Positions 1 through 64,000 of a stretch of 64,000 bases of DNA are shown here, in pieces. Position numbers and translations under genes: made by a program. The DNA is from Acidobacteriota bacterium. GTDB lineage: Bacteria > Acidobacteriota > Terriglobia > Acidiferrales > UBA7541. How positions within the stretch are numbered: position 1 is the stretch's first letter; every line of letters begins with the position of its first letter. The notes under the pieces were generated by a model that was not told the origin of the DNA, searched no databases, and saw nothing but the letters and a program-made list of their open reading frames with translations. Where the stretch lies: positions 248,001 to 312,000 of the forward strand of contig JABCZG010000001.1 in NCBI GenBank assembly GCA_013289835.1, read 5' to 3'.

Positions 1-564
1 GGGGGAATGGGATTTGTGGGAGTTCATGCGGCGAGCGATACGTTTCATACGGAGCCGGATCCGCCAGACCGTTCGAACCGCTACATCGCGCACGGAGAAA
101 ACGAAGATCCGTATCTGAGGATGGTGGGCGCGGAGTTCATCACACACGGGCGGGCTGAGGATCCGCGATTGCAGACCGCGAATGTGATAATAAACGATCC
201 GAAATTTCCGGGGCTGGAGCGCGTGACGTCGCCGGTCAGCTTTATGGAAGAGTGGTATTCGATGAAGGATTTCGTGCCGGATATGCATGTGATTCTGACG
301 CTGGACACGCACACGATGAATGGGGCGTGCTACCAGCGAGCGCCGTACCCGGTGACGTGGGCGCGCATGCACGGCAAGGGGCGCGTTTTCTATACGGCGA
401 TGGGCGACCGGCCGGAGAATTGGAAGAACGAGTTTTTCCTGAATTTGCTGGGCGGCGGGATTCGCTGGTCGATTGGAGAGGCGAGCGCGCAATTAGATGA
501 AAACTTGAAGGAAGCGGCGCCGGGGTACGCGGAAATTCCTCCCAAACAGGCGCCCGAAAAGTAA
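1..564 (+). CDS. ThuA-like domain protein, 3' part only
   Basis: The reading frame is open from the first base, so the gene begins before the window; about 187 C-terminal residues are seen. The start GFVGVHAASD, the central HTMNGACY..PVTWARMHGKGRVFYTAMGD and the closing WxxxxFFxNLLGGGIRW are typical of the ThuA/trehalose-utilisation glutamine-amidotransferase-like fold, which in acidobacteria is common in secreted or sugar-metabolism proteins. ThuA members have a class-I amidotransferase fold but mostly lack a proven reaction, so no substrate is assigned. The C-terminus ends in a short Pro/Lys-rich tail. Confidence 0.8.
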   Translation, partial: GGMGFVGVHAASDTFHTEPDPPDRSNRYIAHGENEDPYLRMVGAEFITHGRAEDPRLQTANVIINDPKFPGLERVTSPVSFMEEWYSMKDFVPDMHVILTLDTHTMNGACYQRAPYPVTWARMHGKGRVFYTAMGDRPENWKNEFFLNLLGGGIRWSIGEASAQLDENLKEAAPGYAEIPPKQAPEK

Positions 565-615
565 GTTCCGGTCGAGCGACGAATCACCCAACTCAAACCG
601 ACGGAGTGGCGGCGA

Positions 616-927
616 TCACATGGGGATCGGCTGGTTGATCCTTGGCTTGACGTACCAGCAGGGCGAGTAGCCCATGTGCGGAAAGAGGGAGTGGACGCAG
701 GTCACTGTTACGTTCGGATTTTGGGGGTCGAGTTCGTATTCGGTCTTGTTGTTTTTTTCCGGGATAGCCAACATCCGCAGGGTGCTCAGAGATTCGAAAG
801 GATCAGTAGGCTTGGGGTGCATGACGCGGATGCGAACGGAGAGATAGTCGCCAAGATAAAGAAGGGCTAAGGCTGCGAGCGTGCCAAGGAGGAAGCGTTT
901 CAGGAGAAGGCTTGTTGTAGGCAGCAT
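616..927 (-). CDS. small membrane-anchored hypothetical protein
   Basis: 103 residues. A hydrophobic segment at about residues 8-28 (LLGTLAALALLYLGDYL) looks like an N-terminal membrane anchor or uncleaved signal; the remainder is soluble and carries two cysteines near the end (TCVHSLF and YSPCWYV). I do not recognise a family. The gene sits between the ThuA-like gene and tRNA-Ala, convergent with the former. The length and hydrophobic N-terminus favour a real gene, but coding support is modest. Confidence 0.55.
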   Translation of the reverse strand: MLPTTSLLLKRFLLGTLAALALLYLGDYLSVRIRVMHPKPTDPFESLSTLRMLAIPEKNNKTEYELDPQNPNVTVTCVHSLFPHMGYSPCWYVKPRINQPIPM

Positions 928-972
928 CGCGGCGGCTGAGATTTAGGAAAAAAATCGATCGAAGTTCAGAAT

Positions 973-1048
<76 letters not shown>

Positions 1049-1142
1049 ACCGGACTGCAACTTTTTTATGTTAACACTGGAAGATTGCAGGCGTCTATAC
1101 GGCACGTGCCAGTGGGAAAACGGGCCGTTATAATGGCGGCCG

Positions 1143-2753
1143 ATGAAAGACTGGTCACCTGCGGCGGCGATGCGCTGGGTGTTCGACTCGGCGCGCGGCG
1201 CATCTGATCGGCTGCTTCCCCGCTGGCTGTTTCTGCGCGCGCTCGGACTCATCTACTACTCCGCGTTTTTCTCGCTGGCCTTTCAAATCCGTGGATTAAT
1301 TGGGCCGCAGGGAATTCTCCCGGCTAACGAATATCTTCAGGCGGTGGCTGAGAAGTTCGGCCATGTTGGTTACTGGTATGCGCCGACGCTGCTATGGTTT
1401 TCCAGCAACGGGCACATGCTGACGGGAATTTGCTGGGTGGGCATGATTGCTTCCGGGCTGCTGACTTTCAATTTTTGTCCGCGAGGGATGCTGGCGATTT
1501 GTTTTGTGTGTTTTCTTTCGTTTGTCAGCGCGGCCCGCGATTTTTCCGCGTATCAATCGGACGGGATGTTGCTCGAAGCGGGATTCATCGCGCCGTTTCT
1601 TGCGCCCGGTGGGTGGCGGCCAAGGTGGGGCGAAATGCAACCGCCGTCGCGCGCAAGTTTATTTTTGCTGGTCTGGGAATGCTTCCGGATTTATTTCGAA
1701 TCGGGCGTGGCGAAAATCATGGGCGGCGATCCGCAATGGAGGAACTTCACGGCGCTGGACGAGTATTACCAGAACGGCCCGCTGCCGACGTGGATTGGGT
1801 GGTACATGGAGCACTGGCCGCACTGGTTCCACGTGGCTACTGCGTTTGGAACGCTGGCGCTGGAGCTCGGGCTGGCGTGGATGATGTTCCTGCCGAGGCG
1901 CTTGCGAATTTTGTGTTTTTTTATCATGACGCCCTGGCAGGTCGGGATCATTCTCTCTGCGAACTACACGTTCTTGAATTACTTGGTGCTGGTGCTAGGG
2001 TTTCTGCTGCTGGATGACCGCTTTCTGGTGCGTTTCCTACCGCACCGCTGGAAGAATCATTTTCTCGCGAGCGAAGAAAAAGAGCCGCCGGCAGCGCCAG
2101 CTGTCGAGAGAGATTGGCGACAGACGCTGCGCGTGCAAGCTGGGGCCGTGAAGTTGGCGGTGAGCGCGGTGCTGCTGACCTGGATTTTCTACGCGACGAC
2201 GGTAGAGATGGTGTGGATGGTTAAGCCAGTGGCCTTTCCAACTTCGCCGGTGGCGGCGCTGGAACCGTTTCGCATCGCGAACAGCTACGGACTTTTCGCG
2301 ATGATGACGCGTGGCCGCTATGAAATTGAATTCCAAGGATCGGAGGATGGAGAAAACTGGCGCGTTTATCCATTCCGATACAAACCGCAGAATCCCGCCG
2401 AGCCGCCGGGTATCTACGCGCCGTATCAGCCGCGCTTCGATTGGAATTTGTGGTTTGCGTCACTAAGCTCGTGGCGGCAAGAGCCGATTGTGGTGCACAC
2501 GGAACAAAGCTTGCTTCACGGCGATGCGGACGTACTCGCGCTCTTTGCGGGCAATCCTTTCCCGCATGCTCCGCCGCGCCAGGTTCGCGTTGTTATTTGG
2601 CAGTATTGGTTTACGACACCGGCCGAGAAACGGTCGCAAGGCATGTGGTGGCGGCGTCAACTCCTTGGACTTTATGCGCCCACTCTGGAACGCGAATCCG
2701 ACGGCAGGATTGTCGTGCTGCAATGGCCGCCCGCTTCCCAGCCTCGCGATTAA
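1143..2753 (+). CDS. lipase maturation factor family membrane protein
   Basis: 536 residues with multiple membrane segments (roughly residues 35-50, 80-125, 160-180, 225-290 and 340-360). The N-terminal WLFLRALGLIYYSAFFSL, the central ESGVAKIMGGDPQW and LDEYYQNGPLPTW..W, and the C-terminal EDGENWRVYPFRYKP plus ANPFP..PPRQVRVVIWQYWFT are hallmarks of the LMF1-like family. In vertebrates LMF1 is an ER factor for lipase folding; the role of bacterial homologues is unknown, and here it presumably sits in the inner membrane with the C-terminal beta domain outside. No lipase gene is adjacent. Starts just downstream of tRNA-Ala on the opposite strand. Confidence 0.88.
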   Translation: MKDWSPAAAMRWVFDSARGASDRLLPRWLFLRALGLIYYSAFFSLAFQIRGLIGPQGILPANEYLQAVAEKFGHVGYWYAPTLLWFSSNGHMLTGICWVGMIASGLLTFNFCPRGMLAICFVCFLSFVSAARDFSAYQSDGMLLEAGFIAPFLAPGGWRPRWGEMQPPSRASLFLLVWECFRIYFESGVAKIMGGDPQWRNFTALDEYYQNGPLPTWIGWYMEHWPHWFHVATAFGTLALELGLAWMMFLPRRLRILCFFIMTPWQVGIILSANYTFLNYLVLVLGFLLLDDRFLVRFLPHRWKNHFLASEEKEPPAAPAVERDWRQTLRVQAGAVKLAVSAVLLTWIFYATTVEMVWMVKPVAFPTSPVAALEPFRIANSYGLFAMMTRGRYEIEFQGSEDGENWRVYPFRYKPQNPAEPPGIYAPYQPRFDWNLWFASLSSWRQEPIVVHTEQSLLHGDADVLALFAGNPFPHAPPRQVRVVIWQYWFTTPAEKRSQGMWWRRQLLGLYAPTLERESDGRIVVLQWPPASQPRD

Positions 2754-2855
2754 TCCAGCTGATTGCTGCATGCGTAAACGGCTAAGTCTATCCTTTTCGT
2801 TTCAAGTTTCGATATATTACTCTGCGTTATAAGTACGTCGATTTGGAACTAGCCC

Positions 2856-3095
2856 GTGTCTGACGAAAACGAAATCGACGAGATCAGAGAAGAAGAGATG
2901 GAGCGGGGGCGCCGACCCAGGCATTCCCGCGAGAGGGAGAAACTTCGCCGTTTGAGATCCCTGATGCTAAACGCAATTCGTAATGGAAATCGAGGACTCT
3001 TTCAGCAGGTTCTCATCGACCTCGGGCAGAAACCCGGTTCTTCCGAGTATGAGCAGTCGATGAAGCTTTTCGAGAGCTACCAGGCCGAGAGGTAG
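2856..3095 (+). CDS. small charged hypothetical protein
   Basis: 79 residues from a GTG start. It is highly charged: an acidic N-terminus (DENEIDEIREEEMER), an Arg-rich middle, and a C-terminal helical part (LMLNAIRNGNRGLFQQVLIDLG). Similar in size and style to small acidobacterial hypotheticals. It overlaps the 3' end of a small minus-strand gene (3013-3225) by 83 bases, so one of the two may be spurious. No function can be given. Confidence 0.5.
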   Translation: MSDENEIDEIREEEMERGRRPRHSREREKLRRLRSLMLNAIRNGNRGLFQQVLIDLGQKPGSSEYEQSMKLFESYQAER

Positions 3096-3225
3096 TGGAC
3101 AACCGCCGTTCGGCGGCTAGGATACGCCGTTCTTGTTCTTCCTCCGGCAGGGTTGAGAGATGACGCAGCGCAAGAGCGGCTAATTTTGCGGCGGCCCTAT
3201 CGATGCTGTTTTTTTTCTTACTCAC
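3013..3225 (-). CDS. small hypothetical protein (RAAAKLAAL/LPEEEQE type)
   Basis: 70 residues. MSKKKNSIDRAAAKLAALALRHLSTLPEEEQERRI and the basic tail TRKNRVSARGR resemble, from memory, a family of short acidobacterial proteins with a Ser/Arg-rich C-terminus; no function is known. It converges on and overlaps the plus-strand gene ending at 3095. The composition of its first 45 residues looks truly coding, while the overlapped tail is less certain. Confidence 0.5.
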   Translation of the reverse strand: MSKKKNSIDRAAAKLAALALRHLSTLPEEEQERRILAAERRLSTTSRPGSSRKASSTAHTRKNRVSARGR

Positions 3226-3304
3226 CGAGCTTGCTCCATTTAATCAAGGTCCGAACTCTTACGAATGCCCATGTTAGCATCCGACTTGGTGGCAAAGAAG
3301 GGGA

Positions 3305-4228
3305 CTATTGCGGGAATTGCTTGATGCTGGTGACGTGGTCGCCCATGAAGCGGACGAACACGGTCTTTGAGGGCGGCTGGCCGTAGATCCAGTCTTCAAT
3401 ATCGTTGCCGTCGGAGTCGCGCTCGCGGACTTTGTGGTCGGGCTTGCCGATGGCGGCGACGAGTTCCTCGCGGTCCATGCCAAGTACGGGACGGCGGTCC
3501 TGAATGGCTTTCTTCATTTCGGGAGGGAGCGTATCGAACCACTGGACAGCGGCAGAACGAGCCTTCGCAAAATTCAGGAAGGGCGAAAGAAGACCCTTCA
3601 AATCGTCCGGCGTCAAGTCTGGAACCGATTTGCTGAATTCGAGGAAGATCGTGCTGCCCATTCCGGGTTGCACTCCCGGAGGGCCGCCTTCCTGCGTTGT
3701 GGTGGTCTGTGGCGTGGGGAAACCTCCGCCGAAGCCGATTTGGAGATGATCCTTCCAGCTTTTTTTGCCGCGACCGCCGCCGTTTACATCCACGACGATC
3801 TGGCGATCGCGGAAATCGAGCTTGGTGATCTGGACACTGTCTCCGGAGTTGACGGCGGCGCCATGCGTGGCCACGGCACGGTCAGCGATTGAGGCATCCA
3901 GAGGCTTTCCCACCATTACAACCAAGCCTTCTTTTCCCGCAGGCAAAGGCTTGACCGCTTTTGCAAATTCGCCGGAGACGTAACGGATCAGGGCGAGTTT
4001 TGAAGTCTCCTGGAGCGGAGTGTTTTTGGCGGCGCCCGGCGCAGTTGTCTGAGAGGCTGCCTGCGACTGCGAGTCCCCGCGCGATGCCGGATCTGGAAAC
4101 AGAGGAATATCCTCACCCGATGGGAAATTCGCGGGGGAGCTCGCGGGCGGGCGAAGGCTGTTCACACGCGGGACGTCCGCGTCAGCCAAGAGCAGGAATG
4201 CAAGAGAGAATGCGAGCCAGTTCGACAT
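3305..4228 (-). CDS. exported protein with BamE/SmpA-like C-terminal domain
   Basis: 307 residues from the ATG that opens a signal peptide (MSNWLAFSLAFLLLADA); an upstream in-frame ATG at 4282 would add 18 residues of non-signal character. After a Pro/Ser linker comes a long beta-rich part with a Gly-rich stretch near residues 160-180. The last 60 residues (LGMDREELVAAIGKPDHK..DSDGNDIEDWIYG..KTVFVRFMGDHVTSIKQFP) match the BamE/SmpA-type fold in which a short helix pair precedes a WxYG strand. Probably periplasmic. The 30941-31774 protein ends with a comparable small domain (DDVTAALGQPEKIV), so the two may be distant paralogues. Confidence 0.7.
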   Translation of the reverse strand: MSNWLAFSLAFLLLADADVPRVNSLRPPASSPANFPSGEDIPLFPDPASRGDSQSQAASQTTAPGAAKNTPLQETSKLALIRYVSGEFAKAVKPLPAGKEGLVVMVGKPLDASIADRAVATHGAAVNSGDSVQITKLDFRDRQIVVDVNGGGRGKKSWKDHLQIGFGGGFPTPQTTTTQEGGPPGVQPGMGSTIFLEFSKSVPDLTPDDLKGLLSPFLNFAKARSAAVQWFDTLPPEMKKAIQDRRPVLGMDREELVAAIGKPDHKVRERDSDGNDIEDWIYGQPPSKTVFVRFMGDHVTSIKQFPQ

Positions 4229-4386
4229 ACACGCGGCCGCCCTGACCCCGCCAGGGGCGGCACCCCCTATTCTATGATGCAAAGAAGCTCTTGAAAAGCT
4301 GCCACCCTTACGCCGAAAGGGCTTTTTCTTATTGGGACTTGAGTTGGGCTGGCCTTGCTTAGCGAAGGGAATTTGGTCGCATCCGC

Positions 4387-5397
4387 TTAGCGGGAGACGA
4401 CTTGCACGCCCTGGCGGTCAATGGTCACGGGAAGGACTTCCGCGCCGGCTTCGACGATGGATTTCTCCACGCGCTCGCGAGCGTCGGGATCGATCAAAAG
4501 CACCACGCAGCCTCCGCCGCCAGCACCGCAGACCTTGCCTGCAAGCGCGCCATTGCGCCGGGCATTTTCGATGACGCGGTCGATGGTCTTTGTGGAAATG
4601 GTCGGCAGATTTCGTTTGCGGAAGGACCATTCCTCGCGCATGAGACGTCCGGCCTCGGGCCAGTCGGGCTTTTCCAGGGCGAGGCGCATTTCCTGGGCAA
4701 CTTCAGAGATGCGCTCGAGACTTTTTTGCACGGCGCGCTTGCCACCGATTTGCGCCTTGAAAACTTCCCAATTGTTGATGCCGTGTTGGCGCGGCTTGCC
4801 GGTATAGCAAACGACGATGCGGCGTTCGAGTTCGTCGAGATTGACGCGAAGCTCGACGCGGTGTTCTCCGCCGGGCGGGAGTTCGATGGCCGCAGCTCCA
4901 CCAAAGGCCGGCGGATAGTGATCCTGCGTGCCGGTGGGAACATTGATGACGATGGCTTCGGCATCGCGGCTGATGTGAATCCAGTCCACTTTGCTCTTCC
5001 CTGCCCCCGTAAAGCGGTCCAGCGCGGCGCAAATGGCTACGGCCATGGCGCTGGAGCCGCCGATGCCGGCGCCAGCCGGGGCTCCGGAATCCGTGGTGAG
5101 GGTGAAGCCACCCTGGGGTTTGAAGAACTTGGTGATTTCTGCGAGGAGCGGGAGGCGGTAGCGCTTGGCCTTCACGAGGGCGGTGAAGGAAGCAAAACTT
5201 TCTTCGCAATGGATGTCGCGGGAAACGAGTTTGATGCGATTGTCACCGGCGTCTTGCGTCTGGATGACGCAGGAAGCGTAAAGCGAGATGGCCGCATTCA
5301 ACGTGACTGAGCCGGGATGGAATAGGTAGAGCGGCCAAATGTCCAGCGTGCTCCCGGCAAAGTCCACGCGGGTCGGTGCTTTGGATTCGATGATCAT
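4387..5397 (-). CDS. GHMP-family sugar kinase
   Basis: 336 residues. The N-terminal APTRVDFAGSTLDIWP is the substrate-side motif of GHMP kinases, the phosphate-binding loop PAGAGIGGSSAMAVA lies at about residues 107-121, and the third motif GKVCGAGGGGCVVLL is near residue 290. Size and motifs fit sugar kinases related to D-glycero-D-manno-heptose 7-phosphate kinase or fucokinase/galactokinase-like enzymes; which sugar is phosphorylated cannot be told. Cytoplasmic. No LPS gene adjoins it, so a role in heptose activation is only a possibility. Confidence 0.85.
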   Translation of the reverse strand: MIIESKAPTRVDFAGSTLDIWPLYLFHPGSVTLNAAISLYASCVIQTQDAGDNRIKLVSRDIHCEESFASFTALVKAKRYRLPLLAEITKFFKPQGGFTLTTDSGAPAGAGIGGSSAMAVAICAALDRFTGAGKSKVDWIHISRDAEAIVINVPTGTQDHYPPAFGGAAAIELPPGGEHRVELRVNLDELERRIVVCYTGKPRQHGINNWEVFKAQIGGKRAVQKSLERISEVAQEMRLALEKPDWPEAGRLMREEWSFRKRNLPTISTKTIDRVIENARRNGALAGKVCGAGGGGCVVLLIDPDARERVEKSIVEAGAEVLPVTIDRQGVQVVSR

Positions 5398-5537
5398 GGC
5401 TGCGAGTTCGCCCTATTCTGCGGAATTTTCTTTCGAGCCAGTCTGACGGACTAGCCCCACAAGCTCAAGGCAGGAATGGGATCAATGTTGGGAGAGCGGC
5501 AACCCTGCTGAGCCGGAGGTCTTGGGAGAGTGTATAG

Positions 5538-6371
5538 CTACTTGCTGCAATACTTTCCTAGAAAACGAAAAACATCATCGGCCCACACGGAGCTACCAAA
5601 ATAGCCGAAGCTGTGGCCGTCTTGCACGGAATTGCCGAACGGGGGATAGATCTTGATCTCAAATACCTTGCCCGCATCTTTCATCGCCGCAGAGAGAACG
5701 TGGCTCGGCGAAAGATCGTAATCGTTCTCCGCCTGGAAAAAGAAAATTGGAGAACGCGAATTGCGGACCGCGCGATTCATAAGAGCCTGCAATTCGGGGG
5801 ACTCCACCCAACTCTGGGCACCGCCGGAGATATCGATTGCCGCGCAGTAGGACTCTTTCTCCGCGCCCAAGACCGCCTCAATCCCGCCGAACGAAGTGCC
5901 CGCCACGGCAACGCGGTTCGGAAGAACGAAGTCTTGCTTTCGCAACCACGCGAGCCCTGCAAGTTGATCATTCAAATGATCTGTCTCCAGCAGCCGGGTC
6001 ATCGTTGCTGAGCCGGCGTGGATGCCACCGTCTTTTACTGCTGCAGCGATCTGGTCACCGATATATGGTCCCGCGAAAGCGCTGAGCCCTTGCCCGCGTC
6101 TGTACGGTCCGAAGAACACATAGCCGTGACTTGCAAATACTGGCCCAAGTGCTTCAAACGCCTGGCTGCTGAGCATGCCCGGGGCACTGCCGTGGTTATA
6201 CAAGACTGCCGGGAAAGGTCCCTTTCCTTCCGGCTTGTATAAGACGCCATGGAGCGTAAGCTGCCCGCTCGGAAACGAAACCACATCTGACGCAAACACG
6301 AAAAGCGGGGACACCAGCAGCACAAGTAGAAAAAGAAGCGTGCAAGTACTCTGAACCCTAGAAGTTTTCAT
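5538..6371 (-). CDS. secreted alpha/beta hydrolase (dienelactone-hydrolase-like)
   Basis: 277 residues. A signal peptide (LLFLLVLLVSPLFVFA) is followed by an alpha/beta-hydrolase core: oxyanion region YNHGSAPG, nucleophile elbow GTSFGG (Ser), acid in FQAENDYDLSP and His in QDGHSFGYFG. This order and spacing fit the dienelactone hydrolase/esterase group. The substrate is unknown. Its ATG lies 3 bases after the tdk stop codon, with a GGAG site inside the tdk end, so it is probably co-transcribed with tdk. Confidence 0.82.
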   Translation of the reverse strand: MKTSRVQSTCTLLFLLVLLVSPLFVFASDVVSFPSGQLTLHGVLYKPEGKGPFPAVLYNHGSAPGMLSSQAFEALGPVFASHGYVFFGPYRRGQGLSAFAGPYIGDQIAAAVKDGGIHAGSATMTRLLETDHLNDQLAGLAWLRKQDFVLPNRVAVAGTSFGGIEAVLGAEKESYCAAIDISGGAQSWVESPELQALMNRAVRNSRSPIFFFQAENDYDLSPSHVLSAAMKDAGKVFEIKIYPPFGNSVQDGHSFGYFGSSVWADDVFRFLGKYCSK

Positions 6372-6374
6372 GGC

Positions 6375-7007
6375 CTAATCTCCCGCTGCTCCCGCTGCGC
6401 GGTTGCGGGCGATCAGTTGGGGGCCGTCCTTTTTCTCCTGGGCGAGGGCGGGATTGGGTTCGAAGCAGCGGCGGCAGCGGGCTTCGTAGGCGCCCATGGC
6501 GCCGACGACGATCAATTCTTCGCTTTCGACCAGCCGCTGGGTATGAACGGCGGGATTGCCGCAGCGGACGCAGATGGCCAGCAGCTTGGTGATTTCTTCG
6601 GCGACGGCCAGTAAGCGCGGCATCGGCTCAAACGGGCGGCCGCGGTAATCGGTGTCCAGGCCGGCGACGATAACGCGTTTGCCGAGGTTGGCGAGCTTTG
6701 TGCAGACGTCGACGACTTCATCGCCTAGGAATTGCGCTTCGTCAATGCCGACGACTTCCGTGCGCGGCGAGAGTTTTTCCATGATTTCCGAGGCTTTGAA
6801 GACAGCGTCCGAGGGAATGCCCAGGCCGGAATGCGAGACGATTTCGTTGGCGGCGTAGCGTTCATCAATGGCGGGCTTGAAGATTTGCACGCGCTGGCGC
6901 GCAATCTCCGCGCGGCGCAACCGGCGGATGAGCTCTTCGCTCTTGCCGGAAAACATGGGGCCGACAACAACTTCGATCCAGCCCATATTGCCTTTGACGA
7001 TGTCCAC
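6375..7007 (-). CDS. tdk: thymidine kinase
   Basis: 210 residues, normal for type-II (TK1-like) thymidine kinase, which phosphorylates thymidine to dTMP in salvage. Visible are the P-loop [11 protein letters not shown], the catalytic/Mg region [10 protein letters not shown], the lasso-side [11 protein letters not shown] and two zinc CxxC pairs (CVRCGNPA and CRRCFEPN). The start is GTG at 7007, preceded by AAGGAG at good spacing; a later ATG (MGWIEVVV) is the alternative. The alpha/beta hydrolase gene follows 3 bases after the stop. Confidence 0.95.
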
Positions 7008-7115
7008 AATTGCTCCTTCAAAACCATTGGTTCGTTTTCAGTTCTCAGCCTTCAGTAACAACTCGAGATTTTGGATGTTGCAGTCCTATCTTCGTTGTCC
7101 TTTATTGTTTCTCCA

Positions 7116-7766
7116 CTACGCTCGGCTCGAAGTGCCTACGGCCGCTGGGCGGTACATTCTTTCATTATAGAACGGAGCGAAGGCGGCGATCACCGCAACT
7201 CGAAATGCTTCTTGGCGGGTGATGAAATTACTGGATAGGACGCCCCAGGCTCCTTGGGCGTCACGGATGCCAACGGCGCCGGCGAAGCGGTCGATTGCGA
7301 CGGATAGCTCGACGCCGTTTTCGAGGACTTCGTGGGCCAGAGCGTCCGGAATCTCGATTCCGCCGGAGCGTCCGTAGTGGCCGCGGACGCCATCGCTAAC
7401 GTAGGCCCAACTCTCGAGGAACACGCGGCGATGGCCGTTCCCCTTAAGGGCTGAATGCCGCAGCATCTCATCGGTAGAAGCGCCTTCATGGACGACATCG
7501 AGGCCGCCTTCCAGCCCGATGAAGTATTGCCAGGCCGATCCGTTTTCGCGCTTCCATTGCATGAGCGCCTCGGAGCGCTGGCGGGCGCCACGCATCAATT
7601 CGTCGCGCGAACTGGGCGTGTGGCCGACGCCGCTTTCGACTTCCACTCCCACAACTTCGAATAGGACGTCGTTGGCGAGGACGGCTGAAAATGCCTTAAG
7701 GGCCTCAGACACGGCGTTCAGCTTGGGACCGCGCTTGCTGCCCACAGCAAGGATGATTTTTTCCAT
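7116..7766 (-). CDS. inosine/xanthosine triphosphatase (YjjX/DUF84 family)
   Basis: 216 residues. The N-terminal ILAVGSKRGPKLNAVSEAL, the central GVGHTPSSRDELMRGARQRS, the acidic FIGLEGGLD and the C-terminal GAWGVLSSNFITRQEAF are the conserved blocks of the non-canonical purine NTP phosphatase family (YjjX), which hydrolyses ITP/XTP to clean the nucleotide pool. Cytoplasmic. It lies upstream of tdk on the same strand but with a gap of about 108 bases, so operon membership is unclear. Confidence 0.85.
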   Translation of the reverse strand: MEKIILAVGSKRGPKLNAVSEALKAFSAVLANDVLFEVVGVEVESGVGHTPSSRDELMRGARQRSEALMQWKRENGSAWQYFIGLEGGLDVVHEGASTDEMLRHSALKGNGHRRVFLESWAYVSDGVRGHYGRSGGIEIPDALAHEVLENGVELSVAIDRFAGAVGIRDAQGAWGVLSSNFITRQEAFRVAVIAAFAPFYNERMYRPAAVGTSSRA

Positions 7767-7977
7767 CTGTGTGAAAACCGATGCGCCGATTCTAACGGCA
7801 ATTCCAAGGAAAATTCACTCGAAATTCGTCGGGCCTGAGGAAAACTCGGGGCGGCAGACGGCGCCGGCCGAGCGGATTTGGACCACTTGCAAAATGCGGT
7901 TTTGAGGTATACGCTTTGGCTCCCTCGTCCCCATAGGTAAGCTCTCGATAACCGACTTACGTCACTGGAGCATTGTA

Positions 7978-8274
7978 ATGACCGAAAAAGAGAATACCTT
8001 CCGCTATTGGGCTGTGAACTGTCTGGGATGTCACAATCCCATCCCTCTGTATGCAGAGCCAGTGGACGCTTCTGTAGCCGCAGCTCCCTCGGCGGGTAGT
8101 AGCGGAGAAGGACGCCCGTTTTTCCGCGCCTGGTGCGTGGAGTGTGGCCGCGAGTATCCCTACTTGTCCGAGGCCATGACTTGGACCCATGAGCCGCCCC
8201 TGGATAAGAACAATCGTCAACTCGAGTTCACTCGATTGAGGCACCGCTCGAGAGCGAAAACCGCCAGCGCGTAG
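7978..8274 (+). CDS. small zinc-ribbon-like hypothetical protein
   Basis: 98 residues. Two CxxC knuckles, CLGCHNP near residue 15 and CVECGREYPY near residue 53, suggest a zinc ribbon with a Ser/Gly-rich insert between them. The C-terminus is basic. I do not recognise a named family; a DNA/RNA-binding or structural zinc protein are both possible. Divergent from the XTP phosphatase gene. Confidence 0.6.
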   Translation: MTEKENTFRYWAVNCLGCHNPIPLYAEPVDASVAAAPSAGSSGEGRPFFRAWCVECGREYPYLSEAMTWTHEPPLDKNNRQLEFTRLRHRSRAKTASA

Positions 8275-8344
8275 GCCTGTGCATCTCCTCATTCTTTTTA
8301 GTAGGTTTGGGCAAGCCACAGTTCTGGCGCAGTTTCGGGCTTGG

Positions 8345-9670
8345 CTATTGGTCCTGCGATGCGTCTCCCGCTTGCAATGATGCGAGCGCCCTAAGAAGAT
8401 CAAGCCGCCCATTGCCCATATCTGTGCCGATGTATTGAGCATTGGCCAAGGCAGAAGCAGCCATGGACTGATTTACGTCGCTCCGGAGACTCCGCAGAAG
8501 CGCCGCCCCACCAGAAACAAACGGAGCGCTGAACGACGTCCCCCATCCAGCCGAGTAGGTGCTGAAGGGATAGGTGGTCACGATGGCCTCGCCAGGGGCA
8601 GCTACCCAAACAATTTCGTTTCCGTAATTTGAAAACGTCGAACGTGTATCTAGATCGCTGGTTGACGCGACCCCCATCACATCGTTTTGCAAAGCCGCAG
8701 GATAGACTAGCAGCGGAGGACCCTGGCCGTCATTTCCTGCCGATGCCACGCATATCACGTTCTGCCGGTTGGCATAATCGAGCGCATTCGTTAGTTCAGT
8801 AGATGCCGTGGTGAAATCAAAGCTCATGTTGATCACGTTGGCGTTATTCTGAACGGCGTAGTAGATCGCTCGCAAAACATCAGAGAGGTAGCCCGTGCCG
8901 TTGGAACGAAAGGCTTTCAGGGGCAATAGTTGCGCCTTTGGCGCAACCAGGTGGATGACACCCATGACCATCGTGCCGTGGCCGAACGCCGCATATTGGA
9001 AATTTCCATCGAGGACCGCCGCCGTCGATTGATCTAGCACGGCGGCGGTCGATTGATTCACCATCGCCGGCTGGCAATTTTGGCAAGGCGGGGGCGTGGA
9101 TGAAGTAAAATCCGTCATTTCCGAACCGCCGACTTGGTTGCGCGTAAAGTCGTAACCGGGCAGAAGAACGCTCTGCAATGCGGGATGGTTGGGATCTACT
9201 CCGGTATCGATATCCGCGACAATCCCTGTGCCCGCCACATGAAACGTCTGCTGTGCCTCATGGACATGCACGATTTTCGAAGCGGGCTGCTTGGCGTAGC
9301 CGTTCCATACCGTCGTGCCGAAGAAATTTATCGGAGCATTGTCCGTTAGTCCCGGCGGCGGTGTCGTAACCGCATTCAGGCTGCCGACCAAACTGATTAA
9401 ATCATCTAGCTCGGCATCCAAGATTCCTGGGGTGCTTCGGAGGATATTCAGAAAAATCGCCGGATCAATAGTGCTCGGGGTCGTCAGCAGGAGGACTTGG
9501 TTTCGCGTTCCATCGAGGGCGCCTGCCACTCTACAACCCAGTAAATCGCAGAATTCCCCCAGCACGTTTGGAGCTAGAGCAGACCTGACGATAAAGCGGT
9601 TGTCCGCCATCGCAGGCGTTGTCCACAACAGCGCCAATAACGCTCCTGCAAGCCACATTCTTCGTTTCAC
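8345..9670 (-). CDS. secreted subtilisin-family (S8) serine peptidase
   Basis: 441 residues from a GTG at 9670 that follows AAGGAG and opens a signal peptide (VKRRMWLAGALLALLWTTPAMA); an upstream ATG at 9703 is also in frame. A short propeptide-like part precedes the catalytic domain, which has Asp in ADIDTGVDPNHP, His in GHGTMVMGV and Ser in GTSFSAPFVSGGAALL, plus the oxyanion Asn region SAGNDG. An insertion with a doubled STAAVLDQSTAAVLDG lies before the His motif. A secreted or periplasmic protease; substrate unknown. Confidence 0.93.
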   Translation of the reverse strand: MKRRMWLAGALLALLWTTPAMADNRFIVRSALAPNVLGEFCDLLGCRVAGALDGTRNQVLLLTTPSTIDPAIFLNILRSTPGILDAELDDLISLVGSLNAVTTPPPGLTDNAPINFFGTTVWNGYAKQPASKIVHVHEAQQTFHVAGTGIVADIDTGVDPNHPALQSVLLPGYDFTRNQVGGSEMTDFTSSTPPPCQNCQPAMVNQSTAAVLDQSTAAVLDGNFQYAAFGHGTMVMGVIHLVAPKAQLLPLKAFRSNGTGYLSDVLRAIYYAVQNNANVINMSFDFTTASTELTNALDYANRQNVICVASAGNDGQGPPLLVYPAALQNDVMGVASTSDLDTRSTFSNYGNEIVWVAAPGEAIVTTYPFSTYSAGWGTSFSAPFVSGGAALLRSLRSDVNQSMAASALANAQYIGTDMGNGRLDLLRALASLQAGDASQDQ

Positions 9671-10200
9671 GACGCGGCACTCCTTCCTGTTCATACAAGC
9701 CAACTTAGCTAGCCGTTTTCAATCAACAACTTCCGCAAAGTGCCAGACGGCATCCAGCCGAATGGAAGGAATCGCTGGGACGCCGCGCCGGTACTGCCAG
9801 CTAATTAGTGGGAAAATGGGAAGCAAAGAAAGAGGGGAATCATTTGAAATCTCACTAGGGTGAAAACCTGGTTCCACTCAGCGGATGCCGACCGAGCGAC
9901 TTCAGTAGCGAGCGCTACCTTCCTCACTTCGAGTCTTGTGGCGCACTTAGCGAAAGTAGATGGGACAGGCAGAAGGAATAATTTTCATTGGGGCTGCAGC
10001 GTTTACCTGATGCCGTTAGCCCTTTCCATCTTTCGCTCGCTCTTTGCTATGTGAAGCCATTCGTCACGAGCGCAGAAACGTTTGATTAGCCGTTTCAGTT
10101 GCCCACCCAGGTATGCACCTGATGAGAAATTCGAGTCAACAATGGCTTGTCTATATTTCTCTCCACCTGCATGCTCCTTCTTCGATGGGGGGAAACGGTC
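9671..10200. other. 530-base intergenic stretch
   Basis: Between the divergent subtilase and the 10201 gene. No convincing gene is seen. A short frame at 9860-10054 has no ribosome-binding site and an unlikely composition. One small hairpin GTAGCGAGCGCTAC is present near 9905. Presumably it holds the promoters of both flanking genes, none with a consensus I can defend. Confidence 0.5.
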
Positions 10201-10839
10201 ATGATGCAGTTTGAAGCTGAGGAGTGGAGCGTTTTTGCAGGACAGGTGGCTTCTGACGGTTGGCAACAAGCGATGCCGAGCCACCTGGGGACCCGTTGCA
10301 AATCCTCCATGGAGAGAGTAGCTCTTTCGCAGAAAGGAGTCTGCACGAGCGTAGTCGAGACGAGTTTCCAGCCTGTTATGGAAAGGACTTGCACCGTCAA
10401 GCCAACCATTGCAGCGGTTAGCTTGGCGGGTAGCCGAAACGAAACAGGCGGCTCTGTCCAGTTGCTATTCGACAGCTTTTCGCAGCCGAGGCCAGCGGGA
10501 ACACGCTCGGCGGCGATGAGAATCAGGCAGATGCTATACCGAGTAGAACCATATCAGATCGATCTGCACATCGAATTAAAGCCAGAGCAGAATCGCTTGG
10601 TCGTCACTGGGCAACTGGTCGATCTTACCAATCCCGAGCTGGTAGGCCGCGACGTACAGGTCATGCTCTCGGATGGCCGCGAATATATTGTCAACACGGT
10701 GACAAATCAATTTGGCGAATTTATCGGCGAAGTCAAAAACTCCGGCGATTTGGAGATTTCTTTCCTTGGCCGTGGTGGAAAACCGATCGTCATTTTGCTC
10801 CGCGGGCCACTGGATCCATTATCTGGATCGAATGAATGA
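10201..10839 (+). CDS. hypothetical protein with conserved C-terminal beta domain
   Basis: 212 residues from the ATG-ATG at 10201; an upstream in-frame start at 10147 lacks support. The C-terminal half (QLLFDSFSQPRPAGTRS..RQMLYRVEPYQIDLHIE followed by LVVTGQLVDLTNP and EISFLGRGGKPIVILLRGPL) resembles, by recollection, short acidobacterial proteins that often accompany ECF sigma/anti-sigma or CHAT genes. Its beta-strand pattern fits a carboxypeptidase-regulatory-like or transthyretin-like fold. Here it stands alone upstream of the stressosome region. Function unknown. Confidence 0.65.
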   Translation: MMQFEAEEWSVFAGQVASDGWQQAMPSHLGTRCKSSMERVALSQKGVCTSVVETSFQPVMERTCTVKPTIAAVSLAGSRNETGGSVQLLFDSFSQPRPAGTRSAAMRIRQMLYRVEPYQIDLHIELKPEQNRLVVTGQLVDLTNPELVGRDVQVMLSDGREYIVNTVTNQFGEFIGEVKNSGDLEISFLGRGGKPIVILLRGPLDPLSGSNE

Positions 10840-11209
10840 CGGTAGGCTCTTCGTCAAGTTCGGCGCCTTCGGCACGTCGGCCACACAGAGATTGCCACCG
10901 GAAAGAAAATTACCGGACTCGACTCCGAGCAAATCTGGGTTTACGTACTACAGCAAACTGCCGAGAGAGTACTAAGGTCTCTACTTGATTGCCGTCAATC
11001 AGAATGAATGCTACCCAATAGAGTCGCGAGGTAGTTGACGGGGTTTCCAAGCCACGGACCAGGTGACCCAGCACGGGACCATGCAGAGGAACCATCACCG
11101 CGCTAAATCCAGGAAGTTTCCTGCTGAAGAGTATAGATAACGGTTTCTAGCCGAATTAGCGCGCCGCCGCACCTCCCGAGCAACAAGTCTAGGTCTGAGC
11201 GAGAACCCT
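10840..11209. other. 370-base intergenic stretch
   Basis: No gene with a start codon is supported. A frame open from 10846 to 11007 without ATG, GTG or TTG near its beginning gives a protein-like peptide and could be a decayed gene end; it is treated as non-coding. No terminator or promoter stands out. Confidence 0.4.
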
Positions 11210-11527
11210 TTGGACTACGGGCCGAGTGGCAGAATGGAAAGGCGCCTTCCGATTATCGTCGTACTGCGCCTCGCACCAGCAGTAGGTGCGGCGAGCGATG
11301 GAGAGCGGACGTTCACTGATAACATCAGTGCGCATGGCGCGCGCATATTCTCGAACCACGCCTGGCAAGCTGGAGATGCGGTGCGAGTGACTCCCCTAAA
11401 CGAAGACTCAGTTTGGGCGCAGGTAGTTTACTCTGAGATGCTTCCAAACAACCGCTACGGCATCGGAATAAAATTTCAAGATGGCCCCGTCACGTGGTCC
11501 GTCATGCGGAGATATGACGGCCTTTAG
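11210..11527 (+). CDS. PilZ domain protein
   Basis: 105 residues. The c-di-GMP signature is complete: RMERR (RxxxR) near residue 8 and NISAHG (NxSxxG) near residue 38, followed by the beta-barrel strands to RYGIGIKF. A TTG start at 11210 keeps the first Arg of RxxxR, which an ATG at 11234 would lose, so TTG is preferred. A single-domain c-di-GMP receptor, cytoplasmic. It lies just upstream of the stressosome operon and may report c-di-GMP to nearby signalling genes. Confidence 0.8.
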   Translation: MDYGPSGRMERRLPIIVVLRLAPAVGAASDGERTFTDNISAHGARIFSNHAWQAGDAVRVTPLNEDSVWAQVVYSEMLPNNRYGIGIKFQDGPVTWSVMRRYDGL

Positions 11528-11734
11528 AGCAGTCCCGCCCACATCAAAGACCGGTCAAGGTTGTCCATCAACCTGAGATCTGGCTCGGAGCTCAGGTCTT
11601 TACCTGAGGCCGGTTACCGGGGTTTACTTGATTGAGAAGACGCAGTACTGATGGTATTTCGTATCAAGGTTCCTGCGCATTCAGACCGCGAATCGAACCA
11701 AAGTAGAACTGTTCGAACCGAGGAGATAGTCTTC

Positions 11735-12625
11735 ATGCCGAGACGAGAAGGCACGCCCACACCCCCTGATCCAAAGCGAACGGAAGAACCGTCAGAGCTA
11801 CTTCGAGAATTGGTCGCGCACCTGCGACAGAACCGAACGCAATTGCGCGAGGAATGGGTCGTGCGCATCACCGAGACACGCCTGCTCACCGCGATGACCA
11901 AAGAAGAGATCTTCGCGGAAGCAACCTCGGTGTACGACAGTTACGTCGAGGCGCTGGAAACGGAAGCATTCGAAGCGCTGCAAGCTTATGCGCGAAATCT
12001 GTCGGAACGCATCATTCCGCGAGGCGTCGAAACCCACGAAGTCGTGGGGATCGTACTGCTGCTGCGCGACGTCCTGGCACGTTCTCTCTTCGCGAAGTAT
12101 CAGAACGATTTCAAGAAACTAAATCGCATTTTGGACGCCTACGAGCCCGCGGCAAACCGCATTGCAAACACGGTGGCCGTCGGCTTCGTGCAAGAGCGCG
12201 AACGCGTCATTCGCCAGCAGCAGGAAGCGATCCGCGAACTCTCCACTCCCGTGCTGCAGGTTCGCGAGCGGCTGCTGATTCTTCCCATCATCGGCGTCAT
12301 CGACCCGCAGCGCGCCCGCCAATTGACGGAGCAACTCCTCCGCGGAATTCGAACAAACCGCGCGAAAGTCGTGGTCATTGATATCACCGGTGTGGCCGCC
12401 ATGGACCTCACGGTGGCGAACAACCTGGTGCAAACGGTTGAGGCGTCGCGGCTCCTGGGCGCGACCGTCATTGTCACGGGGCTTTCGCCGGAGATTGCGC
12501 AGACACTGGTAACCATCGGTGTGGACCTGGGCAAAATGAATACCGTGGGCGACCTGCAGGGTGGCATCGAGCAGGCGGAAAGACTGCTAGGATACAAAGT
12601 CGAAAAACTAGCGGAGCCGCGCTAA
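11735..12625 (+). CDS. rsbR: RsbR-type stressosome scaffold/sensor (RsbRD N-domain + STAS)
   Basis: 296 residues from the ATG at 11735, which follows GAGGAGA; a longer frame from 11651 lacks such a site. The N-terminal about 165 residues are helical (LLRELVAHLRQNRTQLREEW..YVEALETEAFEALQAYARNLSERI), of the RsbRD-type sensor group and not a globin. A linker helix (RERVIRQQQEAIRELSTPVLQV) leads into a C-terminal STAS domain (IDITGVAAMDLTVANNLVQ..GLSPEIAQTLVTIGVDL). In B. subtilis RsbRA a Thr follows VD at the phospho-site; here MDLT shifts the Thr by one residue. First gene of the rsbR-S-T-X operon. Confidence 0.9.
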   Translation: MPRREGTPTPPDPKRTEEPSELLRELVAHLRQNRTQLREEWVVRITETRLLTAMTKEEIFAEATSVYDSYVEALETEAFEALQAYARNLSERIIPRGVETHEVVGIVLLLRDVLARSLFAKYQNDFKKLNRILDAYEPAANRIANTVAVGFVQERERVIRQQQEAIRELSTPVLQVRERLLILPIIGVIDPQRARQLTEQLLRGIRTNRAKVVVIDITGVAAMDLTVANNLVQTVEASRLLGATVIVTGLSPEIAQTLVTIGVDLGKMNTVGDLQGGIEQAERLLGYKVEKLAEPR

Positions 12626-12646
12626 GCAGAGTGGAGGAAGGACCAG

Positions 12647-13009
12647 GTGGAAGTTCCAATTCTGAAACAGGGAGCGGTCCTCATTGCCACCTTTCAGGCC
12701 GCTCTATCGGACGCGGACCTCAATCAACTGCGCATGGGCTTGGTGCAGCAGGTCGTGAAGTTTCGCTCGCGTGCGGTTATCGTCGACGTTACGGCGATGG
12801 ACGTGATGGATTCGTTTGCATCCCGGACGCTGCGTGAGATTGCGCATATGATCCGGTTGCGCGGCGCGGAAACCGTGATCGTCGGAATTCAACCCGAAGT
12901 GGCTTTTGCGATGGTGCAGCTGGGCTTAACACTGGAAGGCGTTGCGACCGCGCTGGACTTGGAAGAGGGTCTGGCCTACTTGAATGAAAAGTTCAAAACT
13001 ACGAGCTGA
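12647..13009 (+). CDS. rsbS: RsbS stressosome STAS protein
   Basis: 120 residues, GTG start after GGAAGGA. A single STAS domain; the phospho-acceptor Ser of RsbS is kept in VMDSFASR (Ser56). RsbS forms the stressosome core with RsbR and holds RsbT until phosphorylated. The end (GVATALDLEEGLAYL) is the usual last helix. It lies 21 bases after rsbR and 12 before rsbT, in the canonical order. Confidence 0.93.
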   Translation: MEVPILKQGAVLIATFQAALSDADLNQLRMGLVQQVVKFRSRAVIVDVTAMDVMDSFASRTLREIAHMIRLRGAETVIVGIQPEVAFAMVQLGLTLEGVATALDLEEGLAYLNEKFKTTS

Positions 13010-13021
13010 GAGTGAGCCATA

Positions 13022-13426
13022 GTGTCGGTTGGGGAAATCCGTGTGGCTATCAACTCCGACCAGGACATCGTCTCAGCCCGCCAGAAGGGGCGGGCGATGG
13101 CGAGTGAGCTCGGTTTTTCCTCGGGTGACGCCACACTGATTGCCACTGCAATCTCAGAGCTGGCGCGAAATATAGTGTCCTATGCGCGCAAGGGGCAAAT
13201 CACGCTGAAGGGGGTTCATGGTTCCAGTCGAGTCGGAATTGTGGTTATCGCGTCAGACGATGGCCCCGGGATCCTCGATATTCGGCAGGCCTTGCGCGAT
13301 GGGTTCTCCACTTCAGGGAGTCTCGGGCTTGGCCTGCCGGGGGTCCGCCGCTTGATGGACGAATTTGAGATCGATTCCCAACCCGGCCGGGGAACAATTG
13401 TGGCGGTGAAGAAGTGGAGACAATAA
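13022..13426 (+). CDS. rsbT: RsbT anti-sigma-type serine/threonine kinase
   Basis: 134 residues, GTG start. A GHKL ATPase/kinase of the RsbT group: N box ELARNIVSYA, G1 box SDDGPGI and G2 box GLGLPGVRRLMDEF. In Bacillus RsbT phosphorylates RsbR and RsbS, is then released and activates the RsbU phosphatase by binding its N-terminal domain. Here the only RsbU-type N-terminal domain in the operon is on the histidine kinase at 14028. The gene overlaps rsbX by 13 bases. Confidence 0.94.
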   Translation: MSVGEIRVAINSDQDIVSARQKGRAMASELGFSSGDATLIATAISELARNIVSYARKGQITLKGVHGSSRVGIVVIASDDGPGILDIRQALRDGFSTSGSLGLGLPGVRRLMDEFEIDSQPGRGTIVAVKKWRQ

Positions 13427-14031
13427 AAGAACCGATGGTCGAGTATGGCGTAGCCAAATTTGCTCTTCCCGGCCACGGGGAGTCCGGCGATCATCACTTG
13501 GTTTGCTGCAACCGAAGCGGAATTCTGATTGCCGCGATTGACGGGTTAGGGCATGGCGAAGAAGCTGCCAATGCCTCCAAAACTGCGGCGGTGGTTCTCA
13601 AAAGCTCAGTCGGCGAGCCGATTATCTCTCTCGTCGAAGAATGCCATGAGAAACTACGGGCAACTCGCGGCGTTGTGTTGAGCCTTGCTTTCATTGAGCC
13701 TGAACTTGGCATGATGACTTGGCTGGGCGTCGGCAATGTCCAGGGGATGTTGATGCGCTCCGATACGAAGAAGGGAAATGTGCAAGAGACACTTCTTCTG
13801 CGAGCCGGCGTCGTCGGCTCACAACTCCCCGGCCTTCAGGCCACTGTGCTTCCGGTCGTGCAGGGAGATACACTCTTCTTTGCTACGGACGGAATTCGGG
13901 TTGATTTTTCCGTGGGCCTGTCCGCGCGCGAGAATCCGCAAAGGGCGGCGGACAGAATCCTCAAACAGTATCGCAGCGGAAATGATGATGCGCTCGTCCT
14001 GGTCGCGCGGCTAATGGGAATTAATCCATGA
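13414..14031 (+). CDS. rsbX: RsbX-like PP2C/SpoIIE-type phosphatase
   Basis: 205 residues from a GTG inside the rsbT end. A minimal SpoIIE/PP2C phosphatase: metal-site blocks IDGLGHGEEA, GVGNVQG, FATDGI and the terminal GNDDALVLVAR. The absence of a sensory domain and its place after rsbT fit RsbX, which resets the stressosome by dephosphorylating RsbR/RsbS. Its TGA overlaps the next ATG (ATGA), so it is translationally coupled to the kinase gene. Confidence 0.9.
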   Translation: METIKEPMVEYGVAKFALPGHGESGDHHLVCCNRSGILIAAIDGLGHGEEAANASKTAAVVLKSSVGEPIISLVEECHEKLRATRGVVLSLAFIEPELGMMTWLGVGNVQGMLMRSDTKKGNVQETLLLRAGVVGSQLPGLQATVLPVVQGDTLFFATDGIRVDFSVGLSARENPQRAADRILKQYRSGNDDALVLVARLMGINP

Positions 14032-15008
14032 AGATCGCAGTTCGACGAAAAGTTAGGCGGCATGCTGATTTTGAAGAGGAGTACAACTCCGCCCTGAATG
14101 AATACGCCGCGGGCGGAGGCGAAATCGCGCTAGGCCGGGCGTACGAGCTCGGCCGCCGGGCGCTGGGCGAGCAAAAAAGCCTGGTGGAGATGGCTTCCCT
14201 GCATCACCGAGCCATGCTTGGATTGGTGCGAGGCGCGAAAAGTGAAAAGCGCCTGGTGGAATTGCTCCAGGCGAGCACCGAATTCCACGCGGAGTGCATG
14301 TCTCCCTATGAGATGGCACACCGCGGATTCCAGGATGCGGTGAAAGCGCTTCGCCAATTGAACGAGACCCTCGAGGAGGAGATCAAGCGTATCGCCTACG
14401 CCGTGCACGATGAGGCGGGACAATTACTCGTCGCCGTGCACCTCGCCCTGGCTGATGTGGCTTCTGAACTGCCCGTGCCGCAACAAGCTAAGTTCGCGCG
14501 GATAAGGGAATTGTTGAATGAAGTTGAAAAGCATTTGCGGCGCTATTCTCACGAACTTCGACCGACGATTCTGGATGACCTCGGCTGGATTCCCGCGATC
14601 CGTTTTCTGGCGGATGGAATTTCGAAGCGCGCTGAACTGCCAATTCACATCGAATCCAATGTTTCCGAACGGCTCTCTGGCACTGTTGAGACGACTCTCT
14701 ATCGCATCGTTCAAGAAGCCCTGACAAATGCCGCCAAGCACGCGCAGGCAAGCAACGTTTGGATTCGAGCGTGGAAAGAAAATCTTGTTCTGTGTTGTTC
14801 GATCAGGGACAACGGCAGAGGCTTCGACTCAGACGGAACTGATGCAACAGCGAACCGGAAGGGCCTGGGCTTGATTGCGATGCGAGAACGTATAAGCGCA
14901 ATCGGCGGAACATTGCAAATCCATTCCAACCCGGGAAGTGGGACTGAACTTTCCTTACGAATTCCATTGGAGGGTGAACATGTCAATTCGAATCGTGCTG
15001 GCGGATGA
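14028..15008 (+). CDS. histidine kinase with N-terminal RsbU-type domain
   Basis: 326 residues. Residues 14-90 (EEEYNSALNEYAAGGGEIALGRAYELGRRAL..VEMASLHHRAML) match the helical N-terminal domain of RsbU, the docking site for RsbT. The rest is a NarL-family kinase: His127 in the HisKA_3 motif VHDEAGQ, N box EALTNAAKHA, G boxes DNGRGF and GLGLIAMRERI. No membrane segment, so it is cytoplasmic. The phosphatase part of RsbU has been replaced by a kinase, which suggests that freed RsbT controls a phosphorelay. The 3' end overlaps the response-regulator gene by 29 bases. Confidence 0.9.
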   Translation: MKIAVRRKVRRHADFEEEYNSALNEYAAGGGEIALGRAYELGRRALGEQKSLVEMASLHHRAMLGLVRGAKSEKRLVELLQASTEFHAECMSPYEMAHRGFQDAVKALRQLNETLEEEIKRIAYAVHDEAGQLLVAVHLALADVASELPVPQQAKFARIRELLNEVEKHLRRYSHELRPTILDDLGWIPAIRFLADGISKRAELPIHIESNVSERLSGTVETTLYRIVQEALTNAAKHAQASNVWIRAWKENLVLCCSIRDNGRGFDSDGTDATANRKGLGLIAMRERISAIGGTLQIHSNPGSGTELSLRIPLEGEHVNSNRAGG

Positions 15009-15612
15009 CCACGTACTTGTACGCCAGGGCTTGAAATCGCTGTTGGAGAAGGAGAAGTTTCAGGTTGTTGCAGAAGCCTCCGATGGGCAAGACGCGGTTC
15101 GGTTGACGGAAACGCACCATCCGGATATCGCGGTCCTAGATATCAGCATGCCGACACAGAACGGCATAAATGCCGCTCGTGAACTCGGACGGTCCTGCCC
15201 AAAGACAAAAGCAATTCTTCTTACTCAACATGAAGAAGAGCAGTATATCCACGAAGCGCTGGAAGCCGGTGTGAAGGGATACGTACTAAAGAGCCAGGTC
15301 GCAAACGATCTGATTCATGCGATTCAACAGGTCTCTCGCGGAGAGTTTTACCTGAGTCCGGGAATATCGCGCGGACTGGTGGAGGCCTACCGCTCGAAAT
15401 CGGTTAGGCCTGAGGATCCCTTGACCGTGCGCGAGCGCCAGGTTTTGCAATTAATTGCGGAAGGAAAATCCACAAAGGACACTGCTTCCGTCCTTGGTAT
15501 CAGCGTGAAAACGGCTGAATCGCACCGCATGCGGCTCATGCAGAAACTGGATATTCACGAGACAGCCAGCCTTGTGCGCTACGCGGTCCGCCGGGGTTTG
15601 GTCCAGCCTTGA
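14980..15612 (+). CDS. NarL/FixJ-type response regulator
   Basis: 210 residues from the ATG at 14980 after GGAGGGT inside the kinase gene. Receiver domain with Asp9/Asp10, phospho-acceptor Asp54 (VLDISMP), LLTQHEE switch Thr and Lys in YVLKSQV; C-terminal LuxR helix-turn-helix ([36 protein letters not shown]). A DNA-binding partner of the upstream kinase. Its target genes cannot be told from the window; the GGDEF and PilZ genes downstream are candidates. Confidence 0.95.
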   Translation: MSIRIVLADDHVLVRQGLKSLLEKEKFQVVAEASDGQDAVRLTETHHPDIAVLDISMPTQNGINAARELGRSCPKTKAILLTQHEEEQYIHEALEAGVKGYVLKSQVANDLIHAIQQVSRGEFYLSPGISRGLVEAYRSKSVRPEDPLTVRERQVLQLIAEGKSTKDTASVLGISVKTAESHRMRLMQKLDIHETASLVRYAVRRGLVQP

Positions 15613-15672
15613 ATGGGAATGCCCGCGGGCGGTCATCTGTCGCGGATTCCCAACTGATTTCCTGATGGTCCG

Positions 15673-15786
15673 ATCAGTGTAAAAACTGCCGAATCGCTCC
15701 GAGCAAGGCTCATGAAGAAGCTGGACGTCCACGAAACAGCAAGCTTGGTTCGCTATGCCATCCGCCGCGGTTTGATTCAGCCCTAA
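15673..15786 (+). pseudogene. remnant of a second NarL-type response regulator (HTH end)
   Basis: Reading from 15673, the 37 codons before TAA give [18 protein letters not shown] and then [18 protein letters not shown]. This matches the last 37 residues of the intact regulator just upstream ([18 protein letters not shown]..) with about ten substitutions. No receiver domain or start codon precedes it. It is the tail of a duplicated or deleted paralogue. The divergence, mostly conservative, suggests the copy evolved as a functional gene before it was truncated. A small hairpin (GGCCCT/AGGGCC, 15788-15804) follows the stop, without a T-run. Confidence 0.85.
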
Positions 15787-15998
15787 CGGCCCTCCGAAAG
15801 GGCCTGCCTGCAGATGAATTCAGGTGATTTCACTCACTAGAAATGGGTGATTCACTGGATTGAATTCCTTTGGGAACCAGCTATGTTGGCACCAGAGGAA
15901 CGGGCCGCCTCCGTGGACAGAGCCCCCACCTCAACTACCCCAACTACCGAACTGTTCTGACACGGAGGCGGGCCGAATTCATCGTCTTGGAGGAATCG

Positions 15999-16391
15999 GT
16001 GGGAAAAGGGAATCAGCAGAGTTGCCAAGAGAATGGATCTGATATTCGCGATGGGCAACCGGACGCTTCCGAATGGCAAAAGACGATGGTTCATTTGCTT
16101 CGTCATCAAATCATTCTGCTGGCAATGAAGCATGGGCGCGCTCCGCTCTCCGTTTCGCCTGCTCTTTGGAAAGGATTGGCGAGACTCGGAGCGCTAAACG
16201 ATCTTTATGATCTAGGGAGTATTGCGCGACGTCTCTACTTCTTGGGGGATGGGCGCATTCTGCTTGCTGAACTGAAGGCTCGGACCGGCGCGAGATCGTT
16301 CGTGGAAGAGCCCGAAGCAAGCCGGATCGGGATCGCTCCGGAGCATCGTCATAAATACGAGGATGAAAGCAGATACCAATGGGATCAATGA
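15999..16391 (+). CDS. hypothetical helical protein upstream of the GGDEF gene
   Basis: 130 residues from the GTG at 15999, which follows GGAGGA by 4 bases; the same frame is open upstream to 15870 but reads poorly there. The central part (WQKTMVHLLRHQIILLAMKHGRAPLSVSPALWKGLARLGALNDLYDLGSIARRL) is helical; no family recognised. It ends just before the GGDEF start, so it may be co-transcribed with it. Confidence 0.5.
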   Translation: MGKGNQQSCQENGSDIRDGQPDASEWQKTMVHLLRHQIILLAMKHGRAPLSVSPALWKGLARLGALNDLYDLGSIARRLYFLGDGRILLAELKARTGARSFVEEPEASRIGIAPEHRHKYEDESRYQWDQ

Positions 16392-16426
16392 GACCTAAAC
16401 TCAGCAGTTGCTCACGGAGACGGCAG

Positions 16427-17236
16427 ATGGGAATGGGAACTGAATACAATCCAGCGGATGTCGCGCTCTTGAACATGACAGTGGATCCCCACTCCTTGTT
16501 TCGCCGCAGAGTTCCGGGATTGTTGGCTGGCAGAGAAAATGGGGATGCAAATCACGTTTTCCCAACTCTCCTCACGGAGGCAAATCGAGAACTTGCCGAT
16601 TTATTGCGCGACTTGCGCTCGGAGCCCCCCGCTATTGCCGGCGGCGAAAGTCAGAATGGACAAGTCAGTGAGCTTCTGATGCGCGCGGTGCGCTGCGCGG
16701 CAAAACAGTACATGTTGCAAGCGGAATTGGGCAGCCTTGCGCTCACCGATGAACTCACAGGCTTATATAACCGTCGGGGGTTTATGGCCCTTGCAGAACG
16801 CCAACTGAAACTTGGGCGAAGATCCGGGCGGGGCCTGCTGCTGTTTGTGATGGACGTGGACCGCTTGAAGGACATTAACGATTCGTTCGGGCATTACGCA
16901 GGCGACTGCGTGTTGAAGCGCACGGCCGGCGTGTTGGAAGAGACCTTTCGGGATTCCGATGTTGTCGCTCGCTTGGGCGGGGACGAGTTCGCGGTTCTTG
17001 CGATCGAAGCGGCCGGTCACAGCGAAGCCAGTATCAGGGCGCGGTTTTTCGAGCGTTTGAAATCGGTTAGCGCGGAACAGAGTCGCTGTGAAATTTCCGT
17101 CAGTTTAGGCCTCGCACGATTCGATCCGTGTAGCCACGCATCCATCGAAGAATTGATGATGAAGGCCGACAAAGCCATGTACGAGCAGAAGCGGCACCGA
17201 TCGAAATCGCGCTTCGAGACGGCGGCAAATTCATAG
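16427..17236 (+). CDS. GGDEF-domain diguanylate cyclase
   Basis: 269 residues from the ATG at 16427 after CGGAGA (an upstream ATG at 16379 is in frame). The N-terminal about 110 residues are helical and unassigned; the C-terminal half is a full GGDEF domain: LALTDELTGLYNRRGF, MDVDRLKDINDSFGHYAGD, active site RLGGDEFAVL and closing MMKADKAMYEQKR. The product-inhibition I-site RxxD is present as RDSD five residues before GGDEF. It should make c-di-GMP from GTP. Flanked by PilZ genes at 11210 and 17363, which could read the signal. Confidence 0.92.
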   Translation: MGMGTEYNPADVALLNMTVDPHSLFRRRVPGLLAGRENGDANHVFPTLLTEANRELADLLRDLRSEPPAIAGGESQNGQVSELLMRAVRCAAKQYMLQAELGSLALTDELTGLYNRRGFMALAERQLKLGRRSGRGLLLFVMDVDRLKDINDSFGHYAGDCVLKRTAGVLEETFRDSDVVARLGGDEFAVLAIEAAGHSEASIRARFFERLKSVSAEQSRCEISVSLGLARFDPCSHASIEELMMKADKAMYEQKRHRSKSRFETAANS

Positions 17237-17362
17237 GCTCAATAGGGCCTTATGGCTCAGTGAGGAGTACCATCGCTCAACTTTTTTCAGGTTTCGAAGC
17301 TTTCTGGCATCGTCCAGCCCGGTGCCAACGAACGGAATCAAGTTTGAAAGGTTATTTGACAA

Positions 17363-17680
17363 ATGCCTGTGCGGTCTGGACGCCTTGAGAAACGGATTTC
17401 GGTAGCGATCCCGGTGCAGATCTCCAGCCCTTTGGACCCTGCCACGACGGAGAGGACTATTACGGAAAACGTCTGTTCGCTGGGCATTCGTATCTTTGCC
17501 CAGCACGCTAGAGACTTAAACGAGCGGCTCATGATCAGCTCGGTCGTGGGCGATCTTCGTACCCTGGCTCGGGTTGTTTACTGTGAACGGCTCCCCGACG
17601 GACGGTTTGGAGTCGGATTGCAGTTTCAGGGAATGGCTGTTAAATGGCCAAGTAGTTCTCTGGCCGGAGTTGCGGGTTGA
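17363..17680 (+). CDS. PilZ domain protein, variant motif
   Basis: 105 residues. RLEKR near residue 7 provides RxxxR, but the second motif reads NVCSLG where NxSxxG is usual (Ser replaced by Cys), so c-di-GMP binding may be altered. The remaining strands to RFGVGLQFQG match the other PilZ proteins of the window. Downstream of the GGDEF gene on the same strand, with a gap of about 125 bases. Confidence 0.78.
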   Translation: MPVRSGRLEKRISVAIPVQISSPLDPATTERTITENVCSLGIRIFAQHARDLNERLMISSVVGDLRTLARVVYCERLPDGRFGVGLQFQGMAVKWPSSSLAGVAG

Positions 17681-17993
17681 ATTGTGATTGCTCCGAGAAT
17701 CCGCCCGGAGATTGGCGCAAATCCATTGCTCTCCAATCTCTTAATCGTACTTTCCGTCTCAAACCTGATACAAAATATTACCTTACATTTACTTATTCTA
17801 TGTTATAATACGTTGTGAACGTTTTACGCCAACTCCGCCATTCCTCACTTTCGCACACCCTCTCTCTTTCCGTTCTCCCATCTCCTTTTTCCTCAGATTC
17901 TTACAAATGCCCCCTCTCGCAACTTCTTTCGTTTCACATCCTTACAAATGCCCGAGGGCGTATATCCCCGCACTCTCTCATCGAGGATCAAAA
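17681..17993. other. 313-base leader/intergenic region with direct repeats
   Basis: Contains the TATAAT promoter candidate and then a pyrimidine-rich leader in which CTTACAAATGCCC occurs twice (17900-17912 and 17941-17953), 41 bases apart. No gene is seen. The repeat could be a regulator site or a duplication trace. Confidence 0.55.
17783..17809 (+). promoter_or_regulatory. candidate promoter with TATAAT box
   Basis: A perfect TATAAT at 17804-17809 lies in the most AT-rich stretch of the area. The best upstream hexamer is TTACAT at 17783 (15-base spacer), which is weak. It would serve the frameshifted small gene that starts at 17994, leaving a leader of about 180 bases. Confidence 0.45.
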
Positions 17994-18410
17994 ATGAACC
18001 AAGAAAACGCTAACTCCAATTCCATCAACGTTTCATCTTTACCCCAGGCCGCTCACGACTCGCGCTGTCAGCATCACTTCGTCAACGGCACCCGCTGCCT
18101 CTTGTTCCAAATCCGGAATCCCTCTTCTGCCGCAACCATGCCCGCCTCCCCAAGCATGAGAACGCACCTGCCGATCTCTCCGCCACCCTTACCGCCGACC
18201 TCACCGAATTCAAATCCGCCATTCCCATCAACGACTTCCTCTCTCACCTCCTCAAGCTCGAAGCCGAAGACCGCATCCACCCCCGCCGCCGACATGGCCT
18301 ACACCTGCAACCTCCTCCTCCGTACCCTCCCAGCCGTCGAAGAAGAACTCCATCCCGAAGACGAAGTCTTCAAGGTAGACTTCGGCGATCTCCCCCGCCC
18401 CCCGCGTTGA
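17994..18410 (+). pseudogene. small Cys/His protein gene with two compensating frameshifts
   Basis: The start (MNQENANSNS..SRCQHHFVNGTRC) and end (ADMAYTCNLLLRTLPAVEEELHPEDE) are in one frame, but the middle in that frame is a Pro/Ser/Thr-rich run. Between about 18100 and 18285 another frame reads LVPNPESLFCRNHARLPK, then ADLSATLTADLTEFKS and INDFLSHLLKLEAEDRIHPRR, as expected for a small acidobacterial family with a C-x(n)-C..C-x2-H zinc motif near the N-terminus. One single-base indel near 18100 and an opposite one near 18285 would explain this. It may be a decaying gene, sequencing errors, or a gene still making a garbled protein. Confidence 0.7.
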
Positions 18411-18632
18411 CCCGCGGAGCGCAGATCATGTCCCGACCCACACACAAACGCCCCCGATCCCGCCCCACCAGCACCGCGCAGACGTCTGCGCCAACGCACG
18501 CACGGGCCGCGACGCCCGCAAAGCGTGCAGCACACTTAAAGTGGTTGAGATGATGCGACCGGCGGCTGGAACAGCTTCTGTTCCTTTGTGTTCCCGCGCT
18601 GAGAAGGCAGAGTCTGTAAGTGCTTGATTTAA

Positions 18633-18707
18633 TGGAGCGGCCTATCGGAATCGAACCGACACCTGAACCTTGGCAAGGTTCCGTACTACCACTATACTAA
18701 GGCCGCT
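18633..18707 (-). tRNA. tRNA-Gly(GCC)
   Basis: 75 nt on the minus strand with encoded CCA (18633-18635). Acceptor stem AGCGGCC/GGCCGCU, D arm UAGUAUAGUGGUAGUAC, anticodon stem GAACC/GGUUC with loop UUGCCAA (anticodon GCC), T arm GGUUCGAUUCC. All features fit a glycine tRNA. Confidence 0.97.
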
Positions 18708-18803
18708 CAACCACACTCTTTTTATAACATGCCAGCGACGGCAGCGACAAGCCTCGCTTGGCCGTGCCCTGCCAAACGGAAACAGGCCGCGTTCAATCGG
18801 TGG

Positions 18804-19031
18804 TCAGGAAACCTGGGTGATGCGCGCGGACTTCACCACCGGCGAACGGCGCTGCCGCTCGGCGAAGCGCGAAGCTTTTTCCTTGTCCGTGTAGACCCGC
18901 CCGAATTTTTCGCCGTCGGCGTAATAGACACTGACGAGATAATGGTGATGCTTGCGGCGGCGGTCCTTCGCAAAGGTACTTTTTCCTCGTCCCGCACCCT
19001 TCTTCGTCCCACTTTTTGTCACGTTGACCAT
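18804..19031 (-). CDS. small basic hypothetical protein
   Basis: 75 residues. A Lys/Arg-rich N-terminus (TKSGTKKGAGRGKSTF) leads into YLVSVYYADGEKFGRVYTDKEKASRFAERQRRSPVVKSARI, two strands and a helix that look like a compact folded unit. I recall similar short acidobacterial proteins but no function. The frame is open on the opposite strand too, yet this one has the more protein-like composition. Confidence 0.55.
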   Translation of the reverse strand: MVNVTKSGTKKGAGRGKSTFAKDRRRKHHHYLVSVYYADGEKFGRVYTDKEKASRFAERQRRSPVVKSARITQVS

Positions 19032-19436
19032 CCCTGTTTCTCAAGAGTAAGCATCGCACTATCTCAGGGAAGCAAGCGCCGCGCAAGTACCGGGGGAGAT
19101 AGTAACCCGCGTTCCATTACAGCAGAAAAGCGCGCCGGTTGGAATGGAAAAACGTGTCAGACTGCGGCAAGTGCTCCTTCCCCTGAGACGGATACTCTGT
19201 ATTTTTATTACTATTCAGATAGCGACCCGCGTTTCAAACTTTAGGGCTGGCGAACCGCGCTGATTTGTACCGCCCCCGTAGTCCGGCGCATCCAATACGT
19301 GATGGTTCCTTTGGGGGAGCGCCTGGGCCTGCGGGCCAATTTGTCACAAAACTCGTTGCCGCCCATGAAACATTTTCCGAGTTTCTGCGTCTTTACATGT
19401 GAGGAGAGGATAAGCTGAATGTGGCGGAGATTAACA
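19032..19436. other. 405-base intergenic stretch
   Basis: Lies between the divergent 18804-19031 and 19437-19703 genes. A minus-strand frame at 19241-19453 exists but lacks a ribosome-binding site and family resemblance. No repeat or RNA structure noted. Confidence 0.4.
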
Positions 19437-19703
19437 ATGATTACGAACTGCACGAAACAACCGCCCGTTGTGGAAGATCTGCGAAACCATTCGCAGGAAC
19501 AGATCGCTGAACTGCGTCAACTTCTCACTGTGGGTGCGCCTTCGCGGCCCGATCCGCGCCGGCCCGGTTTTTATGAAATAGAAGGACTTTCGAACACCTA
19601 TTATGTGTTCAAGTATCCGACAGGCACGAAAGTGCTGCTGCTCGGCGCCTGGGAACGTGATCCTGTCGCTGAAATGGTGGCGTGCGCCTGCCCGGCTGCG
19701 TAA
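19437..19703 (+). CDS. small hypothetical protein
   Basis: 88 residues from MITNCTKQPP; a longer frame from 19419 is possible. HSQEQIAELRQLLTVGAPSRPDPRRPGFYEIEG followed by YYVFKYPTGTKVLLLGAWERD looks like a helix plus beta-hairpins, a style seen in acidobacterial hypotheticals. A strong terminator follows at 19741. Confidence 0.62.
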   Translation: MITNCTKQPPVVEDLRNHSQEQIAELRQLLTVGAPSRPDPRRPGFYEIEGLSNTYYVFKYPTGTKVLLLGAWERDPVAEMVACACPAA

Positions 19704-19740
19704 TCCCTTTCTTGCTATAACTTGAGAAAACAGAGCGGAT

Positions 19741-19771
19741 AAGGCGTCCCAAGAGATTGGGACGCCTTTTT
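19741..19771 (+). terminator. rho-independent terminator
   Basis: AAGGCGTCCCA and TGGGACGCCTT form a perfect 11-bp stem around a short AGAGAT-type loop, ending in a run of five T. It ends the plus-strand gene 19437-19703 and abuts the stop codon of the convergent msrB. Confidence 0.9.
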
Positions 19772-20166
19772 CAGTCTTCGTCCAAATCCAACGATGCCGA
19801 GTTGATGCAGTACCGCAAGCCCGTGGGGCGGGGTCCGTCATCAAAGACGTGGCCGAGGTGGGCATCGCAACGGCTGCACTTCACTTCGGTTCGCTTCATC
19901 CCATGACTGGTGTCCGTTTCAGCGTCCACAGCCTCTTCGCTGGTGGGTGCATAGAAACTGGGCCAGCCGGACCCTGAGTGGTATTTTGTATCAGAACGAA
20001 ACAAGGGCTGGCCGCAGCAAACGCACTTGTAGGTTCCCGGGGTCTCGGTATCCTCGTACTCGCCGGTGAAGGGGGGCTCCGTGCCCTTTTGCCTGGTCAC
20101 AAAGTATTGATTCTCCGTGAGTTGTTTCTTCCAAGCAGCCGCATCCTTTTGTACTTTATCTTTCAT
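19771..20166 (-). CDS. msrB: peptide-methionine (R)-S-oxide reductase
   Basis: 131 residues from the ATG at 20166 after GGGAGA; a start at 20199 would add 11 residues. MsrB reduces methionine-R-sulfoxide in proteins. Visible: two zinc CxxC pairs (CVCCGQPLF and [16 protein letters not shown]), the substrate loop SGSGWPSFY and the catalytic Cys in [13 protein letters not shown]. No signal peptide, so cytoplasmic. Not fused to msrA. Confidence 0.96.
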
Positions 20167-20322
20167 GACATCTCCCAAAGCTGATTCCCGAAGTGGCACA
20201 TCCCATGCAGTATCAGATTCAGCGCACCCGCTTGACGATGCAGCTGCGTTCGCGAATAGTAGTTATGGAGCAAGACCATCTCGAAAGTTATCACTCCAGA
20301 AGCCTCAACTACCGACTATCCG

Positions 20323-20652
20323 GTGAAGCGCAGCAGCCGCAGGGCTAAGATTGCCCGGCCGGTGCGCGTGCGGCCGTCGGACCCCAATGACGAGCACTTT
20401 GAGGATCTGCCGGTCAGCGTGAACGCGTCCAAAGAAGGCATCTTCTTCAGTACGCGACGGAAATCCTACTACAAAGGGATGCGGGTTTTTGTGACCTTCC
20501 CTTACAGCTCGCCGCATGATCCCATGAATTGCGAGTATGTGGCAGAGGTTGTGCGCGTGGAAGAGCTTCCTAATGGCAAGTCTGGCGTGGCCGTTCACTT
20601 CAAAATGAGCATGAACTTCAGCGGCGCAAAGTCTCCCGGCGCAGCCCACTGA
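20323..20652 (+). CDS. PilZ domain protein
   Basis: 109 residues, GTG start. RSSRR near residue 3 gives RxxxR and NASKEG near residue 32 gives NxSxxG, so c-di-GMP binding is likely; the barrel strands run to GVAVHFKM. Third intact PilZ single-domain protein in the window. Divergent from msrB. Confidence 0.8.
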   Translation: MKRSSRRAKIARPVRVRPSDPNDEHFEDLPVSVNASKEGIFFSTRRKSYYKGMRVFVTFPYSSPHDPMNCEYVAEVVRVEELPNGKSGVAVHFKMSMNFSGAKSPGAAH

Positions 20653-20749
20653 ACCCTTGGCAAGCACTCCCGAAAGACGATTCAACTGAGTATCTTGAAG
20701 GACAATCCATGATAGATTTTGGCTACATCACGTCCTGAGCCAATCCAAG

Positions 20750-21112
20750 TTAGCGGCGGAACGCGGAGTCGCCGCTTTTGGACACGTACTTTACGTCGCG
20801 CAGACTCATTTTGATGGAGAAGACGTGAATCTCGTTTTTGCCGGAGTGTAGTTCACACTTGACGAGGACTTGCTGGCCGCGATGCCCCGCCAGGACGCCG
20901 GGATTGCTTACCGCCCAAATCGCGTCATCGTCACCGATTAGCGTTTTTTCATCCTCGCTGACCTGACCGGAGATGGTTACAGCTTTGGGGGCAACTGCTT
21001 GAGGACTCGAATCCGTCGGTTTGGCCTCATTCGCTTTCGAAGAGTGCTGCGCCAAAGCCGCGGTTGGCATGACCGCCGCAACTACTAGAAGGACCAACGA
21101 CCACTTTTTCAT
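20750..21112 (-). CDS. exported hypothetical protein
   Basis: 120 residues from the ATG at 21112 after GGAGG. A clear signal peptide (MKKWSLVLLVVAAVMPTAALAQ) precedes a beta-rich domain (VTISGQVSEDEKTLIGDDDAIWAVSNPGVLAGHRGQQVLVKCEL..NEIHVFSIKM) of the size of small OB-like or DUF-type periplasmic proteins seen in acidobacteria. No catalytic motif. Divergent from the his operon and sharing its upstream region. Confidence 0.75.
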   Translation of the reverse strand: MKKWSLVLLVVAAVMPTAALAQHSSKANEAKPTDSSPQAVAPKAVTISGQVSEDEKTLIGDDDAIWAVSNPGVLAGHRGQQVLVKCELHSGKNEIHVFSIKMSLRDVKYVSKSGDSAFRR

Positions 21113-21182
21113 GGTGCCTCCTGCTTCCAAGTGGGATCCGCAATGACGCCATCATAGGACCGTGGAATCCAGGGTCAAACGG

Positions 21183-21212
21183 GAAATTTTGATGCGAAAT
21201 ATTCAAAATTTC
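21183..21212. promoter_or_regulatory. perfect 10-bp inverted repeat between divergent genes
   Basis: GAAATTTTGA and TCAAAATTTC are exact reverse complements separated by 10 bases, so their centres lie 20 bases (two helical turns) apart. This is the usual layout of a dimeric-regulator site. It lies 71 bases upstream of the exported-protein gene start and about 60-90 upstream of the his promoter candidate. Confidence 0.55.
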
Positions 21213-21273
21213 GCTGGCTCCCTTCCTGGCGTGCGGCTTCCAAATTCGGCTCGCCGAGACAGAAATCCTGTCA

Positions 21274-21302
21274 TTGACATGCGGGCGAATTTCCTCTAAG
21301 TT
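21274..21302 (+). promoter_or_regulatory. his operon promoter candidate
   Basis: A perfect TTGACA at 21274-21279 is followed after 17 bases by TAAGTT (21297-21302), a fair -10 box. Transcription would begin near 21309, only about five bases before the leader-peptide ATG, so the leader would be translated as a nearly leaderless mRNA; indeed no ribosome-binding site precedes that ATG. Confidence 0.6.
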
Positions 21303-21313
21303 CGAGCTTCGCA

Positions 21314-21394
21314 ATGAACGGTACACTTACAGTTCGGGCGCATCGCCACCATCATCATCACGGCCACGAGCCGCGCCTGCTGAGGTGTGCATAG
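21314..21394 (+). CDS. hisL: his operon leader peptide
   Basis: 26 codons ending in TAG. The peptide is [18 protein letters not shown] followed by EPRLLRCA, with seven histidines, five of them consecutive (codons 12-16). Ribosome stalling here when His-tRNA is scarce is the sensing step of his attenuation. The first gene downstream is hisI, and the competing RNA folds start six bases after the last His codon. Confidence 0.9.
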
Positions 21395-21432
21395 CGATTC
21401 GCTAAACAAAGCACTCTTCAGCCCGCTGGCGC
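21373..21432 (+). promoter_or_regulatory. his antiterminator fold
   Basis: GCTGAGGTGTGC (21379-21390) pairs with GCACTCTTCAGC (21411-21422) at 11 of 12 positions, and GCGCC (21373-21377) pairs with GGCGC (21428-21432). Together these sequester the 5' arm of the terminator (21422-21429). A small TAGCG-ATT-CGCTA hairpin (21392-21404) nests inside. A ribosome reaching the stop codon at 21392 would cover the first arm and free the terminator; one stalled on the His codons would leave it available. Confidence 0.75.
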
Positions 21433-21454
21433 AGCAAGCCCCAGCGGGTTTTTT
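21422..21454 (+). terminator. his attenuator terminator
   Basis: CCCGCTGG and CCAGCGGG form a perfect 8-bp GC-rich stem with an 11-base loop, followed directly by six T (and four more after one G). It lies between the leader peptide and hisI. Confidence 0.92.
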
Positions 21455-21488
21455 GTTTTCAGATCGTTTGGTTTCGGGAGGTACAGAC

Positions 21489-21878
21489 GTGGAGATCGAT
21501 TTTCAGAAAAGCGGCGGGTTGGTGCCGGCGATCATTCAGGACGAGCGCAGTGGCGAGGTGCTGATGCTTGGCTTCATGAACGGCGACTCGCTGGCGGAGA
21601 CGCGACGACTTGGCGAAGTCGTGTTCTTCAGCCGTTCAAGGAATAAGCTCTGGAAGAAGGGTGAATCCAGCGGACACGTCTTGCGAGTTCGCGAAATCCG
21701 TGTGGACTGCGATGCGGATGCGCTGCTTGTGCGTGTTGAGCCAGTGGGGCCGGGCGTCTGCCATGAAGGCTATCGAAGCTGTTTTTTCCGCGCGCTTGGA
21801 GCCGACGGGGACGCAACGATCATCGCCGTGCGCACGTTCGAACCCGAGAAGATCTACGGGCAGGAGAAGGCGCGATGA
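21489..21878 (+). CDS. hisI: phosphoribosyl-AMP cyclohydrolase
   Basis: 129 residues from the GTG at 21489 after GGGAGGT. Opens the ring of PR-AMP, the third step of histidine synthesis. The zinc/metal motifs are [12 protein letters not shown] and [12 protein letters not shown]; the hydrophobic [11 protein letters not shown] and [18 protein letters not shown] blocks are typical. There is no HisE pyrophosphohydrolase extension, so that activity must come from elsewhere. It is the first gene of the operon, an uncommon place for hisI, and overlaps hisG by 4 bases. Confidence 0.95.
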
Positions 21879-22747
21879 ACCGGTTGAAGCTGGGAATTCC
21901 AAAAGGCAGCCTGCAAGATGCGACGCTTGATCTCTTCGGGCGCGCAGGGTGGAAAATCACGTTGGGCTCGCGAAGTTACGTTCCGGCGATTGACGATGAC
22001 GAAATCGAATGTTTGCTGGTTCGCGCGCAGGAGATGGCGCGCTACGTTGAGTCCGGCGCGCTGGACGCGGGCATCACTGGGCATGATTGGGTCGTGGAGA
22101 CCGGCGCCGCGGTGGAGGAACTGTCCGAGCTCGTCTACGCCAAGCAGCGGCTGGCGCGGGTGCGTTGGGTGCTGGCCGTGCCGGAGGATTCGGCGATCCG
22201 CGATGCGCGCGGTCTAGAGGGCAAGGTCATCGCGACCGAAGTCGTTCGAATCACCGAGAGTTATCTTTCGAAACACGGAGTAAAGGCACGCGTGGAATTT
22301 TCGTGGGGAGCGACGGAAGTAAAAGTGCCGCAACTTGCCGACGCCATCGTGGAAGTCACGGAGACAGGTTCGTCGCTCCGCGCCAATCGGCTGCGCATCG
22401 TGGACACGGTGCTGGAATCCGCGACAGTGTTCATCATGAACCACGCGGCGGCGGCCGATTCCTGGAAACGCGAGAAGGCAGAGAACCTGATTCTTATGCT
22501 GCAAGGCGCAATTGCGGCCGCCAGCAAAGTGGGTCTTTTGCTTAACGTGCACCGGAACGATTTGGCGGCGGTGTTGAACGTTCTTCCCGCGCTCAAGAAG
22601 CCCACGATTTCGGCACTGAGCGATCCGGATTGGGTGGCGATCAATACCATTGTTGAAGAAGCGGTTGTGCGGCAGATTCTGCCAAAACTGAAAGCCGCCA
22701 AAGCGCAGGGGATTGTCGAGTATCCCCTGAATAAGATCGTGCTCTGA
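21875..22747 (+). CDS. hisG: ATP phosphoribosyltransferase, long form
   Basis: 290 residues, the long form that carries its own C-terminal regulatory domain and needs no HisZ. It catalyses the first, histidine-inhibited step. Visible: [22 protein letters not shown] at the start, [10 protein letters not shown] and the PRPP loop region [20 protein letters not shown]; the last about 75 residues ([28 protein letters not shown]..) are the ACT-like allosteric domain. Overlaps hisI by 4 bases and hisD by 1. Confidence 0.96.
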
Positions 22748-24000
22748 TGCGCATCGTGAGACTCACACCGGCGGTCGAGAAAAAACTTCTTCGCGCGCGC
22801 CAAGAGCACGACGCCGAGGCTCAACGCGTCGCGGAGCAGATTATCAGCGACGTTCGCCGGCGTGGGGACACGGCGCTCTATGCATGGGCAAAGAAGTTAG
22901 ACGGCATGGATTTCCGGCGCGAAGGACCGTGGATCCCTGAGAGCGAAATTCGCGCTGCACGCAAGGAAGTGAGCGACAATTTTCTGCAAGCGGTGGAACA
23001 TGCCGCGTGCAACGTCCGCCGCGTAGCGGAGAAGCAACTGCCGAAACCGTGGGCCATCAAAGTCGAACGAGGAGTAGAAATCGGCCAAGTCGTGCGGCCG
23101 ATCAAATCCATTGGCTGCTACGTTCCAGGCGGGCAATTCTCTCTGCTTTCGACTTTGGTCATGACAGTTGTGCCGGCAAGGGTGGCCGGGGTGTCTCAGA
23201 TCCAGGTGGCGTGTCCGCGGCCGAACGTAGCGTTGCTTGCAGCAGCGAGCATCCTCGGCGTCACGCGCATCGCTCGAATCGGAGGCGCTCAAGCCGTTGC
23301 CGCATTTGCTTACGGCACAAAACGCGTGCCGCGCGTGGAGAAGATATTCGGACCAGGGAATCGTTTCGTCACCGCGGCCAAGCAGCTCGTTAGCAATGAC
23401 TGCGCGATCGATCTCCCGGCCGGGCCGACCGAAGCGATTGTCTTGGCAACAAATGGCAACTCTAGATGGATCGCCGCGGATTTGCTCGCGCAAGCCGAAC
23501 ACGCGACGGATGCAGGAAGTTTTTTTGTGACAACCTCAATGCGACTGGCACAACAAGTTCAAAGGGAAACGCTCCGGCAGCTGCAGCAATTGCCGCGAAG
23601 CAATCCCGCGCACCTTTCCATGAAGCGCGCGAGCGCGATCCTCGTGGCGCCGTCCCTCCGAGTAGCATGCGAATTTGTAAATCGATTTGCTCCGGAGCAT
23701 TTGAGTTTGCCGGACGATGGAGAGGCCCTCTTGAAAAAAATTCACGCTGCCGGCACGGTTTTCTTGGGTCCGTGGGCCGCGCAGCCGCTTGGCGATTACG
23801 CCAGCGGCAGCAATCACGTGTTGCCCACGAGCGGCTGGGCGCGCAGGCGCGGCGGGCTCTCAGCGGCTGATTTTGTGAAATGCATCAGCGTCCAATCCAT
23901 CGACCGCGCTGGCTTCGCAAAGCTGGCGAATGATGTGCAGACGCTGGCACGCGCCGAAGGGCTGTTGGCACACGCAAACGCCGTGGAGATACGCCGATGA
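22747..24000 (+). CDS. hisD: histidinol dehydrogenase
   Basis: 417 residues. Oxidises histidinol to histidine in the last two steps with NAD and zinc. Recognised by CYVPGGQFSLLSTLVMTVVPARVAGV, GAQAVAAFAYGT, KIFGPGNRFVTAAKQLV, PAGPTEAIVLA, AQAEHATDAGSF and NRFAPEHLSLPDD. Ser/Arg residues of the usual YVPGGxAxYPS block differ (here QFSLLS). The end GSNHVLPTSGWARRRGGLS is canonical. ATGA overlap with hisC. Confidence 0.96.
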   Translation: MRIVRLTPAVEKKLLRARQEHDAEAQRVAEQIISDVRRRGDTALYAWAKKLDGMDFRREGPWIPESEIRAARKEVSDNFLQAVEHAACNVRRVAEKQLPKPWAIKVERGVEIGQVVRPIKSIGCYVPGGQFSLLSTLVMTVVPARVAGVSQIQVACPRPNVALLAAASILGVTRIARIGGAQAVAAFAYGTKRVPRVEKIFGPGNRFVTAAKQLVSNDCAIDLPAGPTEAIVLATNGNSRWIAADLLAQAEHATDAGSFFVTTSMRLAQQVQRETLRQLQQLPRSNPAHLSMKRASAILVAPSLRVACEFVNRFAPEHLSLPDDGEALLKKIHAAGTVFLGPWAAQPLGDYASGSNHVLPTSGWARRRGGLSAADFVKCISVQSIDRAGFAKLANDVQTLARAEGLLAHANAVEIRR

Positions 24001-25061
24001 AAGTGCGATTACCCGTGCGCGAGGCCATTTTGCATCGCCGCACGTATGAAGCGCCTGCCGAAGGACGATCGGACAAGGTGCGCCTGGACTTCAATGAAAA
24101 CACCGCAGGTTGCTCGCCGGCAGTGCGGCGAGCGCTTGCCAAGCTTACGAGCAACCAACTGGCGATGTACCCCGAGTACCAAGCCCCAACGCAACGCCTG
24201 GCGCGCTATTTTCGCGTGCGTCCGGAGGAACTGCTGCTCGCCAACGGCGGAGACGACGCACTGCGCGTTTTCTTTGATACCTTCGTCGAGCCGGGCACCA
24301 GCATCTTGATCTGCGAGCCGACCTTTCCCATGTACCGCTACTACGCGGAGATTTACGGCGCCAGGATTGTGGTTTTGCGCTATGGCAGTCAGATGGAGTT
24401 TCCGCTCAAAGAGGTCGTCACGGCGTTGCGAAAGAAACCGCGAGTGGTCTTCATCGCGAATCCGAATAACCCCACTGGGACCTTGTTGCGCGAAAACGAG
24501 CTGCGGACAATCCTGCTGGCCGCTACGCACACGGCCGTTGTGATGGATGAAGCCTATGCGGAGTTCTCCGGCTTCTCCGCGGTGCCTTTGATTCGAAACT
24601 ATCCTCAATTATTCGTCACAAGAACGTTTTCGAAAGTGGCCGGGCTGGCGTCCCTGCGGCTCGGCGCAGTAATTGCCTGTGAGAAGTCGCTCGCAATGGT
24701 GCGCCGTGCCATGCCGCCCTTCCCTGTCAACCTCGCGGCCCTGGTGGCAGCAGAAGCGGCCGTCGCCGACCGCGCGACCATGCTGGGTTACGTGAAAGAA
24801 GTAAAGCGATTGCGCGTCTGGTTCGCTGCGGAACTGAGAAAATTAGGCGCTGAAACCTTTTCCAGCGCCGGAAATTTTCTTCTGGCAAATTTCGGGCCAG
24901 ACGGACCGGCGTTGTTTTACAAATTAGAGAAACAAGGGATTCTTCTGCGCGACCGAAGCAAAGACATTGGCCCGGGATTTGTCCGCATCACCATTGGTAC
25001 GCAGTCCGAAATGAAACTGGTGCTGAAAGCCATTCGAAAGGAATTGAGAGCGCCAGCCTAA
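23997..25061 (+). CDS. hisC: histidinol-phosphate aminotransferase
   Basis: 354 residues, a fold-type I PLP aminotransferase. LDFNENTAG at the start, NGGDDALRVFFDTF, ANPNNPTGTLL, DEAYAEFSG and the PLP-lysine block RTFSKVAGLASLRLGAVI are all present; the C-terminal Arg region is GFVRITIGT. Converts imidazole-acetol phosphate to histidinol phosphate. A 23-base gap follows before hisB, the only such gap inside the operon. Confidence 0.94.
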   Translation: MKVRLPVREAILHRRTYEAPAEGRSDKVRLDFNENTAGCSPAVRRALAKLTSNQLAMYPEYQAPTQRLARYFRVRPEELLLANGGDDALRVFFDTFVEPGTSILICEPTFPMYRYYAEIYGARIVVLRYGSQMEFPLKEVVTALRKKPRVVFIANPNNPTGTLLRENELRTILLAATHTAVVMDEAYAEFSGFSAVPLIRNYPQLFVTRTFSKVAGLASLRLGAVIACEKSLAMVRRAMPPFPVNLAALVAAEAAVADRATMLGYVKEVKRLRVWFAAELRKLGAETFSSAGNFLLANFGPDGPALFYKLEKQGILLRDRSKDIGPGFVRITIGTQSEMKLVLKAIRKELRAPA

Positions 25062-25084
25062 ACGCTAGCGCCCAATAATTTGCC

Positions 25085-25675
25085 ATGCCACGCAAAGCGA
25101 TCATTCATCGCAAGACGAACGAGACGGACATTCGCCTCACGCTGAATCTGGAAGGGCTTGGAAAGGCGCGAATTTCCACCGGCATTCGTTTTTTCGATCA
25201 CATGCTCGAACTGGTCGCCCGCCACGGCGCCTTTGATCTGGACGTAAACGCACGCGGCGATCTCGATGTGGATCAACATCACACCGTGGAAGACGTTGGG
25301 ATCGCGCTGGGCGAGGCGGTGCAGAAGGCTCTTGGCTCCAAGCGCGGCATTTTGCGCGCCGGATACTTTCTGATGCCCATGGACGAAACGCTTGCCGCGG
25401 CGGCCGTGGACTTGGGTGGCAGACCTTTTTGCGTCGTAAATGCAAAGATCAGCGCAAAGCGCGTCGGCGATTTTCAAGTGGAGCTTGTCGAGGATTTCTT
25501 TCAGGGCTTTTCACAGGCCGCCAGGGCCAACGTGCATCTGCGCGCGTTATACGGACGCTCGTCGCATCATCAAGTCGAAGCCATGTTTAAGGCGTTTGCG
25601 CGAGCGCTGCGTTTTGCAGTTGCGAGAGACAAGCGCCTGCGGAAGGTTCTGCCGAGCACTAAAGGGCTGCTATGA
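25085..25675 (+). CDS. hisB: imidazoleglycerol-phosphate dehydratase
   Basis: 196 residues, dehydratase only; the bifunctional phosphatase domain found in enterobacteria is absent. Metal-binding repeats [14 protein letters not shown] and [16 protein letters not shown] are intact, as is [16 protein letters not shown]. Because no histidinol-phosphate phosphatase is encoded here, that step must be supplied from elsewhere. ATGA overlap with hisH. Confidence 0.96.
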
Positions 25676-26277
25676 AAGTGACGATCGTGGACTATGGGGC
25701 AGGAAATGTGCCTTCCGTGGAGCGAGCCCTGCAACGACTCGGCGCAGATTCGGAGCGGACTACTTCTCCCGAGCTCATTTCTAAAGCGGAGGCGCTGCTG
25801 CTACCCGGCGTTGGACATTACGCCGCTCTGGTTCGCGCGCTTGACGAACAAAATCTGCGCGCGCCTGTGATCGAGGCCATCCGGCAAGGCGTGCCGTTTC
25901 TCGGAATCTGTCTTGGGCTGCAAGTTCTGTATGAATCCAGTGAAGAGGCTTCGGAACTGCGAGGCCTGAACCTGCTTCCGGGAAAAGTATGCGCGCTGCC
26001 TGCCACAGTAAAACTCCCTCACATGGGCTGGAATCAGCTCGCGGCCAAGCGCGAGTCGCGGCTTTTGGAAGGAATCGCCGGAGATTCCTACTTTTACTTT
26101 GCGCATTCGTTCGCCCTGCTCGATTCGGACGGCAGCACGGCCGCAACGTGCACGCATGGTACGGATTTCGCTGCCGTTGTGGAAAAACAGAATATTTTCG
26201 CCGTCCAATTCCATCCGGAAAAAAGCGGCGAACCAGGTGCGCGCTTATTGCGCAACTTTCTGAGGCTGGCTGCATGA
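25672..26277 (+). CDS. hisH: imidazole glycerol phosphate synthase, glutaminase subunit
   Basis: 201 residues. Class-I glutamine amidotransferase: nucleophile Cys in [13 protein letters not shown], His and Glu in [13 protein letters not shown]. Supplies ammonia to HisF. The N-terminal [22 protein letters not shown] and LPGVGHY are conserved. Overlaps hisF by ATGA. Confidence 0.96.
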
Positions 26278-27038
26278 GCCTGGCGCACCGCATCATTCCC
26301 TGCCTCGATACCGATGGCGAGCGCGTCGTAAAAGGCGTGAACTTCGTGGGGCTCCGTGACGCAGGTGATCCCGTTGCGCTTGCTGGGCGCTATAACGCCG
26401 AAGGCGCCGATGAGTTGGTGGTGCTCGACATCGCAGCGTCACGCGACCGGCGTCCGACCTTTCTCGAGACGATCCGGCGCGTGGCCGCCGAGCTGGCCAT
26501 TCCGCTAACGGCGGGCGGCGGCATTCGAACACTCGAGGATGGCCGCGCCGTGGTCCGCGCCGGCGCGGACAAAGTCACAGTAAACACTGCCGCCGTCGAA
26601 CGGCCAGAATTAATTTCAGAATTATCGCGCGAATTTGGCGCGCAAGCGGTGGTACTGGCGATTGACGCGAAACGTTGCGGCGATCATTGGCAGGTGATGG
26701 TGCGCGGGGGAGGTGAATCCACGCCATTGGATGCTGTCGCTTGGGCGAAAAAAGGCGTCGCGCAGGGCGCGGGAGAAATCCTGCTGACCTCCGTGGATCG
26801 TGACGGCACGCAGAGCGGCTTCGACGTGGCGCTCACAGCGGCGATTTCCGAGGCCGTTTCGGTTCCTGTGATTGCCTCCGGCGGGGCCAAACTGCCGGAA
26901 CACTTCGTCGAAATTTTCCAACAAGGTGCGGCGGACGCCGCGCTAGCCGCATCCATTTTTCACGACAGCGTACAACCCATCCGCGCGCTGAAGGAGTTTC
27001 TCGCAGCAAAGGGTGTCGAGGTGCGTTTTCCGTGCTGA
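26274..27038 (+). CDS. hisF: imidazole glycerol phosphate synthase, cyclase subunit
   Basis: 254 residues from the ATG at 26274; the frame is open further upstream inside hisH but that part is a shadow. TIM barrel with catalytic Asp in IPCLDTDGERVVKGVNF and in AIDAKR, phosphate loops GGGIRT and ASGGA. It uses ammonia from HisH to make IGP and AICAR. Overlaps hisA by 7 bases; hisF precedes hisA, the reverse of the common order. Confidence 0.96.
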   Translation: MSLAHRIIPCLDTDGERVVKGVNFVGLRDAGDPVALAGRYNAEGADELVVLDIAASRDRRPTFLETIRRVAAELAIPLTAGGGIRTLEDGRAVVRAGADKVTVNTAAVERPELISELSREFGAQAVVLAIDAKRCGDHWQVMVRGGGESTPLDAVAWAKKGVAQGAGEILLTSVDRDGTQSGFDVALTAAISEAVSVPVIASGGAKLPEHFVEIFQQGAADAALAASIFHDSVQPIRALKEFLAAKGVEVRFPC

Positions 27039-27721
27039 TTCCCTGCATCGATTTGCAAGACGGCCAAGCAGTCCAATTGGTGCATGGGCGGAAACGAGAA
27101 CTAGCCGTCGCTGACGTCTTCGGCCTCCTGCAGGAATTCAAGAAATACCCATGGCTGCACATCATTGATCTAGATGCGGCCATGGGAAAAGGCGCGAATG
27201 ATGAACTCGCGTGCGAGCTTTGCGCGCGGGCACGGAAAGAGTTCGGAAGGAAGGTTCGCGTTGGCGGTGGGATTCGAACCATTGCCCGCGCGGAAGAAAT
27301 TGCCAGCTGGGACGCGAACCAAATCATCATTGGGAGCGCCGCCTTCCGGGAAGGCAAAGTGAACACCCGTCTTCTGCGGCGGCTTGCGAAAACAATGAGT
27401 CCCGAACAAATCGTCATCGCCCTCGACACTGCCAAGGGCAAGATCACGATTCATGGCTGGCGGAAACGGCTAGCGCTGCAAGCCGAACAGGTGTTCGCGC
27501 AGCTCGAACCTTTCTGCGGGGGCTTCTTGTGCACTGACGTGGACCGCGAAGGCACCATGACAGGCGCGAACCTTGATTGGTTTCGAATGCTCCGCGGCGC
27601 AACGTCGCATCCGATTATTGCCGCCGGCGGCATCAAAACGCGGAGCGAGATCACGGCCTTGGAAAAAATGGGAATGGACGCCGCCGTGGGGATGGCCCTA
27701 TACAAAAAGCGGCTACGCTGA
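27032..27721 (+). CDS. hisA: ProFAR isomerase
   Basis: 229 residues, slightly short for HisA (about 240). IPCIDLQDGQAVQLVHG at the start holds the first catalytic Asp; the second is in CTDVDREGTMTGANLDWF. Phosphate-binding GGGIRT and AAGGIKTRSEI are present. It starts with GTG inside the hisF end. Last gene of the operon; no terminator is evident after it. Confidence 0.93.
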   Translation: MLIPCIDLQDGQAVQLVHGRKRELAVADVFGLLQEFKKYPWLHIIDLDAAMGKGANDELACELCARARKEFGRKVRVGGGIRTIARAEEIASWDANQIIIGSAAFREGKVNTRLLRRLAKTMSPEQIVIALDTAKGKITIHGWRKRLALQAEQVFAQLEPFCGGFLCTDVDREGTMTGANLDWFRMLRGATSHPIIAAGGIKTRSEITALEKMGMDAAVGMALYKKRLR

Positions 27722-27795
27722 CCTAGGAATATAAATCCAGCCAGTCTCGCTCAATCTTTTTGCCTGCGCCCCTGCTTGGGGTAGGATACGAGTCC

Positions 27796-28767
27796 ATGCC
27801 AAACCTTATCCGCCGTTACTTTGTTTCATCTATTCTCCTGGGGGTCCTTCTTCCCTTTGGCGCATTCGCCCAAACTGCGGCGCCGCAGGCAAGCTCACCT
27901 CCGTTCACGCTGAAACCGCTCGGACATGACATCTACGCAGCAATCGACGACGCCAAGGGCGACGCGGGCGCCAACTCTGGATTCGTAATAGGAGAAAACG
28001 GCGTACTGGTGATCGACACGTTCGAAAACGAAGCCGCCGCCAAGCAGTTGCTCGCGGAAATTCGCAAACTCACAAAGCTCCCAATCAAGTTTGTGGTAAA
28101 CACGCACTATCACCTCGATCACGTCGCGGGAAACGCGGTTTTCGAAGAGGCTGGGGCGGTCGTTCTAGCGCAGCGAAATGTTGCCGCCTGGATCCATACG
28201 GAAAACCTGAAGTTCTTCGGGAAAAACATCAAGCCTGAGCAGAAAGCACTGGTGGAAGGACTAGCGGCGCCGGCTGTTCTCTACGACTCAGGTATCGAAC
28301 TGATCCTCGGCTCCAGAGAAATCCTGGTTCGTGTTTTTCCGGGGCACACCGGCGGCGATTCTGTAGTGATCATTCCTGACGCCAAAGTTGTATTCTGCGG
28401 CGACCTTTTCTGGAGGAACACCCTGCCGAACCTGATCGACGCTTCCACGGAGAAGTGGATGAAAACGCTCGAGAGCTTGCAATCGTTGTCCGCGCCAGTT
28501 ACCTATGTTCCCGGCCATGGAGAACCGGGAAACGCTCACGACGTAGAAGCATTTCAAGGCTATCTGGCTGATTTGCGGGGGCTAGTCAAAAAACAGATCG
28601 ATGACGGCAAGACGGGAGATGATCTGGTTGGCACTGTGTTGCCTGCGATCAAGGAGAAGTACGGCCAGTGGAACTTCTTCGGTTATTTTGCGAAACGCAA
28701 CATTCTAGACGTTGATAACGAGCTTCTCGGCACCAAGAAGATTCCGCAGCCCGCCGCTGCGCCCTGA
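27796..28767 (+). CDS. exported metallo-beta-lactamase-fold hydrolase
   Basis: 323 residues from the ATG at 27796. A signal peptide (YFVSSILLGVLLPFGAFAQ) is followed by an MBL domain: NTHYHLDHVAGN (HxHxDH), PGHTGGDSVVIIP, the bridging Asp in VVFCGDLFWR and the last His in VPGHGEP. Such exported single-domain proteins (SoxH or quinoprotein-relay type) act on unknown substrates; a true beta-lactamase role is not implied. It follows the his operon by about 75 bases on the same strand but has its own start region. Confidence 0.88.
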   Translation: MPNLIRRYFVSSILLGVLLPFGAFAQTAAPQASSPPFTLKPLGHDIYAAIDDAKGDAGANSGFVIGENGVLVIDTFENEAAAKQLLAEIRKLTKLPIKFVVNTHYHLDHVAGNAVFEEAGAVVLAQRNVAAWIHTENLKFFGKNIKPEQKALVEGLAAPAVLYDSGIELILGSREILVRVFPGHTGGDSVVIIPDAKVVFCGDLFWRNTLPNLIDASTEKWMKTLESLQSLSAPVTYVPGHGEPGNAHDVEAFQGYLADLRGLVKKQIDDGKTGDDLVGTVLPAIKEKYGQWNFFGYFAKRNILDVDNELLGTKKIPQPAAAP

Positions 28768-28792
28768 TTTAGTCTGCGATTGCAATGCTGTT

Positions 28793-30574
28793 TCAGCGCA
28801 GATACGCGTCGGTGATGTATTGCTGCACCATGCGCTGTGTGTTGAAGAAGGACCCATTGATGGCGATGGCGTGCTGCATGACTTCCAGAAATTTGTTGCG
28901 CTCGTTGTAGTACATCGGCAGGATCACGCTTTCCAGCTTGTAATAGAGGGACTCGGCCTCGGACTTGTTGTCCGTTGGAGCCCCGCCGGCCACGGAACGC
29001 CGCGCTTCACCGATGGACCACCCCGTCACACCTTCAATGTGACCTTCGACCCACCAGCCATCAAGAATGCTCAGGCTTGGCACGCCGTTCAGCGCCGACT
29101 TCATACCGCTTGTGCCCGAAGCTTCCAGCGGAAATTGCGGCGTATTCAGCCAAAGGTCCACGCCGGAAGTTATTTTTCCACCGAGATCGAGGTTGTAGTT
29201 GTCCAAGAAAACCACGGGAACGCTTTTCTTTAGCGCTTTCTTGGCATGATAAATGCGGCGAATGATGTCCTTGCCGCCCCCGTCATTGGGATGAGCCTTC
29301 CCCGCATAAATAATCTGGAAGCGGCCGGCATTCTTGGCGATCTGCCGCAGCCGATCGAGATCGGAGAGAATCAGATCCGCGCGCTTGTAGCCGGTGGCGC
29401 GCCGCGCAAACCCAATGGTGAAAACCTCAGGGTCGAAGTTCAGGCCGGTCTTCTCACGCACGGTCTCCAACAATTCATGCTTGGCAATCAGGTGCGCGGC
29501 CCAGACTTCCTCCGCGGGCAGGCCGAGCGCGCCACGCAGGCTATAGTTATCTTCCCGCCACGACGGGATGTAGCGGTCAAAGAGCTGCTGAAACGCAGGG
29601 GACGTCCAAGTCCCCGCGTGCACACCGTTGGTAATGGCCTCGATGGGCACTTCTGGAAACATCTGGCGCGAAGTTTCGCCGTGCACTTTAGCCACGCCGT
29701 TGACGTAGGTGCTCAGGCCCAACGCAAGCTGCGTCATGTTCAGCGTCGCGCCTTGACGCGCCGCTTCTTCCAGGCCAGGAAAATCCTGCTGCGCTTGCAA
29801 AACTCTCTTCATTAAATCCACCGAAGCGGCGTCCTTCATATCCAAAAAACCAGTCTGCTTCGGAAATACGCGTGTAAGGAACTCCATCGGAAAACGGTCG
29901 TGCCCCGCGGGAACGGGCGTATGGGTTGTGAACACGCACTTGCTGCGGACTTTTTCGATGTCCTCGCCGCGCACGGCCGTGCGCCCGGCCCTCTTAGCCT
30001 CATCCTCGAGCAATTCCAGTGAGAGAAGCGCCGCATGGCCTTCATTCATGTGGTAGTGCGTCAGGTCGTTGTAGCCCAGGGCTCGCAGCATCCGCACTCC
30101 GCCGATGCCGAGGACGACCTCCTGGCACAGCCGGTAGTAGGAATCGCCTCCGTACAACGAGCCCGTAAGGTTGCGGTGAGCATCCGCATTCGTGGGCAGA
30201 TCAGCATCCAGAAAATAAACAGGCACTTCAAAACCGCGCACTCCCTTCACGGAGTAGCGCCAGCAGCGCAGATCCACGCGGCGATCTTCAATCGAAACGT
30301 GCGTCCGCACGGGTTCTTCCTGCAAGAAATCATCGACCCGCCACTCGACCGGATCCTCGGTTTGCGAGCCGTCTTCCGCCAACCGCTGCGTGAAGAACCC
30401 CTTCCGATAGAGCAGTGAAATCGCCACCATCGGCAGGCGCAGATCGGCGGCCGCGCGGATAGTATCGCCCGCCAGAACGCCAAGCCCTCCGCTGTAGCTG
30501 GGCATGGCGTTTTCCAACGCAATTTCCATGGAAAAATAAGCGACGATGCGCTTTACGGAATTACCCTGACTTGC
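28793..30574 (-). CDS. glgP: alpha-glucan (glycogen/maltodextrin) phosphorylase, short form
   Basis: 593 residues from the ATG at 30574; a TTG at 30607 would add 11. GT35 family of the shorter type: [28 protein letters not shown] at the start, [34 protein letters not shown], and the PLP-lysine block [20 protein letters not shown] followed by GWW. Releases glucose-1-phosphate from glycogen or maltodextrin. No other glycogen gene is near. Confidence 0.94.
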
Positions 30575-30940
30575 CATCTCTCTCGCTTCTCGATTGGGCG
30601 CGGACAACCGCTACCGTGCAGAATATTTCTGCTCTGTAAACCTTACATTGTCAGGGATTCTCAGCACGCAAGCAAGCGTTGCAAACATGCTCTGTGCTCA
30701 TATCTTTTAGCTTCGTGATTCTCACGTATGTGAAACTTAGGTATGGACTCAGGAACCCTGAGCCCGCAAATCACAAAAAGACCTCGGTCAAGATAGCAAG
30801 CTAGCGAGATTGCAATCCGCTCGTGGCTTCATTGTGAAGCCGAAAAAAATGGCAACAGTGACGTTCGGCGAAACGTGCCCGTGGAAAAGGTCGCCTCATT
30901 CAGGAAGCGCGGCTTTGGGGCAAAAACTGCCCCTCGATCA
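30575..30940. other. 366-base intergenic stretch
   Basis: Upstream region of glgP and downstream of the 30941 gene. Contains a hairpin GGCTTC-ATTGT-GAAGCC at 30825-30841 without a T-run on the proper side for either strand. No gene seen; the glgP promoter must lie here. Confidence 0.4.
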
Positions 30941-31774
30941 TCACTGCACGTCTGTGACTTTGCCTTTCACAAACGTAATCTTCATATCCTTGTAGTAGTA
31001 AATTTGTTTGGGGCCGAGATTGACGATTTTCTCGGGTTGACCCAGAGCGGCCGTGACATCATCCGGCGTTTGCCCCAATTGAATCGTCGGGGGAGGCTGA
31101 GGCGCAGCCGCCGGCTGTTGCGCTGCCGGCTGTGCCTGCGCTTGCTGCCCTTGGGCATCCTGTCCCTTCTCTTGCCCGGCATCGTCCGCCTGAATCTCCA
31201 GGATCTGATTGATGACGTCGGAAATTTGGCCGCCATCGGCCCCGCCCAGATAATCCTTCGGGAATTGAAAGATGACTTGCGCTCTCCGATTGGAAGGATC
31301 CTGAACCGAGTTGCAGGTATCGCACTCAATGATCGTCAGTGCCACTTTGGAGTCCTTGCGATTGACGTCTATCTTCGACACATAAACTTTCTCGCCGACC
31401 GTCAGGAACTTGGTGTCCGTTGACGCCGCGCCCGTCGGATCGGACACGCCTTTCCACTTCAGCAGCTTGCCGACGCCCTGCGCGGCCGTGTTGCTGGTGG
31501 CTTTCACCTGGCCATCCTTGACGGTGCTCGGCAGGATGACCGCGTTTCCCGAGGGAACGCTGATGATTCCGCCTTTTTTTATCACCAGCACCGTGCCGGC
31601 ATCGAGCACTGCCAGCCCGGTCGAGTCCGTGCCCAGCTTGACCAGCTTGTATTTCGCCGCCAGCTGACTCTCCAGCGAATCATCCCCGCCCTGCGCCAAG
31701 GCCAACATCCCGGGAAACATTCCCGCGAAGATTACTGCAAAAATCTGGACTGCCCTGTTTGCTTTCCCGCTCAT
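30941..31774 (-). CDS. exported hypothetical protein with Gln/Ala/Pro linker
   Basis: 277 residues from the ATG at 31774, which follows GAGGAGGAG. A signal peptide (AVIFAGMFPGMLALAQG) precedes a beta-rich domain that holds a pair CDTC near residue 150, then a linker rich in Gln, Ala and Pro (near residues 205-240), and a short C-terminal domain (IQLGQTPDDVTAALGQPEKIV..KQIYYYKDMKITFVKGKVTDV) like the SmpA/BamE-type ends often found in acidobacterial exported proteins. Function unknown. Downstream neighbour of the repeat protein at 31921. Confidence 0.78.
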   Translation of the reverse strand: MSGKANRAVQIFAVIFAGMFPGMLALAQGGDDSLESQLAAKYKLVKLGTDSTGLAVLDAGTVLVIKKGGIISVPSGNAVILPSTVKDGQVKATSNTAAQGVGKLLKWKGVSDPTGAASTDTKFLTVGEKVYVSKIDVNRKDSKVALTIIECDTCNSVQDPSNRRAQVIFQFPKDYLGGADGGQISDVINQILEIQADDAGQEKGQDAQGQQAQAQPAAQQPAAAPQPPPTIQLGQTPDDVTAALGQPEKIVNLGPKQIYYYKDMKITFVKGKVTDVQ

Positions 31775-31920
31775 GGCAAGCTCCTCCTCTTGACCGCTCG
31801 CACTCTTTTTCACTGACAACTAGAGTCTTGAAATCAAATCTCGCGCCCGGCCAGGGGAACATTGGGCAATCCTGTCCACTGTTCCCCTCCCGGCAACCTG
31901 CGTCCGTCTACTCCCGCTCG

Positions 31921-33726
31921 TTAGTGGTGACCGCCGCCACTACCGCCGCTGCCTCCGCTACCACCGCTTCCGCCGCTGCCGCTAGCGGATGCGTCTTGAA
32001 CTTCCTTTTCGGCTTGGGTTGCTTCGTCCTGTTGCGCCTTGAGGTCAGCTTCAACCGTCAGGTCTGGCTGCGCCTGACCCGCTGCGTTGGGTTTGGAACC
32101 GGCCGCTGGCCCGGCAGGCATTCCGTTCTTTCCCTGATTTTCCGCGAGCTTCCCAAGGCCATCGCTGATCTTGGCCTGGAAGTCATTGTGCATGTCCTGC
32201 AGATCGTTGACGGCCACGGCAACCTGTGTGCCGGAAGCGCAGTCATTCTTCTGGCTGCTGGCCACCAGTACTTTCACATTCTGGTCTGCGTCGGGAGTGT
32301 CCTGGATGCGCGTCAGCACATCGCCAGGGCTCAAGGAACATTCGGTTCCGTCGGCCGTGGATTCACTGAGGACCACAGAGACGATGAATGTACGATGCGC
32401 GGGATCCAGCGCGGCCGGAACCTCATCAGGGCCGTTTTGGGCCCCGCCCGCCGGTGGAGTGCTGCTCACAGCCGCAGTAGGTTCGGGATGCGCCGCCGCA
32501 GCCTGTTGCGCTGCGATTTGCGCTCTCACTTCGTCGGCAATCTGCTGCTTCACCTCAGGACTGAGCCCGACCGGGCCACCACCGCCCGCCGAGGCCTGCG
32601 CATCCCCAGCGTCAGCGGCCGCTGCGGCGTTGGCGGCGGCATTGGCTTCCGCTCGCGCTTCATACGCTGCCTGGAGATTGGCGGCGATCAAATAGTCGGT
32701 GATCCACAGAGCCGGCGAGGCGTATACGGGAGCCGGGGCAAAGTAGTAGCCGTAATACCCATACCAAGGAGCTGCTCCCCAACCCCAGCCGAAGGCTATC
32801 GGTGCGGCCCACGGATTGTAGGCCCAGCCGTAGAATCCGGGCGCGTAGTAAACGGGAGGAACGAACCCGTAGAACGCCACGCCATGATAGTAATATCCGC
32901 GATAGGCGTACGCGTATCTGCGACCGCCATAGTAATAGCTTCGCCGCATGTAAGGATGGCCGCCGCGGTAGTATCCGTGCTCGGCAAATCCGCGACCGTG
33001 TCCGTAACCGACCACTCTTCCGCCGTCGCGGCGCCGCGACTCAAATCGCCGCTCGCCGTGAGCACCGTGATTGATGGTCATGCCGCTTTTGGTGTGGATG
33101 GTGCTGACGTGTCCGCCACGATCGAAATTCGCTCGCGTGCCGCTCTTGGTCTCGACGCTGGTTCTTTTCCCGGCTGAGTTGAAATTGTGGGTGCTGCCAT
33201 TCGCGCCAGCCTTGGAAGTACCGCCGGGAGGATGACTCCCGCCCTTTGCTGCCGTGTTCGTCGCCCCGGTTTTGGCTCCGGTCGTCGCACCGGTCTTAGC
33301 TCCGGCAGTTGCTCCCGTTTTCCCTGCGGTCGTGGTGCCCGTTTTGGCGCCGGCCGTTGTACCGGTTTTCGCTCCGGCCGTCGTGCCGGTCTTCCCTGCG
33401 GTCGTAGTGCCGGTCTTGGCGCCGGCAGTCGTGCCCGTCTTCCCCGCAGTCGTGGCGCCTGTCTTGGCCCCGCCCGTGGTACCCGTCCTGGCCCCAGTCG
33501 TTGTACCTGTCTTGGCCCCGCCGGTCGTACCCGTGTGTTGCGCTGTGGTGGGCGCTTTCGCCGCCGGCTTAGGCGCCGCCGCAGGTTTGGGTGCAGCCGC
33601 GGGCTTGCTTGGCGCCGAAGCCGCCGGTTTCTTCTGCTGCGCCGTCGCGAATACCGATACCGCGATGAGAATCAAGGAAACCAAAACAAACCGGACCCAA
33701 CTCTTGTTGCCGTCGTTCCAATTCAT
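31921..33726 (-). CDS. exported repeat protein, KTG-rich N-terminus and Gly/Ser tail
   Basis: 601 residues from the ATG at 33726 after AAGGAGGG. After the signal peptide (FVLVSLILIAVSVFATAQQ) come Ala/Pro/Lys runs and about a dozen short TGTT/TGAKTG-type repeats (residues about 60-160), then SGTRANFDRGGHVSTIHTKSG, a Tyr/Gly-rich hydrophobic region (YYYGGRRYAYAYRGYYYHG), a soluble domain with a paired-Cys pattern (DGTECSL.. and KNDCASGT) and a C-terminal SGGSGGSGG tail ending in HH. This composition suggests a periplasmic or surface protein. The repeats leave long antisense frames open, which I regard as non-coding. Confidence 0.82.
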   Translation of the reverse strand: MNWNDGNKSWVRFVLVSLILIAVSVFATAQQKKPAASAPSKPAAAPKPAAAPKPAAKAPTTAQHTGTTGGAKTGTTTGARTGTTGGAKTGATTAGKTGTTAGAKTGTTTAGKTGTTAGAKTGTTAGAKTGTTTAGKTGATAGAKTGATTGAKTGATNTAAKGGSHPPGGTSKAGANGSTHNFNSAGKRTSVETKSGTRANFDRGGHVSTIHTKSGMTINHGAHGERRFESRRRDGGRVVGYGHGRGFAEHGYYRGGHPYMRRSYYYGGRRYAYAYRGYYYHGVAFYGFVPPVYYAPGFYGWAYNPWAAPIAFGWGWGAAPWYGYYGYYFAPAPVYASPALWITDYLIAANLQAAYEARAEANAAANAAAAADAGDAQASAGGGGPVGLSPEVKQQIADEVRAQIAAQQAAAAHPEPTAAVSSTPPAGGAQNGPDEVPAALDPAHRTFIVSVVLSESTADGTECSLSPGDVLTRIQDTPDADQNVKVLVASSQKNDCASGTQVAVAVNDLQDMHNDFQAKISDGLGKLAENQGKNGMPAGPAAGSKPNAAGQAQPDLTVEADLKAQQDEATQAEKEVQDASASGSGGSGGSGGSGGSGGGHH

Positions 33727-34154
33727 CAGTACCCTCCTTGCAATTTCCCCCATCATTTTAAAATCAGGCACACGTCTTGCTTTTCATAAGGTTTCCTTTG
33801 GGCGTTAACGCCGACCGTCAGCGCATTTACTCCGAATGTGAGTGGGCTTTGCATGGGCGTTCAATCTTTGCTGCGGGAACGGAAGGCAAGAAGCCGGAAG
33901 CAGGCCGGACCACAAAACCACGTTCATGATGGACCTCACACTCGGGACCCAATTCCAAAGGAAACGATTTACTACCGCGAAGTGGAATGCATCTTACTGA
34001 CCTGCGCACGTCAGTGTCAATCCTAGTCTCTGCGTCACTCTGATTTTGTAAAGAGGCGAAAACGTCGAGTCTGTGGCGGCGGATTCCGCGACCTGATCGC
34101 ACCTAGCGATGACTAGAACAAAGAGGACCGGGAAGAACCGCCGAGGAGCTGTTT
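33727..34154. other. 428-base intergenic stretch with a 12-bp palindrome
   Basis: Upstream of the repeat-protein gene and downstream of the CHAT gene. Contains the perfect palindrome GGCGTTAACGCC at 33801-33812, about 75 bases upstream of the 33726 start. No gene or terminator is convincing. Confidence 0.45.
33801..33812. promoter_or_regulatory. 12-bp palindrome, possible operator
   Basis: GGCGTTAACGCC equals its own reverse complement. Its position about 75 bases before the minus-strand start at 33726 suits a regulator site, but a single short palindrome is weak evidence. Confidence 0.3.
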
Positions 34155-36842
34155 TTACGAGCCGGCGTAAAGTTGAAACGGCGCCCAATAAAATGGCTTC
34201 TTGAACACCGAGTCCGCATCGGCCGAATGCAGCAGCTTGAGCTTGGCATCGCGCAGCGCCGTGGCAGGATCTTTGTCCTGAAACAATTCGCCGTAAAACG
34301 CATCCATCAATTGCGGCGTGGATGCCTCGCTCACTTCCCAAAGCGCGCCAATGACGTTGTGCGCCCCGGCCCTCAAGAAAGCCCACGAGAGCCCGACCAA
34401 GCCCTCGCCAGAATATGCGCGCGTGCCGGAACCGTTGCACGCGGAAATGGTCACCAGGCTGGCGTTCAAGTGGTGCTTCACAATGTCCCGCGCATACAGC
34501 TTGTACGAGTCCCCTTCTTTGCTGAGGATCACCGCGGACTCCAGCGGACGCGTCTGGCTGGCTGTCCCATGCGTGACAAAATGCACGTAAGAAAATCGCT
34601 CCGGGTTGCTACCGAGGTAAGCCGAGGGCGTGGCCTGCTTCCCTTCTAGAACTTTGGTCTGCGATTGCGGAAAGTACTCCTCCACCAGCTTCATTTCCTG
34701 GCGCACCTGCGGCAGCGGCGGAAACGCCGGGCCGGGCGACTCCGTATCGCCCACAAGAAAGAGGCTCTTCTCCTTCGGAGCAGCGCGCGTGGCCGAGGAA
34801 GCCAGCAGAGAAAGCGAGTTCCCCGTCGTCACCGTGACGTCTTCAATCCAGAAATGCGGCTGCGGGTCCGGCACGATCAACGTCTCAAAGTTCAGCCCGT
34901 ACAAACTTTCGCTGGGCAAAACGATCACCCGCGAGCCCGCAGGAATCAGCTTCTTCGCCGGTTCCACCAGCATCGAATAGAGCTGCTTCCCCTCGGAGCT
35001 CCCCTCGTCCCGCGCATCATGGATCTCCAGAACCGCCTTGCGATACGCTTTCACCACCGGCTCGATCTCCGATGCCTTCGCCAGCTTGAACCACGTAGTC
35101 TTGGCCGGACTGATCACCCATAAATAAGAATGATCTTGGCCGAGCCAGTAGAAAAATAACGTTGCATGCAACCGTTGTGCGGTCTGTTGAGGCTGAAAAT
35201 TGGGCAAAGGCAGCTTCAACGAGGTTCCGCGCGCACCCAACCCATCGGCAAGGGTGCGCGCCCGGCTGAGTTCAGCAACTTCCAGCGCATCATTCGAACG
35301 GTTCTGCGACATCAGGAAATCGATGTAGTCACCGTAGAACGAGATTGAACTGGAAAGGAAGGATAGACGAGACTCCTCCCGAGTCACCGAAGATCGCACT
35401 TCCTCAACGGTTCCAAGCGAAGTCAAGAACGCGCCTTCTGCTTTCTGCTTTTTCCCTTCGGACCAATACACGCGAGCCGACCGCGCCTCCGCTTCCCATT
35501 GGAGCGACTTCCTCACATTCGGGTATTGGATAACATCTCTAAAGAAGTGCTCCGCCAGTTCTAGCTCACTCATGCTTGACGCGATCCGCCCGGCGATCAA
35601 TGATTCATTCAACGCCAAATAATTGTCGGGAACCGACTTCAGCAAGATTTGGATTTCCTGGCTCTGCTTTTGGGCGGTTTCGGTATTGCCTTTTTCTATG
35701 TTTACCAAGGCCAGGTTTTCCAAACACTCCACGATCCGGGCCTTCTCATCACGGCTTCGCGCCAGTTCCAAAGCTTTAGCATAAGCTGCTTCGGCTAAGT
35801 CGTATTTGTCTTGCTTGAGATACACATTGCCGATGTTGATCCCCCAGTTGATCTGAGATGAAATACGTCCGGTCTGCCTGGCGGCTTCTTCGGCTTGCTC
35901 GAATAAAACCCGCGCGTTGTCGTAGTCGCCTAACTCGAGATAACCCCAGCCAAGATTACCAAGAATCCTGGCTTCGGAATTCTGCGCACCGACTGATCTG
36001 GACAGTTGCAACGCTTCCTGATTCCTGTCAACGGCCTCATCATAATGTTCCTGCACCGTGGCAACGAGACCAAGGCTCCCAAGGGCGGCCGTCTCAAGGA
36101 ACGCGTCTTTCTGTTGACGCGCCAGGTAAAGGGTCTGCGTGTACGCGCTGCTGGCCTTGGCCGTATCTCCTCGAGAGAATGCTAGCGTCCCTTCACGCAA
36201 AGAGACTTCGCCGAGAAGGCCTGGGGCATACGAAGTCGCCAGGGTCTGGGCCTCCGCCAATAACCTCTGAGACTCTGCGAAATTCAAGAGGAAGCAGTTG
36301 GCCATACTCTGAGTCAGCCTCTGCCAGACTGCCAGATCGGTCTTCTCATATGTGGCGGGAATCGGTTCGCTGATCAGTGCAAGCGATTCTTTGTTCTGGC
36401 GTTGTTGTACGAGAGCCTCTGCTTTAAGCAGGGTGAACCGCCAATACCATTCCGTTTTGCGATCGGGGAAGCGAACCAGGGCCGCATCGGCTTGCGCAAG
36501 CGCAGCCTTCTGGTCTCCACGCTTTAGATGGAGCCAAACCTCCTGGTAGATTTGATCAGGTGGCGCTTCGCTTGGACGTTTGCACGCTGACGCCGCCAAC
36601 CACAGGAGGCAGGTCAGCAAACTTCCTATGGCCAGGGCTCGCCGTTTCCGACAACCCCTCCGGCGCTGTGATTTCCTCCGACGGGAGAACCTAGTTCCAG
36701 CCTCAACATTGTGAGCGTCCGCTTGCAGCGTCCGATCAGCGTTTCGGCCAGATAGACTTTTCCAAAATGATGAACGCTGAAAGCATGCCCCTCTTGTCTT
36801 ACTCCGGGTGCGGATGTCTTCATGCTCTTCACGAGTGAGCAA
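34155..36842 (-). CDS. TPR lipoprotein with C-terminal CHAT protease domain
   Basis: 895 residues if started at the only in-frame ATG (36842), which overlaps the upstream gene by 217 bases; the likelier mature start is near the lipoprotein-like signal RRALAIGSLLTCLLWLAASAC. Residues about 95-500 are TPR repeats (e.g. DNARVLFEQAEEAARQTGR, YDLAEAAYAKALELARS). The last about 330 residues are a CHAT domain with catalytic His758 in HFVTHGTAS and Cys802 in ISACNGSG. CHAT is a caspase-like peptidase fold. The gene is last in the ECF sigma / anti-sigma / 259-aa protein cluster. Substrate unknown. Confidence 0.9.
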   Translation of the reverse strand: MLTREEHEDIRTRSKTRGACFQRSSFWKSLSGRNADRTLQADAHNVEAGTRFSRRRKSQRRRGCRKRRALAIGSLLTCLLWLAASACKRPSEAPPDQIYQEVWLHLKRGDQKAALAQADAALVRFPDRKTEWYWRFTLLKAEALVQQRQNKESLALISEPIPATYEKTDLAVWQRLTQSMANCFLLNFAESQRLLAEAQTLATSYAPGLLGEVSLREGTLAFSRGDTAKASSAYTQTLYLARQQKDAFLETAALGSLGLVATVQEHYDEAVDRNQEALQLSRSVGAQNSEARILGNLGWGYLELGDYDNARVLFEQAEEAARQTGRISSQINWGINIGNVYLKQDKYDLAEAAYAKALELARSRDEKARIVECLENLALVNIEKGNTETAQKQSQEIQILLKSVPDNYLALNESLIAGRIASSMSELELAEHFFRDVIQYPNVRKSLQWEAEARSARVYWSEGKKQKAEGAFLTSLGTVEEVRSSVTREESRLSFLSSSISFYGDYIDFLMSQNRSNDALEVAELSRARTLADGLGARGTSLKLPLPNFQPQQTAQRLHATLFFYWLGQDHSYLWVISPAKTTWFKLAKASEIEPVVKAYRKAVLEIHDARDEGSSEGKQLYSMLVEPAKKLIPAGSRVIVLPSESLYGLNFETLIVPDPQPHFWIEDVTVTTGNSLSLLASSATRAAPKEKSLFLVGDTESPGPAFPPLPQVRQEMKLVEEYFPQSQTKVLEGKQATPSAYLGSNPERFSYVHFVTHGTASQTRPLESAVILSKEGDSYKLYARDIVKHHLNASLVTISACNGSGTRAYSGEGLVGLSWAFLRAGAHNVIGALWEVSEASTPQLMDAFYGELFQDKDPATALRDAKLKLLHSADADSVFKKPFYWAPFQLYAGS

Positions 36843-37405
36843 AGAATCTCCCTGGTTCCATCAACAGACGCTTGCTTTTGCCCCGTCTTAAAGGGATCCT
36901 CCGCCATTTTCCGGAATTCTTGGTCCGTGTCCAACTCTTTCTTGACCTTGTCGAACGTTCCCAGGTGCGCAAAGAGGCGTTCATTAAATTCCACTTCAAC
37001 GGGATAGCCTCCGATGCGCAGGTTTTCGAATTGCGTCCCAGCGAAACTATAGTGCGACTGTTCTTCTTCGAACAGATGGTAGGACGAGAGCCGAGCCACC
37101 AGGCGGTCCGCTGTCACCACATCGAGGAAGTTGAAGCCCTCGAGGGTGCTTGTCACCAACGTGGTGTGATAGACCTTGTCTCCCTCGCGATGCTCGCTTC
37201 CCGAGACGTGAGTGTAGCCGGCCTTAAACGAGACAAAGTGGTTGAAGCGAAAATTGTCGACGCGCGCGTTCCCGTGGCCTCCCGTAGTCGGGAGCGCGGT
37301 TGCCGCTTGCACTTCGATCAGATGATGAACCGGCCGTGTGAAATGACCGCTATAAGCGTGGGCACTGGCATGGTAATGAAAAACTCTCTTAGCTGGGGCT
37401 GCCAT
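36626..37405 (-). CDS. conserved hypothetical beta-rich protein beside CHAT/sigma genes
   Basis: 259 residues, ATG after GAGGTG. No signal peptide. VFHYHASAHAYSGHFTRPVHHLIEVQAATALPTTGGHGNARVDNFRFNHFVSFKAGYTHVSG and TLVTSTLEGFNFLDVVTADRLVARLSSYH are beta-rich and I recall close homologues in acidobacteria and cyanobacteria with no known role. The C-terminal part (HAFSVHHFGKVYLAETLIG) is also patterned. It lies between the anti-sigma and CHAT genes and overlaps the latter, so it may be a target or partner of the protease (inference). Confidence 0.78.
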   Translation of the reverse strand: MAAPAKRVFHYHASAHAYSGHFTRPVHHLIEVQAATALPTTGGHGNARVDNFRFNHFVSFKAGYTHVSGSEHREGDKVYHTTLVTSTLEGFNFLDVVTADRLVARLSSYHLFEEEQSHYSFAGTQFENLRIGGYPVEVEFNERLFAHLGTFDKVKKELDTDQEFRKMAEDPFKTGQKQASVDGTREILCSLVKSMKTSAPGVRQEGHAFSVHHFGKVYLAETLIGRCKRTLTMLRLELGSPVGGNHSAGGVVGNGEPWP

Positions 37406-37455
37406 GGGGACACCTCAAGAGTTAGGGTGAAGGATGACGCAAGATACTTATGCAT

Positions 37456-38172
37456 TTAGGGACGGAATTCAACTGTAAAAGAGAGCCGGGACACTTCATT
37501 TTCCTTGGACATCTGGCCTTTGGCTCCAGGATCGCCTGCTAATACCAGGACGTAGCTCCCGGGCCGGACAACGCCGCCCGGAACCGCAATTTGCAGTTCT
37601 CGGTTTGAGCTGCTTCCCGGAATCCTGACCTCTAGAACTGACCGACCGGATTCATCCTGGATCTGGCCAATGTAGCTGTCAAAGCGCTGCCGCGGCGTGA
37701 AGTCAAACTTTAGTGCAAAGCCTTCATTCGCGCGGACTTGGACCTTTCCTTCGTCCCCGGCCTTGGCCTCTTCGCCTAGCGTATCCGCCTTCTTCAGCGA
37801 GAACGAAGACGTAAAGACTTGACCGGTGCCGACGCTTGCTCCCTGCTTCGCCTTCGGAATCGTAACGACGTTCTGATACCCAATAAAGAGTAAGAGCGCG
37901 GCAAACACGGGCACCGCCACCACTGGCCGCAGCCATGCAAACCATCCGCTGCCCGCAGCAGCAGCCTTCTTCGTCGACTTCTCTGGCTGAGCGCGCAACA
38001 CTTCCCGGCTCGTATCCACAAACACCGCTGCCGCCTTCAAGTCCAGCGCGCATTCGGCGCACTCAAAATAGTGCTCCTCGTAGTCTTCGCGCAGGTTCTG
38101 CGGAAGTTCCCCGAGTACATACTTTTCGGCTGCTTGCAGCCGTACTGCTTCGTTATGATCCATTTGTGCCAT
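37456..38172 (-). CDS. anti-sigma factor-like zinc-finger membrane protein
   Basis: 238 residues from the ATG at 38172 (MAQMDHNEA). The N-terminal zf-HC2 motif is EEHYFECAECALDLKAA (HxxxCxxC), typical of ECF anti-sigma factors. One membrane segment follows (PVVAVPVFAALLLFIGYQ, about residue 80-98), then a beta-rich periplasmic domain (SSNRELQIAVPGGVVRPGSYVLVLAGD). It lies directly after the sigma gene, so it likely holds that sigma at the membrane until a signal is received outside. Confidence 0.86.
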   Translation of the reverse strand: MAQMDHNEAVRLQAAEKYVLGELPQNLREDYEEHYFECAECALDLKAAAVFVDTSREVLRAQPEKSTKKAAAAGSGWFAWLRPVVAVPVFAALLLFIGYQNVVTIPKAKQGASVGTGQVFTSSFSLKKADTLGEEAKAGDEGKVQVRANEGFALKFDFTPRQRFDSYIGQIQDESGRSVLEVRIPGSSSNRELQIAVPGGVVRPGSYVLVLAGDPGAKGQMSKENEVSRLSFTVEFRP

Positions 38173-38205
38173 CCGGTAGATAGTGCACCAGCCCACAATA
38201 TCGTT

Positions 38206-38799
38206 TCACTGGTGCCCCAACCCCGTAGCCCGCCGCGCCAGCCCTATCTGCCCTTTCTCATACAAAGCCTTGAATTTATCCTTGGCCCGGTGCAGCAGCA
38301 CCCTTAAATAGTCCCGGTCCACCCCAAACTCCTGGCAAACCACGTCTTTCTCCTTTTCTTCCAAGAAGATAGCCCGTAGCAGGGCGCGATCCCTTTCCGG
38401 CATCCCATCCAATATCTTGCGCACCTGCTCCGAAGACTGCTTAGTAACCAGCATCCCCTCCAAATCGAGGACCCTATCCGGTATCTCCAGATGCGAATCC
38501 TCCATCGGCTGATTCTTGGCCGAAGACCGGTAATGTTCCAGTAAGACGTTGTTACAAATGGAGTTAACGAAGGCCCCAAAGCGCTCCGGCTGCCGCACAC
38601 CGCCCTCGCGCCGCAGCGCGGCGATAACTCTTATAAAGGTCTCCTGCCGCAGGTCCTCTACTTTGTCAGAAGGCAGAGTCCGGGCCCTCAGCTTGATTCT
38701 CAGAAGTTGTTCAAAATAGGCCACAAAGTGGTGCTCCGTCGAGGGGTCTCCCTCCCGGAGCCGTTCTACATAGGCTTTATCGAATGTGAAAAATTCCAC
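38206..38799 (-). CDS. ECF-type RNA polymerase sigma factor
   Basis: About 197 residues from a GTG at 38799 that follows AGAGG; the frame continues upstream to 38907 with less typical residues. Sigma-2 region: FVAYFEQLLRIKLRAR..DLRQETFIRVIAALRREG.. AFVNSICNNVLLEHYR; sigma-4 region: ILDGMPERDRALLRAIFLEEKEKDVVCQEFGVDRDYLRVLLHRAKDKFKALYE. It directs RNA polymerase, probably to this cluster. The anti-sigma gene follows 33 bases after the stop, and the stop is close to its start. Confidence 0.9.
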   Translation of the reverse strand: MEFFTFDKAYVERLREGDPSTEHHFVAYFEQLLRIKLRARTLPSDKVEDLRQETFIRVIAALRREGGVRQPERFGAFVNSICNNVLLEHYRSSAKNQPMEDSHLEIPDRVLDLEGMLVTKQSSEQVRKILDGMPERDRALLRAIFLEEKEKDVVCQEFGVDRDYLRVLLHRAKDKFKALYEKGQIGLARRATGLGHQ

Positions 38800-39075
38800 C
38801 TGTGCCTCTAACTCTTGGTTGGGAAGTATAGCTTTGCCCTTCCCCGAGGGCAATCCAGTATCAGATTCATTTTGGAACTGCTGAAACGAAAAACGCCCGA
38901 CACGCACTACTCGTTTGTAGGAACCCCGAACGCTCGGGAGTCCTTATCCGTGGGGAACCTTCCCCGGTCCCCATGTGCCCCAGTGGGCGCATTTGAGCCT
39001 GCCCTGAACAGGCAAGGATGCGCCTCCCCTCTCCCAAGGGTGGGCCAATTCCATGGAGGTATTGTGGCAAGTCCC

Positions 39076-39558
39076 ATGCGTCATGCAAGTACTACCAATA
39101 ATGTGGCGTTTCCATTCCCAAAGGCATCGGCGTCCGCTGCTCACTCGACGGCTTCCGCTGCGGCGGGGAATTCGCCAGTTACAGCTTTGAGCGTTGAATT
39201 CGTAGCCAAGCCGCAAGAAGCGCGTCGCGCGCAAACGGCAATTCCGTCCGCGATCATCAGTGCGTTGCAGGAAGTCACCGGTTTTGCCGGATGCCTGGTC
39301 ATGGTTTCCGATCAGGAAGCGCGCCTTCTCACCGTTGTCACCTTGTGGAGTGGAAACGATCGCCACAAACGCTGCGCCGAAAATGCGCGCTGGGTTCACG
39401 CGCTGCTGGCACCATACGTGGATCGCCGCCTGCGCGTGCAAACTCTCGTGGCGCATTTGCCGCTCCTGCCAATTCTTTCTTCTGATTCGGATCGTGATGA
39501 CGATTCCGCGGATGAGCGCGATCTCGCAACCGCTCGTGAAACCGTCTGCGTCGCATAA
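39076..39558 (+). CDS. hypothetical protein divergent from the sigma gene
   Basis: 160 residues from the ATG at 39076 (a GTG at 39064 follows GGAGGT too closely to choose). The C-terminal half (ISALQEVTGFAGCLVMVSDQEARLLTVVTLWSGNDRHKRC..VHALLAPYVDRRLRVQTLVAHLPLLP) looks like a dimeric alpha/beta-barrel or antibiotic-monooxygenase-like fold: two beta strands, a helix and further strands. The N-terminus is Ala/Ser-rich and less ordered. I cannot name a family. Confidence 0.6.
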   Translation: MRHASTTNNVAFPFPKASASAAHSTASAAAGNSPVTALSVEFVAKPQEARRAQTAIPSAIISALQEVTGFAGCLVMVSDQEARLLTVVTLWSGNDRHKRCAENARWVHALLAPYVDRRLRVQTLVAHLPLLPILSSDSDRDDDSADERDLATARETVCVA

Positions 39559-39632
39559 CGCATCTAATATGTGTGGAAAAGCTGAGGAAGAATGCAATCC
39601 GTCGTAGACCTGAATCGTTGGGTTGAGGGACA

Positions 39633-40028
39633 ATGGCTTCGATGCATCGAGAACGAATCTGCAGTGTGGCTTCTTGTTCGGGCGCCCCGATTACTGAGCT
39701 GGATCACCAGGATCTTTGCCTGAATCACTTTCTCCTGCACTGCTATGACAAGCTGGAGGGCCTGGATCCTCGCGGCCGCCGGTTCTGCTCGGAGACCCTC
39801 GACGCACCCGCCATGCGCGCCTTCATCGAGGAGTGCTCGCGCAAGGCTCTCGACGTCAGCCTGCATTCCGACGACCTGACCAATCTCCAGCGTGGCCGTC
39901 TGCTGGACATCCTGCTGTGGGCCGGAGAACTCTTCCTCTTGCTCCGCGCACCTCGCCTCTCCCTCGCCGAATCCATGGCTTCCTCCGACACTCCGTTTCT
40001 CTCTCGCGCTGCCGTTTCGAGCCTCTGA
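39633..40028 (+). CDS. small Cys-rich hypothetical protein
   Basis: 131 residues. ICSVASCSGAPITELDHQDLCLNHFLLHCYDKLEGLD contains the Cys/His pattern C-x5-C..C-x2-H plus a further Cys, comparable to the small zinc-motif protein near 18 kb and known to me only as an acidobacterial hypothetical. The middle is helical (RAFIEECSRKALDVS..LQRGRLLDILLWAGELFLLLR). It follows the 39076 gene by about 75 bases on the same strand. Confidence 0.65.
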   Translation: MASMHRERICSVASCSGAPITELDHQDLCLNHFLLHCYDKLEGLDPRGRRFCSETLDAPAMRAFIEECSRKALDVSLHSDDLTNLQRGRLLDILLWAGELFLLLRAPRLSLAESMASSDTPFLSRAAVSSL

Positions 40029-40234
40029 GCTTCCGAGTATTTCGAGCCGCACCTCCGCGCCCCCTACTCTCTTTCCACGGCACACCGTCCCGAGAAATCA
40101 GCGATAAATTCCGTTTGTGAGTTATCCTGCTCTTTCTCGTAACGCGGCGATGCAGCTTGGGGTTGTCGCAAAACTTCGGCAAATGGTTTTCTATCCCGTG
40201 GCAGGTTTGTGTAGAAAGGAGGTGCCCTTAGGCT

Positions 40235-41245
40235 ATGAATCCCGCGTTTCGTCTCTCGATTGCCATCCCCATGCACAACGAAGAGTCCGTCCTGCCTGAA
40301 CTCCTCCGGCGGACGCGCGCCGTGCTGGACCAAATCCCCGGCGGCCCCCATGAAATCCTTTTTGTGGACGACGGAAGCTCCGACCGCACCTTCGAACTCC
40401 TCGAGGACGCCGTGCGCCAGGACCCGCGCATTCGAGCGATATCGCTCTCGCGTAATTTCGGTCACCAGGCCGCGCTGACGGCCGCGCTCGATCACCTCAC
40501 TGGAGATGCCGCTGTTGTCATGGATGGCGATTTGCAGGACACTCCTGAGGCCATTCCACAATTTGTCGAGCGCTACCATCAGGGCTTTGACGTGGTTTAT
40601 GCACAGCGCATTCGTCGCAAGGAACCCTGGCCGCTGCGCTTTTGCTATTTTGTCTTTTACCGAATGATGGCAGCGCTATCAGACGTCCGCCTACCTTTGG
40701 ATTCCGGTGATTTTGGCCTGATGTCGCGCCGGGTCATCGATCAGGTCCGCCGAATGCCCGAACATCACCGCTACTTGCGCGGCCTGCGAAGTTGGGTGGG
40801 CTTTCGCCAAACGGGCATTCCCGTCGAGCGCGAAGAACGCCATTCCGGCAAGAGCAAGTACAGTTTGTTCCGCCTACTGAAGCTTGCAACCGACGGAATC
40901 TTCGCCTTCTCGATTGTCCCCATCCGCGCCGCCGCTTTGCTGGGCGCCGCCGCTATCGGCGTTTCGATGCTCTACGTGCTCTACGCTCTCTACTACCGGT
41001 TCGTTCTAAACCGTTCGCCACAAGGGTTCACGGCGCTGATTGCCGCGATAACGTTTCTTTCTGGTGTCCTTCTCTTTTTTTTGGGAGTGATTGGTGAATA
41101 TGTCGGCCGCATCTATGAAGAAACGAAAGGTCGTCCCAATTACATTGTCGAGCGCGTTGCGGGTGCCTTTGGGAACGAGAAGAATGAGTCTTTGGCTGAG
41201 ATGCGCCGCCCGCAACGTTCCCCCGAGCGGGAACCCTTCCGCTAG
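40235..41245 (+). CDS. GT2 glycosyltransferase, polyprenyl-phosphate sugar type
   Basis: 336 residues. GT-A fold with SIAIPMHNEESVLPELL, VDDGSSDRTFELLE and the DxD-type metal site VMDGDLQDTPEAI; two C-terminal membrane helices (AAALLGAAAIGVSMLYVLYALYY and FTALIAAITFLSGVLLFFLGVIG) and ENYxxI-like YIVERV match GtrB/ArnC/DPM-like transferases that load a sugar onto a polyprenyl phosphate. A strong AAGGAGGTG lies upstream (40219-40227), 10-13 bases before the ATG. First of three clustered genes. Confidence 0.92.
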   Translation: MNPAFRLSIAIPMHNEESVLPELLRRTRAVLDQIPGGPHEILFVDDGSSDRTFELLEDAVRQDPRIRAISLSRNFGHQAALTAALDHLTGDAAVVMDGDLQDTPEAIPQFVERYHQGFDVVYAQRIRRKEPWPLRFCYFVFYRMMAALSDVRLPLDSGDFGLMSRRVIDQVRRMPEHHRYLRGLRSWVGFRQTGIPVEREERHSGKSKYSLFRLLKLATDGIFAFSIVPIRAAALLGAAAIGVSMLYVLYALYYRFVLNRSPQGFTALIAAITFLSGVLLFFLGVIGEYVGRIYEETKGRPNYIVERVAGAFGNEKNESLAEMRRPQRSPEREPFR

Positions 41246-41290
41246 CGCGGTGAGAGGCAGCGCTACATCTCTTTGGCGGCCTGACTGGAG

Positions 41291-42070
41291 ATGAATTCAA
41301 CCCGCACCATCACGTACCTGTCGCCTCCGGCCGAGGTCAGCATGGCCGACCGGTGGTTCGAGATTGCCTCCGTCGATCATTTCTGGATCCGCCGGCGGCT
41401 TGAAGTTTTCCGACGCTTGGCAGGAGCGCGGATCGCCAATGCTCGTCAGATCGCTGAGATCGGATGTGGTCACGGCCTGCTGCAGCTCCAAATCGAACAG
41501 ACTTACGAACGTGAGGTGACAGGATTCGATCTGAACGAACTTGCGCTCAAACAAAACGTGAGCTGCCGTAGTCCTATCAATTGTTATGACATCTTTCAGA
41601 AGGATCCGGCGCTACAGGGGAAATTTGACCTGATTTTTCTCTTCGATGTTCTTGAGCACATCGACGATGAAGACGGCTTCCTCGGCGCAGTGCTTTTTCA
41701 CCTCGCCCCCGGCGGCAAGTTGGCCGTCAACGTTCCCGCGGGAATGTGGGCCTATTCTGCCTATGACATCGCGGTGGGACACGTAAGGCGCTACTCGATT
41801 CGTTCCTTGCGAGAAACGGCGAACCGCATGAATCTTGCAATGGAGGAGTGCACTTATTGGGGAATGCCGCTCCTGCCCACTTTGGCTCTTCGGAGACTTT
41901 GGCTGCTTGGAAAGCATGACCGAAACAACATCGTTTCTGCTGGAATGGATTCGAGAAACCAAGTGATCAACCATCTGCTGGGATTGCTTTCGCGGTGTGA
42001 GCCGATTCCACAAACGGTCGCGGGAACTTCATTGATGGCCGTGCTTGGGGCTGGTCCCGATGAGGGCTAA
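41291..42070 (+). CDS. class I SAM-dependent methyltransferase
   Basis: 259 residues. Rossmann methyltransferase: motif I IAEIGCGHGLLQLQIE, acidic loop VTGFDLNELALKQN, motif IV DLIFLFDVLEHIDDE and post-motif GGKLAVNVPAGMW. The N-terminus (SMADRWFEIASVDHFWIRRRLEVF) and the region VGHVRRYSIRSLRE resemble methyltransferases of polysaccharide and lipid-linked sugar clusters. Ends overlapping the start of the next gene by 11 bases. Confidence 0.88.
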   Translation: MNSTRTITYLSPPAEVSMADRWFEIASVDHFWIRRRLEVFRRLAGARIANARQIAEIGCGHGLLQLQIEQTYEREVTGFDLNELALKQNVSCRSPINCYDIFQKDPALQGKFDLIFLFDVLEHIDDEDGFLGAVLFHLAPGGKLAVNVPAGMWAYSAYDIAVGHVRRYSIRSLRETANRMNLAMEECTYWGMPLLPTLALRRLWLLGKHDRNNIVSAGMDSRNQVINHLLGLLSRCEPIPQTVAGTSLMAVLGAGPDEG

Positions 42071-43514
42071 TTCCGGCGATTCCATCTCGGTGCCTCCCAA
42101 TCCACTTTTGGCGAACAGCACGCCTCAGACCGAGGAACATCTCTCAACTAAAAAGATCAGGCGCTTGGTCATTCTGGTATTCCTCCTGAACGTGATTTCG
42201 GCGGCGCTTTTTATCGGCTCGGTCAATCGCCCGGTCTATGATGACCCGTTCAACATTTTCGACGTTCACAATTACGCCACGCAAGGTCTCTCGGTCCATT
42301 CCCTTTTGGCTCAGAGAAACCCGCCAGGCCCCACAAGCTTTCTTTGGATGGCTGCGGGAGTGCGCCTCCTGCACGGCGACGAACTGCGGGACGCGCGGCT
42401 CGCGGCCCTGGCAAGTTGGGTGTTGTTGGCTGGTGGTATCTTCGCAGGAGCGCAGTTCAGCAGGTTCCCTCGCCTCTGGTATGGCGGCCTTCTGTGTTTG
42501 TTGGTCTTCCCGCATGCGATTGAAACAGCGGCACTGGTGCTCACAGAGGGTCCCGCGCTACTTTTTGCTCTATTGGGAGTTTTGGCGTGGCTCGAATTTG
42601 CTTCTGAGCCGAATATCTCTCCCCGCACTCTTGCCCTCGGCCTGCTGGGAGGTTTGTCCATGGGGTTGGCGGTTACCTGCCGGCAATACTTGCTTGCAGT
42701 ACTCGCAGCGGCTGCCCTGTTTGTTGTCCTCCAGTATTGGAAACCTGCTTTCCGAGGAAAGACGCCCTGGGCCGTTGGCGCGGCTCTATCTCTAGTTCTT
42801 GCGATCATCCCGGTGCTTCTCCTCGTGCTGGTATGGAAAGGCATTTCAAGTCCCGGCATGGCAGCTGGCACGTCGTACTCGAATCTGAAGGCCAGCGTAG
42901 GATTCAACTTTTCGAGGCCCCTCATCGCGGCCTTCTATGCAGCGGTCTACTTGACCCCGCTCACGTTTCCGCTCCTGCTCCGGTTGAAGGGTTCCCAACG
43001 CCGCATGGCCCTTTTGTTCGCGATCTTAGGAGGAGCGCTTATCGCGCTATTCGCCCCTCTGTTTCTTCAGCCGGGGCCACTGAATTCACTCATTGCATTT
43101 GCGTCGCGCGTACCTCACGGCGGGACCGCCCTCTTCGCTGCCATCGCTTTCGTCGTACTTTACAATGCCGCGTCATTCTGCTTCCTGCTCCGGGAGCAAT
43201 GGCCAGCAATCTCGTCTTGCGCACCTGCCGCTTTCGCTTTGCTGGTGATTGTATTCTTTGTCGTGGAGCAAATCGGAGTGGGAGGCAATCTCGCGTTTTT
43301 TGATCGCTATGTGCTGCAGTTGGCGCCGTTCCTGGGTTTGCTTGCTTTCTCGGTTTTGCCGCGCCTTACTTCCGCTACGCATTCTCGCACTCGCGGCTCT
43401 TTCCGTTCTCAGTCACGTGATGCTCTGGCGCTTCGTCTTCGCCGCGTGAGCAGAACCAAGCGGACGCTAGCGATATGTATTTTGATACAGCCGGAGAACA
43501 AAAGTATGATCTGA
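42060..43514 (+). CDS. multi-TM ArnT/GT39-like glycosyltransferase, frameshifted end
   Basis: About 484 residues as read from the ATG at 42060, with around 11 membrane segments; N-terminal FLLNVISAALFIGSVNRPVYDDPFNIFDVHNYATQGLSVHSLL with an Asp-containing first loop is typical of GT-C polyprenyl-dependent mannosyl/arabinosyl-transferases. After about 43365 the frame gives a charged tail, while the +1 frame gives ILALAALSVLSHVMLWRFVF and TGA at 43447-43449, a typical final helix. A single-base indel near 43370 is the likely cause. It ends two bases before the next gene's ATG. Confidence 0.78.
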   Translation: MRANSGDSISVPPNPLLANSTPQTEEHLSTKKIRRLVILVFLLNVISAALFIGSVNRPVYDDPFNIFDVHNYATQGLSVHSLLAQRNPPGPTSFLWMAAGVRLLHGDELRDARLAALASWVLLAGGIFAGAQFSRFPRLWYGGLLCLLVFPHAIETAALVLTEGPALLFALLGVLAWLEFASEPNISPRTLALGLLGGLSMGLAVTCRQYLLAVLAAAALFVVLQYWKPAFRGKTPWAVGAALSLVLAIIPVLLLVLVWKGISSPGMAAGTSYSNLKASVGFNFSRPLIAAFYAAVYLTPLTFPLLLRLKGSQRRMALLFAILGGALIALFAPLFLQPGPLNSLIAFASRVPHGGTALFAAIAFVVLYNAASFCFLLREQWPAISSCAPAAFALLVIVFFVVEQIGVGGNLAFFDRYVLQLAPFLGLLAFSVLPRLTSATHSRTRGSFRSQSRDALALRLRRVSRTKRTLAICILIQPENKSMI

Positions 43515-43515
43515 A

Positions 43516-44946
43516 ATGTCCCGCCCATTCCTTGTTGGAAGGGTCTTGGACTTGCGATGGACGGTGCCTCAGGTGACCATTCACAAAATTTCAAGGCGCG
43601 CATGGCTTCGGCAAATCCAGACTCTTGCTGGGGTTTTCCCATTGGGGTTCTCCCCTTCCCTCGCGTCGCGGTTTTTGCAGAGCGCGTCGCGGCAAGTGGT
43701 TTCTCCCCCCTCGGGGGAGAGGGGCGCGCCGGTTTCCACGAACGGTCCCATTCAATACAAATTCTCACCTGCGGAAGACGCCTTCCTGGAAGAGTTGGAA
43801 CGCGCCAGTTTCCGTTATTTCTGGGAAGAATCGAATCCTTATACCGGCCTGCTGAAAGACCGGAGCCAGGCTAGCGGACCCGATTCCCGTGCAACCGCGA
43901 GTATTGCCGCGACAGGGTTGGGTCTTACTGCTCTTTGCATCGCGGACCATCGAGGATGGGAGGACGCCAAGAAAATTCGCGAACGCGTTCGCAATACCCT
44001 CCGTTTTGCCGCCACCCGCCTGAGCCACAACAATGGATTCTTCTTTCATTTTCTTAACATGCAGAGCGGCGACCGCGATTTCCAATCGGAAGTCTCTTCG
44101 ATCGACACTTCGATTTTCCTCTGCGGGGCGCTCGCGTGCCGCGGCTATTTTGACGATGCCGAAATTCGCGACCTGTCCACCAAGCTGTACGACCGTGTGG
44201 ATTGGACCTGGCTGCTGCAAGGAGAAAAAACCCTTTCCATGGGCTGGAAACCCGAAAGCGGTTTCATCAAGGCCAGGTGGGACAGCTACAGCGAGTTGAT
44301 GATGATCTACCTCCTCGGCCTCGGTTCTCCAACGCATCCTTTGCCGAAGGAATGCTGGGATGCGTGGAAGCGCCCGGCGTTCGAATTCAACGGGCTGCAT
44401 TTTATTGGCTCGCATGCTCCGCTCTTCGTGCACCAGTATTCGCATGCGTGGTTCGATTTCCGCGGTAAAGCGGACGCATACGCAAATTACTTCGAGAATT
44501 CGGTGATTGCGACCAAAGCACACAAGCTGTGGTGCATCTCGCTGGCAAAACAATTCCCGGACTACAGTGACGACCTCTGGGGCATCACTGCCTCCGATTC
44601 GATGCACGGCTATGTAGCCTGGGGCGGCCCGCCTCCGATGGGTCCGATCGATGGCAGCATCGTCCCCTGCGCCGCCGCTGGCTCGTTGCCTTTTTTGCCG
44701 GAGGAGACGTTGCGCGTGCTGCAAAACATCCATGAAAAATACGAGAAACACGTCTGGCGAAAATATGGTTTCGTGGATGCTTTCAATCCGTTGAAAAACT
44801 GGTACAACCCCGACGTCATTGGAATTGATCTGGGGATCACTCTCTTGATGGCCGAAAACGCGCGAACCGGCTTCGTTTGGGAACAGTTCATGAAGAACGA
44901 TGCCGTGAAGAACGGGATGGCCCGCGCAGGGTTTCACAAACAATAG
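43516..44946 (+). CDS. glucoamylase-family (PF10091-type) secreted protein
   Basis: 476 residues as framed from the ATG at 43516; the N-terminus includes a Tat-like signal (SRRAWLRQIQTLAGVFPLG) and the true start may be slightly later. The core is the glycoamylase-like (alpha/alpha)6 domain: SFRYFWEESNPYTGLLKDRS, SIAATGLGLTALCIADHRGW, FFFHFLNMQSG..SEVSSIDTSIFLCGAL, SGFIKARWDSYSELMMIYLLGLGSPTHPLP, LWGITASDSMHGYVAWGGPP and PEETLRVLQNI. A GC-rich hairpin (TCTCCCCC/GGGGGAGA) sits in the linker near residue 65. Probably acts on beta-glucans; substrate inferred from family only. Confidence 0.87.
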   Translation: MSRPFLVGRVLDLRWTVPQVTIHKISRRAWLRQIQTLAGVFPLGFSPSLASRFLQSASRQVVSPPSGERGAPVSTNGPIQYKFSPAEDAFLEELERASFRYFWEESNPYTGLLKDRSQASGPDSRATASIAATGLGLTALCIADHRGWEDAKKIRERVRNTLRFAATRLSHNNGFFFHFLNMQSGDRDFQSEVSSIDTSIFLCGALACRGYFDDAEIRDLSTKLYDRVDWTWLLQGEKTLSMGWKPESGFIKARWDSYSELMMIYLLGLGSPTHPLPKECWDAWKRPAFEFNGLHFIGSHAPLFVHQYSHAWFDFRGKADAYANYFENSVIATKAHKLWCISLAKQFPDYSDDLWGITASDSMHGYVAWGGPPPMGPIDGSIVPCAAAGSLPFLPEETLRVLQNIHEKYEKHVWRKYGFVDAFNPLKNWYNPDVIGIDLGITLLMAENARTGFVWEQFMKNDAVKNGMARAGFHKQ

Positions 44947-44988
44947 CGGCGGGATGGGATGTTTGAAGGGTTTCACCCGGGCCGAGAA

Positions 44989-46521
44989 CTATCGCTCGAT
45001 CTCGATCAACGCCAGGGCATGCGGCTGGAGCGTAAGCGCGAGCGAGCCGTTCTTGAGTGTCTGCGTTTGCGAAGCGGGGAGTGCGCCCGCCTTGCGTAGC
45101 GCTTCGATCTGCGAAAGCGTGGGGAATGCCGGTCGTCCCATTTTTTCCCAGGCTGGCAGCGGCGATCCGTGCCCGGGGTCCACGATGGTGATGCGCGCGG
45201 AAGCCGTTCCATTCACGCCTTTGAAATACAACGTAAAGGCTTTCGGCGAGCCAGCTTCTTCCGGCAGGAACAGATTCCAGAGAGCCAAGACGAGCGCGCC
45301 AGTTTTCGTGCGAGTGACCAGAGCGGATTCTGAGTTGACCTCCAGCCGCGTTTCGCCGAGCTCATGTAGAAGCGCAAAATCGTTGAACGCCGCCTTCGGA
45401 ATGCTGCGTTCGGCGAGCAAGCCGAACCCTCCGTAAAACGGCGTTTTCACTACGCCCTGTTCTTCAAAAACATCCGAAAACGTCCAGTAGCTCATCATCG
45501 TGGTGAGGCCGTCGCACTGGCGAATGGTGTCCGCCATCCACGGCCCCATAAACGGCGTGTCTGTCACGGCGGGCTCGTTCATATAACTGGCGTTGAACTC
45601 GCTCCAGATGAGCGGCGTGTTCGGGAAGGCTGACGCGGCGATCTGGTCATGAACTTTGGTGACAGCGCGGCAGACCATCCGCGTCCGTGGAATATTCTCG
45701 TGCGTGCCGAATACGTCTTCCGCTTTGTCGTTCCCGTAGACGTGTGTTGAAGCGAAGTCGACCGGAATGTTTTTCTCCTTGCAATGCGCCAGGAAGCGGT
45801 CCACCCAGGCAGCCTGGGCCGTGGCCGGGCCGCCCACGCGCAAGCGCGGGCTCACGCGTTTGACGGCACGCGCGGCGCGGTCGTACAGCTCGTAGTACGT
45901 AGCTTCTTTCGGGTCGCCCACCCAGAAATCAATGTTCGGTTCGTTCCAGACCTCAAAATACCACTGCGCGACTTCGTCTTCGCCGTATCGTTTGACGAGA
46001 TGCCGAGCGAAGTTTTCGACCAACTGCTCCCACTTGTCCCAGTCCTTGGGAGGAGCAACGTTCTGCTTATACCAAAACGCGTGAAGCGCGCCGGGATCGG
46101 ACGAGAGCTTCTTGGGCATAAAGCTCAGCTCGATGAAGGGGCGGACATGATTCTCGAGCAAGCCGTCATAGATCTGGTCCACGTAAGAGAAGTTGTAGAT
46201 GGGCTTGCCGTCTTTGTCCTCGTCGTAAAGGCCCACTTCGTCATGGAAAATCGCGTGGAAACGCACGTATTCAAAGCCGGTAATGCGCTTGGTTTCGCGC
46301 AGGTCGTAGCGATAGTTTTCGCGGAGGCTCAGGACGGCGCGCCCCGAACCAAACATCTTTTCCCAGAAATGAGGAAACGGATGCGACGGAGCGTTAGCAT
46401 CAATTTCGATGGTTTGCGACGAACCAATGGATTGGGCCTGGAGTGTGATTGCTGGCAGAACGCACCCGGCAATGAACAACGCGACGCGGAAAACATTTGT
46501 GCGAAAATCCAGGCGGCACAT
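44989..46521 (-). CDS. secreted GH39 glycosidase (beta-xylosidase-like)
   Basis: 510 residues with signal peptide (FRVALFIAGCVLPAITLQA). The GH39 pattern is clear: HFWEKMFGSGRAVLSLRENYR, FHAIFHDEVGLYDED, acid/base Glu in WYFEVWNEPNIDFW, nucleophile Glu in PLIWSEFNAS, and the C-terminal beta domain (SALVTRTKTGALVLALWN). GH39 members cleave xylosides or related uronic-acid sugars; the exact substrate is open. Downstream of the TonB receptor, with a stable hairpin between the genes. Confidence 0.9.
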   Translation of the reverse strand: MCRLDFRTNVFRVALFIAGCVLPAITLQAQSIGSSQTIEIDANAPSHPFPHFWEKMFGSGRAVLSLRENYRYDLRETKRITGFEYVRFHAIFHDEVGLYDEDKDGKPIYNFSYVDQIYDGLLENHVRPFIELSFMPKKLSSDPGALHAFWYKQNVAPPKDWDKWEQLVENFARHLVKRYGEDEVAQWYFEVWNEPNIDFWVGDPKEATYYELYDRAARAVKRVSPRLRVGGPATAQAAWVDRFLAHCKEKNIPVDFASTHVYGNDKAEDVFGTHENIPRTRMVCRAVTKVHDQIAASAFPNTPLIWSEFNASYMNEPAVTDTPFMGPWMADTIRQCDGLTTMMSYWTFSDVFEEQGVVKTPFYGGFGLLAERSIPKAAFNDFALLHELGETRLEVNSESALVTRTKTGALVLALWNLFLPEEAGSPKAFTLYFKGVNGTASARITIVDPGHGSPLPAWEKMGRPAFPTLSQIEALRKAGALPASQTQTLKNGSLALTLQPHALALIEIER

Positions 46522-46545
46522 TGCAAGTCTCCTGAAGGAATGAGG

Positions 46546-46586
46546 AAGCGCGTTCGAGCACAGAATTATTTGCCCCGAACGCGCTT
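46546..46586. repeat. 11-bp inverted repeat between TonB receptor and GH39
   Basis: AAGCGCGTTCG (46546-46556) and CGAACGCGCTT (46576-46586) are perfect complements with a 19-base loop, placed 10 bases after the TonB receptor stop and 25 before the GH39 start, on the minus-strand transcript. No T-run follows, so it is more likely an intercistronic stem affecting mRNA stability than a full terminator. Confidence 0.6.
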
Positions 46587-46596
46587 GGGAGTTCAG

Positions 46597-49500
46597 TTAG
46601 AAATTGAAGTGGGCCTGGAACTCGATTACGCGGCCCGCGAGCCCGCCTGGCGATCGGCCAAACGAAAAGGTGTTCGTAAGGTCATCATTGCTGCTGAAGT
46701 TGGGGATAGGTGCAACATTCAGAATGTTGAACGCGTTATAGAAGTTTGCCCGGAAGTCGATCACAGCGTTTTCACCAATTAAACGCATGCTGGGCAAACC
46801 GAACCGCTTCCCGAGGCTGAGGTCCACTTGTTTGAAGGTAGGACCGGGAAAGGAATTGCGGCCTATGGGCGGCTGATTCCGGGGAAACGCAGTCGTAAAG
46901 CAGTTGTCAATCCCAGCCCCGCAGTTGGTCAGGAGAGTCGGGAAATTAGGATCATTGGGAGCGTTTCCAGGCCGGGCGGTCGTCGTCGGGCACACGCCAT
47001 TGATGAACTGCGCATTTCCCGGACTATTGAAGCACGTGCCCGCGTAAGAAGTAGGTCGATCGGGGCGGTAGCCATCGCCTTCGGGATTGTTATTCTGCGG
47101 TCCAAAAGAAACTGGTGTCCACGGAAACCCGGTATGGTAGGTGAACACCCCGCTGACGTTCCAACCGCCCAGCGTCTTGCCAACCAGATCGTGGCGATTT
47201 CGGAAGATAGGAAGATCCCACACACCATTAATGACGAAGAAATGACGCGCGTCATAATCGGCGGGACCGTAGTCCAGCGATTGGTTATAGGGATAGTCCT
47301 GTTGAGGACCGATTTCATACGAGGCGAAGTCCAGCGTTTTGCTAAACGTATAGCTTCCGTTCAGCACGAACCCATGGGCGAAGCGATGGTTTACCCGGAC
47401 CAACAGGGCGTTATAGTTGGCGTCCACATCTGCCATTGGGAAAAAGATGCGGCCGCCAACACCCAGTGCCGCATTGCCCGTAAGGTGAGGCGCCGTGCAA
47501 GTGGGGTTCGTGGGGCCGCAGGGCTGGCCGTTGCTGCCCGTGTTTTGCATGAAGTCCATGGTGTCGTCAAATGTGTCGCCTGGGTTCAATCGGTTCAAAT
47601 CAACCGAGCGAATCAGCCTGTGAGAGCTGCTCCCAGCGTATCCGACCTGGAGCGTTGTATCTCGCACGAACTCCCACTGCCAACCTAGCGAGTACGTGTA
47701 GACATATGCGTTAGGTAGATTAGGCCGAGAACCCCAGATCGTAATCGGGATGTCGCTGGTACACGCCTTGCTGGCGCACAAGCCGCCCGTGTTTGGGTCC
47801 ACTCCAAACGCCAGGAGTGGATTGGCCGGATAGCTGAACGGTGAATTGCTGGTGCCGAGCACGTAGTCTATCCCCACCGAGGCGGGCGTCGTACCGGGCC
47901 CCGCGCAACACCCGGTCAAATCTGCAGCAAAGGGCGTGTTGAACCGAACCGGATCGAGGATGTTGTCGTAGATGCGATTGTAATTGATGCCAAAGCCCCC
48001 GCGTATGACTACTTTGTCGTTGAGGCGTTTCGGGCTCCAAGCAAAGCCGAGCCGCGGACCGAAATTGTGCAGGTCCTTATTATAGAGTTGCTGACCCGCA
48101 ACGACTTTCCCGTCCGTGAGACCGTTAGGGCCGAATTCATAGTTGCTGATTAAATTCTGCGTGTCCGTCAGCGGAGAGAAATATTCCCACCGCAATCCCA
48201 GGTTCAGCGTCAGGTTTGACCGCAGTTTCCAGTCGTCCTGTACAAAGAGGGCATAGATGCTGCTACGAAAATTGCGCTGCCCGACCGGCAAACTCCCTGT
48301 GCGGGGATCCACAGTGATGGCTTCGAACTGAGGAGCATCGTTGGCCCAGTCCATGAATGACGAAAACTGGAATAGCGGGCGAGCGCCGCCTTGTTCATTG
48401 TTGTTGTTCAGGTTCTTCCCAATGTCCACACCGAACTTGAGGTTTTGCGCGCCCACAAACCTCGAAACCGTGTCACGGAAGTCAAACGTGGTCTGGGAAA
48501 AGATAGCCGGTGTGGTTCCGCCTCGCCCCGCCCCAGCGTTGATGCAGCAACCTGGCACACCATTCGGACCCCCAACAGCGCTATTGAAATCAAAAATATT
48601 GTAGAAGGGTATGCCAAAATCGGTGTTCGTGGACGAAGCGATCTGATTGTAAGACCAGCGCGTGATGTTAAAGCGGAAATCGTTCAGCATGGTCGTCGTA
48701 AGCGTGCGGTTCCAGCCAAACGTCAACAGCCAGTTGAAAGGAGCAAGCGTCAAGTCATCAATGGGGCGATCGCCGCCCTGGGACTGATTCAAACGCGAGA
48801 AATAAGAGCTGTAGAAGAATTGATTCTTTCCGCGATTGTAATCCAACCGTCCGTTGTATTCATTTCCGGAGCTCGAAAACGGGTTGAGAACATTAGCATG
48901 CTCAAACTCCGCCCCGACGCCGGCCGCAGGGCCACACCCCGTGCCAGCGGCTTGGGTCACGCCACCTACGACACAGGCGGAATTGTCGTAATAGCCGCCG
49001 AGAGGAATGGCCGGATCAAATGAGCAGCAATTTGAGGTGCTGTTGGGAAGCACCGAGATAATTCGGGGCGCGACGCCGGCCGTGCCGAACACTTTTGCCG
49101 CCAAGCTGCTCGGATTGTTGCTTATGACATATTGACGGAACGCTTGCGTTTCGACGACCTGGTTCAATGCAATCGTTGGGTTATTCTGCCGCACCCCTTC
49201 ATAAGAAAAGAAAAAGAAGAGTGAGTTGTGAAAAACCGGACCACCTAGGCTGCCACCGAACTGTCGATCCTTATCGTTCACGCGAACTGGACCGCCGAAT
49301 GGCCCGTGGTATTTGTTGTACGCGTTCAGGCCGGGATCATCGAATTGGACGATTCCGCTACCGTGGAATGCGTTTGTGCCATTTTTGGATATCACTTTTA
49401 CCTGCGCGCCGGAGTTGCGGCCATCCTCAGCGGAATAGGTGCTCGATAAAACTTGGATTTCCCTGACCGATTCTTCGTCGGGGGTGATGACTGCCGCGCC

Positions 49501-50166
49501 GCCCCAACCCAAGCTATTCGCGCTCACGCCATCAATCTGATAGTTGTTTGCCGAAACGCGTTGGCCGTCGGCTACGATCTGCACCTGATTCTCAATTTGG
49601 AAGATTTGACTATTGGAGCCTCCCGGTCCTTGCTGCAGTGGAAGGTTTTGAGAATTTCCGTTGGAAGAACGTGCGTCGTCACCGAACACGCCAGGGGCTA
49701 GCCGGAGTAGTTCGTATGGGTCGCGTCCGAACGAAGGTAAGTTGTTTATCTGCTGGTTGGAGATTGTGCCTGAAATGTTGGCATCCTCGCTCTGCAGGTC
49801 GGTCAGGGTTTCGCCGTTCACTGTGACTGTTGAAGACACCTGGCCTACCACCATTGTCACGTCTACACCGCGGGCCTGTTCCGCATTGACGTCTATGTTC
49901 TTGATTTCCTTCTTCTCGAAGCTTGCTGCCTCCACAGTCAGGGTGTATGTCCCGGGCGGAAGTTCCGTGAAGTGATAGAAGCCCGTGTCGTTAGACGTAG
50001 CCTCATGCTGAATACCAGTATCCTGGCTCTTGAGTGTAAGTTTGGCACCCGCCACGGCTCCGCCACTTTTGTCTGTGACCGTGCCCTGTAATCCGGCTTT
50101 GTACTGCGCATAAGCGGAGACGGCGAAGAGGGAGAGCAAAATCGCAAGCAGGACTTTCAAACGCAT
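46597..50166 (-). CDS. Oar-like TonB-dependent receptor
   Basis: 1189 residues. Signal peptide (LLAILLSLFAVSAYAQ), carboxypeptidase-regulatory-like domain (GTVTDKSGGAVAGAKLTLKS..TELPPGTYTLTVEA, residues about 25-110), plug (NNYQIDGVSANSLGWGG..REIQVLSSTYSAEDGRNSGAQVKVISKNGTN) and a long outer-membrane barrel ending in aromatic FQAHFNF. This is the acidobacterial TonB receptor type for oligosaccharide uptake. SD GAGGTG precedes the ATG. Next to GH39 and divergent from a LacI regulator, hence probably sugar-induced. Confidence 0.93.
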   Translation of the reverse strand: MRLKVLLAILLSLFAVSAYAQYKAGLQGTVTDKSGGAVAGAKLTLKSQDTGIQHEATSNDTGFYHFTELPPGTYTLTVEAASFEKKEIKNIDVNAEQARGVDVTMVVGQVSSTVTVNGETLTDLQSEDANISGTISNQQINNLPSFGRDPYELLRLAPGVFGDDARSSNGNSQNLPLQQGPGGSNSQIFQIENQVQIVADGQRVSANNYQIDGVSANSLGWGGAAVITPDEESVREIQVLSSTYSAEDGRNSGAQVKVISKNGTNAFHGSGIVQFDDPGLNAYNKYHGPFGGPVRVNDKDRQFGGSLGGPVFHNSLFFFFSYEGVRQNNPTIALNQVVETQAFRQYVISNNPSSLAAKVFGTAGVAPRIISVLPNSTSNCCSFDPAIPLGGYYDNSACVVGGVTQAAGTGCGPAAGVGAEFEHANVLNPFSSSGNEYNGRLDYNRGKNQFFYSSYFSRLNQSQGGDRPIDDLTLAPFNWLLTFGWNRTLTTTMLNDFRFNITRWSYNQIASSTNTDFGIPFYNIFDFNSAVGGPNGVPGCCINAGAGRGGTTPAIFSQTTFDFRDTVSRFVGAQNLKFGVDIGKNLNNNNEQGGARPLFQFSSFMDWANDAPQFEAITVDPRTGSLPVGQRNFRSSIYALFVQDDWKLRSNLTLNLGLRWEYFSPLTDTQNLISNYEFGPNGLTDGKVVAGQQLYNKDLHNFGPRLGFAWSPKRLNDKVVIRGGFGINYNRIYDNILDPVRFNTPFAADLTGCCAGPGTTPASVGIDYVLGTSNSPFSYPANPLLAFGVDPNTGGLCASKACTSDIPITIWGSRPNLPNAYVYTYSLGWQWEFVRDTTLQVGYAGSSSHRLIRSVDLNRLNPGDTFDDTMDFMQNTGSNGQPCGPTNPTCTAPHLTGNAALGVGGRIFFPMADVDANYNALLVRVNHRFAHGFVLNGSYTFSKTLDFASYEIGPQQDYPYNQSLDYGPADYDARHFFVINGVWDLPIFRNRHDLVGKTLGGWNVSGVFTYHTGFPWTPVSFGPQNNNPEGDGYRPDRPTSYAGTCFNSPGNAQFINGVCPTTTARPGNAPNDPNFPTLLTNCGAGIDNCFTTAFPRNQPPIGRNSFPGPTFKQVDLSLGKRFGLPSMRLIGENAVIDFRANFYNAFNILNVAPIPNFSSNDDLTNTFSFGRSPGGLAGRVIEFQAHFNF

Positions 50167-50186
50167 GGTTTCACCTCGAGATCAGC

Positions 50187-50201
50187 ATTCGAAAAACGAA
50201 T
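50187..50201. promoter_or_regulatory. inverted repeat ATTCG-N5-CGAAT
   Basis: ATTCG and CGAAT flank five A residues just beside the 12-bp palindrome of the same intergenic region. It is short and may be incidental, but it adds to the density of symmetric sites before the TonB receptor. Confidence 0.3.
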
Positions 50202-50205
50202 TTAG

Positions 50206-50217
50206 TAAATCGATTTA
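50206..50217. promoter_or_regulatory. candidate LacI operator
   Basis: TAAATCGATTTA is a perfect 12-bp palindrome with a central CG, as in LacI/GalR-family operators. It lies 40 bases upstream of the TonB receptor start and about 220 upstream of the LacI-family ATG, so it could control the receptor and, through the shared region, the regulator itself. Confidence 0.6.
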
Positions 50218-50436
50218 TCCCCGGTTCTGGGAAGCATGAAACACCCGTTGCACGAGTGTTGTCAAGAGCATATTTTGTCCCGGTGGAGAAGAGGCCATCA
50301 AAAGCAAAGAAGGATGTCAGTTCAATATCCGAGTTGTCTGTTCACTTCTGCACACTTCGCCAGTCCACTTCGCGCGGGTACTTCTTCGCTTGCCCGGCAA
50401 ACTCCTGTGTGCCAGACTACGCGCATTGAACACCCC

Positions 50437-51510
50437 ATGATTCGTCCTAAAGCGGGTGCAACTGCCCGGCCACGCGGAGGCCATTCCGCGCAGACGGTGA
50501 GTTTGAAGTTTCTGGCAGAGCATCTAGGTCTTTCGCCAGCTACGGTTTCACTTGTCATCAATCGATCTCCCGCGGCCAAGTCCATCCCCCACCGCACCCA
50601 GGAGCGCATCCGGGCAGCCGCACGCGAACTGAATTACCGGCCGAATTTCATGGCGCGCTCGCTGCGGGCGCAACGGAGCTTCACCATCGGGGTCGTCGTT
50701 CCGGAAATCAGCGAGGGATATGCCGCGCTGGTGCTGTCCGGCATTGAAGATCACTTGCTCGAGGAGGGCTACTTTTATTTTGTCGTCAGCCACCGCCACC
50801 GCGCCGACCTGATCGACGAATATCCGCGGCTTTTGCAGCAGCGCGCGGTTGAGGGCCTTATTGCCGTAGACACCGCGTGTCATGAAGGCGTGAACATTCC
50901 GGTGGTGGCGGTCTCGGGCCATCGCGAAATCCCCGGGGTAACCAATATCGCTCTGAACCATCTGCGAGCCACTCGACTGGCCATCGAGCACCTCACGCAA
51001 CTCGGGCACAGCAAGATCGCCTACATCAAGGGCCAGGAGTTCAGTTCGGATACGGAAGTGCGCTGGGAAGCCGTGCGCGATGCCGCGAAGGAGCTGGGCC
51101 TTGAGATCAACGAGCGGTTGGTTGGGCAACTGGAGGGGGAATCGCCATCGCCGGAATTAGGTTATCAAGTCACGAGGAAAATTCTTGCGACTGGAGAGCC
51201 CTTCACCGCGCTGTTTGCCTTCAATGATATTTCCGCAATCGGCGCGATCCGCGCGCTCCGGGAGGCAGGGCGGCGCGTCCCCGAGGATGTCTCCGTGGTG
51301 GGCTTCGACGATATTCAGAGCGCCGCATTTCAGAATCCCGCACTGACGACCGTGCGGCAACCGCTGCGCCAAATGGGAATCATCGCCGCGGAAACACTTT
51401 TGCGCCGCATCAATGCCTCCTCAAAAGCCCCCTACCCCAAAAACATCCACGTGGAACCAGAGCTGATCGTCCGCGAGACGACGGCCCGCCCGGCCAGCAA
51501 ATCCCACTGA
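50437..51510 (+). CDS. LacI-family transcriptional regulator
   Basis: 357 residues from the ATG at 50437; an open frame upstream to 50236 is not protein-like. The HTH is [25 protein letters not shown] (residues about 22-46) with hinge helix [22 protein letters not shown]; the ligand-binding domain follows ([66 protein letters not shown]). Represses carbohydrate genes until an inducer binds. Divergent from the TonB receptor; likely controls it and the GH39 gene. Confidence 0.92.
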
Positions 51511-51652
51511 GCTACGAACTGCTCGCGCCCATCCAGCGTCTCTCGATCACGCATCATGATTGAGGCCAGCTCTCCTGCGGGCACGCAGACCTTGGTAGAG
51601 GCTTTATGTTATCGTGGGAATTGATACGCTGCCCGCCGACGGGAGATCCGTC

Positions 51653-53932
51653 ATGCAAGTCCAACAAATAGGCCTTTCACACGCGCGATTCGTCTTGGCG
51701 ATCATTCTAATGTTCTGGCCGCCAGTTGCGGGCTTCGGGCAAACCAGCGCGGCTTCGCAAGTGAATGCCGGGACGGCAGACTTCGAAGCAGTGGCAAAAT
51801 CGGCCACAGCTGCGCGGGAAGCCGGCCATATTGACGAAGCAATTGGAGAGTACCGGCGCGCCGTGGAGATGAATCCAGGATGGGAAGAAGGCTGGTGGTA
51901 TCTCGGGACGCTACTTTACGACGGGGATCGCTACTCAGAAGCGAATCCAGCGTTCCAAAAGCTGGTAGAGCTCGCTCCGGGCGCGGGGCCGGGATGGAGT
52001 TTCCTGGGGCTTTGCGAATTCGAGACGAAGGATTACGGAAAATCGCTGGAGCATTTGGAAAAAGGGCTTGCGTTCGGGGACGGTGACGATCCGGAGATCG
52101 CGCGGGTTTCGAAGTATCACCTGGCATTGCTACTGATTCGCGGCGGCGAATTTGAGCGCGCGACCAAGCTGCTTACTTCGACGTTTGGACAGAGCGAGAT
52201 GTCGGCGCAGCTCAAGATTGCGCTGGGATTGGCGATACTGCGCGTGCCGCTCTTGCCCGATGAGCTAGATCCTTCTCAAGACGCGCTGGTTCACGCGGCT
52301 GGCGAGGCCGCGGGAGCCGTCGCGCAAGATAATTCAGCGAGGTCGCTGACTGCGTTTTCTTCCTTATTGAAGGACTACCCGAGCGCGCCTTACTTGCATT
52401 ATGCCTATGGGAAGGCGCTGGCTTCGGCTGGACGGGACGAAAATGCGCTGAGGCAGCAAGAGGAGGAGGTGGCCATTTCGCCGAAGAGCGCGATGCCGTG
52501 GATCGAAATAAGTCAGCTGGAGCTTCGTTTACAGCATCCGCAGAAGGCGTTGCATGCGGCGGAGGAAGCAGTAAAACGAGCGCCAGATTTGCCGGCTTCG
52601 CACAAGGCGCTGGGAGAAATTTTACAAACACTCGGCAAAAAAGAAAAAGCTAAGGAGGAACTCGCGCTCGGAGAAAAGATGGAGGGCGGAACGTCTCCCA
52701 GGGAGGTGCGAATCGCGCAGATGTATTCGAATCGCACCAGTGCAACGGGTAATGGGAACGCGCAGACAACTGCTCGCCAAGCGAGCGGCTCGGCGTCCGG
52801 GAGTTTCGAGGAATATTCTAGCCGGGCGGCGACAGCACAGGCTGCGGGTGATGCAGACCAGGCGATTCAGAATTTTCAGCAGGCTTTGCAATTGCGGCCG
52901 GATTGGGATGACGGCCGCTGGAATCTGGCCATGTTGCATTATTCTGCTGGGCACTTTTCTGAGGCCATTGCCGAGCTCAAGCGCTGGGTGGAGCGCCGGC
53001 CAAACTTTGGAACGGCATGGGCGGTGATGGGGCTTTGCGAATTTGAGATGAAGGATTACAAGAATGCGCTACTCCATTTGCAGCGTGGCGAGGAACTAGG
53101 CTTCGGTGGAAGTCCGGAAGCGATAGGCCTTGCGAGATATCACCTGGCGGTATTGGAGAATCGAAGCAGCCAGTTCGAAAGCGCCATGGAGACACTAGCG
53201 CCGGGCACACGTTCGGGGACGCTTGCAAAAGAAGTTCAAATCGCTCTCGGAATGGCGCTGCTCCGAATGCCCTTGCTTCCGGAACAAGTGGAACCGTCAA
53301 AAGAGTCTCTGGTGCAGTCTGCGGGCGAGATCGCTGCGCAACTGCTGAATAGCAAATACGACCAGGCTTTTCCCAGATTCCAAGTTCTGTTGAAGGAGTA
53401 TCCCTCGGTTCCCTTCATTCACTATGCCTATGGGACAGCACTTGGCGCACTCTCCGAATTTGACGAGGCGGAAATAGAACTGCGCGCAGAATTGCAAGTT
53501 TCGCCGGGAAGCGAATTGCCTTACGTCAGCTTGGCATCAGTGGCGCTAAAGCGTCACCGTCCGGCAGAGGCGCTGGCTTTCGCTCAGCGTGCGGTACAAC
53601 TCGCTCCCGACTCCGCCGAATCGCACTACGTTCTTGGACGTGCGTGCCTCGAGCTCGGTCAGGACGAGCAGGCGGTCCATGAACTCGCAACGGCTAGCAA
53701 GCTAGCTCCGGGTAGTCCCGAGGTGCACTTCAATCTCGCGAAGGCCTATGCTAAAGCGAAACTTCCCGAAAAGGCGGAGCAGGAGCGGGCCATTTTTGCG
53801 CGCTTGAATGCACTGGCTGAAGAGCAGCGGAGCCGTTCTGGGAATCAGGCGTACGGCGGTTCGCACGACGCCGGCGAATTCACGTCGGGGCGCGTCGAAA
53901 CAGAGAAGCCAGCAGCGCCTCAGCATCCCTAG
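51653..53932 (+). CDS. exported TPR protein built from two homologous halves
   Basis: 759 residues from the ATG at 51653 (signal ARFVLAIILMFWPPVAGFG). The first half (residues about 35-400) and second half (about 400-740) match along their length: LGLCEFETKDYGKSLEHLEKGL against MGLCEFEMKDYKNALLHLQRG, YHLALLLIRGGEFERATKLL against YHLAVLENRSSQFESAMETL, LRVPLLPDELDPSQDALVHAAGE against LRMPLLPEQVEPSKESLVQSAGE, and KDYPSAPYLHYAYG against KEYPSVPFIHYAYG. A Ser/Gly linker joins them. A periplasmic scaffold; partner unknown. Confidence 0.86.
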   Translation: MQVQQIGLSHARFVLAIILMFWPPVAGFGQTSAASQVNAGTADFEAVAKSATAAREAGHIDEAIGEYRRAVEMNPGWEEGWWYLGTLLYDGDRYSEANPAFQKLVELAPGAGPGWSFLGLCEFETKDYGKSLEHLEKGLAFGDGDDPEIARVSKYHLALLLIRGGEFERATKLLTSTFGQSEMSAQLKIALGLAILRVPLLPDELDPSQDALVHAAGEAAGAVAQDNSARSLTAFSSLLKDYPSAPYLHYAYGKALASAGRDENALRQQEEEVAISPKSAMPWIEISQLELRLQHPQKALHAAEEAVKRAPDLPASHKALGEILQTLGKKEKAKEELALGEKMEGGTSPREVRIAQMYSNRTSATGNGNAQTTARQASGSASGSFEEYSSRAATAQAAGDADQAIQNFQQALQLRPDWDDGRWNLAMLHYSAGHFSEAIAELKRWVERRPNFGTAWAVMGLCEFEMKDYKNALLHLQRGEELGFGGSPEAIGLARYHLAVLENRSSQFESAMETLAPGTRSGTLAKEVQIALGMALLRMPLLPEQVEPSKESLVQSAGEIAAQLLNSKYDQAFPRFQVLLKEYPSVPFIHYAYGTALGALSEFDEAEIELRAELQVSPGSELPYVSLASVALKRHRPAEALAFAQRAVQLAPDSAESHYVLGRACLELGQDEQAVHELATASKLAPGSPEVHFNLAKAYAKAKLPEKAEQERAIFARLNALAEEQRSRSGNQAYGGSHDAGEFTSGRVETEKPAAPQHP

Positions 53933-53988
53933 TTCTGGCCCAAATCCGACACTGGCCGAGAACACTTGATTCGCTGCAAGGATTTTGG

Positions 53989-56307
53989 CTACTTTACGAT
54001 AACGAAATCTGCCTTCTCGCCCTCCGCAGAGCTGGGACCGATCCACACGGTGGCGCTTGCCGGCTCAACCAAATCCTGCATATCGATGTTCCAGAAGGCA
54101 AGTTCATCGCGTCCTACGGCGAATTCGACCCGCTTTGATTCTCCCGGCGAGAGAGTGAGCCTTCGAAATCCTTCGAGTTGTTTTACCGGAAGAGCGACGC
54201 TGGTTCCCCGAAGGCGGACGTAGAGTTCCACAATTTCATCGCCAGCGCGCGATCCGGCATTTCTTACTGTGGTCGACACATGCAGCGCTTGCGCCGTCTT
54301 TTCGTTGAGCCCACTAGCACTAATCTGTGCCGCGCTCAGCTCTAAGGGGGAGTAAATAAACTTCGTATAACTAAGTCCATATCCAAAGGGAAAGAGCGCC
54401 GCATTCGGCTCGTCCACATAGCGCGAATGATATTTCTCGCCTTTGTTGCCGGGCGGGCGACTGAGATCAACACCGCCGGCGGGACGCCCGGTATTCAATG
54501 CATCATAGTAGAGAGGCTCTTGGCCCTCGGTGCGGGGCACGGAAACAGTGAGTTTTCCGCTCGGACTCACATCGCCGAAAAGTGTTCGCACGAGGGCCGA
54601 CCCCGCTTGCACTCCCGGAAACCAAGCCTGCAAAATTGCCTGGACGCGACCTGCGGCCCAAGTGAGGGTCAGTGGACGGCCGCTGAAAACAACTAACACA
54701 ACCGGTTTCCCTGTTGCGGCAACTGCTTCCAATAGCTGTTGTTGGTTTCCCGGCAGACCGAGATGGGAGCGGGAAGCCGCTTCCCCGCTCATCCACCAGG
54801 AGTCCTCGCCCAGAGCCATGACAACCACGTCCGCCCGTTTGGCGGTGGCCACGGCTTCGGCGAAGCCGCTGTCTGCATTGGTTAGAATTTCAGTGCCTTG
54901 CGCGTAAAGCAGATGTCCGGCCGCTTGCTGCATTCGCGAAGTCAACGCCGCTCGTAACGTCACCACGTCCGCGGCATTGCCCCGTGCGTGCCAGGGACCG
55001 AGCATATCGGAAGCATTGTCGGCCATGGGACCAATCAGGGCAATGGTGCGGACGTCATGGGACAGCGGGAGGGTCGCTTTGTCCCCCGACTCGCCGTTTT
55101 TTAGCAGCACAAAAGAGCGTTCCGCCAGAGTGCGAGCGAATTCCACATCGACAGTATCAAGTTGCGGTGGTCCACTGGCCTGGGGCTCAGAGGTATAAGG
55201 ATGATCGAACAATCCGAGGGCGAATTTTACGCGGAGCACCCGACGAGCTGCCTGGTCCACGGCGCTTTCCGGAACGGCGCCGGAACGCACGAGTTCCGCC
55301 AGATGCGAGGCGAATAAGTTGCTTTCCAGATCGATGTCGAGTCCCGCGAGAAGAGCCTTGCGGGCTGCTGACGCGCCGTCCAGGGCGGTTCCGTGGGCGA
55401 TCATCTCATGCACCGATCCGTAGTCGCTGATGACCACACCCGGAAATCGCCACTCTTGGCGGAGAATGTGCGTCAGGGTAAACCAGTTAGAAGTAGCGGG
55501 CACACCGTTGAGGGTATTGAAGGCGCTCATGACGGACCCGCCGCCGGCTTTCACGGCGGCATAGAAAGGCGGTAGGTAGATTTGACGCAGCGTGCGCTCG
55601 GAGATGTCCACGGTGTTGTAGTCTCGTCCTGCTTCGGCGGCTCCATATGCGACGAAATGCTTCATGCAAGCGAGCATGGACTGGGGATCGTCAAGCCGGG
55701 CGCCTTGATAACCGCGCACGTAAGCGACAGCCATGGCGGAGCCCAAGTATGGGTCTTCCCCCGCGCCTTCCACGATGCGTCCCCATCGGGCATCCCGGGC
55801 AACGTCAATCATGGGAGAAAACGTCCAGCGGACACCCTCGCGAGTGGCCTCCTTGGCGGCGATTCGCGAAGCCCGTTCGACCAGCGAAGGATCCCAGGTC
55901 GAGGCCATGGCCAGGGGAACCGGGAAAATGGTGCGGTATCCGTGAATCACATCTAATGCGAACAGGAGTGGAATGTGAAGCCGGGATTTTTCGATAGCGA
56001 GCTTCTGCAATGCATTTGTTTCCGCTGCCCCGGTGGCATTTTCGAACGAGCCCATCTGGCCGTTGGCGATCTGCTGGCGGTAGTCGGTACGAGCCGTCCC
56101 AGGTCCGTTGGCGCTGTCCGCGGAGAAATGGACCAGTTGGCCGATCTTTTCTTCCAGCGTCATCTGGCTGAGCAATTTGGTGATCCGTTGCTCGATTGCG
56201 GGATCGTCCAGCTGTGGATTCAGCGTTTGCCCTTGGAGATTGCAGAAAGGCCACGCGGAAGCAAGAACCAGAAGCAAAATACGGACCGAATATACTTTGG
56301 AAGCCAT
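53989..56307 (-). CDS. secreted GH3 beta-glycosidase
   Basis: 772 residues from the ATG at 56307 after AGAGGG; an upstream ATG at 56328 adds 7. Signal peptide (VRILLLVLASAWPFCNLQG). GH3 N-domain: LTLEEKIGQLVHFSAD, IPLLFALDVIHGYRTIFP, the KxFxxYG-type block ACMKHFVAYGAAEAGRDYN and nucleophile region GVVISDYGSVHEM (SDY, where SDW is usual). C-domain with VAATGKPVVLVVFSGRPLTL and fibronectin-III end (GDEIVELYVRLRGTSVALPVKQLEGFRRL). A beta-glucosidase or beta-xylosidase; the substrate cannot be decided. Confidence 0.93.
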   Translation of the reverse strand: MASKVYSVRILLLVLASAWPFCNLQGQTLNPQLDDPAIEQRITKLLSQMTLEEKIGQLVHFSADSANGPGTARTDYRQQIANGQMGSFENATGAAETNALQKLAIEKSRLHIPLLFALDVIHGYRTIFPVPLAMASTWDPSLVERASRIAAKEATREGVRWTFSPMIDVARDARWGRIVEGAGEDPYLGSAMAVAYVRGYQGARLDDPQSMLACMKHFVAYGAAEAGRDYNTVDISERTLRQIYLPPFYAAVKAGGGSVMSAFNTLNGVPATSNWFTLTHILRQEWRFPGVVISDYGSVHEMIAHGTALDGASAARKALLAGLDIDLESNLFASHLAELVRSGAVPESAVDQAARRVLRVKFALGLFDHPYTSEPQASGPPQLDTVDVEFARTLAERSFVLLKNGESGDKATLPLSHDVRTIALIGPMADNASDMLGPWHARGNAADVVTLRAALTSRMQQAAGHLLYAQGTEILTNADSGFAEAVATAKRADVVVMALGEDSWWMSGEAASRSHLGLPGNQQQLLEAVAATGKPVVLVVFSGRPLTLTWAAGRVQAILQAWFPGVQAGSALVRTLFGDVSPSGKLTVSVPRTEGQEPLYYDALNTGRPAGGVDLSRPPGNKGEKYHSRYVDEPNAALFPFGYGLSYTKFIYSPLELSAAQISASGLNEKTAQALHVSTTVRNAGSRAGDEIVELYVRLRGTSVALPVKQLEGFRRLTLSPGESKRVEFAVGRDELAFWNIDMQDLVEPASATVWIGPSSAEGEKADFVIVK

Positions 56308-56360
56308 ATTTCTGAGCCCTCTTCTCATCCTAAAAGGTGCCCCTTATGAGCCAAATGCTA

Positions 56361-56380
56361 CTAGAAAACCGGTATTCTAG
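56361..56380. promoter_or_regulatory. candidate LacI-type operator before GH3
   Basis: CTAGAAAACCGGTATTCTAG is palindromic at 18 of 20 positions with central CCGG. It lies about 54 bases upstream of the GH3 start, and a -10-like TAGAAT read on the minus strand overlaps it, as expected for repressor control. Confidence 0.6.
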
Positions 56381-56526
56381 CAACGCATGGAATAATGCAA
56401 AGCAACGGGAGCTGCAGAACTGAGGCGCCCCGGCTGTGCCCGCGTGATCTCCAATCCGAAGGTTTGCTTGAAGGCAAGTTGGTGACTTAGGTGTCAGCCG
56501 CTAAGCATCTTAGAGATATCTGCTAG

Positions 56527-58302
56527 TCAGTGGCGTGGCACAGAGACGGGCCGCATCCGCTCGTGCGGCACAATTCCTTCACCTTCCTTCACCGCGTAAA
56601 AGTGGTCAGCCGCAAGACTCGTTAGAGTTTCGGTCTTGCCCGAGGGCCAGAGAATGTCGACGCGGTCCACGCGTTCGTGCGAACCGAGACCGAAGTGGAT
56701 TCGAAGGTCATTCTGCGACAGGTAACTTCCACCGCTGCGGACTTCATCTACTTGAATCAGATCTCCGGCCGCAGCCTTGACGCGCGCATTCAGAGCGAGA
56801 CGATTGCTCTTCGTTCCCGCGAGCTCGAATCCGATCCAGTGGTTACGGTTCCCTCCCTCTTCGCGCAGGATCATCGGCTTGCCATCCAAATTCTCGACGA
56901 CGATGTCAACGTGACCGTCGTTGAAGAGATCACCGAAAGCCGCGCCGCGACTAACCTGGGGGATCTGAATCGCAGGGCCGACGAGTTTGCTGATATTGCG
57001 AAAGGTACCGTCGCGCTGGTTCAGGAACAGGAGCTTTGGTTCCCGGTATCTGGCCCCGACATCAAGAGTGTCCACCTGGGGGTAGACATGCCCGTTTACT
57101 AAAAAAAGGTCCGGCCAACCGTCATTATCAAAGTCTAAAAATGCGGTACCCCAGCCAACATAGGGAATTGTCGGCGTCGCGACGCCCGCCTGGAAGGAAA
57201 CGTCGGTGAAACTCATTCCTCCATCATTGCGGAACAGCGCTGCGTACTCTTCCGAGAAGTGGGTGACAAAAAGAGAGAGGCGGCCCGTGTGCAGATAGTC
57301 GCCGAGGGCGACTCCCATGCCGGCTTGTTCAGAGCCGTCCTGGCTCACAGCCGTCCCTGCGAGAAAACCTATTTCCGTGAAGTGGCCCTTTCCGTCGTTT
57401 CGATAGAGGAAATTTGGCGTGGAATCGTTCGCGACAAAGAGATCCAGGCGACCATCCTCATTGAAGTCTGACCAGACGGCGCCTAAACCGTAATAGCCGT
57501 GAGGATCATCCACCCCCGCAGCCTTAGATACATCCGTGAAGGTGCCATCTCCATTGTTGTGAAACAGAAGGTCTCCAGCACCTTTCAGCCCCCTTGGACC
57601 GCACTGCACGGCCAGGCCGTGATACTGACAGGTCTTGCTAGACCCAAATTTGGGAAGGTCGTCGAGGTGAAAATCCACGTAATGGGAAACGAACAGGTCC
57701 ACCCAGCCGTCGCCGTCGTAGTCCCCGAAGGCGGCGCCAGTCGCGTACTGTGTATCCGTTAGGCCGGCCTGTTTGGTCACATCCGTGAAGGTGCCGTCGC
57801 CATTGTTGCGGTACAGGACAACTCCCCCGAGACAAGTAACCAGTAGGTCCGGCCATCCGTCATTGTTGTAATCACCAACCGCCGCTCCCATCGCAAAACA
57901 GGGATATCCCACGCCCGCCTTATCGGTCACATCAGTGAATGTCCCATCGCCGTTGTTATGATACAGAGCGCCGCGAGCTTTCTTGCCGGCAAGCGCCATG
58001 TCCACGGTTGGTGCGTTTGTAAAGTAAATATCGGGCAGCCCGTCCCGGTCGTAATCAATCAAGGCTATCCCGCCGGCCATGGACTCAACAATGTATTTCT
58101 TGTCGGATGACGACAGATGCTCAAACTTAATGCCCGCGGAATCGGTGATGTCCACGAGTTGCGGCAGTTGGCTCACCGGCTGGTTCGGGACCAATTGGCC
58201 GAGAAGGCTCATCGAAAACGCGCCCAAAGCTAAGAACGCGGCCGGGACACCCGGAAAGCCCCGGCGAGGCGACGCACAGAATGACGACGAAGTATGGGTC
58301 AC
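56527..58302 (-). CDS. CRTAC1-type FG-GAP/ASPIC-UnbV exported protein
   Basis: 591 residues, GTG start overlapping the preceding TPR gene by 4 bases. Signal-like N-terminus ([15 protein letters not shown]). A beta-propeller made of repeated [13 protein letters not shown] / [16 protein letters not shown] units (at least six; Ca-binding DxDxDG style) and a C-terminal ASPIC/UnbV domain ([35 protein letters not shown]). Extracellular or periplasmic; function unproven, often next to TPR proteins and TonB receptors. Last gene of the TonB-TPR-TPR operon. Confidence 0.92.
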
Positions 58303-59918
58303 GATGGAGGATACGGCGGCAGGGATGGGGCGGACTTTTCTCCCGGTGGAACGGGGCCGGGATGCTCTTTATCTTTCAACTTGCGAAATTGCTCCATTTC
58401 GCGCTGGGCGCGGTCGCGCTGGTTCAATCGTGCAAAGAGCAGGCCTAGCTGGTAGTGGGTATCAGGAAAATTGGGGGCCAATTCCTCCGCTCGCGTCAAG
58501 TGTTCCTGCGCCTTATCGTACTGTCGCTGCTGTAAGTAGAGGGTTCCCAAGAGGTCATGAGCTTGAGCATACTTCGGGTTGACGGCAATCGCTTTCTCCA
58601 ACTCAGAGATGGCAGCGGTGTTATCGCCCTGATCGCGAGAGATTAAGGCCAACTGGTATAAAGCTTCCACTTGGTTTGGGTCGAGTATGATCGATTGCTG
58701 GAAATCTGTTCGTGCGAGAGGAAAGTTACTCAGACCGCTCTCGATCATACCTAACGCCAGAAAGGCAAGTGGATCCTGGGGACGCAACTTGGTGTAATTC
58801 TCCAGAGTGCTACGCGCCTCTTCCAGATCTCCGTTCTGGAATTGCGCAACTCCCAACAGGTACCGATCCTCCGGTTCGTCGGGCTGGAGCTTGACAAGCT
58901 GTTGGGCTGCATCCACGGCATTCGCCGCGTGCCCTGCGTGCAGGCTCACCGCAACGAACTTTCGCAAAACGTCCGGCGAGTCAGGAGCAACGGTTCGGGC
59001 GCGGCTGAGGAGTTCCAAAGATTTTTGCCACTGCCCCTGGCCAGCCAGGATACGCGCCAAGGCTTGGAGAGCGTTTACAGAATTGGGGTCTAGATCCACA
59101 GCTCGCCGGAAGTCCTTTTGGGCCAGCGCGAGTTCACCCTTGCGTTCCCGAGCGCGACCGAGCGCAAAGAACAATTCCGCACTAACCGGCTGTTGCTTTT
59201 GCGCAATTTCAAGCATGGCAAGAGCATCGTTTGTAAGATCGAAGTCTAAAAGCACTTCGGCAAACTCCACGCGGAGCGCCAGATTTTTCGCGGCGCGCGC
59301 TTCCACCACTGGAGCAAGCGCTTGAGCTTCCGTAACTCGGCCTAAACCCGAGTAGCTAGCCGCCAGCAGAGGCAGTACTTTGTCTGGGCGGCGCGCACGG
59401 GGAATTCTTTCGAGAGCCTCGAGGGCGCGGCGAAAATCATTTTCTTTCAAATACGCCGCCGCCAGGCCGCAGTTGACGTCCGCGTCTGTTGGGGCTAAAC
59501 GCGCTGCGTCGAGCAAGGCGACGATTTCCTTGTCTGTTTCGCCTTGAGCGTGGAATACCCGTGCCAAATTCATGTAAGCCGGCAGCAATTCCGGAGCCAA
59601 GCTGGTTGCACGTCGTAGTAGCGTTTCCGACTCGGCAAAGCGTTTCTGCTGTATCCGGACGCTTCCAAGTAAGTTCAAAGCTTGAGCATTTTCGGGATTC
59701 CGGGTTAGCACGTCCCAGAGCAGTCCTTCGGCCTCGTCGAGTTTTCCGGTTTGGATCAACATGGCGGAGTGATCCAGTTTCTGCGAATCCTCGTCTGCAA
59801 CCAAGGAGACCGCGAGAAACGTGAGCACCGTGAAGAGCACCAGCGCGCAACGAGCAGCGTCACGCCACAGGGATCGATTTGCAGGCTTGCTCAGACGAGA
59901 CTTGCGACCAACCATCAC
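58299..59918 (-). CDS. exported TPR protein, middle of the TonB operon
   Basis: 539 residues. A signal anchor ([19 protein letters not shown]) then about 13 TPR units, e.g. [103 protein letters not shown]-terminus Pro/Lys-rich ([21 protein letters not shown]). Four-base overlaps on both sides couple it to the next TPR gene and to the ASPIC/UnbV gene. Protein-protein scaffold in the periplasm. Confidence 0.88.
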
Positions 59919-62182
59919 GGCTGGTCGGTCCCCCGCGCTTTCTCTTTCAATTTCTGATAAGTCTGAAGACTGCGTTGTGCATCCTCTAACCGCCCATCCC
60001 GGCGGTAGGCCGCGCTCAATTGAAAGTAGCTATAGTCTTTCGTGGGATCGAGACGCACGGCAGTCTCCAGTCTTTCTATGGCGGCTTTTACGTCTCCCCG
60101 CTCGAGCAGAATCTTGCCAAGCTGATATTGAGCGTCTGCATAGTCCGGCTTGTCGCGAACCACCTCGGACAGCAGAGTGAATGCTTGATCTTTTTGCTGC
60201 TGCATGAGCAGGCCGTAGGCGAGGTGATATTTGACCTTGGTGTCTTGCGGATGGGCCTCCAGCTCTGCGCTAAATTCCCGGACCGAATCATCGATTTTCC
60301 CCTCGTGAAGCAGAATCATCCCGCGGCCAAAGTGCGCGCCTTCAGCTTTGGCGTCCAATTCCAGGGCGCGCGAAAACTCAAGGACGGCGGAAGTGTACTG
60401 ATTCTGATCGGCATCCGCCTGGCCCAGAAGAACATGGATCTGGGCTACATTTGGGTTTCTCTCGATCATCCGGCGGAAAACACTCGAGGCTCTTGCAGAG
60501 TCTCCGGTGTTGACCAAGGAAACTCCCAGCGCATACAGGATTCCCGGGTCATCCGGTAGTTCCGCCAAAACCGGCTGAAATACCTCCACTGTCTTGGCGA
60601 ACTTACCGGCCATGAAATAGCTCAAACCGAGCGCGTCTCGTGACTTGGCATCGTCAGGCTGACGGGCAACCTGCCGGGCCAGCGGGCCAATGGCTTCCTC
60701 GAAGCGCTGTGCGCGGAAACTGGCTAGACCCCAATTGCGGTCGAGCCCCTGCAAGTCTGGCCGCCATCGCGAGGCTTTTAGAAAGTAATCGGAAGCCTGA
60801 GCATACTGTTCGTGCCGCGCCTGAATTACTCCGAGATTGTTGTAGGCATTCGCCAAAATCTCCGTGAGGGTTGCACGAAGGGCTTGCGCCTCTTTCTCCG
60901 CCGCTGCATCGAGGGGAGGACGATTCTCCAGGAACGCCGGTTTCTCCTGGCCAGCCTGAAGTTCAGGCAGCAACTCATGCTGCCCCATTTCCCGGGCCTC
61001 CTGCGCATCCTTGTCGTTCTGGAAGGCTTGCGCTCGCAGTTCCTGCGAACGCTTCAGTTCCACTTCTGCCTCCTCCTGCTTGCCCATTTTCAGCAGGACC
61101 TGGCCAATCATGGTGTGTGCTTTGGACACCTGATAATGGTTGCGCGAAGGGTCGGTCGTTAGATCAATGGATTTCTTCAGAGCCTCGATGGCGAGGTCTG
61201 GACGGTTCGTCTCGAAGTACACCTGGCCGAGGTAAAGGAACGGGTCGGGATTGTCCGGCTGCAATTGTGCAGCTTTTTTCAAGTATTGTTCGGCTGCAGG
61301 AAAATCCCGCTCTTCTAGATCCATTACGCCCAGGAAAAAGGTGCTGAAGAACTCCTTGGGATTAATCGCCAGCTCCTGCTCGAAAAGCGGGCGGGCCGTT
61401 GGAAAGCGCTCCTTTTCTCCCTGGGCAAGATAGGCCAGGGCAAGATAGTAATGGACCCTCGGATAGTGCGGATCCAACTCGATGGCCTTCTTGAACTCCC
61501 GGATGCCTTCGTCGAGGTATCCCGTTTCGCGGTACGCGCGGCCAAGGAGAACATGGAGCTCCGGGGTCGAGCCCATGTCGTTCAGCAATTCGTCAAACAG
61601 AAGCTTTGTTTCAGCCAGTTTATGCTGACTGAGGTAAGCAAGGGCCAGCGAGTACGCCGTATCGAAGTCCCCCTGCAGGCCCAGGGCGGTGTGGAGGTGC
61701 TCCGCAGCCGCCGCAGCATCGCCCTGCGTGAACTCGATGTTTCCCAGCAACTGCAAGGCGCGAACGTTGCGCGGATCGTCTTTGACCACCTGGGCGGCCT
61801 GTTCGCTGGCCCGATCCAAGTGCCCCGCACGAAAGTAAATCATGCCGAGGTCTATGCGTGCATCCTCGTCAGCCGGCTGAGCGGCCACGGCCTGTTCGAG
61901 CAGGCGGGCAGCTTCCTCGGAGTCATTCTTCTCAGCAGCAAGGAGATTGCCCATGCGTCGTAACGCAAGAGCAAGCACTAGATGGTATTCCGTTTCCGCA
62001 CGGTCCAAATCTCCGGCTAATTGGAACGTCTGGGCGGCACTATAGTGTTGATCGAGCGGATCCCGCGTCTGCTGGGCGGCGGAACCACCGGGCATTAGCA
62101 GCGTGATTGCAAGTAAGGGAGCAGCAAGTCGGATGACAGAACCTGGAAAAGCGCTGTGGAAACGCAAAGGAAAATTTCCCAT
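59915..62182 (-). CDS. exported TPR protein, first TPR gene after the TonB receptor
   Basis: 755 residues from the ATG at 62182 (MGNFPLRFHSAFPGSVIRLAAPLLAITLLMPGGSAA as signal peptide); in-frame TTG at 62251 and ATG at 62224 would lengthen it, and no site has a clear ribosome-binding sequence. About 18 TPR units, e.g. LDEGIREFKKAIELDPHYPRVHYYLALAYLAQGEKER, FPAAEQYLKKAAQLQPDNPDPFLYLGQVYFETNR, DSVREFSAELEAHPQDTKVKYHLAYGL, KAAIERLETAVRLDPTKDYSYFQLS. Lies 72 bases or less after the TonB receptor stop, overlapping the next gene by ATGA. Confidence 0.87.
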   Translation of the reverse strand: MGNFPLRFHSAFPGSVIRLAAPLLAITLLMPGGSAAQQTRDPLDQHYSAAQTFQLAGDLDRAETEYHLVLALALRRMGNLLAAEKNDSEEAARLLEQAVAAQPADEDARIDLGMIYFRAGHLDRASEQAAQVVKDDPRNVRALQLLGNIEFTQGDAAAAAEHLHTALGLQGDFDTAYSLALAYLSQHKLAETKLLFDELLNDMGSTPELHVLLGRAYRETGYLDEGIREFKKAIELDPHYPRVHYYLALAYLAQGEKERFPTARPLFEQELAINPKEFFSTFFLGVMDLEERDFPAAEQYLKKAAQLQPDNPDPFLYLGQVYFETNRPDLAIEALKKSIDLTTDPSRNHYQVSKAHTMIGQVLLKMGKQEEAEVELKRSQELRAQAFQNDKDAQEAREMGQHELLPELQAGQEKPAFLENRPPLDAAAEKEAQALRATLTEILANAYNNLGVIQARHEQYAQASDYFLKASRWRPDLQGLDRNWGLASFRAQRFEEAIGPLARQVARQPDDAKSRDALGLSYFMAGKFAKTVEVFQPVLAELPDDPGILYALGVSLVNTGDSARASSVFRRMIERNPNVAQIHVLLGQADADQNQYTSAVLEFSRALELDAKAEGAHFGRGMILLHEGKIDDSVREFSAELEAHPQDTKVKYHLAYGLLMQQQKDQAFTLLSEVVRDKPDYADAQYQLGKILLERGDVKAAIERLETAVRLDPTKDYSYFQLSAAYRRDGRLEDAQRSLQTYQKLKEKARGTDQP

Positions 62183-62254
62183 GAAAATAATGAGAGGCGA
62201 GGCTCTCTTGAGCCCCGCCTCCATTAGACGCTGGAGCAACTTGTCCGTCAAGCC

Positions 62255-64000
62255 TCAGAAGAAAATTCTGAGCGCATACTGAATCTGTCGGGCAGGCCGC
62301 GTATAGGTCGCCTGGCCGAATGTGGACGAAAGCAGGCTATTACCAGTGGCTCCGCCAATCGTAGCTGTCGGAATCACGTTCGCTGCATTGAGGGGTATTG
62401 CTTGCTTGCCGGTCGGATTACCGAGCAAGAAGCACGGATCGGTGGCAATTCCAGTGACCTGGACCGGCGTGCCAGCAGCGTTAGAAAAGCAAAGCTGGGC
62501 CGGGCCCATGCCGCTATTTACGCCCTGGAATTCGGTCTTGTTGAAGGCATTAAAGAATTCAAAGCGGAATTGCATCTTGATCCGCTCGGTAAGTTTGAAC
62601 TCTTTGTGCAAGCCGATGTCCCAGTTGTTAAGACCCGGTCCGTAGCAATTGCCAGTCGAAGCGTTCCCGTCCGTGCCTAGTGGCAACGTGTATATCGAAA
62701 AAGCGTTCGGGTTTAAGAACTGCTGTTCCAAGCCCGGGACACTGATACGACAAGGCTGTCCAGGGACACGGTTTGGACGGTCCGCATTGGTCCCCGTTCC
62801 CCAAAGATCAGGACCCGTTGTGGGTAGGATGGGAACGCCACTCTCGAAAGTGATGATCGGATCCACGAACCAGCCACCGAGGGCATTTCGCTCGAAGGAA
62901 TTCCCGCCTTTCAAGCTTGGAAGCGCATAGACGATAGATCCCGTAAAGATCTGCGCGCGATCGAAGCTGGAAGGCCCGTAGTCGAGCCTAGTGTCGCTGT
63001 TGTCGCTAAAAATGTCGGTGTTGCCTTGGCCAATGAGCCCCCCTATGCCTTGGAGAGCGAGTGTCTTTGACCACGTATACGCGAATTGGTAGATCGAACC
63101 TCGGTTATCGATGTTCCCCTTCCAGAACCCTTGCAGGGCATCGTACTTGGATGTCCCAGAGAAATCCATGACGGGGAGCTGGGCCTGGCCAGATACAGCT
63201 TGGCCGAAGTAACTCATATAGGGACGGAACTGAGAGTTGCCGCCATTGTTGCTGTTCATCGAGAATATGGCAAAGTATTGCCGACACGTATCACCAGCAG
63301 GAATGCCGAGTCCCGCCGTGTTCACGCCGGGGCCGCCGCAATTCGGGGTAATCTGGGCTACGTCTGTATAGTTTTGCAGGTGGAGACCGCGCGATCCAAC
63401 ATAGCTCAGCTGCATGGTGTTATTCCGGAAAAGCTGTCGCGAGACGGACACGTTCCATTGCCATTCATTCGGAATGTCAGGATTGGAAGTTCGTCCGAAG
63501 GCAGGATACCCAAATCCCGTACCTCCCTGGCCGGGTGGCACAGGTCCATCCAAGAACCGGACACCACTGGCTTTGGCGACGAAGGGAGGGTTCTGGGTTC
63601 CTTGAACAATCGGAGGATCGAGCTGATAACGGACGAAAAACTGTCCAACTCCTGCGCGAAGCGACGTTTTTCCGTCGCCGAACAGGTCCCAAGCCACTCC
63701 GAGCCGCGGAGCAATGTTGTGGTACACGTTAGGCACCAGAGAGCGATTCGTGCCGACTGTAGAGCCCGTCGTCACACCAATCGAGTTGCAGCTGACTTTG
63801 GCGCCAGGAACAAGCAGGAGGCCGTTGCAGGGATTTCCTCCTGGCAAGGCAGCGTTGAAAAGGTTGGGTTGGAAGAAAGAGAGCTCGTTGTCCGCCGCGT
63901 AGGGTTGCATCAGAAGCGACCAACGGAACCCGTAGGTGAGTGTCACACGCCGCGTGAGTTTCCAAGTGTCTCCACCATACCATTCATAATCCTGATAGCG
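62255..64000 (-). CDS. TonB-dependent receptor, C-terminal part (continues beyond window)
   Basis: About 582 residues of an outer-membrane barrel; the frame is open at the right edge (RYQDYEWYGGDTWKL..), so the plug and N-terminus lie outside. Long aromatic-rich strands typical of acidobacterial Oar-like receptors are seen (VYHNIAPRLGVAWDLFGDGKTSLRAGVGQFFVRYQLDPP, WQWNVSVSRQLFRNNTMQLSYVGSRG, KEFKLTERIKMQFRFEFFNAFNKTEF) and the end ARQIQYALRIFF has the terminal aromatic. First visible gene of the operon with two TPR proteins and the ASPIC/UnbV protein. Confidence 0.93.
   Translation of the reverse strand, partial: RYQDYEWYGGDTWKLTRRVTLTYGFRWSLLMQPYAADNELSFFQPNLFNAALPGGNPCNGLLLVPGAKVSCNSIGVTTGSTVGTNRSLVPNVYHNIAPRLGVAWDLFGDGKTSLRAGVGQFFVRYQLDPPIVQGTQNPPFVAKASGVRFLDGPVPPGQGGTGFGYPAFGRTSNPDIPNEWQWNVSVSRQLFRNNTMQLSYVGSRGLHLQNYTDVAQITPNCGGPGVNTAGLGIPAGDTCRQYFAIFSMNSNNGGNSQFRPYMSYFGQAVSGQAQLPVMDFSGTSKYDALQGFWKGNIDNRGSIYQFAYTWSKTLALQGIGGLIGQGNTDIFSDNSDTRLDYGPSSFDRAQIFTGSIVYALPSLKGGNSFERNALGGWFVDPIITFESGVPILPTTGPDLWGTGTNADRPNRVPGQPCRISVPGLEQQFLNPNAFSIYTLPLGTDGNASTGNCYGPGLNNWDIGLHKEFKLTERIKMQFRFEFFNAFNKTEFQGVNSGMGPAQLCFSNAAGTPVQVTGIATDPCFLLGNPTGKQAIPLNAANVIPTATIGGATGNSLLSSTFGQATYTRPARQIQYALRIFF

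Follow-up and report, generated by a model that had tools for sequence, protein, structure and literature searches.

The his operon of this soil acidobacterium is very probably controlled by a ribosome-mediated transcription attenuator, a known kind of switch, and would respond to histidine. This reading comes from the sequence, from comparison with relatives and from modelled RNA folds. In the window, by which we mean the whole 64,000-nt stretch of DNA that was analysed, we found a His-rich leader ORF, a terminator located before the first structural gene, and a pairing between a segment within the ORF (region 1) and a segment at its end (region 2), which are among the features by which an attenuator is recognized. 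That roughly half of the his operons in a phylum-wide sample have such a leader argues that the switch is real.

The his operon and its leader

The features of the region, all on the forward strand, are as follows.

21274-21279, + strand: −35 box TTGACA (sequence); 53 of 79 relatives have TTGAC ahead of the leader ATG
21297-21302, + strand: −10 box TAAGTT after a 17-bp spacer, ending 11 nt before the leader ATG (sequence, relatives)
21314-21394, + strand: leader ORF of 26 codons (sequence; kept in relatives)
21314-21316 and 21392-21394, + strand: start ATG and stop TAG of the leader (sequence)
21336-21341, + strand: region 1 (R1), GGGCGC, pairs with 21373-21378 (fold; relatives)
21341-21367, + strand: putative regulatory His codons 10, 12-16 and 18 (sequence; His/Gln codon counts in relatives)
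21373-21377, + strand: region 2a (R2a), GCGCC, the common partner of R1 and R3b
21379-21390, + strand: region 2b (R2b), the final codons of the leader, pairs with 21411-21422
21392-21404, + strand: small hairpin TAGCG-ATT-CGCTA, which holds the stop codon and caps the 2:3 helix (fold)
21411-21422, + strand: region 3a (R3a), partner of R2b
21422-21432, + strand: region 3b (R3b), with the terminator 5′ arm (21422-21429) and GGCGC (21428-21432), which alternatively pairs with R2a
21441-21459, + strand: terminator 3′ arm (21441-21448) and T-run (21449-21459) (sequence)
21476-21481, + strand: Shine-Dalgarno sequence of hisI, GGGAGG (sequence), outside the attenuator folds; anti-SD duplex −9.8 kcal/mol
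21489-21878, + strand: hisI, GTG start, phosphoribosyl-AMP cyclohydrolase (NCBIfam NF000768, 142.4 bits, cut-off 126)
21875-27721, + strand: hisG, hisD, hisC, hisB, hisH, hisF and hisA (NCBIfam; ORF coordinates)

The leader ORF contains seven His codons, five of them consecutive, and is the sole short ORF on either strand of the window with at least four His in seven codons. A preliminary description of this DNA had reported the 26-codon leader, its His codons, the end of the last of these at 21367 and the stop codon at 21392, and all of these coordinates proved correct on the sequence. Downstream of leader and terminator the genes, identified with NCBIfam models, stand in the order hisI-G-D-C-B-H-F-A; those from hisG to hisA overlap or almost overlap and form the regulated operon together with hisI. 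The longest ORF for hisI (21387-21878), as given by a default ORF caller, begins at a GTG at 21387, which lies within the attenuator. Such a mis-start in automatic annotation may conceal the leader.

Alternative pairings and their conservation

The RNA can be divided into R1 (21336-21341), R2 (21373-21390), R3 (21411-21432) and R4 (21441-21448). The terminator consists of CCCGCTGG (21422-21429) paired with CCAGCGGG (21441-21448) at eight of eight positions, followed by TTTTTTGTTTT at 21449-21459. Between 21379-21390 and 21411-21422, 11 of 12 positions pair, one of them as G.U, with a U.U mismatch at 21386/21415, and GCGCC at 21373-21377 matches GGCGC at 21428-21432 perfectly. The terminator, as a perfect 8-bp hairpin ending in a T-run, and both of these pairings had been proposed earlier, and our analysis bears them out. 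Folding of 21300-21460, a check that the preliminary description had suggested, gave −60.2 kcal/mol with a z score of −3.35, and 2 of 200 shuffled sequences were equally good. The minimum-energy fold also revealed the pairing of R1, within the ORF, with R2, at the ORF end. Addition of R1 completes the classic 1:2 / 2:3 / 3:4 layout; the earlier scheme of alternative folds had the pairings right but had overlooked both R1 and the promoter upstream of the ATG.

Conservation of the pairings was assessed in an alignment of 43 gp2 sequences (A1), which is uncertain near the His run; many of the sequences analysed in this study are close relatives. In the terminator helix 98.5% of the cells were paired and 10 were changed on both sides. 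For R1:R2a, 79.9% of the cells were paired and 17 were changed on both sides, a level reached by 0 of 500 shuffles, and registers adjacent to R1:R2a also showed some double changes. R2:R3 was paired in 74.9% of the cells versus 29-49% with slid partners. Covariation of R2:R3 in this 43-sequence alignment was not above that of column shuffles, the changes being mostly one-sided to G.U. When the energy of the R2:R3 duplex was compared with that of dinucleotide shuffles of region 2, the mean z was −2.06, and 27 of 44 loci fell at or below 5%. The CGC past the terminator arm is kept in most gp2 relatives; by eye, two loci (L016 and L017) appear to be without GCGCC:GGCGC.

Predicted competition between terminator and antiterminator

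The 12-pair helix and the terminator overlap by one base and can form together; what conflicts with the terminator is the 5-bp GCGCC:GGCGC pairing alone. The preliminary description had the competing fold capture the 5′ arm of the terminator, which applies to GCGCC:GGCGC but not to the 12-pair helix alone. It had also expected stalled and finished ribosomes to give opposite folds. At equilibrium this was not the case: the terminator was favoured in every ribosome state, its probability in the window being 0.99-1.0 even with a stalled ribosome masking R1, so that equilibrium folding could not prove a switch for the window. Kinetic folding was therefore examined. On progressive folding the antiterminator was the minimum-energy structure for RNA 3′ ends from 21432 to 21444, and the fold flipped from 21445 onward. 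The computed barrier on the direct path from antiterminator to terminator was 10.9 kcal/mol, an upper bound obtained with a path heuristic. Since the terminator is preferred at equilibrium and only GCGCC:GGCGC conflicts with it, antitermination in the window would have to be kinetic.

Across 81 loci, masking of R1 raised the pairing between region 2 and the terminator arm from 0.44 to 0.75, compared with 0.56 for a shuffled region 2. The window's own sequestration score of 0.59 was not above that of its shuffled region 2 (0.68), so the window alone does not prove sequestration of the terminator arm. At six gp13-type loci (L058, L059, L061, L065, L069 and L073) equilibrium favours the antiterminator, as it does in textbook examples, the probability of the terminator being 0-0.08 with the ribosome stalled at the first His and 0.99-1.0 with the ribosome at the stop. 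In the gp13-type loci L058-L074, region 2 reads TGTCAG[T/C]GGGC (Cys-Gln-Trp/Arg-Ala codons). It resembles the terminator 3′ arm and consequently makes a simple exclusive antiterminator.

The same leader and terminator could also work without 2:3 acting as an antiterminator, if ribosome travel or a 2:3 pause hairpin exerted the control and the terminator were always able to form. Such a scheme would agree with the 11-bp R2b:R3a helix, which lies directly against the terminator and can form alongside it, and with the terminator probability of 0.99-1.0 in the stalled window. However, the GGCGC that pairs with GCGCC reaches into the terminator loop and is kept in most gp2 relatives, related clades have exclusive antiterminators, and the antiterminator is the minimum-energy structure until the 3′ arm emerges. 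We consider this scheme improbable. Regulation at the level of translation, with folds that hide or expose the ribosome-binding site of hisI, has precedent in the translational variants of amino-acid attenuators (PMC9413887) but is very unlikely here, for the Shine-Dalgarno sequence of hisI at 21476-21481 is outside all predicted helices and the T-run, located right after a perfect GC-rich hairpin, is kept in relatives.

We therefore favour transcription attenuation, and infer translation of the leader, ribosome stalling, kinetic antitermination and a response to histidine as its parts. Transcription would begin a few bases ahead of the leader ATG, and the ribosome would load on an almost leaderless RNA. 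With ample charged tRNA-His the ribosome would reach the UAG and cover region 2, whereupon only the terminator (21422-21448) could form and RNA polymerase would stop. When histidine is scarce, the ribosome would stall on the His run and mask region 1. Region 2, thus freed, would pair with region 3, including GCGCC at 21373-21377 with GGCGC at 21428-21432, a pairing incompatible with the terminator. The antiterminator, being the minimum-energy structure at 3′ ends 21432-21444, would be displaced only across a barrier of ∼11 kcal/mol, and the polymerase would pass the T-run into hisI. Without a ribosome, region 1 would pair with region 2 and the terminator would form.

Distribution of His leaders and selection for His codons

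His-run leader ORFs were found before 81 of 95 distinct hisI loci of relatives, the window's own included, while none of the planctomycete hisI loci in the same recovered set has one. The comparison of regions upstream of hisI in relatives had been suggested in the preliminary description; in addition to the kept His runs it revealed the compensatory changes in the terminator and in R1:R2a described above. When his operons were sampled phylum-wide, 43 of 88 had a His leader, compared with 0 of 88 in an opposite-strand control, and about half were without one. Leaders occur in 16 of the 35 family labels sampled; under label f11 all 16 sampled operons have the leader, and under f33, f38, f42 and f57 nearly all are without it. 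To regard it as a notable single occurrence in an acidobacterium would understate it, the element being widespread in the phylum.

A covariance model built for the gp2 element found one strong site in the genome, located before hisI (E 6e-39). Of 297 genomes from the phylum, 58 also gave sites with this model, and the best 30, which were inspected, are mostly His leaders, with some false or other sites. A his operon that is actinobacterial, from a record titled Acidimicrobium sp. UBA3029 (L100), has the leader MAHHHVHHVSRRALV and a terminator, and its region 2:3 duplex is much stronger than those of shuffled sequences (z −4.9).

Codons were counted from the first to the last His of each leader. 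The first set contained 263 CAT, 212 CAC, 2 CAA and 3 CAG, and the phylum sample contained 141 CAT, 114 CAC, no CAA and 4 CAG. A ratio of 475 CAT/CAC to 5 CAA/CAG in the first set shows that His identity is selected, and base pairing cannot account for this bias. The His codons also sit at a similar distance ahead of region 2 among the loci.

These results bear on two further explanations. His-rich peptides can bind metals, and the window could hold a plain terminator together with a His-rich peptide of unrelated role, such as metal binding, with no coupling between them. We give this little credence, since the peptide is found at his operons throughout the phylum, its His codons keep their distance to region 2, and the terminator lies immediately before the first his gene. 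A chance arrangement without function, with which the not extreme fold of the window (z −3.35) taken alone would be compatible, is excluded by the conservation, both by the leader counts on the two strands (43 of 88 versus 0 of 88) and by the excess of His over Gln codons (475 to 5).

A predicted near-absence of the 5′ UTR

Of 79 leaders, 66 have a TANNNT motif that ends 6-12 nt before the ATG, where shuffling gives a mean of 9.5; in the phylum sample this holds for 29 of 39 leaders, with a shuffled mean of 3.5. In a control interval further upstream the motif was found in 1 and 2 leaders of the two sets, respectively. No Shine-Dalgarno sequence precedes the leader of the window, where the anti-SD duplex is −2.2 kcal versus −9.8 for hisI, and in relatives the median is −0.9 kcal/mol for leaders versus −7.4 for hisI. 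Transcription in the window most likely starts near 21309-21310, which would give a 5′ UTR some 4-5 nt long. More generally, the spacing of the promoters predicts a 5′ UTR of ∼0-6 nt and leaders that are leaderless or nearly so. The published criterion for leaderless genes, a −10 box some 10 nt ahead of the start codon and no Shine-Dalgarno sequence (PMC3160421), describes what is found here; by that study 9.7-19.4% of the genes in three Acidobacteria genomes are leaderless. The predicted near-absence of a 5′ UTR would offer a test case for leaderless initiation as a means of keeping ribosome and polymerase in step.

Other candidate amino-acid leaders

The second-best match of the covariance model in the genome lies outside the window (G000:C1:229439-229565, locus L112), before a gene for an aroF-type DAHP synthase. 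With the leader MNDAYRTCWFRFSGPPN and a terminator, it is a second candidate attenuator of this genome. Its relatives (L146, L147, L150, L153-L155, L157, L158 and L162) have leaders rich in Tyr, Trp and Phe, for example ..NSYYWYRFTW.. and ..HSYWFRFSGPPD, and several of these aromatic leaders have a −10-like box near the ATG. Locus L137, on the reverse strand in another acidobacterial family, has an Ile-rich leader, MFAQIGIIIIAISSPPPGG, followed by a terminator and by a gene whose translation reads as cimA-like (citramalate synthase), and may be an isoleucine attenuator. Locus L127, also on the reverse strand, has a Thr-rich ORF starting MFSVIATTTTGC, whose ATG is preceded at a distance of about 10 nt by a TACCAT box; the ORF is followed by a terminator and, again by reading of the translation, a homoserine dehydrogenase-like gene; this is possibly a threonine attenuator. 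With the scan used, no attenuators were found before trpE, ilvB or hom in the genome and its relatives.

Comparison with known systems

We lean slightly towards the view that these elements make up a phylum-wide class of attenuators. Such a class would have almost leaderless leader peptides, a his RNA of other descent than the His leader of gammaproteobacteria, and related aromatic (pre-aroF) and possibly Ile/Thr elements. Loading at the 5′ end would tie translation to the polymerase from the first codon, and the switch of the present clade would consist of a GCGCC contested by two identical GGCGC and read kinetically. The Rfam amino-acid leaders are regarded as largely gammaproteobacterial (PMC3766115). 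The Rfam family RF00514 (His_leader) has no match in the window at the gathering score and none in six loci up to an E value of 5. The Rfam matches obtained for the window include no T-box, and neither a leader nor a T-box family was found in the window (gathering score) or in the six loci (lax threshold). The open literature that we searched gives no account of an acidobacterial his attenuator; Lopatovskaya 2010 and Vitreschak 2004 might contain one. Almost no predicted attenuator of Acidobacteria had an assigned function in the study of Naville and Gautheret 2010 (PMC2965389), and a his attenuator across much of this abundant soil phylum would partly fill that gap. The element would also serve as a ready-made sensor of histidine in acidobacteria that can be cultured.

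Outside the Gammaproteobacteria, a His leader of hisS/hisZ has been predicted in bacilli (PMC2965389), and candidate his attenuators with 3-5 His in a row have been reported from 17 genomes of the Bacillus cereus group, Peptostreptococcaceae and Erysipelotrichales (PMC9413887). Like these Firmicutes candidates, the present element has a leader peptide with His codons, a terminator and a putative antiterminator, predicted by comparison; unlike them, it belongs to another phylum, where it occurs in a large part of the Acidobacteriota. With regard to its 5′ end, it resembles trpL of Sinorhizobium meliloti, which is leaderless, its reported 5′ end being the ATG (PMC7298713), and the polycysteine sORFs of mycobacteria, which are leaderless leader peptides (Canestrari 2020, as cited in PMC13236596). 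As these sources present them, the ORFs share with the present leader a position at or near the RNA 5′ end and the lack of a Shine-Dalgarno sequence, and differ from it in amino acid and phylum; the 5′ end in the present case is deduced from the promoter position. The overall arrangement is that of E. coli hisL (RF00514), with a short His-run ORF, alternative hairpins and an intrinsic terminator that precedes the first his gene, and hisL likewise has a run of seven His codons, as read from its sequence. The two differ in that the first gene is hisI in the window operon and hisG in E. coli, and in the distance from the end of the nearest TANNNT to the ATG, which is 38 nt for hisL and 11 nt in the window.
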